From contig CAMXQV010000008.1 in assembly GCA_947245515.1 (NCBI GenBank), positions 1 through 48,693 of the forward strand: a stretch of DNA of 48,693 nt. The letters run 5' to 3'. Every line of letters starts with the position of its first letter. Within the stretch, counting starts at the first letter, position 1. The notes below the pieces were generated by a model. It was not told where the DNA came from, searched no databases, and worked only from the letters and a program-made list of their open reading frames with translations. This document shows positions 1 through 48,693 of the stretch, piece after piece. This DNA is from an uncultured Clostridium sp. Lineage in GTDB: Bacteria; Bacillota; Clostridia; TANB77; CAG-508. The translations under genes and the position numbers were made by a program.

Positions 1-51
1 CGAGTAGATTTTATAAATACAAATAAATAATTAAAATTTTAAGCGATTGCC
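1..51 (-). mobile_element. Truncated copy of MITE-like element 1 (end fragment, cut by window edge)
   Basis: cgagtagattttataaatac...aattaaaattttaagcgattgcc is the reverse complement (with small deletions) of 18370-18425. Confidence 0.6.
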
Positions 52-60
52 TTATATTTC

Positions 61-89
61 TTGAAATGACAATATTTTTGTTATATAAT
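61..89 (+). promoter_or_regulatory. Putative sigmaA promoter for leuS (TTGAAA-N17-TATAAT)
   Basis: ttgaaa at 61-66, tataat at 84-89, 17-nt spacer. Confidence 0.6.
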
Positions 90-138
90 ATCAACAAATT
101 ATAAATTATTTAAAATAACTAAAAAAGGAGAATTTAAT

Positions 139-2535
139 ATGTCATATAATTTTAGAGAAATAGAAAAAAAATGGCAAAACTACTGGGATGAAAATAAAAC
201 GTATTATACAGATGTATGGGATTTTTCAAAGCCAAAATACTATGCCTTAGACATGTTCCCATATCCATCAGGACAAGGATTACATGTTGGTCATCCAGAA
301 GGATATACAGCAACAGATATCATATCAAGAATGAAAAGAATGCAAGGCTACAATGTATTACATCCAATGGGGTGGGATGCCTTTGGATTACCAGCTGAAC
401 AATATGCAATAAAAACAGGAAATCATCCTGCAGGATTTACCAAAGAAAATATAGAAACCTTTAAAAGACAACTAAAAATGCTAGGATTTTCTTTTGACTG
501 GGACAAAGAGATAGCTACATGTGATCCTGATTATTACAAATGGACGCAAAAAATATTTAGCGAATTATATAAAGATGGATTAGCTAAACTAGTAGAAATG
601 CCTGTAAACTGGTGTGAAGAATTAGGATGTGTATTATCTAATGATGAAGTAATAAATGGAAAAAGCGAAAGAGGAGGTTTCCCTGTTATTCGTAAAAATA
701 TGAAGCAATGGGTATTAGACATTCCAAAATATGCTGAAAAATTGCTAGCAGGATTAGAAGAAATTGATTGGCCTGAATCAACCAAAGACATTGAAAGAAA
801 TTGGATTGGTAAATCAGTTGGAGCAGAAATTAGCTTTAAAGTTGCAGATAGCAACAATTTAGAATTTACTGTATTTACCACAAGACCTGATACCTTATTC
901 GGTAGTACCTATTGTGTTTTATCACCTGAACACGAAATAGTTTCACAAATAACTACAAAGGAACAAAAAAGTGTTGTAGAAGATTATATTAGACAAGCAG
1001 CTTCGAAATCTGATTTAGAAAGAACTGAATTAAACAAAGACAAAACTGGCGTATTTACAGGAAGTTATGCCATAAATCCAGTAAATAACGAAAAAATTCC
1101 AATTTGGATTTCTGATTATGTTCTAGTAACCTATGGTACAGGTGCAATTATGGCTGTACCAGCTCATGACCAAAGAGATTATGAATTTGCAACTAAATTT
1201 GGTATAAAAATTATACCTGTTTTAGAAGGTGGTGACATATCTAAAGAAGCTTTTGTAGGTGATGGATTACATATCAATTCAGAATTTTTAAATGGTTTAA
1301 ACAAAGAAGATGCAATAAATAAAATAATATCTTGGTTAGAAGAACAAAAAATAGGATATAAAAAAGTTAATTATAAATTAAGAGAATGGATTTTTGCAAG
1401 ACAACGTTATTGGGGAGAGCCAATTCCTATTGTTTATACAGAAAATGGTGAAACTGAAATTTTACCTGAAAATGAACTACCTTTGGTACTACCTGAATTA
1501 GAAAACTATAGTCCATCAAAATCTGGTGCATCTCCATTAGATAAAGCTACTGATTGGGTTAATACTGTATATAATGGTACAAGTGCCAAAAGAGAAACAA
1601 GTACAATGCCAGGTGCTGCTGGCTCTAGCTGGTATTTTTTAAGATATATTGATTCAAAAAATCCAGAACAATTTGCAAATCAAGAATTGTTAAAACATTG
1701 GATGCCTGTTGATTTATATGTAGGAGGACCTGAACATGCAGTTGGTCATTTATTATATGCAAGATTTTGGAATGAATATTTGTATGATAAGGGTTTATCG
1801 CCTGTTAAAGAACCTTTCGCAAAATTACGTCATCAAGGTATGATTTTAGGACCAAATGGTGAAAAGATGAGTAAATCAAAAGGGAATGTTATTAATCCTG
1901 ATGATATGGTAAAAGAATATGGTGCAGATGCTTTAAGAGTTTATGAAATGTTTATGGGACCATTAGAAAGTGCGAAGCCTTGGGATCCTAATGGAATTGA
2001 TGGTTCTAAAAAGTTCTTAGATAAAGTTTGGAGATTATATGCTGAATCTAATAAAATTCAAAATACAGAAAATAAAAATCTTGAAAGAATATATCATTTT
2101 ACAGTAAAAAAAGTTACTAAGGATTATGAAACAATGAATTTTAACACTGCAATTTCTCAAATGATGATTTTTATAAATTCTGTTAATAAAGAAAACATAT
2201 TTCCAACTGTTTATGCTGAAGGTTTCTTAAAGTTATTAAATCCAATTGCTCCTCATATTACAGAAGAATTGTGGAAGGTTGTTCTTGGATATAATAATAC
2301 TATTAGTTATGAAAAATGGCCTGAATATGATGATTCTAAAACTATTAATGAAGAATTAACTTTACCTATTCAATTTAATGGAAAATTGAAAACAACTATT
2401 CAAATTTCTTTAGATGAAAACGAAAACTCTATAAAAGAAAAAGTTCATATGGCTATTGATTCTAAGTTGGATGGAAAGACTATTGTAAAAGAAATTTATG
2501 TTAAAAATAAGATTTATAATATTGTTGTGAAATAA
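139..2535 (+). CDS. leuS: Leucyl-tRNA synthetase
   Basis: 798-aa ORF; class I aaRS motifs ([16 protein letters not shown] = HIGH region; KMSKSKGNV = KMSKS), LeuRS editing-domain sequence [15 protein letters not shown] aaaggag upstream. Confidence 0.98.
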
Positions 2536-2542
2536 TTTTTCT

Positions 2543-2583
2543 ATAAGCCTATTTGTATTATTTTTGATACTAAATAGGCTTAT
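2543..2583. terminator. Intrinsic terminator hairpin between convergent leuS and the coiled-coil gene
   Basis: ataagcctattt ... aaataggcttat inverted repeat. Confidence 0.7.
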
Positions 2584-3251
2584 ATCTTGTTTAAACTGGA
2601 TTTTAAATAGTAGATTTCGCCATCATGTTGTTCAATTTTTTTCTCACATAAATGAATTTTCCTTTTACTTTTTTCTATATTATCTAAGTTAATTGTATAT
2701 GCTTCAAATAGAATATCTAATTTTTTTCCATGTTCTACTTCTATTACTGTGACAGCTCTACTAATACTTCTAATTTCTTTTTGCATACTTGGTATTATCA
2801 TTTCTTTTAATTCTATCATTTCTTGATTAAATTTCTTTACTTCTTGTTTTAAATAATTAATATCTTGTCTTAAAGGTGCAATAGCTTTCTCTATTTTACT
2901 ATCTATTAAATCACCTATTGATTGTGTTAATGTGTTTTTTATCTCTATATTTACTGATTTTGTTATTGTATTTTTTACCACAATATCTATTTCTTTTGCT
3001 ACTGCTTTTTTAACTGCTATATCTACTTCTTTTGCTACTGCTTTCTTTACTGCTATATCTACTTCTTTTGCTACTGCTTTCTTTACTGCTATGTCTACTT
3101 CTTTTGCTACTGCTTTCTTTACTGCTACATCTACTGATTTTGTTACTGCTTTATCTACTGCTACATTTACAGTCTCAACTATTATAATTTTCATTGTTTG
3201 AAAAAATTCTTCCTTTTCTTCCTTAGTCATACTGTCACCTCCTTTTTTCAA
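2580..3251 (-). CDS. Coiled-coil protein with 12-aa tandem repeats (VDIAVKKAVAKE)
   Basis: 223-aa ORF; four near-identical 36-bp units; aggaggtgaca RBS upstream of an internal Met (MTKEEKEE); consensus promoter upstream. Confidence 0.75.
   Translation of the reverse strand: MKKGGDSMTKEEKEEFFQTMKIIIVETVNVAVDKAVTKSVDVAVKKAVAKEVDIAVKKAVAKEVDIAVKKAVAKEVDIAVKKAVAKEIDIVVKNTITKSVNIEIKNTLTQSIGDLIDSKIEKAIAPLRQDINYLKQEVKKFNQEMIELKEMIIPSMQKEIRSISRAVTVIEVEHGKKLDILFEAYTINLDNIEKSKRKIHLCEKKIEQHDGEIYYLKSSLNKI
2989..3132 (-). repeat. 4 x 36-bp tandem repeat inside the coiled-coil gene
   Basis: acttcttttgctactgctttctttactgctatatct repeated with 1-3 substitutions, degenerate units on both sides. Confidence 0.85.
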
Positions 3252-3276
3252 TTTTACTACAATTAATTGTGTTATT

Positions 3277-3305
3277 ATTATAACGAGTTAAGTTGTTAAT
3301 GTCAA
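3277..3305 (-). promoter_or_regulatory. Consensus sigmaA promoter TTGACA-N17-TATAAT for the coiled-coil gene
   Basis: minus strand ttgaca ttaacaacttaactcgt tataat. Confidence 0.75.
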
Positions 3306-3509
3306 GAATTTTTCATCGACAAATTCTTACAAAAATCGATATTTGCTTTAATTCATACTTGATCTAAATTACTTTATTATAATTTAATTATAAATTTATT
3401 TAAATTAATAGGTAATGTAACTAAAATGTAATTAATATTTAATACTGTTGAAATAAATACTATGTATTTTTATAGTATAATAATTATAGTTATTATAAGG
3501 AGAAGGATT

Positions 3510-4622
3510 ATGAGTATTGAATCTAATTTAAAAAAAGAAGGAATTGAAGTAATTGAAAAGATAGATACACTAAAAGTTAATTCAATGGCTATGAGTATAT
3601 CTAAAAAAATATGTAATACCTTTCCTGAATATTGTTTTAATCAAAATGAGCTCTTTATACAATTGTCTAGGTTAAATATGTATAAAGCTAAAATACCTGA
3701 TGGAATGGCAGAAGCAAATTATTTTTATAAAAATTCATCAATCTATTTTAATGAACATATTGATGATAATGATTTAGAAGAATTTGCTATTCATGAGTGT
3801 ATTCATTATATTCAGGAAGTAAAAGATAAAAAAAATTATTTAATAAGAATGGGACTTTGTGATTACACAGAATTTAAAATATATGGTTTAGGCTTAAATG
3901 AAGCTGCTGTTCAGCTTATAGCATCAAAAATTAATGGTATACCAAAAGAATATGTAAAATATTTTGGTATAAGTTTTGAAACAATAAGCCCTTCCTATTA
4001 TCCATTAGAATGTTGCCTAGTTAATCAATTAGCATATTTAGTTGGAGAAAATATCTTATTTGAAAGTACTATAAAAAGTAATGATAACTTTAAAAATACA
4101 CTTTCTAGTCTTATTACACCAAAAACTTTTATGGCAGTTCAAAATGCAATTGACGATATACTTTTTGCGGAGGAAAATATTATTAAATTAAATAATAAAA
4201 TTGCAGAAATTGAAGATGGAAATCGTAAAGTTGATGGTATGCTTAAGAAAATTGAAGAATTAAAAAATGAAATTACCTTAACTTTTATGAGAACCCAAAA
4301 TTTAATTATCTCTAGTTATTTTAATAATGCTTTCAATAACATATCAAATTTAGAGGAATTAGAAAATTACAGAAAAAAACTATATACCTTTAAAGATTAT
4401 CTTGGTTTTGCTGAAGGATATACTTTTTTTAGTGATTACTATGTTAATAAAATGGATGAACTTGAAAACAAATATAATGCTTTAGAAAATGGAATTGAAG
4501 AAATTCCTACTGCTTTAAAAGTTATTTCTAAAAAAGAAAGTAAGATAATAGCTTTCTTTAAAGCTTTAAAAAAATTAGTTTTTGGTTCTTCTTTAAACAA
4601 AGAAACAATTGATAATAAGTAA
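3510..4622 (+). CDS. Putative zinc metallopeptidase-like protein (HExxH), unknown family
   Basis: Contains AIHECIHYIQE (HExxH) with downstream GLNEAAVQ; start placed at internal ATG 3510 after ataaggagaaggatt RBS (ORF track start 3462 overlaps a likely promoter). Confidence 0.6.
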   Translation: MSIESNLKKEGIEVIEKIDTLKVNSMAMSISKKICNTFPEYCFNQNELFIQLSRLNMYKAKIPDGMAEANYFYKNSSIYFNEHIDDNDLEEFAIHECIHYIQEVKDKKNYLIRMGLCDYTEFKIYGLGLNEAAVQLIASKINGIPKEYVKYFGISFETISPSYYPLECCLVNQLAYLVGENILFESTIKSNDNFKNTLSSLITPKTFMAVQNAIDDILFAEENIIKLNNKIAEIEDGNRKVDGMLKKIEELKNEITLTFMRTQNLIISSYFNNAFNNISNLEELENYRKKLYTFKDYLGFAEGYTFFSDYYVNKMDELENKYNALENGIEEIPTALKVISKKESKIIAFFKALKKLVFGSSLNKETIDNK

Positions 4623-4644
4623 GGATAAATTTAATTATAATATA

Positions 4645-4685
4645 TTTTAAGAGATTGTATAATTTTATAATACAATCTCTTAAAA
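4645..4685. terminator. Bidirectional intrinsic terminator
   Basis: ttttaagagattgtat-aattttat-aatacaatctcttaaaa palindrome between convergent genes. Confidence 0.8.
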
Positions 4686-4705
4686 TTTGAAATTATATAT
4701 AATTA

Positions 4706-5977
4706 TTATAAACAATTTAAAATTTGTCTTGCAGTTTCTCTACCAGAAAAAGCAGACCAAGCAACAGTACTTTTAACACCTGCAACATCTCCTCCAGCAA
4801 AAACCTTTGGCATAGAGGTCTCATAATTATCATCAATCTTTATATTTCCCCACTTATTTAAATCTAATCCTAGTTCACTAACAAACTTTTCAGCCTTTGA
4901 GCCTAAAGCCATTACAACATAATCAGCATTTAAAATATAATTACTATTCCTTATATTTACAGGAACTAGCCTAGTATCTTCATCTTTTTGAACTAGCTCA
5001 GTTTTAATTAATTCAATCTTTTCAACTTTTTCCTTACCTATAATTTTTACTATATTGTTTTGAAATAAAAACTCTACCCCTTCTTGGATTGCATCCTTAA
5101 CTTCTTTATCCTCTGCTGGCATTTGTTCTCTTGCTCTTCTATAAATAACTTTTACCTCTTTAGCTCCCAACCTTTTTATAGTTCTAGCACAATCCATTGC
5201 AACATTTCCACCACCAATAATAGCAACTTTCTTTTCTTTATAATTAGGATGTAAATTATACTCTAATAATTCATTTCCTCCAAATACTCCATCTAATTCC
5301 TCGCCTTCAACACCCATTTTTGAAGAAACATTTGCTCCAATTGATAAAAATATTGCATCATATTTTTTTCTTAATTCTTTTAAGCTTATATCTTTTCCTA
5401 ATTCTCTATTATATTCAACTTTTATTCCTAATTCTAAAATATTATTAACAGTTTCTTTTACTATTTCTTTTGATAATCTAAATTCTGGTATACCATGAAC
5501 TAATAAACCACCTAAGTAATCATATTTTTCATAAATAGTTACATCTACTCCATTTTTTGCTAAAAATGCACTACAAGTTAACCCAGCTGGTCCTCCACCA
5601 ATTATAGCAACCTTTTTATTTCCCTTGATTTTCTTTTTCGATTTTATTTCATCTTGCCATACTTTTAATAAACTATTTCCTTCTTGTCTTGCCTTTTCAA
5701 AAATATATGTCTCTAGTTCGCCTATAGAAACTGGCTCACCTTTTATTCCACGTACACAAGAACCTTGGCATTGTTTTTCATGTGGACATATTCTTCCACA
5801 TATTCCTGGTAATACTGTAGTCTCGCATAAAATTTTATATGCATCTTCATATTTTTCTTCTTTTAGTTTTTCTATAAAATGTGGTATATCATTTCCTAAT
5901 GGACATCCTTTTGCAGAACATGGTTTAACTTTGCAATTTAAACAATAATTAGCTTTTTCGTTTATTTCTTCTATCAT
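4706..5977 (-). CDS. NAD(P)-dependent glutamate synthase small subunit-like oxidoreductase (GltD family)
   Basis: N-terminal Cys cluster CLNCKVKPCSAKGCPLGNDIP, GGGPAGLTCSAFLA and GGGNVAMDCART nucleotide-binding motifs, C-terminal AGGDV; alternative start at track 5995. Confidence 0.85.
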   Translation of the reverse strand: MIEEINEKANYCLNCKVKPCSAKGCPLGNDIPHFIEKLKEEKYEDAYKILCETTVLPGICGRICPHEKQCQGSCVRGIKGEPVSIGELETYIFEKARQEGNSLLKVWQDEIKSKKKIKGNKKVAIIGGGPAGLTCSAFLAKNGVDVTIYEKYDYLGGLLVHGIPEFRLSKEIVKETVNNILELGIKVEYNRELGKDISLKELRKKYDAIFLSIGANVSSKMGVEGEELDGVFGGNELLEYNLHPNYKEKKVAIIGGGNVAMDCARTIKRLGAKEVKVIYRRAREQMPAEDKEVKDAIQEGVEFLFQNNIVKIIGKEKVEKIELIKTELVQKDEDTRLVPVNIRNSNYILNADYVVMALGSKAEKFVSELGLDLNKWGNIKIDDNYETSMPKVFAGGDVAGVKSTVAWSAFSGRETARQILNCL

Positions 5978-6017
5978 TTTAATTTCTTTCCTCACTTTTT
6001 TCTTTAATTCCTATAAT

Positions 6018-6567
6018 TTAATTTATCTCATCTAATACTAATTGTAAATCCCTAATAAAGTCAATTTTCTTGGTTTCGTCTCTAAGTAAAGCAGCTGGGT
6101 GCCAAGTTGGCATATATTTAATTCCTTTCTTTTCTACCCAATTGCCCCTAGCTGAAGTTATTCCATACTCTTTTCCTAATATATTTTTAAGTGCAACACT
6201 ACCTAATAAAACAATTATCTTTGGTTTTACAAGCATAACTTGATTTCTTAAATAATTTAGGCATGCTATTGCTTCATCTTCTTCTGGATTTCTATTTGAA
6301 GGAGGTCTACATTTAACAATATTAGCAATATACACATCTTCTCTTTTTAAGCCAATTGCCTGAAAAGCCATATTCATTAGCTTACCAGCTCGTCCAACAA
6401 AAGGTTCTCCGAAGCCTATCTTCGTCTGCTCCTGGTCCTTCTCCTATAAACATTATATCAGCCTCTCTATTTCCTACTCCGAACACTATATTCTGTCTAG
6501 TTTTGCATAATTTACACTTATTACACCCTTTAATTGCTTCTTCTAATTCGTCCCATGTTTCAAACAT
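6018..6567 (-). pseudogene. Family-4 uracil-DNA glycosylase, frameshifted (or sequencing indel near 6411)
   Basis: ORFs 6382..6567 and 6018..6377 are N- and C-terminal parts of one UDG; removing one base near 6411 restores ...[27 protein letters not shown]... Confidence 0.85.
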
Positions 6568-6594
6568 TTTATAAGCTCCTTTTTTGATTTAATA

Positions 6595-7515
6595 TTATAG
6601 TACACATCTTTCTATTAATTCTATTTTAACCTCTTTATTTGTATCTATCTTTGCCTTTATACCAATTGGAATTACAGTTTTTGTCTCAATATGTCCAAAA
6701 TTATTAGACTTAATAATTGGAAAATTATATTCCTCTTCAATAACATCTAATACAATCTTTTCTAGAGTTATCCCACTTTCATGTTGGTAATTTCCAATCC
6801 ATAATCCTTTAAGCTTATCAAAAACCCCATTTTGCTTCATATAATATAAATAACAACTTATTGCAACAGGATCTGATTCTAACCCAAAGTCTTCTATAAA
6901 TAATATTTTATCCTGAAAATCAACTGAAAACTTACCAGCAACCATATTACTAATTAAATTTAAATTTCCACCTATTAATTCGCCTTGTGCAATTCCTTCT
7001 CTAATTGTCTTATATCCACTCTCTTCTTTGCCTAGTTCTAAACTTTCATGTACAAATCTGTTCAAGACTTCTTTATAACTATAGTCTGTTTCATCTGTTG
7101 CAATAGTTTTAAAATTTGTACTACTAAAGGTAACAAGCCCTGTTTTAGCAGTTATTATATTTAAAAGCGATATACTATCACTGTATCCACAAATAATCTT
7201 GGGATTATTTTTAATTAGATCATAATCTAAAGCTTCAAATACTGAATTAGAGTTATTTCCACCTTTAGCACACCATATCATTTTCACTTTTTTATCTGCA
7301 AACATATCGTTTATATCTTCTGCTTTTTCTTTAGCTGTGCTACTATATCCATTTGTATTAGAAAATACGTTTTTAGCAAACTTAACTTTAAAGCCGTCTT
7401 TTTCTACAATTTCTTTTGCCCTTTGTATTTGCTCAATATTATTACCTATAATTGGATTTGATGGAGCAACTACTCCTATTGTATCACCAATATTTAAATG
7501 TTTTGGAATTATCAT
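6595..7515 (-). CDS. LD-carboxypeptidase / MccF-like S66 peptidase
   Basis: 306 aa; GDTIGVVAPSNP, MIWCAKGG, ICGYSDSISLLN and GGNLNLISNM resemble S66 family. Confidence 0.85.
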   Translation of the reverse strand: MIIPKHLNIGDTIGVVAPSNPIIGNNIEQIQRAKEIVEKDGFKVKFAKNVFSNTNGYSSTAKEKAEDINDMFADKKVKMIWCAKGGNNSNSVFEALDYDLIKNNPKIICGYSDSISLLNIITAKTGLVTFSSTNFKTIATDETDYSYKEVLNRFVHESLELGKEESGYKTIREGIAQGELIGGNLNLISNMVAGKFSVDFQDKILFIEDFGLESDPVAISCYLYYMKQNGVFDKLKGLWIGNYQHESGITLEKIVLDVIEEEYNFPIIKSNNFGHIETKTVIPIGIKAKIDTNKEVKIELIERCVL

Positions 7516-7534
7516 ATTTCTTCTCCTTATTTAA

Positions 7535-7619
7535 TGATTTTGGGGACGGAGGAAAAAATCATTACTTTATTATTATTATTTAAAATTTTTGATGATTTTT
7601 TCCTCCGTCCCCAAAATCA
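7535..7619. repeat. Long perfect inverted repeat of GGGGACGGAGG type (MITE/REP-like or terminator)
   Basis: atgattttggggacggaggaaaaaatcat ... atgattttttcctccgtccccaaaatcat; right arm contains the pgeF stop codon. Confidence 0.85.
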
Positions 7620-8453
7620 TCGTAATTCAATTAGTGCTGTATTTAGTCCATAATCTTGTTTTTCTACTCTATAGGAATGTATTAAATTACTATTACATAC
7701 ACTACAAATTCCACTATCAATTATATTTTCCTCTTTAAGCCCTTCTCTTTTTAATATTATTTTATTAATTAAAACTGTATCAATATTCCATTTTTCCTTT
7801 TCCTTCTGCTTTTCTATTATTTGTTTTAGGTCTAAGTCATCAAATTGTTTTACAAATAAATCTTTTACTTCTTTATCAACTTCAAAATGACATTTTCTGA
7901 TGCTTGGACAAATGCAACAGATAAGGTCTTGTGGATTGCAACCATATTCTTTTACCATTTTTTTTACTGTTTTTACTGATATTCTCTGAAGTGTTCCTTT
8001 CCAGCCAGAGTGTATATTTGCAATTACTTTTTTTACTGGTTCGAAAAATAATAATAGAATACAATCTGCATTTGTTGTACATAATACTAGTCCTTCCTTG
8101 TTTGTTATCAAGCCATCTGTTTTTGAATAATTATCAACATTTATATCAGGTTCCTCATTTTTTAATTTTTGTGTTACTATTTTTACTTCATCTGTATGCT
8201 CTTGATTTGCTTTAACTAAATTAATATAGTCACTTCCTATTGTATTACATAATCTGTGGTAATTTTTTATCGCATCTTGATATTTTTCTTTTGGTAATTC
8301 ATTTTTGTTTGGCATCCCTGTCCTATAGTTTACGTCTGTTCCTATAGAATAGGCATGATTAATTAGCTCCTTATATTCTAATAATTTTCTAAATTGAAGA
8401 TATTGTATGTCCTTATTTTTTATGTGTACAATATTTTTATTTGACAAGTCCAT
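7617..8453 (-). CDS. pgeF: Peptidoglycan editing factor / laccase-domain protein (PgeF/YfiH family)
   Basis: 278 aa; TTNADCILLLFFEP, HSGWKGTLQRI and CICPSIRKCHFEV motifs. Confidence 0.88.
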   Translation of the reverse strand: MDLSNKNIVHIKNKDIQYLQFRKLLEYKELINHAYSIGTDVNYRTGMPNKNELPKEKYQDAIKNYHRLCNTIGSDYINLVKANQEHTDEVKIVTQKLKNEEPDINVDNYSKTDGLITNKEGLVLCTTNADCILLLFFEPVKKVIANIHSGWKGTLQRISVKTVKKMVKEYGCNPQDLICCICPSIRKCHFEVDKEVKDLFVKQFDDLDLKQIIEKQKEKEKWNIDTVLINKIILKREGLKEENIIDSGICSVCNSNLIHSYRVEKQDYGLNTALIELR

Positions 8454-8527
8454 ATTTATTCACACTTCCTTTCCTTTGAATTATATCTATAAATCTATTG
8501 CTATTACTATATTTTACTTATTTTTTA

Positions 8528-9817
8528 TTATATTAGTTCATCATATTTTCTTTCTTCTTTTGAATATTCTTCAGGTTTTAGCCCTACTCTTGATTTCATA
8601 TATATTCCCATTAAAATATATATAATTGTAAAAGCGATTCCAACAATTATCATACAGTAGGCTGTTTTCATTTTGTCTAATAAAAAAGATGCAAGTATTC
8701 CCATAATTGCTGAAACTATATTTACAAATAAATTTTTAACTGTAAACACTTTCGTATCAATATTTTCATTAGTAAAATTACGTAAATATTTATCCATAAT
8801 AGCAAAAAACATTCCGTGTGCAAACTTGCCAATTAAAAATGCTATTACTATAATAGTTACTAGAAATTTGTATTGTTCTGCTTTAATACCTAATATACCT
8901 GCAAATATCATACTAATAGAAAATATTAGTGCAATTGTTATAATAGATTTATTTCTAAACTTTTCATGAAACTGTTCTTGTCTTTTTGAGCCATATGAAC
9001 TTGCATAACTTGATAAAGCCGATATTATTCCAATAAGGGATGCTGATATATTAATATCCTTTAATAAACTTGTTCTATAACTTGCCATAATTGTTAATAA
9101 GCTAGCTATTAGAGATGCAGATAATATTAAGCCTTTTAATCTTTCTGATTTTAATATAAAACTAAAACCTTCCTTTATATTTTTTATTTGCATTTTTGCA
9201 CTATTTACATTTTTCTTACTTTTTTGTTTCTTTATAGGCTCAATATATCCCATAGACATAATGGTAACAATTATTAATACTATAAGTGAGCATATAAATG
9301 GTATATATCCATTTATATCAAATAAAAATCCAGCTATTACTTTTGAAATAGCACTAAAAAGAAAAAAACCTGATGCGCCTTTAGAATTAATTTTTGCGAA
9401 TATATTACTCTTATATTTTGAAGGTGGAATTGATTCATTTAATAAACTTGGTTCAGAAATATCTTTAATTGAGACTGCTAAGGAACATATAAATTTAGCA
9501 ATAAACAAATCAAATAAACTTCCACTTGCCATAAACATTACCATATATAAACAATTTAAAATATTTCCAAGTATTATACTGTTTTTTCTACCTAAAAACT
9601 CAACAATAACATTTGCTGGTATTTGAATAAAAATTCCAAATAATGATTTAATTGAATTTAAAAGTACTACATCAGCTGCACTAATATTTTTAATTTGTGT
9701 TAAAAACAAAAAATCAATACTATAATAAAATAAATAATCCCATGCCATTTTCTTATAAGTTGGAAATATTCTCATATTTGTTTTTCTCATCTTTTGTGTT
9801 TCTTCTTTATTCATCAC
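8528..9817 (-). CDS. MFS transporter
   Basis: 429 aa, about 12 hydrophobic segments, MFS-like layout. Confidence 0.75.
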   Translation of the reverse strand: MMNKEETQKMRKTNMRIFPTYKKMAWDYLFYYSIDFLFLTQIKNISAADVVLLNSIKSLFGIFIQIPANVIVEFLGRKNSIILGNILNCLYMVMFMASGSLFDLFIAKFICSLAVSIKDISEPSLLNESIPPSKYKSNIFAKINSKGASGFFLFSAISKVIAGFLFDINGYIPFICSLIVLIIVTIMSMGYIEPIKKQKSKKNVNSAKMQIKNIKEGFSFILKSERLKGLILSASLIASLLTIMASYRTSLLKDINISASLIGIISALSSYASSYGSKRQEQFHEKFRNKSIITIALIFSISMIFAGILGIKAEQYKFLVTIIVIAFLIGKFAHGMFFAIMDKYLRNFTNENIDTKVFTVKNLFVNIVSAIMGILASFLLDKMKTAYCMIIVGIAFTIIYILMGIYMKSRVGLKPEEYSKEERKYDELI

Positions 9818-9827
9818 TTTTTTCCTT

Positions 9828-12800
9828 TCATGATTTTTTCATCTTTGATATTATATCATTTTTTGACCTATTATCAATATAATTATATTCATTTCCCTTT
9901 TGTTTTGTATTAAATCCACATATTGGTTTATAAGAACAATATTCACATGGTGTTTTTCCTTTTTTATTGTAAGGTTTCAAATCTATTTTTCCACTTAAGA
10001 TCTCCTTTGATATATCTTTTATTATTTTGTCAATATAATCCTGTAAAATTTTAAATTGTTCTTTGTTTACACCACTTGTCCATTTTTCGTTAACTGTTCC
10101 AGATACTGTAATCGCTGCTGGCACTAGTTTTGAACTTCCTGATTCTAAAGTATTATCATTCATTTTTATTATTTTTACATCTGCTATTATTAAACCTTTC
10201 ATTCTAAAGTTTTTCCTAATCAGTTCTTCTATTTCTTCTTCTGATATTTTTTTGTCGGCCTTTACCATTTGCTCTAATAGAGAAAAGTAAAATACCCCTG
10301 CTGGCATTATGTCTTCTGTTTTGCAAATAGCATCTGTATAGGTTAACAGTTGAATTTGAAGACCTGCATAAACTTCATTTAAATCTATATTTTTACTTGA
10401 AGATTTATAATCTATTATTCTTAGATATTTTCCTTCCTCTGAACTTGCAGTATCTATTCTATCTATCTTTCCTGTTATTTCAACTTTTTTACCATTTTCT
10501 AATTCTAAAACAATTGGAGGATATTCCCCTTTTTTGTTAAATTCAATTTCTGTTCCCTCTATATTAAAATCACTGTGTATTAACGTTTCTATTATATATT
10601 TTAAGGCTTTACTCACTATTCTTTTTAATCTTCTTACTAATACTTTATACTTAGTAGTGGCTATAAATATATAATTTTTGCTTAAGTTTAAATTTCTATC
10701 AATTATCTTGGACACAATTTTTGAAATTTGTTCTTCTTCAATTTCTGTTAATAATATTTTTTCATCTCTTATGTATTCAAAAAATTCATCTATTGTTTCA
10801 TGCATAAACGAACCTGTATTAAAACTTTGTACTCTTAATTCTTCTTTTTCTTTTAGTCGTAATCCATATTGTAAATAATATGAAAATGGGCAACTTCTGT
10901 ATTTCTCCAATTGTGATACACTTGTTTTTAAGGTATTTCCATATAATTTTTCAATATTTTCTTTTTTTATACTGTGTGGCAAGTTGCTATATTTTAATCC
11001 TTCTAAAGCTTGACTCAGTCTCTCTTTCCATTCTTTTTGGCTTTTATAATATTTATATATTTCATACCAAATTTGATTAATTTTTTCTCCACTTTCAAGT
11101 TTATAAATATTTTCAATTAATTGTTCATAGGTAATTTCTTGATTTAATATTTCATACTCCTTTTCTATTACATCACTTTTTTCTACTATCTTAGGAAATA
11201 TTTTTTTTATTTTATTTATATATCTTGATGGTCTTAAGGCTTTTGCTTCACTGTCTGTTGATACATATGACATATATAACTGTTTTTCAGCAGTTGTAAA
11301 GGCTTTATAGATATTGAAATTATCTTCATATAATTGTTCTATTGTTCCTTTTGCCATTTCCAATCCATCTTGCTTTAGCTTTTCTCTATCTGTATCATTA
11401 AAAAATCCCTCATCTTTATTTATACTTGGGAAACTTCCATCATTTAGCCCAATTATGAACACATTCTGTACTTTATGACTTCTTGATCTGTCTACATCTC
11501 CAAAAATAACTTGATCTTGTGTCCCTGGTATTTTTCCTAGTCCACTATTTTTTAAGCCTATTTTTAATATTTTACTGTAATTATCTAAGGTCAATTTCTC
11601 GTTATTAAAAATAAGCACAATTTCATCAAATATATTTATTAAAATTTGATAACTTGATTTATATTCTTTTGCTAAATCTATATTACCTGCTTTTTCTAAT
11701 TCATCAAGTTTTAAAGATATTTTTTCTTCTATTTTCTGTTCTTGTATAAATTGATATAAAGTTTTTGTAATATTTATCGCAGTTTTCTCTTTTACTATAT
11801 TTTCTTTTAATTCTAAAAGTGGATTTATAATCTGTTTTCTTATCTCATTTAACCTTTCTATTTCTTGTGTTTTGTTTTCGTTATCTAGTTCATAAATAAA
11901 ATCCTTTTTCCACTTATTTTGTTTTATTCCCCACTTATTACAATAATTTTCTAATTTAAAGATCTCATCTTGTTCTATTTCACAAAAGCCTATTTTCATA
12001 TAACTGAAAACTGCTTCATGTGAAAAGTTCTTTGTTAAGATTTCTAATATAGATAAAATATACTGAATAAGAATATTCTGATTTAAGTCTCTTTTTTCAT
12101 CAATAAATACAGGTATTTCGTATTTATTAAAAATTGCTCTTACTAGAGAAGAATAGGTTTCAATATTTTTTGTTATAATTGATATATCTTTATATCTTAA
12201 AGCTTTGTCTTTCACTAATTTTTTTATTTCTTTTGCTAGATTTTCTACTTCTGAATATGGATTTTTCGCTAAAAATAAATGTAAGTTATCCACATCTTGT
12301 TCAAAAGTTGTGGATTTTATTTCATTAATATTGTCAGCTAAATGTTTTAATTCTTTGGTTTTAAATCTATACTGGCTATTTAAAAATACTGGTTCTTCTA
12401 ATTTAAATCCATTTTCATTTATCAAATCTATTAATTTATATAAGGTAATTTTATTAGTATAATATATGTCTGTGTCTGGATTTACTCCTGGATTTAAATT
12501 ATCAATACCTATTGTTATATTAACTTGTTTTGCATATTTTATTAATTCTTTTATTACTTCATATTCTTGTTTTGTAAAACCTGCAAACTCATCTATATAT
12601 ATAATGCTATTTTTTATAAAGTTAACTTTGCTTAAATTATTGGCAAGTATTGTTAATAAATCTGTTTCATCTATGTAATTGTTGGCAATTTTATTTTCAA
12701 AGTTTTCGTATATTAAGGTCATATCTGTTAATTTGGTTTTTAGATATATATCATCTGTTTTTTCTATTTCATTTTTTAATGTATCTATTGTTATTCCATG

Positions 12801-13178
12801 TTTCTTGAATTCAGTAATTGTTCTTATTCCTAATTCTATATTTTCATCTGATTTTCCTAAAAATTTTAGTTCTCCTTTATTTTCATTTAGAATAGCATAT
12901 ATTAACATGGCTTTTCCGCATTTTGATAAACTTGTTTTAACTTCTCCTCCTATGTCTTTTAAGACTCTATAAGCCATTCTACTTAGTGTTACTACTTCTG
13001 CATTTATTACTGCTTTTTTATTTATTGCATCCATTAATTTGTTTTCAGCAGTAAAGGAAAACTGCTCTGGTGTTATTATATAAATGTTTTCTTTTTTTGA
13101 TATTAAATTGGCAATTTCAGAAAAGCAAAATTCGCTTTTTCCGCTTCCTGATTTTCCATAAATTATTCTTAATCCCAT
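9828..13178 (-). CDS. addB: Helicase-exonuclease AddAB subunit AddB
   Basis: 1116 aa; N-terminal GKSGSGKSEF Walker A, C-terminal IDYKSS nuclease motif and Fe-S Cys pattern CEYCSYKPIC. Confidence 0.92.
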   Translation of the reverse strand: MGLRIIYGKSGSGKSEFCFSEIANLISKKENIYIITPEQFSFTAENKLMDAINKKAVINAEVVTLSRMAYRVLKDIGGEVKTSLSKCGKAMLIYAILNENKGELKFLGKSDENIELGIRTITEFKKHGITIDTLKNEIEKTDDIYLKTKLTDMTLIYENFENKIANNYIDETDLLTILANNLSKVNFIKNSIIYIDEFAGFTKQEYEVIKELIKYAKQVNITIGIDNLNPGVNPDTDIYYTNKITLYKLIDLINENGFKLEEPVFLNSQYRFKTKELKHLADNINEIKSTTFEQDVDNLHLFLAKNPYSEVENLAKEIKKLVKDKALRYKDISIITKNIETYSSLVRAIFNKYEIPVFIDEKRDLNQNILIQYILSILEILTKNFSHEAVFSYMKIGFCEIEQDEIFKLENYCNKWGIKQNKWKKDFIYELDNENKTQEIERLNEIRKQIINPLLELKENIVKEKTAINITKTLYQFIQEQKIEEKISLKLDELEKAGNIDLAKEYKSSYQILINIFDEIVLIFNNEKLTLDNYSKILKIGLKNSGLGKIPGTQDQVIFGDVDRSRSHKVQNVFIIGLNDGSFPSINKDEGFFNDTDREKLKQDGLEMAKGTIEQLYEDNFNIYKAFTTAEKQLYMSYVSTDSEAKALRPSRYINKIKKIFPKIVEKSDVIEKEYEILNQEITYEQLIENIYKLESGEKINQIWYEIYKYYKSQKEWKERLSQALEGLKYSNLPHSIKKENIEKLYGNTLKTSVSQLEKYRSCPFSYYLQYGLRLKEKEELRVQSFNTGSFMHETIDEFFEYIRDEKILLTEIEEEQISKIVSKIIDRNLNLSKNYIFIATTKYKVLVRRLKRIVSKALKYIIETLIHSDFNIEGTEIEFNKKGEYPPIVLELENGKKVEITGKIDRIDTASSEEGKYLRIIDYKSSSKNIDLNEVYAGLQIQLLTYTDAICKTEDIMPAGVFYFSLLEQMVKADKKISEEEIEELIRKNFRMKGLIIADVKIIKMNDNTLESGSSKLVPAAITVSGTVNEKWTSGVNKEQFKILQDYIDKIIKDISKEILSGKIDLKPYNKKGKTPCEYCSYKPICGFNTKQKGNEYNYIDNRSKNDIISKMKKS

Positions 13179-13232
13179 ATACTTCTCCTTAAATATGTCA
13201 ATTATCTTTGACTGTCTCTTTTTCTATTACTT

Positions 13233-14099
13233 TTATGCTTCTCTTCTCCAATAAAATAAATATTGTTGTGCTAGACCTGCTAAATTCCCAAATTTTTCTT
13301 CAGCAATTTCTTCTATTTGCTTTTTGCTTACTTTTGTTTCATCCTTCTGCTTAATGTATAAATCATTCATAACCCTTCTTACCCACACATCTATTGGAAA
13401 AACTTCAAATCTTTTTAAATTGGAAAATAATAGAATACAATCTGCAACTTTTGGTCCTACTCCAGATAATTTTAATAGTTGATTTCTTACTTCCGTTGTA
13501 TTTGGGTTGTTTTCCATTTCTTCTAAATTTATTTCTTTTTGTAATATCATTTTTGTAGTTTCATATAACCTTATATCTCTAAAGCCTAAACCTAATTTTC
13601 TGTATTCTTCTACTGTTACATCTTTTAGTTGCTCTGGTGAAGGAAAGGTATAATATTCTTCACCTCTAAATTTTATTAATTCTCCATAATTTTTGGATAA
13701 TCTTTCAATTATTCCTTTTATTCTAGGAATATTATTGTTAGCAGATATTATAAAGGAAATGACTGTTTCCCATATGTCTTGATTTAAAATTCTAATTCCT
13801 TCTCCATATTTAATACTCGTTTTCATATTGTCATCTATTTTTGATAGTTTTTCTTTTATTTCTTCGTAATCTCTGTTTAAGTCAAAATATTCTCTTACTG
13901 TTTCTTTTATGTCTTTTTCACATATTCCTTGAAAGATTACATTTTTTCCTGTTTTTTTTACGTTTATAATATTTTTTTTAAATATTCCTGTATAACTTCC
14001 ATCTTTTTGCTCCTTCCATCTAAAACATTGACCACATTCAAATATGTCTTTTAATTCAAAGGATTTGATATTTTCTATTTCGTATTTTTGTTCTTTCAT
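13233..14099 (-). CDS. 8-oxoguanine DNA glycosylase / AlkA-like HhH-GPD glycosylase
   Basis: 288 aa; FECGQCFRW N-terminal motif and LSGVGPKVADCILLF...FPIDVWVRR HhH-GPD motif. Confidence 0.88.
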   Translation of the reverse strand: MKEQKYEIENIKSFELKDIFECGQCFRWKEQKDGSYTGIFKKNIINVKKTGKNVIFQGICEKDIKETVREYFDLNRDYEEIKEKLSKIDDNMKTSIKYGEGIRILNQDIWETVISFIISANNNIPRIKGIIERLSKNYGELIKFRGEEYYTFPSPEQLKDVTVEEYRKLGLGFRDIRLYETTKMILQKEINLEEMENNPNTTEVRNQLLKLSGVGPKVADCILLFSNLKRFEVFPIDVWVRRVMNDLYIKQKDETKVSKKQIEEIAEEKFGNLAGLAQQYLFYWRREA

Positions 14100-14169
14100 T
14101 TTTTATTTACCTTATCTATATTTTTTTTATTTTATTATAACATATTTTGTGGCTTTTTTATATTTTTTT

Positions 14170-14193
14170 AAGGCAATCGCTTAAAATTTTTTT
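14170..14193. repeat. Solo end of MITE-like element 1
   Basis: aaggcaatcgcttaaaattttttt matches the terminus at 18369-18392. Confidence 0.5.
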
Positions 14194-14661
14194 GCTTTTT
14201 TTAGGTTTTTATTGAAATTAATTTTTGAAATTTTATTCTTTTTATATTGCTTGGATATGTTAGGAAGCTTCTGAATTATTTTTCATTTAAGAATTTAATC
14301 AAAATCCTTTGAAGCAATGAAATTTCTAAAGATTTAATATTATTTTCACAAAATTCCATTTTTAATTTTCTTTAAATTATAATTATAAATCATGTTAGTT
14401 ATCTATTTAAAAATGTTTTGATATTCTAAGGGTATTCTATTTCAGTATCTTCATTTATTTTTTCAATATCATCTTCTATATTTAAATTTAAATAATTTTT
14501 CATCAATACTCTAACATTTAAAAATTGCTCAATTATATAATTACACCCCTGATTTAACTGACAATATGGTAAATCTAATTTTAAATGTAAACCATTCTTT
14601 CTTCTTCCTGGTAATAATAAAGCACTATATAGATTTTTATTATTTCCTAATTTACTATTTC

Positions 14662-15237
14662 CTAATAAAATTGTGTTGGAATTCTATTGTATTTATAGTG
14701 AAAATATGATCTGTGTCCAGTATTTATTGTCAAAGATGGTTTATTACTATTATATCTTGTTAAAGCTTCGTGATATTTATAAAATACTCTATATTCTTCT
14801 GGTAAAGCTCTATAATTCTTCCCCTCAGGTATCATAGATATCATTCTTTGAGTTTTTTCTCATCTTCTTTTGATAATTATTTTGTGGCTTTACTTTATAT
14901 TTTTGAATTTCTTCACCATTGCTAAATACAAACTGTTTCTTTTATCATTCATATTTCTTGGTCCAGCTACTGAAAAGCCTTGACATGGTGGACCACATAC
15001 TAGCACATCAACTTTTTTATTTTTGTCATTTAAATATTCAATTATTTTATCTATATTATCATGATTAAATAAATCTAATTTCATTGCTTTTGCGTCACCA
15101 TGGTTTTCTTCAAATGTTTTTAAAGCTTGGTCATTAAAATCTACTCCAAAAATCACATCATAATTTACATCTATAAATCCTTTAGATAAACCACCAGCTC
15201 CACAAAATAAATCAACTACTGTGAATTTTTCTTTCAC
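14662..15237 (-). pseudogene. Degraded C5-cytosine DNA methyltransferase
   Basis: VVDLFCGAGGLSKGF (motif I) and GPPCQGFSVAGPRN (motif IV) in 14890..15237, then shifted-frame EEIQKYKVKPQNNYQKKMRKNSK and MISMIPEGKNYRALPEEYR...NKPSLTINTGHR; central motifs missing, several frames. Confidence 0.85.
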
Positions 15238-15360
15238 TTGTTTTCCTCCTGATGTTTATTATTTTAATATATATTATCTTTTTTTTATCTTATATCATAA
15301 AATTTATCTTTTTTCCACAAATCGACAGTTATTTGTAAAAAAAATTTATTATTTTGTATA

Positions 15361-15534
15361 TTAAAAATTTGTTTTGTTGTCAATAGTTTTTTCAATTTTT
15401 ATGAAAGAAATTATAACTTTATTATCCTTTAAATATTTATACTTTTTTAAACCACTATCACACATTTTCTTTATTGCTTTTCTAATGGTAATATCTTGTT
15501 TATTGAAATACTGGCATAGTTGTTTAATATCCAT
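15361..15534 (-). CDS. Small putative HTH-like protein (57 aa) or remnant
   Basis: MDIKQLCQYFNKQDITIRKAIKKMCDSGLKKYKYLKDNKVIISFIKIEKTIDNKTNF; below the ORF-track length cut-off. Confidence 0.35.
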   Translation of the reverse strand: MDIKQLCQYFNKQDITIRKAIKKMCDSGLKKYKYLKDNKVIISFIKIEKTIDNKTNF

Positions 15535-15622
15535 ATCTTTTAATTGAAGTATTCGTTTTATAAAATGGATAAACTAACTGATTATAAACATTATTTTTCT
15601 TTTCGCAAATTAATCTATACAA

Positions 15623-16486
15623 TTATATTTGCTCTTTAAAACCAAGTCCAACAACTTCTCTAGAATTTGTAATAACAATAAAGCTATTAGGATCAATCTT
15701 TTTAGCTATTTCTTTTATTTTTGAAATATCCCTTCTGGTTGCAGCACACATCAATATTAATCTATCTTGATTAGTAAACATCCCTTTACCATAAATTCCT
15801 GTTACACCCCTTCTAATCTTCTGTTCTATACTTTTTGAAATCTCAACATTTTTATCTGAAACAATAAATAAAAGTTTTGTAAACTGAACACCCTCAAACA
15901 AAATATCAATAATCTTACCCATTAAATAAATTGCAATAGCAGAATATAAACCTATTTCTATTTGCTTAAGACAAATCATATTTAAAATGACAATAACAGT
16001 ATCAATCATAATAACTGTATTTCCAAGTTCCATACTTGGTCTATATTTCTTAGCAATAAAACTTATTAAATCACTACCTCCAGTAGAAGAAGACAATTTA
16101 AATAAAATTGCAGTACCTAATCCAATTATAATTCCTCCATATACACAAGCCAAAAACTTATCCTGTGTTAGAGGTTCAAATTTATCTAATAAATCAATAA
16201 AAAAAGATAAACTAATAGTTCCTACAAGAGACTTTATAAAAAACCTTTTACCTATTTTAAATACAGACAATAAAAATAATGGTATATTAATTATTAAAAT
16301 TGAAGTTCCCATTGGTATTTGAAATAAGTAATATAAAATAGTTGCTATACCAGAGATTCCACCTGTTGATAATTGATTTGGCAATAAAAATAGGGAAACA
16401 CCAATAGCCATAACAAAAGCTCCTAGTATCGTTCCCAAAATTTCTTTTAATATCTTTTTTATATTAAATTTTTCATCTACTTGCAT
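15623..16486 (-). CDS. YitT family membrane protein (DUF2179 C-terminus)
   Basis: 287 aa; ATGGISGIATILYY-like multi-TM N-terminus and C-terminal RRGVTGIYGKGMFTNQDRLILMCAATRRDI. Confidence 0.9.
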   Translation of the reverse strand: MQVDEKFNIKKILKEILGTILGAFVMAIGVSLFLLPNQLSTGGISGIATILYYLFQIPMGTSILIINIPLFLLSVFKIGKRFFIKSLVGTISLSFFIDLLDKFEPLTQDKFLACVYGGIIIGLGTAILFKLSSSTGGSDLISFIAKKYRPSMELGNTVIMIDTVIVILNMICLKQIEIGLYSAIAIYLMGKIIDILFEGVQFTKLLFIVSDKNVEISKSIEQKIRRGVTGIYGKGMFTNQDRLILMCAATRRDISKIKEIAKKIDPNSFIVITNSREVVGLGFKEQI

Positions 16487-16526
16487 AAAATCACCTTTAT
16501 TACAAGTATTTGTATATTAATAATAT

Positions 16527-17600
16527 TTATACATTAATATTTCTATTTTCTTCAATAAAATCATCATAAGTTTTTAATACTTCTATTTTCGACTTTCCCT
16601 GTTTTATACTTTCATCTTGTTTTAAAACTAAATCAACATCATATGTCTCTTTTAATTTTATAATATTTTCTTTTTTATGACCTATTACATTATTAACATC
16701 TATAGGATTTATTCTTACTTCAACTTCTTTAACTTTTACATTTAATTGCTTTATTTTATAAACAATAGCATCATACCATAATCCAGATTCCACTAATTGC
16801 CTAAAGGCTGGATGATATGGTCCAGCAATTACTTCACTTTTTTCTTTATCTGGATTTGCTATTTCGTCTGTTGTTTGTAAGCCTATTCTAATAATACTAA
16901 TTTTCTTTTTGTTGAACATATTTACTAGTTCTTTACATATTTCGATTGCTTGTATTAAAGGTAATGGCTCATAAGTTCCTTCTTTATATTCTTTCTCAAG
17001 CTTTGTAGCTTTTACAACTAAAACAGGATAAATTCTTACAATTTTTGGTTTTAATTTTATTAAGGCTTTAGCTGTGTTTATTTCGTCTATTCTTGTGCTT
17101 TCAGGAAGCCCTACCATCATTTGATGTCCTAATTCAAAGCCATACCATCTAATTAATTTTGATGCCTTTTTTACGTCCTCAAAACTATGTCCTCTATTTG
17201 ATCTTTGCAATATATAGTTATTAGCCGATTGTACTCCTAATTCTATTGTTTTTACTTTGTATTTTTTCAATCTTTTTAGCGTTTTTTTGTCTATACAATC
17301 TGGTCTTGTTGATATTCGTATACTTGAAACTTTTCCTTCTTTTATGTATTTATATGCAACTTGTAATAGCTCTTCTTGTTGTTTTTCTTCAATTGCTGTA
17401 AAGCTTCCTCCAAAAAAAGCAATTTCTACTTCTGCATCTTCTTTTTCAATACTTTTTAAATATTCTTCTATTATTTCATTTGCTTCTTCTTTTGTCATAT
17501 TCTTTTTTTGACCACTAATTGATTTTTGATTACAAAATATGCAATCCTTTGGACATCCTAAATGTGGTACAAATATTGGTATAATATATTGCTTTTTCAT
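16527..17600 (-). CDS. Elp3-like radical SAM protein
   Basis: CPKDCIFCNQ (CxxxCxxC), EIAFFGGSFTAI, IELGVQSANNYIL, GLPEST. Confidence 0.88.
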   Translation of the reverse strand: MKKQYIIPIFVPHLGCPKDCIFCNQKSISGQKKNMTKEEANEIIEEYLKSIEKEDAEVEIAFFGGSFTAIEEKQQEELLQVAYKYIKEGKVSSIRISTRPDCIDKKTLKRLKKYKVKTIELGVQSANNYILQRSNRGHSFEDVKKASKLIRWYGFELGHQMMVGLPESTRIDEINTAKALIKLKPKIVRIYPVLVVKATKLEKEYKEGTYEPLPLIQAIEICKELVNMFNKKKISIIRIGLQTTDEIANPDKEKSEVIAGPYHPAFRQLVESGLWYDAIVYKIKQLNVKVKEVEVRINPIDVNNVIGHKKENIIKLKETYDVDLVLKQDESIKQGKSKIEVLKTYDDFIEENRNINV

Positions 17601-17612
17601 TTTGTTTTCCCC

Positions 17613-18287
17613 CTATCTTAGTTTCTCTAATGCATTTTTTGCTGCATGCATTTGTGCATCTTTTTTGCTTTTTCCTTCTCCTTTTGCTAATATTTTATTG
17701 TTACATTTTACTTGTGCTTCAAAATGTTTATTGTGATCTGGCCCTGTTTCACTTATTATGTCATATTCTATTTTTACTTCCCCATTTTCTTGTAATTTTT
17801 CTTGTAATACTGTCTTGTAGTCTTTATTTCCTACATTTTTTGTTGCTTGCTTTATTTCGTTTTCTAAATTCTTAACTATGAATTTTTCTGCTTCTTCTAT
17901 TCCTCCATCTAAATATATTGCTGCTATTATTGCTTCTACACTGTCTGCTAATATTGCTGGTCTACTGTTTCCTCCAGTCTTTTTTTCTGATTTTCCAAGA
18001 TATAAGAAATCACCAAAATTATGCATTTTGGCTATTTTATGTAGGCTTTCTTCACATACTACTGTTGCTCTAACTTTGGTCATTTCTCCTTCTTTTAAAT
18101 TTATATATTTTGAATATAAATATTTACTTGATATGAATTCTAATATGCTATCACCTAAAAATTCTAGTTTTTCATTACTTTCTTTGTTATGTTCATATGC
18201 ATAGGATGTGTGTGTTAGTGCATTTTCTAGTAATTCTTTATTTTTGAAGGTATATCCTATATTTTGCTCTAGTTGTTTTAATTCCAT
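17613..18287 (-). CDS. rnc: Ribonuclease III
   Basis: NEKLEFLGDSILEF signature and C-terminal dsRBD (GEGKSKKDAQMHAAKNAL). Confidence 0.96.
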   Translation of the reverse strand: MELKQLEQNIGYTFKNKELLENALTHTSYAYEHNKESNEKLEFLGDSILEFISSKYLYSKYINLKEGEMTKVRATVVCEESLHKIAKMHNFGDFLYLGKSEKKTGGNSRPAILADSVEAIIAAIYLDGGIEEAEKFIVKNLENEIKQATKNVGNKDYKTVLQEKLQENGEVKIEYDIISETGPDHNKHFEAQVKCNNKILAKGEGKSKKDAQMHAAKNALEKLR

Positions 18288-18369
18288 TTTTAATCTCCTT
18301 CCTCAAAACACAAATACCTCTTTTTTTGTTATATTATATATCATTTTACAGATTTTGCAAGTAAATTAA

Positions 18370-18556
18370 GGCAATCGCTTAAAATTTTAATTATTTTTTT
18401 GTTCATATTTATAAAATCTACTCGCTCCCAAAGGATTATAATTATTTATTGTTTTCGTTGCCCCATTCTCAAAAATAAATAATTATAATCCTTCTCGCGC
18501 TATTTCTAATTAAATTAATATGAACAAAAAAATAATTAAAATTTTAAGCGATTGCT
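18370..18556. mobile_element. MITE-like element 1, about 187 bp, nested inverted repeats
   Basis: about 40-bp terminal inverted repeats (ggcaatcgcttaaaattttaattatttttttgttcatatt / aatatgaacaaaaaaataattaaaattttaagcgattgct) plus 19-bp inner arms aggattataattatttatt / aataaataattataatcct; no ORF. Confidence 0.75.
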
Positions 18557-18621
18557 ATACAAGTATATTGAGAAGAATAACTAGAAATTTCTGCTATATT
18601 GCGATTTTTTGAAAAAAATTA

Positions 18622-18650
18622 TAGACATAAAAACGTTGTTATTGTATAAT
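18622..18650 (+). promoter_or_regulatory. Putative promoter TAGACA-N17-TATAAT
   Basis: upstream of 18689 ORF. Confidence 0.5.
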
Positions 18651-18688
18651 TAACATGTAATAATATTCAAAAGAAAGGATATAAACAA

Positions 18689-20041
18689 ATGTTAAACAAT
18701 AGAAATTCTTTAAATAACGATAACAGAAATTTATCAGAAGTTTTTAAGGAATTACAAGAAATCCAAAACCATGCAATAAATGCTAATGGAAGAAAATATC
18801 AAAAACAAAAAACAAAATATAAAAAACAAAAAAATAATGAAATATATCAAACAACAGACTTAAAACTATCACACATAATAACAGGATGTACAATACTAAT
18901 TGTTGCAATGGCTATCTTATTTCCCAAAAACCTATCTTTTAAAGAAAGTTATGCAAAAGTAGAAGAACCAGAAAACATGTCTGAATACGAAATAAATAGA
19001 CATAGGCTAAACATGCAAAACATAATATCTGGGAACTCAGATATAGACAAAGTAAAAGAACAAATAACAGATGAAAGAGAAGTAGAATTCGAAACAAATT
19101 ACCAAAGTAATGCAACACTACCAAAAGGAGAAGAAATAGTAATACAAGAAGGAGTTTTAGGTACAGATAGTGTAACAGCAGTAAGAACCTATGAAAATGG
19201 AAACTTAGTAGAAGAAATAATATTAAATAAAGAATGTATAAAAGAGCCAATTCCAAAAATAATAGACAGAGGAACCTCTGAATTCCTAGCAAAACACAAA
19301 ATACATATTGGAGACACCTTATACTTATTAAAAGACACTAAACTAAAAGAAACTACTGAAGATGAAGCTAAAGAAGTAGCAGAAATCAAACAAAGTTTAG
19401 ATGTAAAACTATTAGAACTACCTAGTGAAGAATGGTGCAAAGTTTCTTTTGAAACAATTGAAGGATATGTAAAAACTTCTGAATTAACATCACCTGTAAT
19501 TACACCAAACATAAAAGAAAAAAATAGAATTCAAAAAATACTTCTAAAATTAAATATAGAAATGGAATTAAACAAACCTAGTGGATTAAACTTAAGTGAC
19601 TACAAAAAAATCTTTACTGGATTAACACAAGACAAAAATAATATATTCGAAGAACATTATTCTGTATTTTATAATATGGAGAAAAAATACAAAATAAATG
19701 GTATATTCTTAGCAGCAATGGCTATCCATGAAAGCAATTGGGGAACATCTCAAATTGCTTTAGAAAAGAAAAACCTATTTGGTTATGGATCTTATGATGC
19801 AACACCTTATGAGTCATCTTTTGAGTTTGAAAGTTATTCTGAGGGAATAGAAACAGTTGCAAAATCATTAGTAAAATACTACTTAAATCCATCTGGAGTA
19901 AAAATTTATGATGGAGAAACATCTGCTGGTTGGTATTATAATGGACCTACACTATCAGGTGTAAATACAAGATATGCAAGTGACGAAAATTGGCATACAA
20001 AAGTCTATTCTTACATGCAATTACTATATAATAAACTATAA
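18689..20041 (+). CDS. Membrane-anchored cell-wall hydrolase: G5-like domain plus glucosaminidase domain
   Basis: 450 aa; N-terminal TM; G5-like EGVLGTDSVTAVRTYENGNLVEEIILN; C-terminal AIHESNWGTSQIALEKKNLFGYGSYDATP. Confidence 0.8.
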   Translation: MLNNRNSLNNDNRNLSEVFKELQEIQNHAINANGRKYQKQKTKYKKQKNNEIYQTTDLKLSHIITGCTILIVAMAILFPKNLSFKESYAKVEEPENMSEYEINRHRLNMQNIISGNSDIDKVKEQITDEREVEFETNYQSNATLPKGEEIVIQEGVLGTDSVTAVRTYENGNLVEEIILNKECIKEPIPKIIDRGTSEFLAKHKIHIGDTLYLLKDTKLKETTEDEAKEVAEIKQSLDVKLLELPSEEWCKVSFETIEGYVKTSELTSPVITPNIKEKNRIQKILLKLNIEMELNKPSGLNLSDYKKIFTGLTQDKNNIFEEHYSVFYNMEKKYKINGIFLAAMAIHESNWGTSQIALEKKNLFGYGSYDATPYESSFEFESYSEGIETVAKSLVKYYLNPSGVKIYDGETSAGWYYNGPTLSGVNTRYASDENWHTKVYSYMQLLYNKL

Positions 20042-20100
20042 TATATACACAAAGGATTAAGGTTGATATAATTTGTGCCTTAAGAAAGGAAAATATCAAA

Positions 20101-20940
20101 ATGGAAAACTTCAATTTTAAAATAAAAAACGTAAAACTAGCATTTGTAATACTTATAATCTTGCTATTTGTAATTTTTTTACTATATTATAACTATGTTC
20201 TATTTAAATCCTTTGCCAAAAATCAATTTGCAAAGGAAATGATAGAAATATCAGATGAAAATGAAAATTCTATATTTAATATACAAAAAATATTATTATA
20301 TAGTAATGCAACTGCAAAAGATAATTCTAAAAATCAATCCTTAAGTAATGTTAGTCTTTCACAATATTCTGATATATCAATATATATTGATAATACTAGT
20401 TATATAACAGACCTAACAAGTGAAAATACAGTGAAAGAATTATATATAGATAATATAGTTATGAAATCTAATTCAGATATAGGTACTAAAATACTAAACT
20501 ATAAAAATCCTTTAAACTTTGGGAAATTCAAAGAAGTTGAAACACCTAAAAATAATAGAATTGATTTTAATATTATAAAAAATAATGCTGAAAATGAAAA
20601 TCATGATTATTCTAAACCAACCTTTTATACAGATTGCTCTAATCCAATAACTTTAGGATATTTAAATAAAGACTTATTAACAAATTACTCTATTTCAGAA
20701 AACTCAAAATCAATTTCTTTTAATGGTAAGGTTCTAAAAGAAGCAAACGTCAATTTAAAGGATATCAACTATACTGTTAGCTTTAAGATACATATTGTAA
20801 ATAATTTGAATCAAAAATTTGTATATGATATGTCACTTGATGTTAATTTAGAAGATGATAATGGTGGTATTTATAATGGATATGTTTATAAAGGAAAAAC
20901 CACTTCTGGTAAAGAATATAGGTTCTTTAAAGAAATGTAA
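20101..20940 (+). CDS. Hypothetical protein with one N-terminal TM segment
   Basis: 279-aa ORF with aagaaagga RBS; downstream terminator. Confidence 0.7.
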   Translation: MENFNFKIKNVKLAFVILIILLFVIFLLYYNYVLFKSFAKNQFAKEMIEISDENENSIFNIQKILLYSNATAKDNSKNQSLSNVSLSQYSDISIYIDNTSYITDLTSENTVKELYIDNIVMKSNSDIGTKILNYKNPLNFGKFKEVETPKNNRIDFNIIKNNAENENHDYSKPTFYTDCSNPITLGYLNKDLLTNYSISENSKSISFNGKVLKEANVNLKDINYTVSFKIHIVNNLNQKFVYDMSLDVNLEDDNGGIYNGYVYKGKTTSGKEYRFFKEM

Positions 20941-20975
20941 ATATATAAATTAAAAACTGTTTATAATAATTTTCA

Positions 20976-21016
20976 AAGGTGGAAGAAAGTTAAAATATCA
21001 ACTTTCTCCCACCTTT
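20976..21016 (+). terminator. Intrinsic terminator
   Basis: aggtggaagaaagtt-aaaatatc-aactttctcccaccttttt. Confidence 0.85.
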
Positions 21017-21079
21017 TTATGCTTTTTTCGAATGAATTTGTGTACAAGGTTAGTTTGTCAAGCTGGTTATTTTTGAAAA

Positions 21080-21169
21080 TCATTTGACATCTTCTCTTAA
21101 TTGAAAGTTCTTTTCTTTTTCAGCAAGTAACATCTCAATTAATCGTAAGATAAGGTCGTAACTAGACAT
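21080..21169 (-). CDS. Putative 29-aa small protein MSSYDLILRLIEMLLAEKEKNFQLREDVK
   Basis: near-ideal Shine-Dalgarno aaaggaggttacttat before ATG; below ORF-track cut-off. Confidence 0.45.
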   Translation of the reverse strand: MSSYDLILRLIEMLLAEKEKNFQLREDVK

Positions 21170-21272
21170 ATAAGTAACCTCCTTTCCACCCTTTAGTAAA
21201 GGATTACCTTTCTGTCAATGAAAAGGTTGTTATTATATTACAACCTTCTTTTAGACAATACAAGCAAACAAC

Positions 21273-21410
21273 TTAATAATTCATAATTATTTTTACACTC
21301 ATCAAACTATCATAAAATGTCCTCTCATAACTCCCAATAGTTTTTTTACTTAATCCTTTTGCACTGCACTCAATCATAAAATCATCAATCTGTAAATCAA
21401 TTTCACGCAT
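21273..21410 (-). pseudogene. N-terminal fragment of a tyrosine recombinase/integrase (SAM-like core-binding domain)
   Basis: MREIDLQIDDFMIECSAKGLSKKTIGSYERTF... (45 aa), gggaggt RBS; resembles the XerC/D-type N-terminus then stops. Confidence 0.6.
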
Positions 21411-21660
21411 AAAAATAAACCTCCCATTTACTGAATTTTTTATTTAATAAAAATCCAATAAACAAAAGGTTATATACAAACATATTTTCTTTTATCTTAC
21501 CCAATAAATCTTAAAAGTTTGTTGGTATTTTGTAAAACAGTTTGTAGTTTTTTTCCATTTCCACCTTGTTTCAATGCCATAAACTTGTGAGTTTGTTGGT
21601 ATAATGGAAATATCTTACTATTTATGTATTCGTTGTGGCTCTGAGTCTACAAGTTAATTT

Positions 21661-22485
21661 TTACGCACTCTTTAGTTCAAGTCTTAGTTTGTCAGCAATC
21701 ATTGCTATAAACTCACTATTCGTTGGCTTTCCTTTAGCTGCTGAAATAGTATAACCAAAAATATTTTCTACTACTTCTTGTTGTCCTCTACCCCAAGCAA
21801 CTTCAATTGCATGACGTATAGCTCGTTCAACTCTTGAAGGAGTTGTATTGAATTTATACGCAATTTTAGGATATAAGCTCTTAGTAATTTGATTTATTAC
21901 ATCTATATCATTTACAACCATCATTATAGCTTCTCTTAAATATTGATATCCTTTAATATGTGCTGGCACACCAACTTCATGTATAACATTAGTAACTAAA
22001 GCTTCTAAATTCTCCTCTTTTTTGCTATCATCTTCACTTAATTCTATATACTGCTGTTTTGACTCTCTTCCAATAAAATTATTTGAATTCCCCTGTTGTG
22101 TTGGTTTAAAAAATTTAATGTCTCTCATTCTTTTTATTAATAATTCAATATCAAATGGTTTTACAACATAATATTCTGCCCCTAAAGTAATTGCTCTTTG
22201 TGTTATTTTATCTTGACCTACTGCTGAAAGCATTATGCAAATTGGTTTTTTATTACTTTTAATAATATTTATATTTTCTAATACTCCTAACCCATCTAAA
22301 TGTGGCATAATCACATCTAATAAAACAACATCTGGTGTTGTATTTGCAATTATATCAATTGCTTCACGCCCATCCTTTGCCATACCTATAACTTCCATAT
22401 CATTTTGTGAATTTATATATGATGCTAAAGTATGACTAAAATCTTGATTATCATCTGCTATTAAAACAGAAATTTTTTCTTTCAT
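21661..22485 (-). CDS. spo0A: Sporulation transcription factor Spo0A
   Basis: receiver domain ([27 protein letters not shown]) plus Spo0A-specific C-terminus ([41 protein letters not shown]). Confidence 0.98.
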
Positions 22486-22602
22486 TGTTTCCCTCCTAAA
22501 TTTCTACTGTAAATATTTTACAATTGATATTATAATATTTTATTCGAGGTTTTACAAGGTTTTTATGGAAATTTTTTCCATAATTATATAAAAGGGTATT
22601 TT

Positions 22603-23235
22603 TTATATACATTTCTTTATATATTTTCTTGATAAAGGTCTAATATCTCTTAAAATCACTTTTTTTGTATCAAAATCTTTCATTAATTTTTGTTTAATTT
22701 CTGCTTCTATTTGTATTTGGCAAACAATATTTTTTCCATATTCTGCATTTTTTATATAAATTCTATTATTTTTACAATAATATTTAAAATTTTCAAAATT
22801 ACTATAATCTAATATTACTTCTAATTCTTCTCCCCATGTCATTGTAACTTTTTGGGAATTTTCAATTGCTTTTTGTAAACTTTCAGAATATGCTCTAACT
22901 AACCCTCCTGTCCCTAGCAATATACCTCCAAAATACCTTGTAACTATTACTAATACATTAGCTAAATTATTCTTTTGCAAAAGGTTTAACATTGGTGCTC
23001 CTGCTGTTCCAGAAGGTTCACCATCATCACTAGATTTTTCTATAATATTTTCATTTTCTACAATTCTATAAGCTATGCAATTATGTCTCGCATCAAAATA
23101 CTTCTTTTTTATAGTTTTAATTTTATTTTCTGCATCTTCTACTGTCCTGACATATAACAAATTAGCAATAAATTTAGATTTTTTTTCTACAATTTCTTCT
23201 GTAATATCTCCTTCAATTGTATTAAATTCTTTCAC
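22603..23235 (-). CDS. YigZ/IMPACT (UPF0029) family protein
   Basis: KKSKFIANL, SDDGEPSGTAGAPML, VTRYFGGILLGTGGLVRAY. Confidence 0.93.
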   Translation of the reverse strand: MKEFNTIEGDITEEIVEKKSKFIANLLYVRTVEDAENKIKTIKKKYFDARHNCIAYRIVENENIIEKSSDDGEPSGTAGAPMLNLLQKNNLANVLVIVTRYFGGILLGTGGLVRAYSESLQKAIENSQKVTMTWGEELEVILDYSNFENFKYYCKNNRIYIKNAEYGKNIVCQIQIEAEIKQKLMKDFDTKKVILRDIRPLSRKYIKKCI

Positions 23236-23463
23236 TTCTCTATCACTTCTTTCGAATTTTAATTATATAAATTTTATTAATTGTTATGTTCATATCTAGT
23301 ATAATTTTAATCATAAAAATCTAAACAATAAGTATTAAAGCATGTATTGAATTTCTACATTATAAAAACTTAACTGTATCATAGTGTATTAAATTATATA
23401 TAAGCTCAACTAGATTTAAACTTACTTAAAAATTTTTTATATTTTAATAATTTAAAGTAAATA

Positions 23464-24714
23464 TTATTTCAATAAACCAGCTGTATAACCTGTAGAATAA
23501 GCAATCTGTAAATTAAAACCACCTGTATAACTATCAACATCTATAATCTCACCAGCAAAATATAAACCATTAACAATTTTAGATTCCATAGTTTTAGGAT
23601 TTATTTCTTTAACAGAAACTCCTCCACTAGTAATAATAGCTTCTTCAATTGGTCTAAAACCTTTAATATTAATTTCAAAATTCTTTAATAAAAAAGTAAT
23701 TCTATTTCTTTCTGCTTTTGTAATTTCATTAACCTTTTTATCAGCCTTTATATTACTTATATTAATTATTTGTGGAATTAATTTTTGAGGTAACAATTTA
23801 TCTAAGCTATTTTTAAACTTTTTATTTTTTAGTTCTTCAAAATCTCTCAATATTCTTTGTTCTAACTTTTCTTCTGTAAGTGCTGGTTTTAAATCGATAA
23901 TTAATTTTATATTCTTGGCTTTTAGCTTTTCTTCTATGTTTTTATATCTAACTAAATGAGCTGAAGAACTTAGTATAGTTGGTCCAGATACTCCAAAATG
24001 CGTAAATAGCATTTCTCCAAAATCTTCATAAATACTTTTTTTATTTTCAAGGTCAATTATTTTAATTTGAACATTTCTTAAACTTAGTCCTTGTAACTCT
24101 TTATGCATTTCTGTATTATAGGTTTCTAAAGGAACAAGAGATGGTTTTATTTTAACTATTGTATGCCCAATTTCCTTTGCAAGCATATATCCATCCCCTG
24201 TTGAACCTGTTAACGGATAACTCTTTCCTCCTGTTGCAAGAATAACCTTATCTGATTTTAAATTAATATTATTTACTTTTACACCTAAAACTCTATTATC
24301 CTTATCTACTAATATTTTTTCTACTTTTGAATTATATCTTATTTCTATATTAAGTTCTTTTAGTCTTTTTGTAAAACTTTTTAAAACATCTTGAGATTTA
24401 TCTGTTACAGGAAAAATTCTATTTCCTCTTTCTTCTTTTACTTCTAGCCCTTGCTTTTTTAAAAATTGAATTATATCTTTATTTGTATAATTTTGATAAC
24501 AACTATATAAAAATTTTCCATTACCTGGTGTATTTTTTATAAAGTCTTGCATATCTAAAGAAGATGTAATATTACATCTTCCCTTTCCTGTTATTAATAA
24601 TTTTCTTCCTAGAGTTTGCATCTTCTCCAAAAGTATAACTTCATTTCCATTTTCTGCTGAGGTAATTGCTGCCATCATTCCAGCAGGTCCACCACCTATT
24701 ACTATAACTTTCAT
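23464..24714 (-). CDS. HI0933-like NAD(P)/FAD-dependent oxidoreductase
   Basis: VIGGGPAGMMAAITSAENGNEVILLEK, GKGRCNITSS, YFAGEIIDVDSYTGGFNLQIAYSTG. Confidence 0.93.
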   Translation of the reverse strand: MKVIVIGGGPAGMMAAITSAENGNEVILLEKMQTLGRKLLITGKGRCNITSSLDMQDFIKNTPGNGKFLYSCYQNYTNKDIIQFLKKQGLEVKEERGNRIFPVTDKSQDVLKSFTKRLKELNIEIRYNSKVEKILVDKDNRVLGVKVNNINLKSDKVILATGGKSYPLTGSTGDGYMLAKEIGHTIVKIKPSLVPLETYNTEMHKELQGLSLRNVQIKIIDLENKKSIYEDFGEMLFTHFGVSGPTILSSSAHLVRYKNIEEKLKAKNIKLIIDLKPALTEEKLEQRILRDFEELKNKKFKNSLDKLLPQKLIPQIINISNIKADKKVNEITKAERNRITFLLKNFEINIKGFRPIEEAIITSGGVSVKEINPKTMESKIVNGLYFAGEIIDVDSYTGGFNLQIAYSTGYTAGLLK

Positions 24715-24735
24715 TAAATTCCTCACTAACTGTTT

Positions 24736-25293
24736 TTACATATTTTTTTGTATATCTATCAAAATGTTATTAAATACACTCTCTCGATTAAAGGCTGTAT
24801 CATAATATTTGATATTTAAATTATTGCATTCATCTTTTAATAATTTACTTTTTTTTATTTGCTTCTCACAATAATTATATAATTCCTGTTTTTTCATGTT
24901 ATATGACCAATCAAATTCTGTATCATATTTAATCATAGCTTCTACCATCTCATCAGTTGTATTTTCACATCTTCCTAAAGCATAAATTAAATTATTATCA
25001 TTTTCATAAATCTCTTTACAAGTTTGTAGCGTCATTTCACATCCCTCAATTATAAATCCATATTTATTCCTAGAATGAAATAAATTACTTTCGAAAAATA
25101 TTTTTATAAAAGCTTGAAATCTTTCATCATATATTGCAGTACCTGGTCCTATATTTAATTCTGGAAATACATCTTTAAAAGCTGCACGAACACAATCTGT
25201 TCTAATAATTTGGTAATTATATTTTTCACTTATGATATCTGCTAAAGTTGACTTTCCTGACCTTGGTCTACCTATTATTATTATATTTTTCAT
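24736..25293 (-). CDS. P-loop kinase-like protein
   Basis: Walker A GRPRSGKST, about 189 aa. Confidence 0.6.
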   Translation of the reverse strand: MKNIIIIGRPRSGKSTLADIISEKYNYQIIRTDCVRAAFKDVFPELNIGPGTAIYDERFQAFIKIFFESNLFHSRNKYGFIIEGCEMTLQTCKEIYENDNNLIYALGRCENTTDEMVEAMIKYDTEFDWSYNMKKQELYNYCEKQIKKSKLLKDECNNLNIKYYDTAFNRESVFNNILIDIQKNM

Positions 25294-25357
25294 AAATAAT
25301 TCCATTCCTTCCTTGCCTTCGCTGACACTATGTCTATAGAAGGCATATATTAAATCT

Positions 25358-26596
25358 CTATTTTTTCATAAATTCTATCGCTTTTAAAATTCCGAATTTC
25401 CCATATTCATAAGTAAGCCCTCCTTGCATATACGCAATATATGGTGGTCTAATTGGACCATCACAACTAAGCTCAATTGTAGACCCTTGTGTAAAAGTTC
25501 CTGCTGCCATAATAACTTTATCATCATATCCACCCATATCACTTGGAAAAGGCATAACCTCTGAATCTATCGGAGAACCTTTTTGAATTCCTTGACAAAA
25601 CTTAACTAAATCTTGCTCTGAACCTAAGCTTATAGTCTGAACTATATCAGCTCTTTCCTCCTTATAATATGGTTCAACCTTATATCCTAACTTTTCTAAG
25701 ATTCGACTTGCAAATATTGCAGTTTTTATACTACTTGCAACTACGCTAGGTGCAAAAAACAAACCTTTTAAAAGCAAGGGGTTTTGATTAAGTGATGGTC
25801 CAATTTCCTTTCCTATTCCAGGAGATGTTAATCTTTCAGCGCATAATTCAATTAAATCTTTTTTACCCACAATATAAGCTCCAGAAGTTGCAATTCCTGC
25901 TCCTAAATTTTTCATTAGCGAACCTACTGCAATATCTGCTCCGACCTCAATTGGTTCTCTCTCTTGAACAAATTCCCCATAACAATTATCTACCATTATT
26001 ATTACATCTTTATTAACATCTCTTATTGCATTAATTGCCTTTTCTATTTTCTCTATTGTTAAACTCTTTCTAGTTGAATATCCCCTTGATCTTTGAATTT
26101 CTACTAATTTTACATCTTTTTTACTTAATCTTTCTTTAATTGTAGCTATATCAAAATTATTTTCAATTAATTCTATTTGTTCATATCTAATTCCAAAGGA
26201 CTTTAAAGAACTTTTACTTTCTTCTTTTCCAATACCAATAACGGTTTGTAAAGTATCATATGGTTCCCCTGTAAGACTTATCATTGTATCACCTGGACGT
26301 AATAATGCAGACAAAGTTACTGACAATGCATGTGTTCCTGATATTAGTTGTGTTCTAACTAAACTATCTTCTGCTTTAAAAATCTTTGCATAAATTTCTT
26401 CTATTTTATTTCTACCTACTTCATCTATTCCATATCCTGTTGAAGAAACTAAATGTAATTCTTGTAAGTTACATTCTTGAAATGCGTCTAATACCTTTTT
26501 GCTATTATTTTCACATATCTTATTAGCTTTATCTAATTGTTCTTTTATTTCTATCTCTGTTTCCTTTGATAATTTTAGTATTTCTTCTTCACTCAT
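25358..26596 (-). CDS. Methionine gamma-lyase family / aluminium-resistance-like PLP enzyme
   Basis: VSSTGYGIDEVGR, QLISGTHALSVTLSALLRPGD, VDNCYGEFVQEREP, GSLMKNLGAGIA; start at MSEEE with aaggaga RBS. Confidence 0.9.
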   Translation of the reverse strand: MSEEEILKLSKETEIEIKEQLDKANKICENNSKKVLDAFQECNLQELHLVSSTGYGIDEVGRNKIEEIYAKIFKAEDSLVRTQLISGTHALSVTLSALLRPGDTMISLTGEPYDTLQTVIGIGKEESKSSLKSFGIRYEQIELIENNFDIATIKERLSKKDVKLVEIQRSRGYSTRKSLTIEKIEKAINAIRDVNKDVIIMVDNCYGEFVQEREPIEVGADIAVGSLMKNLGAGIATSGAYIVGKKDLIELCAERLTSPGIGKEIGPSLNQNPLLLKGLFFAPSVVASSIKTAIFASRILEKLGYKVEPYYKEERADIVQTISLGSEQDLVKFCQGIQKGSPIDSEVMPFPSDMGGYDDKVIMAAGTFTQGSTIELSCDGPIRPPYIAYMQGGLTYEYGKFGILKAIEFMKK

Positions 26597-26660
26597 AATA
26601 TATCTCCTTATTACCTTATTTAACATATTTTACTATAACTTATTCTTTTTTGCAATGTCA

Positions 26661-26692
26661 TTGGTGCCCTTGGGGATGGAGATTTTTGGCAA
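26661..26692. repeat. Degenerate GGGGACGGAG-type motif copy 1
   Basis: ttggtgcccttggggatggagatttttggcaa. Confidence 0.45.
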
Positions 26693-27004
26693 TTTTTTTC
26701 TAGCCTACATATATAAAAGAAGTTTTTTATTTCTTATCGAAGACATAAATTCCTTAAAATAATCATTTTTATGTAAAAATATTATTTAATATAGTTAAAA
26801 AATATTTTTAATTCTTTATTTTCAAATAAATCTATTATAACTTTTCAGAATATTTCTTCTTAAAATCTTAATATTCAAAGTTTCCAAAATCTTTCGTTTC
26901 CATCAATATTTGAAATATAATTGTAATAAATATCTAGAAAAATTTAAAATCAAATACAATATTATAAAACTATATTACAAAAGTGCTCTGTTCAAATAAC
27001 AATA

Positions 27005-27032
27005 GTTGCTAAAACTCTCTGTCACCAAAGAC
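27005..27032. repeat. Degenerate GGGGACGGAG-type motif copy 2
   Basis: gttgctaaaactctctgtcaccaaagac, alignable to 27130-27160. Confidence 0.3.
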
Positions 27033-27129
27033 AAAATGAGATTTGAGTTATAATTTTACCCCAAATCTCACTTTTTTTAAAAACTTTTTAATACTTCAAT
27101 ATTATATAAGCCTGTAAATGACATTAACT

Positions 27130-27160
27130 ATTGCCAAAATTCTCCGTCCCTAGTGGCAAT
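27130..27160. repeat. GGGGACGGAG-type motif copy 3, abutting a stop codon
   Basis: attgccaaaattctccgtccctagtggcaat (7-bp terminal inverted repeats ATTGCCA/TGGCAAT). Confidence 0.5.
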
Positions 27161-30100
27161 TATAAAGCATATCTTTTTATTAACATTATTCCTCCACCAA
27201 CTGTTATTAATAGAATAAATAACATTGTAAAGAATATCCTAATTTGCCCTGTACCTATAGATAACATTACTGGTGCATTGTCTATATCATCTTCGCCTTG
27301 TTTCTTATTGTCTGGTGTTGAATCTTTATCTGGTAATCCAAATTTGTTATAATCTTTAGATATTTCTGCTGTATTTACTTTGAGTCCTATATTATTTTCA
27401 CCATTTGTCCAAGTAAGTAACACTTCTATATCAGCGTATTCTCCTGGTTTTAATAATCTGTCTTCTAGTAATTTTGTTGTTATTACATTATTTCCTTCAT
27501 CTTTCCAGCCTGGATTATCTGCTTCTATAAATTTTAATCCTTTTGGGATATGATCTTTTATTTCTTTTGCATAACCTTCAACGTCACCTTCATTTATTAC
27601 TCTAATTGAATATCTAAATTTGACTGTTACTTTGTCTACCTTTTTTCTATGTAATTCTACTTTTACAACTTGTTCTGGATCATCAAAGGGTTGATGTCCT
27701 GTGTTTTTTACATTTTGTTTTCCATCTTCAATTACAATTGCTTGTGTTACCCATTTTCTTAAGGCTAAATCAAAGGTCTTTACTACTAATTTTTCAAAAT
27801 CATCATCATCTTGTTGCCCTGAAATATAACTTCCCTTTTCATTATCTTTATATGTTGGTAAGTCTTTATCTTCTGGTAAGACTACATTATTTATTTGTGA
27901 ATCTCTATCTTTTACATCTTTCTTGTTTTCATCTTTATATTCTGTTATATCCGCTATGTTAGTAATCTTTGTACTTTCTGTTATATCACCTTTTACTTTA
28001 CACATTATTGGTACTTCATTATAATCTAATACTATTTTTCCTTCTTCATTTTTTGTTGCTTTTGTTATTATTTTATCTTCTAAGTATCTTGTTGTAGCCG
28101 TTCTTCCATCTTCTGATAGGTTCCATCCATATTTTTTATTAAAGTCCCCATCTACAAATTCTAAGTATGATGGTAGATGATCTTTTATTTCACTTGCATA
28201 TCCATCTACTTCACCTTCATTGTAAACTCTTAACATATATACTACTATATTGTTTCGTTTTACTAATACTGGTTCTTTTGTATGATTATAGCTTGCTGTT
28301 GTTATAATATCTCCTTTTTCGTCTTTGGTATTTAATTTTGTTGTATCTACTACTGGCTCTCTTTTATATAATCCACTTTCATTTTTTAAATAGTCTTTAT
28401 CATCTATTTTTTTGTCATCACTTACTGCAATAATAAATTTTCTTAAACTTAAATCAAATAATTCTTTTGGTATAATAGGCGTTTCAGGAATTATTAACTT
28501 TTCAAAGTCATCATCATCTTGTTGTCCTGCTATATATTCACCTTTTTCATCATCTTTATAGAATGGTAGTTCTTCATCTTTTGGAAGTTTTACATTATTA
28601 CTTTGAGAATCTCTATCTTTTATGGCTTTTTTGTCTCCATCTTTATATTCTGATATTTCTGCTATATTTGTTATTTTTTCATTTACTTTAGATGTGTCTT
28701 TTACTTTACACATTATTGGTACTTCCTTATAACATAAAGTTATTTTACCATCTTCCTTAATATTTGCCTTATTTATTATACTATCTTCTAAATATCTAGT
28801 TGTAACTGTTCTTCCATCTTCTGATATTTCCCATCCATATTTATTATTGAATTCACCCTTTACAAATTCTAAATATGGTGGTAAATGATCTTTTATTTCA
28901 CTTGCATATCCATCTATACTACCTTCATTATAAACTCTTAACATATATATTACTACATCGTTTTTATTGACTTTTACAGGTTCTTTTGTGTGTTTATATA
29001 TTGCTGTTGTTATTATATTTCCTTTTTCATCTTTTGTATCTAATTTTGATGTATCTACTATTGGTGCTCTTTTATAGGTTCCATCTAACTCTTTTATATA
29101 TTCCTTATCTTCTATTATTTCATCCTCACTTATAGCTATAAGGAATTTTCTTAAGCTTAAGTCAAATACCTTTTCAATTTCAACTGGTCTCTCACGTATA
29201 ATAACTTTTTCAAAATCGTCATCATCTTGTTGTCCAGCTATATATTCACCCTTTTCTTCATCTTTATAGGATGGTAATTTTTCATCCTCTGGAAGTTCTA
29301 CATTATTAATTTGTGAATCTCTATCTGTAATTATCTTTTTGTCCCCATCTCTATATTCTGTTATGTCTGCTATATTTGTTATTTTTTGATTTATTTTTGC
29401 TGTACCTTTTACTTTACACATTATTGGTACTTCTTTATAAGATAGTACTATTTTTCCATCTTCATTTTTTGCAATTTTATTAATTTTATTCTTAGTATCA
29501 TCTAAATATTTTGTTGATACTGTCCTTCCATCCTCTGAAACTTTCCAGTCATACTTATCATTAAAGTCACTTTTTACAAATTCTAAATATGGTGGTAAAT
29601 GATCTTTTATTTCACTTGCATATCCATCTATGTCACCTTCATTATAAACTCTTAACATATATATTACTATGTCATTTTTACTTACTTCTACTGGTTCTTT
29701 TGTATGATTATATATTGCTGTTGTTATTAATCTTCCATATTCATCTTCTGTATTTAATTTCGATGTATCTACTTTTGGTGCTCTTTTATAAGATCCATCA
29801 TTATTTTTTAAGTATTCACTACTTTCTATTGTTTCGTCTTTGCTTACTGCTATAATAAATTTTCTTAAAGCTAAATCAAAGGCTTGTAATATTACCTTAT
29901 CATAATCTTCATCATCTTCATATTTCACCCATTTTTCTGTGTCTGAGTCTCTATCGTCTATTGAATTTCCATTTTCATCTGTGTCCTCTGAAATTTCTGC
30001 TTCATTTCTTATAATTGTACCAGTGATATTATCTGATACTACTTTTAATTTTACTGATATTTCTTTATATGATAAGTCAGCTTCTGTTTTTGTTCCATCA

Positions 30101-32535
30101 TTTCTTCCAAAGGCTTTTATTAGGTTTTCAGTAACAGGAACTCTCATGTCTTCTCCTTCTGATGGTGCTGGCTCTCCTCCATACATATCTAAATAGTTTG
30201 TTGATATTTGAGTAATATTCTCTTTTTTATCATCATATACAAATTTTCCCCATAAGTATTTTTGATTAAATTCAATAGCTGATTTTTCTTCATCAGTAAA
30301 GGTTTTATCTGCTTTTAAGTCTGCTCCTTCTTTTTCTGACCATAGGAATTGTAAGCCCTCTGGTATATCTTCAGTTATTTCTGATGCATATCCATCTATT
30401 GTTCCTTCATTGTATATTCTAAAAGTATATGTAACAATATCTCCTTTTTTTACAGCAACTGGTTCTTTGTTTAGTTTATAATTTGCTGTTGTATTTCCAT
30501 CGATGACATTTAATTTGCTTACATCTACACTTTCTATTCTCTCTGAAATTTTAGTACCATTTACTGCAACAATACGCTTAATTAATTTTAAGTCAAAAGT
30601 TTCTGACATTAGAACTAATTTCTCAAAGTCATCATCATCTTGTTGTCCCTTATAGAAATAATTTGAGTCGTTTAAGGTTTCCTTATTGTCTTTTCCTATA
30701 TAGTCTGACATATTATCTTTATTTACATCTGGTCTTGTACTTGGCTCAGAATCTCTATCTGCTTCTTCTTGGTCTGTTATTTCTACATTTGTTTCACCAT
30801 CTACTTCTTTTGATATCCAAGCAACATTTGTTAATATTGTGTGATTTTTTGAATCTGCTATTGCTTTTACTTCACATTCTATTTCAATTGTTTCTTGACT
30901 TGCACTAGTTTTTGAACTTAAACTTCCTTTAGTATAGGCTTCTAAATTTTTTGTATCTCCATCTTTTCTTACTAATATTAAGGTATTATCTCCACTTTCG
31001 TCATATGACCCTAATTTAAAGTTTCCACTTACAATATTTTTAAATTTTAATCCTGTTGGTAATTGATCAATAATTTCTGTTGCTCTTCCTACTTTTTCTC
31101 CTTCATTATATATTGTAATTTTATATGTAACTTTGTCACCTGTTTTTACTGTTACAGGATCTTTTTTATGCTTATATATTGCTGTTGTTCTATCTTCTAA
31201 AGCTTCTTCTTCAACTTTTGGCTCTCTTGATGCTATTCCTGTTAATTCTACATCATTTATTTTTGTTATATATTTTCTTAAAGCTAAATCAAATTTTCTA
31301 CCTGGTGTAGTTAATTTAACTGGTATTGTTTTTTGCTCTTTTGATGGTATTACTACTGGTTGTGCACTATTATTTTTACTTGATGCACAAATAGTTAATT
31401 CTGTGTTACTATAGCTAATATCTATTCCTATATTTAAATTAGCTATTGTTATGCTTTCTCTTGGAATTGATAAATAAAAATCTTTTCCTATTAATTCTTT
31501 AATTGATTCATCTGTAGGAGACTTATGTTCATCTAACAAAATATATGAAGTAAAATCTGCTTCCCCTTGTTTTACTAAAAATTTAAGTGCATAGGTTATA
31601 CTGTTGTCACTTTCTGTTATATTAATTGGTCCTACAATATAATTTTCACCTTTAGTTTCATAATTTAAGGTTGTCGTATTTACTTTTGCTGGTGCATTTG
31701 AAACTTTAGTAAAGTCATAGTTTTTTGCGTTTTCTTTTGCCTGATTTATTAAATATTTATATAATATTTCTGCTTGGGCTTGTCTTTGATATCCTTCATC
31801 TGTATCACGTATCCTAAAATCACTTAAACTAGTATAGTTTCTACCATCAATTGTATAATTTAGCCAAGCCGTTTTGTCTGTTTTATCATATAAAGGCTCT
31901 CCATAGTTTGTAAAATACCATAAGGCAGATTGTTGCACAGCTTTAACATCATCTTCATTTAGAACCATATCCCATGCTTCACTATTGATTCCTGCTGCTT
32001 GTAATAAGGCATCTTTTTCTTCTGGTGCTGATTTTCCTATAATATAGAAATTATCCAAAATAGCTAAAATAGCATTATATTTACTTATTTTAGTTCCATC
32101 TTCTAACTCTATTTCGCCCTCTACTATTGAGCTTAAAGTTTCATTTTGCTTTCTTATTGCTTCTTTTTCAGTTTTCATGTTATAAAAAATATCATATTCT
32201 TGTCTTTTTTTTGAATCAGAAAAGCCCACTCCAGCCTTTACACAATAAATACTAGCATGTGCTGCGTCTATTGGGGTGTCATCTGTTTCACTAGCATATT
32301 GTACTATATTCCATATTTTTGCTCCCTTAACTGTTGTGTCACTATCATATGGATTTCCTATTCCATATCCAAAGTAGCTTTTTGCCCCTGTTCCAAGATC
32401 TACTTCGTTATTTGACATTAATTCTGTAATTCCTAAATACATGGTTCCTTCTGCATATACTGCACTCTGATAACATGATAATATGCAAAAAATAATTATA
32501 CTTATTGCTATTATTAAAGTTCTTTTTAGCTTCAT
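27160..32535 (-). CDS. Giant modular surface protein A: signal peptide, thioester-domain-like N-terminus, about 6 Ig/isopeptide-like modules, C-terminal TM
   Basis: IYCVKAGVGF and VQQSALWYFTN resemble the Cys and (T)QxAxW motifs of thioester domains; FDLxLRK start and TNxAxI end in each module; TM tail ...IKRYAL. Confidence 0.8.
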   Translation of the reverse strand: MKLKRTLIIAISIIIFCILSCYQSAVYAEGTMYLGITELMSNNEVDLGTGAKSYFGYGIGNPYDSDTTVKGAKIWNIVQYASETDDTPIDAAHASIYCVKAGVGFSDSKKRQEYDIFYNMKTEKEAIRKQNETLSSIVEGEIELEDGTKISKYNAILAILDNFYIIGKSAPEEKDALLQAAGINSEAWDMVLNEDDVKAVQQSALWYFTNYGEPLYDKTDKTAWLNYTIDGRNYTSLSDFRIRDTDEGYQRQAQAEILYKYLINQAKENAKNYDFTKVSNAPAKVNTTTLNYETKGENYIVGPINITESDNSITYALKFLVKQGEADFTSYILLDEHKSPTDESIKELIGKDFYLSIPRESITIANLNIGIDISYSNTELTICASSKNNSAQPVVIPSKEQKTIPVKLTTPGRKFDLALRKYITKINDVELTGIASREPKVEEEALEDRTTAIYKHKKDPVTVKTGDKVTYKITIYNEGEKVGRATEIIDQLPTGLKFKNIVSGNFKLGSYDESGDNTLILVRKDGDTKNLEAYTKGSLSSKTSASQETIEIECEVKAIADSKNHTILTNVAWISKEVDGETNVEITDQEEADRDSEPSTRPDVNKDNMSDYIGKDNKETLNDSNYFYKGQQDDDDFEKLVLMSETFDLKLIKRIVAVNGTKISERIESVDVSKLNVIDGNTTANYKLNKEPVAVKKGDIVTYTFRIYNEGTIDGYASEITEDIPEGLQFLWSEKEGADLKADKTFTDEEKSAIEFNQKYLWGKFVYDDKKENITQISTNYLDMYGGEPAPSEGEDMRVPVTENLIKAFGRNDGTKTEADLSYKEISVKLKVVSDNITGTIIRNEAEISEDTDENGNSIDDRDSDTEKWVKYEDDEDYDKVILQAFDLALRKFIIAVSKDETIESSEYLKNNDGSYKRAPKVDTSKLNTEDEYGRLITTAIYNHTKEPVEVSKNDIVIYMLRVYNEGDIDGYASEIKDHLPPYLEFVKSDFNDKYDWKVSEDGRTVSTKYLDDTKNKINKIAKNEDGKIVLSYKEVPIMCKVKGTAKINQKITNIADITEYRDGDKKIITDRDSQINNVELPEDEKLPSYKDEEKGEYIAGQQDDDDFEKVIIRERPVEIEKVFDLSLRKFLIAISEDEIIEDKEYIKELDGTYKRAPIVDTSKLDTKDEKGNIITTAIYKHTKEPVKVNKNDVVIYMLRVYNEGSIDGYASEIKDHLPPYLEFVKGEFNNKYGWEISEDGRTVTTRYLEDSIINKANIKEDGKITLCYKEVPIMCKVKDTSKVNEKITNIAEISEYKDGDKKAIKDRDSQSNNVKLPKDEELPFYKDDEKGEYIAGQQDDDDFEKLIIPETPIIPKELFDLSLRKFIIAVSDDKKIDDKDYLKNESGLYKREPVVDTTKLNTKDEKGDIITTASYNHTKEPVLVKRNNIVVYMLRVYNEGEVDGYASEIKDHLPSYLEFVDGDFNKKYGWNLSEDGRTATTRYLEDKIITKATKNEEGKIVLDYNEVPIMCKVKGDITESTKITNIADITEYKDENKKDVKDRDSQINNVVLPEDKDLPTYKDNEKGSYISGQQDDDDFEKLVVKTFDLALRKWVTQAIVIEDGKQNVKNTGHQPFDDPEQVVKVELHRKKVDKVTVKFRYSIRVINEGDVEGYAKEIKDHIPKGLKFIEADNPGWKDEGNNVITTKLLEDRLLKPGEYADIEVLLTWTNGENNIGLKVNTAEISKDYNKFGLPDKDSTPDNKKQGEDDIDNAPVMLSIGTGQIRIFFTMLFILLITVGGGIMLIKRYAL

Positions 32536-32579
32536 TTTTTTCTCCTTTTCATCTCTTATCAATAATATCTCTATATATA

Positions 32580-32607
32580 ATTTTACAATATTTTTTTATT
32601 AAGTCAA
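32580..32607 (-). promoter_or_regulatory. Promoter of surface protein A, TTGACT-N16-TAAAAT
   Basis: minus strand ttgact taataaaaaaatattg taaaat. Confidence 0.6.
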
Positions 32608-32657
32608 TATTGCTTTTTTTATACTTTTTTTGTATTTTTTTTTGCCTCTTTTCCTTC

Positions 32658-32717
32658 TACGGAAATGCTTTTTTGTATTGTTTGCATAAAAAGTTGCCCA
32701 TATTACAATTATATTAC
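32658..32717 (-). promoter_or_regulatory. Putative operator array: GTAATA-N5-GTAATA-N35-TTTCCGTA upstream of gene A
   Basis: same elements and spacings occur upstream of gene B (39029-39088). Confidence 0.5.
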
Positions 32718-32892
32718 ATTTTTGTAATATAATCAATATATTACTGCTTTAACTTTATTAATTCCAATTTTCCGCTAAAACTTAATCCTTTTTATTATAA
32801 AATGGTATAAATTTATGAAATACATTTGTATAAAAATTAAAAGAAGAAAACTTTAAAAGTCCTCTTCTTAAAATAATATTAAATTTTGTAAT

Positions 32893-35800
32893 TTATATTA
32901 CATATCTTTTTATTAATGTTACTCCTCCTGCTACTGTAATTAGAACTATAAAACCTATTGTAAAATAAATTCTAACTTGACCTGTACTAACAGATAACAT
33001 TACTGGTGCATCATCTATATCATCTTCTCCTGGCTTTTTATTATCTGGTGTAGAATCTTTGTCTGGTATTCCATATTTATTGTAATCTTTAGATATTTCT
33101 GCTGTATTTACTTTTAGTCCAATATTTTCTTCGCTATTTATCCAAGTAAGAAGTACTTCAACATCAGCAAATTCTCCTGGTTTTAACAATTTATTTTCAA
33201 GTAATTTAGTAGTTATTATATTATTACCTTCATTTTTCCAGCCTGGATTATCTGATGCTACAAATTTTAATCCCTTTGGAATATAATCTTTTACTTCTTT
33301 TGCATAGCCTTCAATTTCGCCTTCATTTGTTACCCTTATAGAATATCTAAATTTTACTGTTACATTATTTAATTTCTTTCTATGTAATTCTACTTTTACA
33401 ATTTGTTCAGGGTCATCATATGGCTTATGTCCAGTATTATTAATTGTTTGTTTGCCATCTTCAATAACTATTGCTTGTGTTACCCATTTTCTTAGACTTA
33501 AATCAAATATCTTTTCTGGTTCTTCTGGGATTATTATTTTTTCAAAGTCATCATCATCTTGTTGTCCTGGGATATAATCTCCCTTTTCTTCATTTTTATA
33601 AGATGGTAAATCTTTATCCTCTGGAAGTTTAACATTATTACTTTCTGAGTCTCTATCATTAACTATATTTTTATCTTCATCTCTATATTCTGTTATATCT
33701 GCTATATTTGTTATTCTTTCATTTGTTTTTGCTATATCTTTTACTTTACACATTATTGGTACTTCTTTATAATCAAGTTCTATTTTTCCTTCCACATTTG
33801 TTGTTGCTTTCTCTATAATTTTGTCTTGTAAGTACCTTGTTGTTACTGTTCTTCCATCTTCTGATACTTCCCAGCCATATTTTGTGTTAAATTCTCCTTT
33901 AACAAATTCTAAATATGGTGGTAGATGGTCTTTTATCTCACTTGCATATCCATCTATTTCTCCTTCGTTATATGCTCTTAGCATATATACTACTATGTCA
34001 TTTTTCTTTACAACTAGTGGCTCTTTTGTGTGTTTATATATTGCTGTTGTTATTTTATTTCCTTCTTCATCTTCTGTATTTAATTTTGAGGTATCTACTA
34101 TTGGTGCTCTTTTATAGGTTCCATCTTCATTTTTTAAGTATTCTTTATCTTCTATTGTTGTGTCTTCACTTGTTGCTATTATGAACTTTCTTAAACTTAA
34201 GTCAAATTCCTTCTCTGGCTCTGGTTCTTCAGGTATTATTACTTTTTCAAAATCGTCATCATCTTGTTGTCCTGGGATATAACTTCCCTTTTCGTCATCT
34301 TTATATGCTGGTAAGTCTTCATCTTTTGGTAAGCTTACATTATTACTTTGTGAATCTCTGTCTGTTGCTATATTTTTGTCTTCGTCTCTATATTCTGTTA
34401 TGTCTGCTATATTTGTTATTTTTGTGTTTTCTTTTGCTATTTCTTTTACCTTACACATTATTGGTACTTCTTTGTAGTCTAGCTCTATTTTTCCTTCTGT
34501 ATTTGTTGTTGCTTTCTCTATAATTTTGTCTTGTAAGTATCTTGTTGTTACTGTTCTTCCATCTTCTGATACTTCCCAGCCATATTTTGTGTTAAATTCT
34601 CCTTTAACAAATTCTAAATATGGTGGTAGATGGTCTTTTATCTCACTTGCATATCCATCTATTTCTCCTTCGTTATATGCTCTTAGCATATATACTACTA
34701 TGTCATTTTTCTTTACAACTAGTGGCTCTTTTGTGTGTTTATATATTGCTGTTGTTATTTTATTTCCTTCTTCATCTTCTGTATTTAATTTTGAGGTATC
34801 TACTATTGGTGCTCTTTTATAGGTTCCATCTTCATTTTTTAAGTATTCTTTATCTTCTATTGTTGTGTCTTCACTTGTTGCTATTATGAACTTTCTTAAA
34901 CTTAAGTCAAATTCCTTCTCTGGCTCTGGTTCTTCAGGTATTATTACTTTTTCAAAATCGTCATCATCTTGTTGTCCTGGGATATAACTTCCCTTTTCGT
35001 CATCTTTATATGCTGGTAAGTCTTCATCTTTTGGTAAGCTTACATTATTACTTTGTGAATCTCTGTCTGTTGCTATATTTTTGTCTTCGTCTCTATATTC
35101 TGTTATGTCTGCTATATTTGTTATTTTTGTGTTTTCTTTTGCTATTTCTTTTACCTTACACATTATTGGTACTTCTTTGTAGTCTAGCTCTATTTTTCCT
35201 TCTGTATTTGTTGTTGCTTTCTCTATAATTTTGTCTTGTAAGTATCTTGTTGTTACTGTTCTTCCATCTTCTGATACTTCCCAGCCATATTTTGTGTTAA
35301 ATTCTCCTTTAACAAATTCTAAATATGGTGGTAGATGGTCTTTTATCTCACTTGCATATCCATCTATTTCTCCTTCGTTGTATACTCTTAGCATATATAC
35401 TACTATGTCATTTCTTTTTACTACTAATGGTTCTTTTGTATGCTCATATACTGCTGTTGTTATTTTATTTCCTTCTTTATCTTCTGTATTTAATTTTGAG
35501 GTATCTACCTTTGGTGCTCTTTTATAGGTTCCATCTTCATTTTTCAAGTATTCTCTATCTTCTATTGTTGTATCTTCACTTGATGCTATTATGAATTTTC
35601 TTAAACTTAAGTCAAATTCCTTCTCTGGCTCTGGTTCTTCAGGTATTATTACTTTTTCAAAATCGTCATCATCTTGTTGTCCTGGGATATAACTTCCCTT
35701 TTCGTCATCTTTATATGCTGGTAAGTCTTCATCTTTTGGTAAGCTTACATTATTACTTTGTGAATCTCTGTCTGTTGCTATATTTTTGTCTTCGTCTCTA

Positions 35801-38800
35801 TATTCTGTTATGTCTGCTATATTTGTTATTTTTGTGTTTTCTTTTGCTATTTCTTTTACCTTACACATTATTGGTACTTCTTTGTAGTCTAGCTCTATTT
35901 TTCCTTCTGTATTTGTTGTTGCTTTCTCTATAATTTTGTCTTGTAAGTATCTTGTTGTTACTGTTCTTCCATCTTCTGATACTTCCCAGCCATATTTTGT
36001 GTTAAATTCTCCTTTAACAAATTCTAAATATGGTGGTAGATGGTCTTTTATCTCACTTGCATATCCATCTATTTCTCCTTCGTTATATGCTCTTAGCATA
36101 TATACTACTATGTCATTTTTCTTTACAACTAGTGGCTCTTTTGTGTGTTTATATATTGCTGTTGTTATTTTATTTCCTTCTTCATCTTCTGTATTTAATT
36201 TTGAGGTATCTACTATTGGTGCTCTTTTATAGGTTCCATCTTCATTTTTTAAGTATTCTTTATCTTCTATTGTTGTGTCTTCACTTGTTGCTATTATGAA
36301 CTTTCTTAAACTTAAGTCAAATTCCTTCTCTGGCTCTGGTTCTTCAGGTATTATTACTTTTTCAAAATCGTCATCATCTTGTTGTCCTGGGATATAACTT
36401 CCCTTTTCGTCATCTTTATATGCTGGTAAGTCTTCATCTTTTGGTAAGCTTACATTATTACTTTGTGAATCTCTGTCTGTTGCTATATTTTTGTCTTCGT
36501 CTCTATATTCTGTTATGTCTGCTATATTTGTTATTTTTGTGTTTTCTTTTGCTATTTCTTTTACCTTACACATTATTGGTACTTCTTTGTAGTCTAGCTC
36601 TATTTTTCCTTCTGTATTTGTTGTTGCTTTCTCTATAATTTTGTCTTGTAAGTATCTTGTTGTTACTGTTCTTCCATCTTCTGATACTTCCCAGCCATAT
36701 TTTGTGTTAAATTCTCCTTTAACAAATTCTAAATATGGTGGTAGATGGTCTTTTATCTCACTTGCATATCCATCTATTTCTCCTTCGTTGTATACTCTTA
36801 GCATATATACTACTATGTCATTTCTTTTTACTACTAATGGTTCTTTTGTATGCTCATATACTGCTGTTGTTATTTTATTTCCTTCTTTATCTTCTGTATT
36901 TAATTTTGAGGTATCTACCTTTGGTGCTCTTTTATAGGTTCCATCTTCATTTTTCAAGTATTCTCTATCTTCTATTGTTGTATCTTCACTTGATGCTATT
37001 ATGAATTTTCTTAGACTTAAATCAAATCCCCTTTTTGGTAAAATTAATTTTTCAAAATCATCATCATCTTGTTGACCTTTATAGTAATATTCGGAATCGT
37101 TTAAGTTTTCTTTATTTCCACTTCCTGTATAATCTGACATATTATCTTTATTTACTTCAGGAATTGTACTTGGTTCAGAGTCTCTATCTGCTTTTACTTG
37201 GTTTGTAATTATTATATTACTTTCACTATCTACTTCTTCATCTATCCAAGCAACATTTGTTAAGATCTGATTTTTTTCTATGCTTACAACTGCTATCACT
37301 TCACATTCAATTTCTATAGTTTCAGAATTTGAACTTAAATGTCCACTACTATAAGCACTTAAGTTACTAGTATTTCCATCTTTTCTAACTAAAGTTAGTC
37401 TATTATCACTTTCATTATATGATCCTAGTTTAAAATTTCCACTTACAATATTTTTGAATTTTACCCCTGTTGGTAATTGATCAATAATTCTTGTAGCTCT
37501 TCCCTCTTTTTCACCTTCATTATATATTGTTATTTTATATGTAACTATATTTCCTGTTTTTACAGGTACAGGTTCTTTTTTATGTTTATATATTGCTGTT
37601 GTTTCACTTGCTAGAGTTCCTTCATCTATTACTGGTACTCTTGAATTAACACCTGTAAGTTCTACACCATTAATTTTGGTTATATATTTTCTCAAAGATA
37701 AATCGAAATTTTTAGTTGGTGTTTTTAATTTATAAGGTATTGAAACTGATCCTTTAGTTGGTTTTACTAAAGGTTGTGCAGAATTATTTTTGCTTGATCC
37801 ATATAAAGTTAAGTTGGTATCACTGTAATTTATATTAATTTCTAAATTTAGGTCAGCTATTGTTACACTACTTTTAGGAATTGATATATAAAAATTGCTT
37901 CCAACTAAATCCTTTACTGTACTTGTTGTAGGTCTTTCATTTTGATCTAATAAACTATATGTTGTAATTGTTTTTGTACCATCTTTTACAAGAAAATCAA
38001 TTGTGTATGGAACTTTATTTGTTCCTTCACTGATATTTATTGGTCCTACTATATAATTTTCACCACTAGCTTTATAATTTAAAGAAGTTGTATTTACTGT
38101 TGCTGGTGCGTTTCCTCCTGTTGAGGTTTCATATTTAGGTGCATTTTCTACTGCTGTTTCTATCAAGTATTGATATAATAATTCAGCTTGTATTTGTCTT
38201 TGTTGTCCTTCACGTGTTTCTAAATTATAATCACTTAAACTAGTATAATTTCTTCCATCTGTTGTATAATTTAACCACCCTGATTTTCCTATTTTATTAA
38301 ATAAACTCTCTTCATAATTTGTAAAATACCACAAAGCAGATTGTTCAACTGCTTTAATATCATCATCGTTTAATATAACATCCCATTCATCTGTCCAATC
38401 TGGCATGTGTATAATGTTTGCTGCACGTAATAGAGCTTCTTTTTCTTTAGCTTCTGATTCGCCTGGTATATAAAAAATATCAAATATAGCCAAAATAGCA
38501 TTATATACCTTTACTGTTTTACCATTATAAGTTACTGTTCCATCTACAATTGATTTTAATATATCGTTTTGATTCCTTATTTGCTCTTTTTCTGTTTTAA
38601 AATTAAAAGCTAAATCATAATCTTCCCCTTTTTTTGTGTCAGAAAATCCTACTCCAGCTTTTACACAAAAAATAGTAGATGGCACTATATGTGACCCGCT
38701 ATCATATTCAACTATATTCCAAATTTTTGCTCCTTTTGCTTTTGTATCACTATCATATGGGTTCCCGATTGCGTATCCCATACCACTTGACATTAATTCA

Positions 38801-38910
38801 GTAACTGAAAAATGTATTATGCTGTCAGCATAAACTATATTTTTAAAACAACTTAGTATGAAAAATATAATTATGCTAATAACTATTATTGGTTTAATCT
38901 TAACTCGCAT
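32893..38910 (-). CDS. Giant modular surface protein B (paralogue of A): thioester-like N-terminus, 7 modules (5 of them 235-aa tandem repeats), C-terminal TM
   Basis: IFCVKAGVGF, VEQSALWYFTNY, FDLSLRKF modules, QQDDDDFEK linkers, tail IKRYVI; RBS aaaggagagg. Confidence 0.85.
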   Translation of the reverse strand: MRVKIKPIIVISIIIFFILSCFKNIVYADSIIHFSVTELMSSGMGYAIGNPYDSDTKAKGAKIWNIVEYDSGSHIVPSTIFCVKAGVGFSDTKKGEDYDLAFNFKTEKEQIRNQNDILKSIVDGTVTYNGKTVKVYNAILAIFDIFYIPGESEAKEKEALLRAANIIHMPDWTDEWDVILNDDDIKAVEQSALWYFTNYEESLFNKIGKSGWLNYTTDGRNYTSLSDYNLETREGQQRQIQAELLYQYLIETAVENAPKYETSTGGNAPATVNTTSLNYKASGENYIVGPINISEGTNKVPYTIDFLVKDGTKTITTYSLLDQNERPTTSTVKDLVGSNFYISIPKSSVTIADLNLEININYSDTNLTLYGSSKNNSAQPLVKPTKGSVSIPYKLKTPTKNFDLSLRKYITKINGVELTGVNSRVPVIDEGTLASETTAIYKHKKEPVPVKTGNIVTYKITIYNEGEKEGRATRIIDQLPTGVKFKNIVSGNFKLGSYNESDNRLTLVRKDGNTSNLSAYSSGHLSSNSETIEIECEVIAVVSIEKNQILTNVAWIDEEVDSESNIIITNQVKADRDSEPSTIPEVNKDNMSDYTGSGNKENLNDSEYYYKGQQDDDDFEKLILPKRGFDLSLRKFIIASSEDTTIEDREYLKNEDGTYKRAPKVDTSKLNTEDKEGNKITTAVYEHTKEPLVVKRNDIVVYMLRVYNEGEIDGYASEIKDHLPPYLEFVKGEFNTKYGWEVSEDGRTVTTRYLQDKIIEKATTNTEGKIELDYKEVPIMCKVKEIAKENTKITNIADITEYRDEDKNIATDRDSQSNNVSLPKDEDLPAYKDDEKGSYIPGQQDDDDFEKVIIPEEPEPEKEFDLSLRKFIIATSEDTTIEDKEYLKNEDGTYKRAPIVDTSKLNTEDEEGNKITTAIYKHTKEPLVVKKNDIVVYMLRAYNEGEIDGYASEIKDHLPPYLEFVKGEFNTKYGWEVSEDGRTVTTRYLQDKIIEKATTNTEGKIELDYKEVPIMCKVKEIAKENTKITNIADITEYRDEDKNIATDRDSQSNNVSLPKDEDLPAYKDDEKGSYIPGQQDDDDFEKVIIPEEPEPEKEFDLSLRKFIIASSEDTTIEDREYLKNEDGTYKRAPKVDTSKLNTEDKEGNKITTAVYEHTKEPLVVKRNDIVVYMLRVYNEGEIDGYASEIKDHLPPYLEFVKGEFNTKYGWEVSEDGRTVTTRYLQDKIIEKATTNTEGKIELDYKEVPIMCKVKEIAKENTKITNIADITEYRDEDKNIATDRDSQSNNVSLPKDEDLPAYKDDEKGSYIPGQQDDDDFEKVIIPEEPEPEKEFDLSLRKFIIATSEDTTIEDKEYLKNEDGTYKRAPIVDTSKLNTEDEEGNKITTAIYKHTKEPLVVKKNDIVVYMLRAYNEGEIDGYASEIKDHLPPYLEFVKGEFNTKYGWEVSEDGRTVTTRYLQDKIIEKATTNTEGKIELDYKEVPIMCKVKEIAKENTKITNIADITEYRDEDKNIATDRDSQSNNVSLPKDEDLPAYKDDEKGSYIPGQQDDDDFEKVIIPEEPEPEKEFDLSLRKFIIATSEDTTIEDKEYLKNEDGTYKRAPIVDTSKLNTEDEEGNKITTAIYKHTKEPLVVKKNDIVVYMLRAYNEGEIDGYASEIKDHLPPYLEFVKGEFNTKYGWEVSEDGRTVTTRYLQDKIIEKATTNVEGKIELDYKEVPIMCKVKDIAKTNERITNIADITEYRDEDKNIVNDRDSESNNVKLPEDKDLPSYKNEEKGDYIPGQQDDDDFEKIIIPEEPEKIFDLSLRKWVTQAIVIEDGKQTINNTGHKPYDDPEQIVKVELHRKKLNNVTVKFRYSIRVTNEGEIEGYAKEVKDYIPKGLKFVASDNPGWKNEGNNIITTKLLENKLLKPGEFADVEVLLTWINSEENIGLKVNTAEISKDYNKYGIPDKDSTPDNKKPGEDDIDDAPVMLSVSTGQVRIYFTIGFIVLITVAGGVTLIKRYVI
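33500..37030 (-). repeat. Five 705-bp tandem repeats inside gene B
   Basis: shadow ORFs recur at 33821, 34526, 35231, 35936, 36641 (exactly 705 bp apart); two unit types in gene order II-I-II-I-I. Confidence 0.95.
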
Positions 38911-38950
38911 TTTTCCTCTCCTTTTATTTTAAATTATTATACCTATATAT

Positions 38951-38978
38951 ATTTTACTATGTATTTTGATTATGTCAA
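38951..38978 (-). promoter_or_regulatory. Promoter of surface protein B, TTGACA-N16-TAAAAT
   Basis: minus strand ttgaca taatcaaaatacatag taaaat. Confidence 0.6.
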
Positions 38979-39028
38979 TATAGTTTAGTATAATTTTTTA
39001 AAATATGCTATTTTATTGCATTTTTTAT

Positions 39029-39088
39029 TACGGAAAGCTACTTTAAAAAATATATTTTTATAAGTTATTTTTATTACATTTGTATTAC
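39029..39088 (-). promoter_or_regulatory. Putative operator array: GTAATA-N5-GTAATA-N35-TTTCCGTA upstream of gene B
   Basis: geometry identical to 32658-32717. Confidence 0.5.
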
Positions 39089-39202
39089 TTTTTTGTTATA
39101 AAACTTTCTTTTTATAATTTTCTATTTTTTCCGTAAGAATTCACCTATTATCATATTATTATAAAATCATATTTTTATTGTATTATTAATATATTTTTAT
39201 AG

Positions 39203-40459
39203 GTGATTTTAGTGAAAAATATATTAAAACTATTATTTATTATTATTTTTATTTTTTCCTTTCTATTTTATAATATAACTGTTTTTGCAGACGATTTGAA
39301 TTTTGAAAATGAACTTGAGACTTCTTCTTTTCAAACTGAACATTCTAGTACAAAAGAAAACCTTAAATTAAATTCTCGTTCTTGTATTGTTTTAGATCGA
39401 ACTAGTAAAAAAATCCTTTATGGTAAAAATGAATTTAATAAAGTAAAAATGGCTTCAACTACTAAAATAATGACTGCAATAGTTGTTATTGAGATGGATG
39501 ATTTAAATAAAACAATTGAAGTTTCTAAAAAAGCTGCTAATACTGGGGGATCAAGATTAGGTTTAAGAACTGGAGATAAAATTACTATTCATGACTTATT
39601 ATATGGATTAATGTTATGTTCTGGAAATGATGCAGCAGTAGCACTTGCAGAGTGTACAGCAGGAAGTATACCTGAATTTTCTAATCTTATGAACGATAAG
39701 GCTACAGAACTTGGATTATTAAATAGCCATTTTGAATCTCCTCATGGATTAGATTCTGACAATCATTATACTACTGCCTATGAGTTAGCAAAATTATCTG
39801 ATTATGCTTTGAAAAATAAAACTTTTTTACAATTAGTTGGTACTAAAAATTATACTGTAACAATTAATGGTAATCCTAAAAATTTATCTAATACAAATGA
39901 GTTACTTGGAAATTTAAATGGTGTATATGGTATAAAAACTGGTTTTACAAATGGTGCGAATCGTTGTCTGGTTACATCTTGTAAAAGAGGTAATATGGAT
40001 ATTATTTCTGTTGTTTTAGGTGCAGATACTAAAAATTTTAGAACTCAAGATAGTGTTAAACTTATTGAATATGCTTTTAGTAATTTTGATTATGTTGATA
40101 TAAAAGATATTGTTAATTCTAAATTTGAAGAATGGAAATCACAGAATATTGAAACTTTTTCTATTAATAAAAAAAGCTTTAATTGTAATCTTGATATTGG
40201 TTTTTCAGATTTAAATAATTCTATTTTTCCAATAAGAAAAGATGAAAAAGATAATATTCAATTTACTATAAATGTTAATAGAGATTTTATTGCTCCTATT
40301 AATAAAGGAACTGTTATTGGAAATATAGATGTTTATACTGATTCTACTGATTTGATTAGTCTACCTATATATATATCAGACGATATTGATAAAAACACTG
40401 TTTTTGATTATTTTTACTATTTTATAAAAAACTTTAATACCATTTGCTCTTTTAGATAA
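39203..40459 (+). CDS. D-alanyl-D-alanine carboxypeptidase (PBP5/DacF-like)
   Basis: MASTTKIMTAIVVIE (SxxK), CSGNDAAVALAE (SxN), GIKTGFTNGANRC (KTG); GTG start at 39203 or 39212. Confidence 0.93.
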   Translation: MILVKNILKLLFIIIFIFSFLFYNITVFADDLNFENELETSSFQTEHSSTKENLKLNSRSCIVLDRTSKKILYGKNEFNKVKMASTTKIMTAIVVIEMDDLNKTIEVSKKAANTGGSRLGLRTGDKITIHDLLYGLMLCSGNDAAVALAECTAGSIPEFSNLMNDKATELGLLNSHFESPHGLDSDNHYTTAYELAKLSDYALKNKTFLQLVGTKNYTVTINGNPKNLSNTNELLGNLNGVYGIKTGFTNGANRCLVTSCKRGNMDIISVVLGADTKNFRTQDSVKLIEYAFSNFDYVDIKDIVNSKFEEWKSQNIETFSINKKSFNCNLDIGFSDLNNSIFPIRKDEKDNIQFTINVNRDFIAPINKGTVIGNIDVYTDSTDLISLPIYISDDIDKNTVFDYFYYFIKNFNTICSFR

Positions 40460-40476
40460 GAAAACCTATAAATAAG

Positions 40477-40506
40477 ATATATAGAATAGAAATTATTCTA
40501 TATATT
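40477..40506 (+). terminator. Terminator hairpin after the dacF-like gene
   Basis: atatatagaata-gaaa-ttattctatatat followed by T-rich tract. Confidence 0.6.
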
Positions 40507-40576
40507 TATTTTTTGTATTACTATTATCTTTTTAACTGTCATCAAATTTTTATATAAATTATTTTTTGTATAAAAA

Positions 40577-40685
40577 GAGTCTTAAGAATTTATATGCAAT
40601 AGCAATTGCTTATAAATTTTAAGAAACTCAATAATTATCTTGTACAGAAAGTCCTCCTAATAGGCTTCTTTAGCTATTGAGTTTC
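40577..40685. repeat. Two adjacent imperfect hairpins in a convergent intergenic region (possible ncRNA or palindromic element)
   Basis: gagtcttaagaatttata...tataaattttaagaaactc, then gaaactcaata...tattgagtttc. Confidence 0.45.
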
Positions 40686-40735
40686 AGCAATTACAGATAA
40701 AGTATGCTGTGTAGAATTTTCCTACAATATAAAAA

Positions 40736-40783
40736 ACTACAGAAAAAATATTACATAATACTTTTCCTGTAGCTTTTTTATAG
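40736..40783 (-). terminator. Terminator of acpP
   Basis: aaaaaactacagaaaaaatattacataatacttttcctgtagctttttta. Confidence 0.6.
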
Positions 40784-40789
40784 ACTTTG

Positions 40790-41032
40790 TTATTTTACAT
40801 TTTCTTTTATGTATTCTACTACATCTTCTACTGTTACAACTTTTTCTGCATCACTATCTGGGATTTCTATATCAAATTCTTCTTCAAGAGCCATTACTAA
40901 TTCTACTATATCTAATGAATCTGCTCCTAAATCATCTATAAATGATGCTTCCATTGTTACTGCGTTTTCTGCAACACCTAATTGTTCTACAATAATTCCT
41001 TTTACTTTTTCTAATACTTCTTCTGAACTCAT
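40790..41032 (-). CDS. acpP: Acyl carrier protein
   Basis: 80 aa with [21 protein letters not shown] phosphopantetheine site; aggaggtgaact RBS. Confidence 0.97.
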
Positions 41033-41174
41033 TATACGAGTTCACCTCCTCTCAAGTTTTATAATGACTTATTCATTAATCTTCTTTTTTATAGTTCATT
41101 TATATTATATGTTCTTATATTTGTCAAGTGAATTATAAAAATATTTTTATTTTATACTATGTAGTCGCTTTTTT

Positions 41175-42197
41175 TTACTGTTTTTTTCCTTCAAATGCTT
41201 CTATCATTTTATCTACTGCTTTGTTTTCAACAAACTTTTCAGCTTGTATTAGTGTATATTCAAATAATATAGCATCACTGCTTCCATGTGCTTTTACAAC
41301 AGGTTTTTTAACTCCTAAAAATAGTGCTCCACCATATGATTTATAATCCATTGATTTAGAAAGTTGTTTTATTGGTTTATGTGCTATTAAATATGAGATT
41401 TTAGATAGTATATTTTGTGTGAAGCTTTCTGTTAGTGTTCTTTTTACAAATTTTCCAAGTCCTTCTGTAGTTTTTAGAAATACATTTCCTGTAAATCCAT
41501 CTGTTACTATTGCATCTATTTTTCCTGTAAATGCATCTCTTCCCTCTACATTTCCAACGAAATTTATATCTAATTCTTCTGATTTTTCCTTTAATAGTTT
41601 ATAGCTTTCTTTAACTAATTCATTTCCTTTTGTTTCTTCTGTTCCTATATTTAATAGTCCGATTGCAGGTTTTTTAATTCCAAAGGTATTTTGTAAGTAT
41701 ATACTTGACATTTGTGCAAATTGTAATAGGTTTATTGGTTTGCAGTTTGTATTTGATCCAGCATCTATTAATAGTAGTTGGCTTTTATAGGCTGGCAATA
41801 TTCCTGCTAGTGCTGGTCTGTCTATTCCTTTTATTCTTCCTACTAATAGTGTTGCTCCTGTAAGTAAGGCTCCTGAGTTTCCTGCTGAAATAAATACGTC
41901 CCCTTCTCCTTCTTTTAGCATTTTAAATCCTACAACCATTGATGAATCTTTTTTGTGTTTGATTGCTATTGTTGGTGTGTCTTCCATTTGTATGGTTTCT
42001 GTTGCATTTTTTATTTTTAATCTTTCTGATACTTGTTCTATTTCTTTTCCTGTAAATTCTTTTATTTTTTCTCGTATCCTTTCTTCTTTTCCTATTAGTA
42101 TTACTTCAGCTTTTATTTTGTTTATTGCATTTATCGCTCCTTGTATATTGGCATCAGGGCTATTGTCTCCTCCCATTGCGTCAAGAAGTATTTTCAT
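41175..42197 (-). CDS. plsX: Phosphate acyltransferase PlsX
   Basis: LLDAMGGDNSPDANIQGA, GNSGALLTGATLLVGRIKGI, IDAGSNTNCKP, VTDGFTGNVFLKTTEG. Confidence 0.96.
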   Translation of the reverse strand: MKILLDAMGGDNSPDANIQGAINAINKIKAEVILIGKEERIREKIKEFTGKEIEQVSERLKIKNATETIQMEDTPTIAIKHKKDSSMVVGFKMLKEGEGDVFISAGNSGALLTGATLLVGRIKGIDRPALAGILPAYKSQLLLIDAGSNTNCKPINLLQFAQMSSIYLQNTFGIKKPAIGLLNIGTEETKGNELVKESYKLLKEKSEELDINFVGNVEGRDAFTGKIDAIVTDGFTGNVFLKTTEGLGKFVKRTLTESFTQNILSKISYLIAHKPIKQLSKSMDYKSYGGALFLGVKKPVVKAHGSSDAILFEYTLIQAEKFVENKAVDKMIEAFEGKKQ

Positions 42198-42313
42198 AAT
42201 AAGGTTTCCTCCCTTTGTTTTTATAATTATATTTTGTCTTACCTTATTTTATTATTAAATTATTAAAAAATCAATAAAAAATAGTAAAAAATTTACCTTT
42301 CAGTATTATATAT

Positions 42314-42507
42314 GTTACAGTTCAGTATATAGCTTTTTAAATAAGTTATCTAAGCTTTCAAATCTTGATTTTTAGAGTAGATAATTAAATAAAAGGAAGC
42401 AAAATATTTTAGATATTTTCTTCCCTTATATAAAATAAATACTCACTAAAAAATCAAGATTTGTAGTACTTAGATATTAGGAAAATAGCCATATACTGAA
42501 CTGTAAC
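42314..42507. mobile_element. MITE-like element 2, about 194 bp near-palindrome with candidate 8-bp TSD
   Basis: TIR gttacagttcagtatatagct / agccatatactgaactgtaac (1 mismatch in 21); flanking ttatatat at 42306-42313 and 42508-42515; inner arms caaatcttgattttt / aaaaatcaagatttg. Confidence 0.7.
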
Positions 42508-42565
42508 TTATATATATACTACATAAAAATTTTAATTCTTTATTTTTTAATATTGACAAATAAAA

Positions 42566-42593
42566 AAACGATTCTTTGAATCGTTTTTTTATA
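42566..42593 (-). terminator. Terminator of tuf
   Basis: aaaaaacgattc-ttt-gaatcgtttttt. Confidence 0.85.
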
Positions 42594-42600
42594 ACTAAAA

Positions 42601-43803
42601 TTATTCTATAATGTCTGCAACAACACCTGAACCAACTGTTCTACCACCTTCACGAATAGCGAATCTTAATCCTTTTTCTATAGCGATTGGTGTAATTAAT
42701 TCAATTGTCATTGATACGTTATCTCCAGGCATTACCATTTCTGTTCCAGCTGGTAATTCAATAACTCCTGTAACGTCTGTTGTTCTAAAGTAGAATTGTG
42801 GTCTATATCCATTAAAGAATGGTGTATGTCTTCCACCTTCATCTTTAGTTAATACATAAACTTCTGATGTGAATTTTGTATGTGGATTTATTGTTCCTGG
42901 TTTACATAGTACTTGACCTCTTTCGATGTCTTTTCTATCTATACCTCTTAATAGTACACCTATGTTGTCTCCAGCTTCTGCTTTGTCTAATAATTTTCTG
43001 AACATTTCTACACCTGTTACAACTGTTTTTCTTCTTTCAGCTGTTAAACCGATGATTTCAACTTCGTCTTGTAATTTAACTTCTCCTCTTTCTACTCTTC
43101 CTGTTGCAACTGTTCCACGTCCTGTAATTGTGAATACGTCTTCAACTGGCATTAAGAATGGTTGATCTATTGGTCTTTCTGGTGTTGGAATGTAACTATC
43201 AATTGCTTCCATTAATTCTTTCATTGGTTTGTATACTTCTTCTTCAGGATTTGTTGATGTACTTTCTAGTACTTGTAATGAAGATCCTTTTACGATTGGA
43301 ATATCGTCTCCTGGGAAACTATATTCAGATAATAGGTCTCTAACTTCCATTTCAACTAATTCTAATAGTTCTGGGTCATCAACCATATCACATTTGTTTA
43401 AATATACTACTATATATTTAACTCCAACTTGTCTTGCAAGTAAGATGTGTTCTCTTGTTTGTGGCATTGGTCCATCTGCTGCTGATACTACTAATACTGC
43501 ACCATCCATTTGAGCAGCACCTGTAATCATGTTTTTAACGTAGTCAGCATGACCTGGACAGTCAACGTGTGCATAGTGTCTTGCATCTGTTTCATATTCA
43601 ACGTGTGCTGTGTTAATTGTAATTCCTCTTGCTTTTTCTTCTGGAGCACCATCGATTTGATCATATGCTTCGTATTGTGCTTTTCCTAATAATGATAAAT
43701 ATTTTGTTATTGCTGCTGTTGTTGTTGTTTTTCCGTGGTCTACGTGACCAATTGTACCAATGTTAACATGTGGTTTTGTTCTTTCAAATTTAGCTTTTGC
43801 CAT
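42601..43803 (-). CDS. tuf: Elongation factor Tu
   Basis: 400 aa; [53 protein letters not shown]. Confidence 0.99.
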
Positions 43804-44013
43804 TTTTAATCCTCCTTATTTTAAGTTAGTTATTGGTATTGAAGGATTTTTTTTACAATATAGATGCTATATTTCTCACTTTTTTCCTTCAATTATAACT
43901 ACTTTATTTAATTTTAAATTTAATAACTTAATTATATGCCTGTATTCTATAACATTTTTATAAAAAATGCAAGCCTTTTTTATTTTGTTTTATTAAGTTA
44001 ATAATATTCTTTT

Positions 44014-46098
44014 TTAGTCTTCTTTTTTACTTCTTGATGCAACAATGTTATCATGTACAGATTTTGGAACTTCATCGTAATGGCTTGGTTCCATTGAATA
44101 GGTTCCTCTACCTTGTGTTCTTGAACGTAAGTCTGTTGCATAACCAAACATTTCAGAAAGTGGTATAAAGGCATGAATTTCTTGCATTCCGTCATTTCCG
44201 TCCATTCCTTCCATTCTACCACGTCTTGAGTTTATGTCTCCTATAACATCTCCCATATATTCTTCTGGAACTGTTATTTCAACTTTCATAATTGGTTCTA
44301 GTATAACTGATTTTGCTTGTTTACATCCTTCTTTGAAGGCCATTGATGCTGCAATTTTGAAGGCCATTTCTGATGAGTCAACTTCATGGTATGATCCATC
44401 TACTAAAGCTACTTTAAAGTCGATAACTGGATATCCAGCTAAGATACCACTTTCAGCTGCTTCTCTCATACCTTGTTCAATTGGTTTAATATATTCTTTT
44501 GGAACTGCTCCTCCAACGATTTTGCTTTCAAATTCAATTCCTTTTCCAGCTTCTAATGGTTCCATTTCAAACCAAACATCACCATATTGTCCTTTACCTC
44601 CAGATTGACGAATAAATTTACCTTGAACTCTTACGCTATTTCTAATAGTTTCTTTGTAAGCAACTTGTGGTTTACCTACATTACATTCAACTTTAAATTC
44701 TCTTTTTAATCTATCTACAATAATATCTAGGTGCAATTCACCCATACCAGCTATTATTGTTTGACCTGTTTCATGGTTTGTATATGCTTTAAAGGTTGGA
44801 TCTTCTTCTGCTAGTTTTGATAATGCTATTCCCATTTTTTCTTGTGCTGCTTTATCTTTAGGTTCAATAGCAATGTCTATAACTGGCTCTGGGAATTCCA
44901 TAGATTCTAGTATTATTGGATGATCTGGATCACATAAAGTATTTCCAGTTGTTACTTCTTTTAATCCAACTGCTGCTGCAATATCTCCAGCATATACTTT
45001 GTCTATGTCTTCTCTATGATTTGAGTGCATTTGAAGTATTCTTCCAACTCTTTCTTTTTTGTCTTTACTTGAGTTTAATACTGTTGAACCTGATTCTAAG
45101 GTTCCAGAATATACTCTAAAGAAACATAGTTTTCCAACAAATGGATCTGTAGCTATTTTAAAAGCTAAAGCTGCAAATGGTTCTGAATCTGAAGTTTTTG
45201 CTTCTGTTTCTTCCCCTTCTGATGTTTCACCTTTGATATGTGGTATATCTAATGGTGATGGCATATATTCAACAATTGCATCTAGTAATTCTTGAACTCC
45301 TCTATTTTTATATGATGAACCACATGTTACTGGTACTATTTTGTTTGCTATTGTACCAACTCTTAAACCTTTTTTGATTTCTTCTTCTGTTAGTTCTTCA
45401 CCTTCTAGATATTTCATCATTAATTCTTCATCTTGGTCAGCTACTGATTCGATCATTGAACTTCTGAATTGTTCAGCTTGTTCTTTCATATCTTCTGGTA
45501 TATCTGTTTCTTCAATTTCTTGTCCTAAATCATCTTTATGGATAAAGGCTCTCATTTTAATTAAATCTACTATACCTTTGAAGTTATCTTCGCTTCCTAT
45601 TGGTAATTGGATTGGAACTGCATTTGCTTTTAATCTATTTTTTAATTGATCAACACAAAGCATAAAGTTTGCTCCAACTATGTCCATTTTATTTACATAT
45701 ACCATTCTTGGTACATTGTATTTGTCTGCTTGTCTCCATACAGTTTCTGTTTGTGGTTGAACTCCACCTTTTGCTGCTAATACTGTTACAGCTCCATCAA
45801 GTACTTTTAATGATCTTTGTACTTCTACTGTAAAGTCAACGTGACCTGGTGTATCTATTATATTGATTCTGTTGTTTTTCCAAAAACATGTTGTACATGC
45901 TGATGTAATTGTTATACCTCTTTCTTGTTCTTGTTCCATCCAGTCCATTGTAGCAGCACCTTCATGAACTTCTCCTATTTTATGTGTTTTTCCTGTATAG
46001 AATAAAATTCTCTCTGTTGTTGTTGTTTTTCCGGCATCAATATGTGCCATTATTCCTATATTTCTAGTTTTTTCTAGTGGGTATGCTCTTCCTGCCAT
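44014..46098 (-). CDS. fusA: Elongation factor G
   Basis: 694 aa; [42 protein letters not shown]. Confidence 0.99.
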
Positions 46099-46136
46099 TT
46101 TTTATATTTCCCCCTTTCGTTTCTCTCTGTTATATT

Positions 46137-46244
46137 AATATTTGTAGTAAAATTTCCTAAATCGAACTACTGAATTTGTTTTAAGACGAAGGTGTAATTT
46201 GGTACATCGAGGTTTAAAACAAATAACGAAACTGTACAAATATT
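46137..46244. repeat. Palindromic hairpin element, copy 1 (fusA-rpsG spacer)
   Basis: aatatttgta...tttgttttaagacgaaggtgtaatttggtacatcgaggtttaaaacaaa...tacaaatatt. Confidence 0.7.
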
Positions 46245-46268
46245 ACTTATAATATGATTTTCAAATTC

Positions 46269-46394
46269 AAATTTTCATAAAAAGTGATGAGATGTGCATT
46301 TTTGATATTTGTTTTAAGACGATGGTGTACGTTGGTACATCGAGGTTTAAAACAAATATCGAAAATGTGCAGATTATTGCTTTTTATGAAAATT

Positions 46395-46396
<2 letters not shown>
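46269..46396. repeat. Palindromic hairpin element, copy 2 (fusA-rpsG spacer)
   Basis: aaattttcataaaaag...gatatttgttttaagacgatggtgtacgttggtacatcgaggtttaaaacaaatatc...ctttttatgaaaatttt; about 55-nt arms; core nearly identical to copy 1. Confidence 0.8.
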
Positions 46397-46940
<544 letters not shown>

Positions 46941-46950
46941 TTACGTATAA

Positions 46951-47005
46951 TGCTTATTTATCTATTCTAAATTTAAGTACCTTAATTTAGACAAAATAAC
47001 AAGCA
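46951..47005 (-). promoter_or_regulatory. Hairpin in the rpsL-rpsG spacer (possible S7 leader structure)
   Basis: tgcttattt...tctaaatttaag-tac-cttaatttaga...aaataacaagca inverted repeat. Confidence 0.35.
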
Positions 47006-47038
47006 CTACAATATGTCTTCTGAGCTTAATTAACTCTA

Positions 47039-47452
47039 TTATTTTTTAGGTTTTTTAGCTCCATATTTAGAACGCGCTTGCATTCTATCTTTAACACCTG
47101 CTGTATCTAATGTTCCTCTAATGATATGGTATCTAACACCTGGAAGGTCTTTTACCCTACCACCTCTTATTAAAACAACACTGTGTTCTTGTAAGTTATG
47201 TCCTATACCTGGTATATAAGATGTAACTTCATAACCATTAGAAAGTCTTACTCTGGCAACTTTTCTTAAAGCAGAGTTTGGCTTTTTAGGTGTAACTGTT
47301 TTTACAACTGTACATACTCCTCTTTTTTGTGGAGCTCTATTATTTGTTAATTTTTTGTTTTTTGAGTTCCATCCATGTTGAAGAGCTGGCGCTGTTGATT
47401 TTGTTACTCCTGTTTTTCTTCCTTTTCTTACTAATTGATTAATTGTTGGCAC
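47039..47452 (-). CDS. rpsL: 30S ribosomal protein S12
   Basis: [49 protein letters not shown]. Confidence 0.99.
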
Positions 47453-47595
47453 TTAAATTTCACCTCCTATTTTTATGTTATATTTTATGCATATTTTTTT
47501 CTACATAAAATATGATTTTTGTTACGGAATTGCATAGTTCAAGCAATCTACTATAACATTTTATATTTTACCATGTTTTACCTGTTTAGTCAATA

Positions 47596-47629
47596 AAAAA
47601 CTTGGATTTTTGTTTCCAAGTTTTTTATT
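47596..47629 (-). terminator. Intrinsic terminator downstream of the 47704 gene
   Basis: aaaaaacttgg-atttttgttt-ccaagtttttt. Confidence 0.75.
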
Positions 47630-47703
47630 CTAATTTATGTTCTTTTAATCTATATATTTTTTATTATTCTATCTAGTTCAAAGAAATAATATAATATGCT
47701 TAG

Positions 47704-48693
47704 CTATTTACCCAATTCTTCTTTTGATCCATTTCCTATATTCTCTTTTTCACTTGCTGATTTAGCAGCTTGCTTTTCAATACTTCCTTCACTATTTTCT
47801 ACATTAAATTGCTCTTTAAATTGTTTTTCGTCCCAACCTTTAAAGAAATTTTCAATATCATATAAATCTTCATCAATATTATTAGATAATTCTTGTAATT
47901 CATGTAATTCTTGTTCATCCTTAGTATTATATTTTCTTCCACTAGTTAAAGCTTTATTTCTATTAAATTTTTTACCTTTTATTAATGCTCCTGATTTTTG
48001 TTCAGCTTTTGTATATTTTCTCAATTTAAGCTTTTCAAATAGGTTCAAGCCTTCTAAATTATGTGTTAATTCAAAAGGTAATTCTTCTTTATTATATATT
48101 GAAGAAATATATCCTTTAATTAAATCTGGATTGTTTTGAATAGCTTGTATTACTGCTGGATTAATTTTTCTATATAAATTTCTTGATGCAATTCCCTTCC
48201 CAGCAATGTCTTTACAAATTCCCTTAATATCTAATCTTTTAAATTTATCCTTTTTCTCTTCTTGTGCACTGAAAATACTAGAACTTTTTGTTTCACCATT
48301 AGTATTTGATATTGTTACAAAACCAATTTTTTCATCTATTATTATTGATGTTTTTTCTATTTGCTCCATTACTTGTGTACCAGTTGAATTTGATGTTGTT
48401 TTATCATTTAAATTTAAATGAATATTTTTGTAATCTTCATTAATTATATCCTTTTGAATCTTTTTACCAAGTTCTTCTATTGGTTCCTTTGATAATACAT
48501 TATGTACTTTATTCTTTTTTTCTGTATTTAATGTTATATTAGCTGTTTCAATTTGATCTGGTTGCAAGTGTATATTTTTATAGTCACTGTTCATATCTTT
48601 TAAAATATTATTGCCTTTTTCTTCTAATTGTTGTTTTACTTTTTCCTCTTCTTGTCTTGCTTTTTCCTCTTCTTGTCTTGCTTTTTCCTCTTC
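47704..48693 (-). CDS. Charged coiled-coil hypothetical protein, N-terminus truncated by window edge
   Basis: frame stays open upstream of the track Met (48594) to the window edge, encoding EEEKARQEEEKARQEEEKVKQQLEEKGNN...; internal DYKNIHL repeats. Confidence 0.65.
   Translation of the reverse strand, partial: EEEKARQEEEKARQEEEKVKQQLEEKGNNILKDMNSDYKNIHLQPDQIETANITLNTEKKNKVHNVLSKEPIEELGKKIQKDIINEDYKNIHLNLNDKTTSNSTGTQVMEQIEKTSIIIDEKIGFVTISNTNGETKSSSIFSAQEEKKDKFKRLDIKGICKDIAGKGIASRNLYRKINPAVIQAIQNNPDLIKGYISSIYNKEELPFELTHNLEGLNLFEKLKLRKYTKAEQKSGALIKGKKFNRNKALTSGRKYNTKDEQELHELQELSNNIDEDLYDIENFFKGWDEKQFKEQFNVENSEGSIEKQAAKSASEKENIGNGSKEELGK

Follow-up and report, generated by a model that had tools for sequence, protein, structure and literature searches.

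P1 and P2, two adjoining giant surface proteins of an uncultured Clostridium sp., are likely adhesins of the covalent type. "The window" here means the whole stretch of 48,693 nucleotides that was analysed. Domain make-up, residue conservation, fold match, tail pattern and a fixed locus were established by computation, and our proposal, which we consider as a whole to be probable, is that they are sortase-type fibrillar adhesins of the thioester-isopeptide (TIE) kind. A signal peptide would direct both to secretion, and a class II-like tip would hold a thioester within the chain, between Cys107 and Gln401 in P1 and between Cys82 and Gln379 in P2. Attack on this thioester by an amine of the target surface, such as that of a lysine, would then leave the target covalently linked to the Gln. 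A stiff stalk would be built of six or seven DUF11 (CLIPPER) modules, each with a Lys-Asn isopeptide bond, and the tail, (S/T/A)(I/V)xTG followed by a TM helix and KK/KR(F/Y), would be a proline-free sorting signal read by a sortase of the genome, most plausibly the family-wide core sortase. We infer the thioester and isopeptide chemistry, the sortase processing and the identity of the sortase.

The two genes

A preliminary description of this DNA had reported two neighbouring ORFs, each product with a hydrophobic N-terminus, a Cys-bearing region (YCVKAGVGF or FCVKAGVGF), the motif VQQSALWYFTN or VEQSALWYFTN, a lone C-terminal hydrophobic segment and a tail of LSIGTG...KRYAL (P1) or LSVSTG...KRYVI (P2); all of these are present, in ORFs of the minus strand (Table 1). 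The six modules of P1 and seven of P2 were also counted correctly, and they begin with FDLxLRK as described, except for module 2 of P1, which begins with FDLKLIK. Both proteins share one domain order: signal peptide, thioester domain (TED), DUF11 modules and a single C-terminal TM helix.

Translation of P1 probably begins with codon 10, an ATG (window 32535) preceded by a good AGGAG site, and not with the TTG from which Table 1 counts. In the 330-bp gap between P2 and P1, a terminator-like inverted repeat 3' of P2 and a promoter-like TTGACT...TAAAAT 5' of P1, resembling the TTGACA...TAAAAT 5' of P2, were picked out by eye, so the two genes may be transcribed apart from each other.

Table 1. 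Features of the P1/P2 region, with positions in the window
Feature	Position	Strand	Basis
P1, thioester-domain surface protein	27160..32562	-	ORF, 1800 codons counted from TTG
P1 tail, LSIGTG + TM helix + KRYAL	27163..27264	-	Tail alignment
P1 stalk, six DUF11/CLIPPER modules with Lys/Asp/Asn triads	27277..31293	-	PF01345 matches
P1 Gln401, predicted thioester Gln, xQP[LVI] motif	31360..31362	-	Invariant, 86/86; hairpin turn in model
P1 beta-rich insert making the domain class II	31408..31710 (approximate limits)	-	Bimodal spacing; missing in short forms
P1 class II-like TED, about aa 38-420	31303..32451	-	PF08341, 21.8 bits; AF2 pLDDT 92; 6FWV/6FWY
P1 Gln211, Gln of helical TQxxPhiW-like motif	31930..31932	-	86/86; in model helix 174-189
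P1 Cys107, predicted thioester Cys in [YF]C motif	32242..32244	-	Invariant, 86/86
P2, thioester-domain surface protein	32893..38910	-	ORF, 2005 aa
P2 tail, LSVSTG + TM helix + KRYVI	32896..32997	-	Tail alignment
P2 modules 2-6, five near-identical 705-nt repeats	33508..37026	-	Sequence comparison
P2 class II-like TED, about aa 30-400	37711..38823	-	PF08341, 18.0 bits; long spacing
P2 Gln379, predicted thioester Gln	37774..37776	-	Alignment
P2 Cys82, predicted thioester Cys	38665..38667	-	Alignment
dacA-like D-Ala-D-Ala carboxypeptidase, divergent neighbour	39203..40459	+	Named by sequence resemblance only

Locus and distribution

The dacA-like gene is divergent from, and adjoins, the TED gene in 70/70 loci that show a dacA-like gene, with a median gap of about 262 bp and plsX usually on the far side. 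This order of dacA, TED and plsX is fixed in most relatives (window 23464-46098; loci L087-L163), and further on lie genes named EF-Tu- and EF-G-like, in the window by resemblance. Adhesins of the P1/P2 type are part of the core genome and are vertically kept. More than one TED gene is found in 28 of 78 loci.

Relatives occur in 33 of the 57 sampled genomes, these being 33 of the 35 from the same genus, and in 307 of the 388 genomes from the order, almost all belonging to one family (36/48 genera). Given so wide an occurrence, the architecture of P1 and P2 is not due to chance. The source genomes of these relatives are MAGs, and the names of several refer to gut samples (rabbit, chicken), which makes gut surfaces, mucus or other microbes possible targets.

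Two side observations can be recorded here. At four loci (L062, L063, L069, L086) a frameshift or stop interrupts the adhesin gene, either within the stalk or downstream of the TED; assembly errors, decay or on/off switching may lie behind this. A short-form TED gene also sits beside a dacA-like gene in G090 (L216), a genome belonging to a different family of the order; gene transfer or a mis-binned contig would explain it.

The stalk modules

PF01345 (DUF11) matches six times in P1 and seven times in P2. Now named CLIPPER, the family was shown to form Lys-Asn isopeptide bonds by means of a catalytic Asp (PMC12617251). Lys, Asp and Asn stand at the expected sites in 13/13 modules (the Asp of P1 module 2, in TEDIPEGL, was located by eye), and isopeptide bonds are predicted from this triad. 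Modules 2+3 and 4+5 of P2 are copies of a 1410-nt unit that differ at 2 positions in 1410 nt; with repeats this close, the module number of P2 in the present assembly may be wrong or collapsed. Other Pfam matches in P2, such as AIRS_C (2e-11), TRI4_N and T7-like gp12, were rejected as weak chance matches multiplied by the near-identical repeats, since no stretch passes singly.

The C-terminal tail and its anchoring

Neither protein contains the LPXTG pentapeptide, in place of which stands S(I/V)xTG, and neither matches the LPXTG or Gram_pos_anchor families. Their layout is nevertheless LPXTG-like: xxxTG, a hydrophobic stretch and a basic end, in a genome that encodes sortases. All 72 complete tails from the genus read (L/I/V)(S/A/T/G)(I/V/L)xTG, a TM helix and K(K/R)(F/Y)(V/I)(L/I) or nearly so. 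In a non-redundant set (n=25, under 80% identity) the T is kept in 24 tails and the G in 25, and no motif position varies more than the x ahead of T (2.87 bits). Where LPXTG has its proline, these 25 tails have I (11), V (8), P (2), T (2), G (1) or L (1). Sister genera have TPRTG and TPQTG, with Pro at the I/V position, and tails found on other giant proteins of the window genome include LSIRTG, ISIGTG, VSIKTG (where the reading frame continues) and TPSTG. We also considered the TG as a mere helix cap, which we rejected on account of the highly variable x between I/V and T and of the Pro at the I/V position in sister genera.

Seven sortases are encoded in the window genome, some of them adjoined by ordinary LPXTG-type proteins, and across the genus sortases are present in 40/40 genomes, at 4-15 per genome. 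The C30 sortase has near full-length orthologues in 39/40 genomes and in 29/29 genera of the family; the similar C46 sortase is almost equally widespread. Judged by distribution alone, the C30 sortase is the best candidate for reading the tails of P1 and P2.

The preliminary description had left anchoring as two options, a variant sorting motif or plain membrane anchoring. The conservation of the tail favours the first: with T and G near invariant, x the most variable position and Pro in sister genera, sortase anchoring is the better reading, and on balance the (S/T/A)(I/V)xTG tail would be a clade-wide sorting signal, as judged from the aligned sequences. The second option, that the same adhesins are held in the membrane by their TM helix and the xTG goes uncut by sortases, we consider unlikely while giving it real weight. 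In its favour are the lack of a family match, the absence of a dedicated sortase gene adjoining TED genes in all 117 loci and a report that C. difficile SrtB leaves NVQTG uncleaved (PMC5569036). Our literature search for proline-free sorting motifs in Clostridia, which was incomplete in coverage, returned no precedent and no motif without Pro reported as cleaved. However, a plain TM anchor requires no TG, and here T and G are almost invariant, at the spacing of a sortase motif, with the x ahead of them free to vary; the Pro of the sister genera falls at the right position, the basic tail is short, and the matching tail recurs on the further giant proteins.

Other proteins in the window genome

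Several other proteins in the window genome (G000) deserve mention. On contig C2, a 4516-aa ORF (L049:3156-16703) ends in LSIRTG-TM-IKKYVL, a tail of the same type as in P1 and P2, and another ORF (L169) has an internal VSIKTG-TM-IKKKK followed by further in-frame protein; two genes may be fused there, or a stop may be missing. Contig C3 carries a second TED gene, broken into two frames of 181 and 688 aa (L170:3550-7547), which adjoins its own sortase and a TraG/VirD4-like gene and recalls the pLS20 TED adhesin; from its gene content the region looks like a conjugative element. Contig C26 encodes a canonical TED protein by a sortase (L171:2788-4236), with LPVTGM, then stop codons and no TM helix after.

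The tip domain

That P1 and P2 carry a thioester adhesin tip on a long stalk, as the preliminary description had proposed, is supported by a TED profile match at or just below threshold, a fold match to TED crystal structures and an invariant Cys. At the protein level PF08341 scores 21.8 bits for P1 and 18.0 bits for P2 against a cut-off of 22; in the genome search P1 reached 22 bits and was listed above the cut-off.

The P1 tip (aa ~30-436) was modelled with AF2 (pLDDT 92, pTM 0.87); in model numbering Cys107, Gln211 and Gln401 are Cys78, Gln182 and Gln372. Foldseek against the PDB gave four matches at E<=1e-3, all of them class II TEDs (6FWV at E 1e-9; 6FWY). TM-scores against 6FWV and 6FWY are low (0.27-0.38), with high rmsd and poor global superposition, so the fold match is a local one; in the model, the subdomains are probably set at other angles than in these structures. 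Although the TM-scores are low, the model does have a TED fold with a beta-sandwich insert between alpha3 and strand P.

Likeness of the tip to solved TEDs is visible at fold level only. The 86-sequence alignment, run as a profile against PDB sequences, returned no match, and a profile comparison with the canonical TED of contig C26 gave nothing useful.

Which glutamine would bond the cysteine?

In known TEDs the Gln that forms the bond is that of a PhiQzPhiPhi motif, located on beta-strand Q; the Gln of the helical TQxxPhiW motif hydrogen-bonds the Cys backbone and is dispensable for the bond (PMC4450167, PMC6194298). The (Q/E)QSALW of P1 and P2 is the counterpart of TQxxPhiW. We aligned 86 relatives, made up of the window proteins and loci from a scan of GTDB contigs. 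Cys107, in a [YFL]C motif, Gln211 and Gln401 are invariant in 86/86, and Gln210 is replaced by Glu in three, P2 among them. The region ahead of Gln401 is poorly conserved, yet its Gln-Pro is invariant. An earlier same-genus set (n=45) had Cys107 in 45/45, Gln211 in 44/45 and Gln401 in 44/44, and one otherwise intact relative (L083) has Lys at Gln211. In the P1 model a long C-terminal beta-hairpin (strands 347-364 and 374-389, model numbering) turns at Gln401; this hairpin matches the strands P and Q expected of a class II TED.

Taken together, the published strand-Q position, the 86/86 conservation and the place in the hairpin make Cys107-Gln401 in P1 and Cys82-Gln379 in P2 the likely thioester pairs, as predictions from alignment and model. 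It is improbable that the fold is TED-like but has no thioester and binds non-covalently: sequence similarity to tested TEDs is indeed weak, but the Cys and Gln401 are among the strictest-kept residues of a fast-evolving tip. The version in the preliminary description, a bond from Cys107 to Gln211 of (Q/E)QSALW, can draw on the conservation of this Gln in the named-locus set and on the short distance that separates its equivalent from the Cys when known TED folds are inspected (PMC6194298), but is very improbable when the bond Gln of solved TEDs is on strand Q and the helical one non-essential, L083 does with Lys instead, and Gln401 is both invariant and suitably placed. It should be noted that asking whether the Cys lies beside the QSALW Gln probes the wrong residue, since that Gln touches the Cys backbone in known TEDs without bonding.

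Long and short forms in one family

Measured between the last residue of the third helix (Ala275) and Gln401, the spacing is bimodal: 27-33 residues in 41 sequences, 117-135 in 45 and nothing intermediate, with P1 and P2 both of the long form. A short form modelled alone (L095:14095-14958; pLDDT 85.6) matches class I TEDs, namely 4C0Z (E 5e-5) and, at weaker E-values, 5A0N and 5A0D. Judged by these models, one orthologous family holds both known TED classes, set apart by a single insert of ~100 aa. Mixed forms are not novel as such, since a survey of fibrillar adhesins already described TED clusters with mixed class features (PMC9210967).

A tree of the heads has two changes between long and short, one of them due to a long-branched row, against a shuffled mean of 28.9. 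Relatives in other genera of the family almost all read with the long spacing (the exception, G090, is a short form from a different family), which favours loss over gain of the insert in this genus. In several genomes the long gene has a short one after it (L090, L094, L095, L096, L101, L105, L106, L119, L136, L140).

A wider reading, which we offer tentatively as a possibility that falls a little short of an even chance, is that the whole family anchors giant thioester adhesins through proline-free (S/T/A)(I/V)xTG, a motif that the family's own sortases would recognise, and that the TED classes have been interconverted by gain or loss (probably loss) of one ~100-aa beta insert, which would leave many genomes with a tandem pair, one gene of each class. 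Between known class I and class II TEDs identity is about 12-21%, whereas both are found here on the same head at about 45-60%, sometimes adjacent in a single genome, so that close relatives can be compared for what the insert and its slipknot do. Tails with a proline-free xTG span many genera, with Pro-bearing intermediates, and if read by sortases they would widen the known range of sortase substrates; motif scans that require LPXTG overlook proteins of this type.

Comparison with known systems

The closest structures are the class II TEDs BaTIE (6FWV) and EfmTIE86 (6FWY), the sole significant fold matches (E<=1e-3) of the P1 long form. Like P1 and P2, they have an N-terminal tip, a Cys in [YFL]C, a helical Q-x-x-Phi-W and a beta-sandwich insert ahead of the Gln hairpin. 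Identity is about 8-10%, the insert is about 100 aa here as against about 75, and P1 and P2 have a DUF11 stalk in place of CnaB domains, and no LPXTG. The class I TEDs Cpa (4C0Z), PnTIE (5A0N) and CpTIE (5A0D) are fold matches of the short relatives, P1 and P2 both being long; unlike these class I TEDs, the short relatives have the same head as class II-like long members within their own family.

Every stalk module has the family match and Lys/Asp/Asn triad in common with DUF11/CLIPPER (PF01345, PDB 9IFR), at a length of 204-239 aa against a 114-position PF01345 model. For the tail, the (S/P)PxTG substrates of C. difficile SrtB are clostridial variant motifs that also end in TG; those that are cleaved retain the Pro, whereas the P1/P2 motif is without it, like the uncleaved NVQTG. 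Finally, TIE-pLS20 (p34) of Bacillus subtilis is, like P1 and P2, a class II TED adhesin without LPXTG. It has a role in conjugation and no C-terminal sorting signal, whereas P1 and P2 carry xTG in a TM-bearing tail and are encoded at a core locus of the chromosome.
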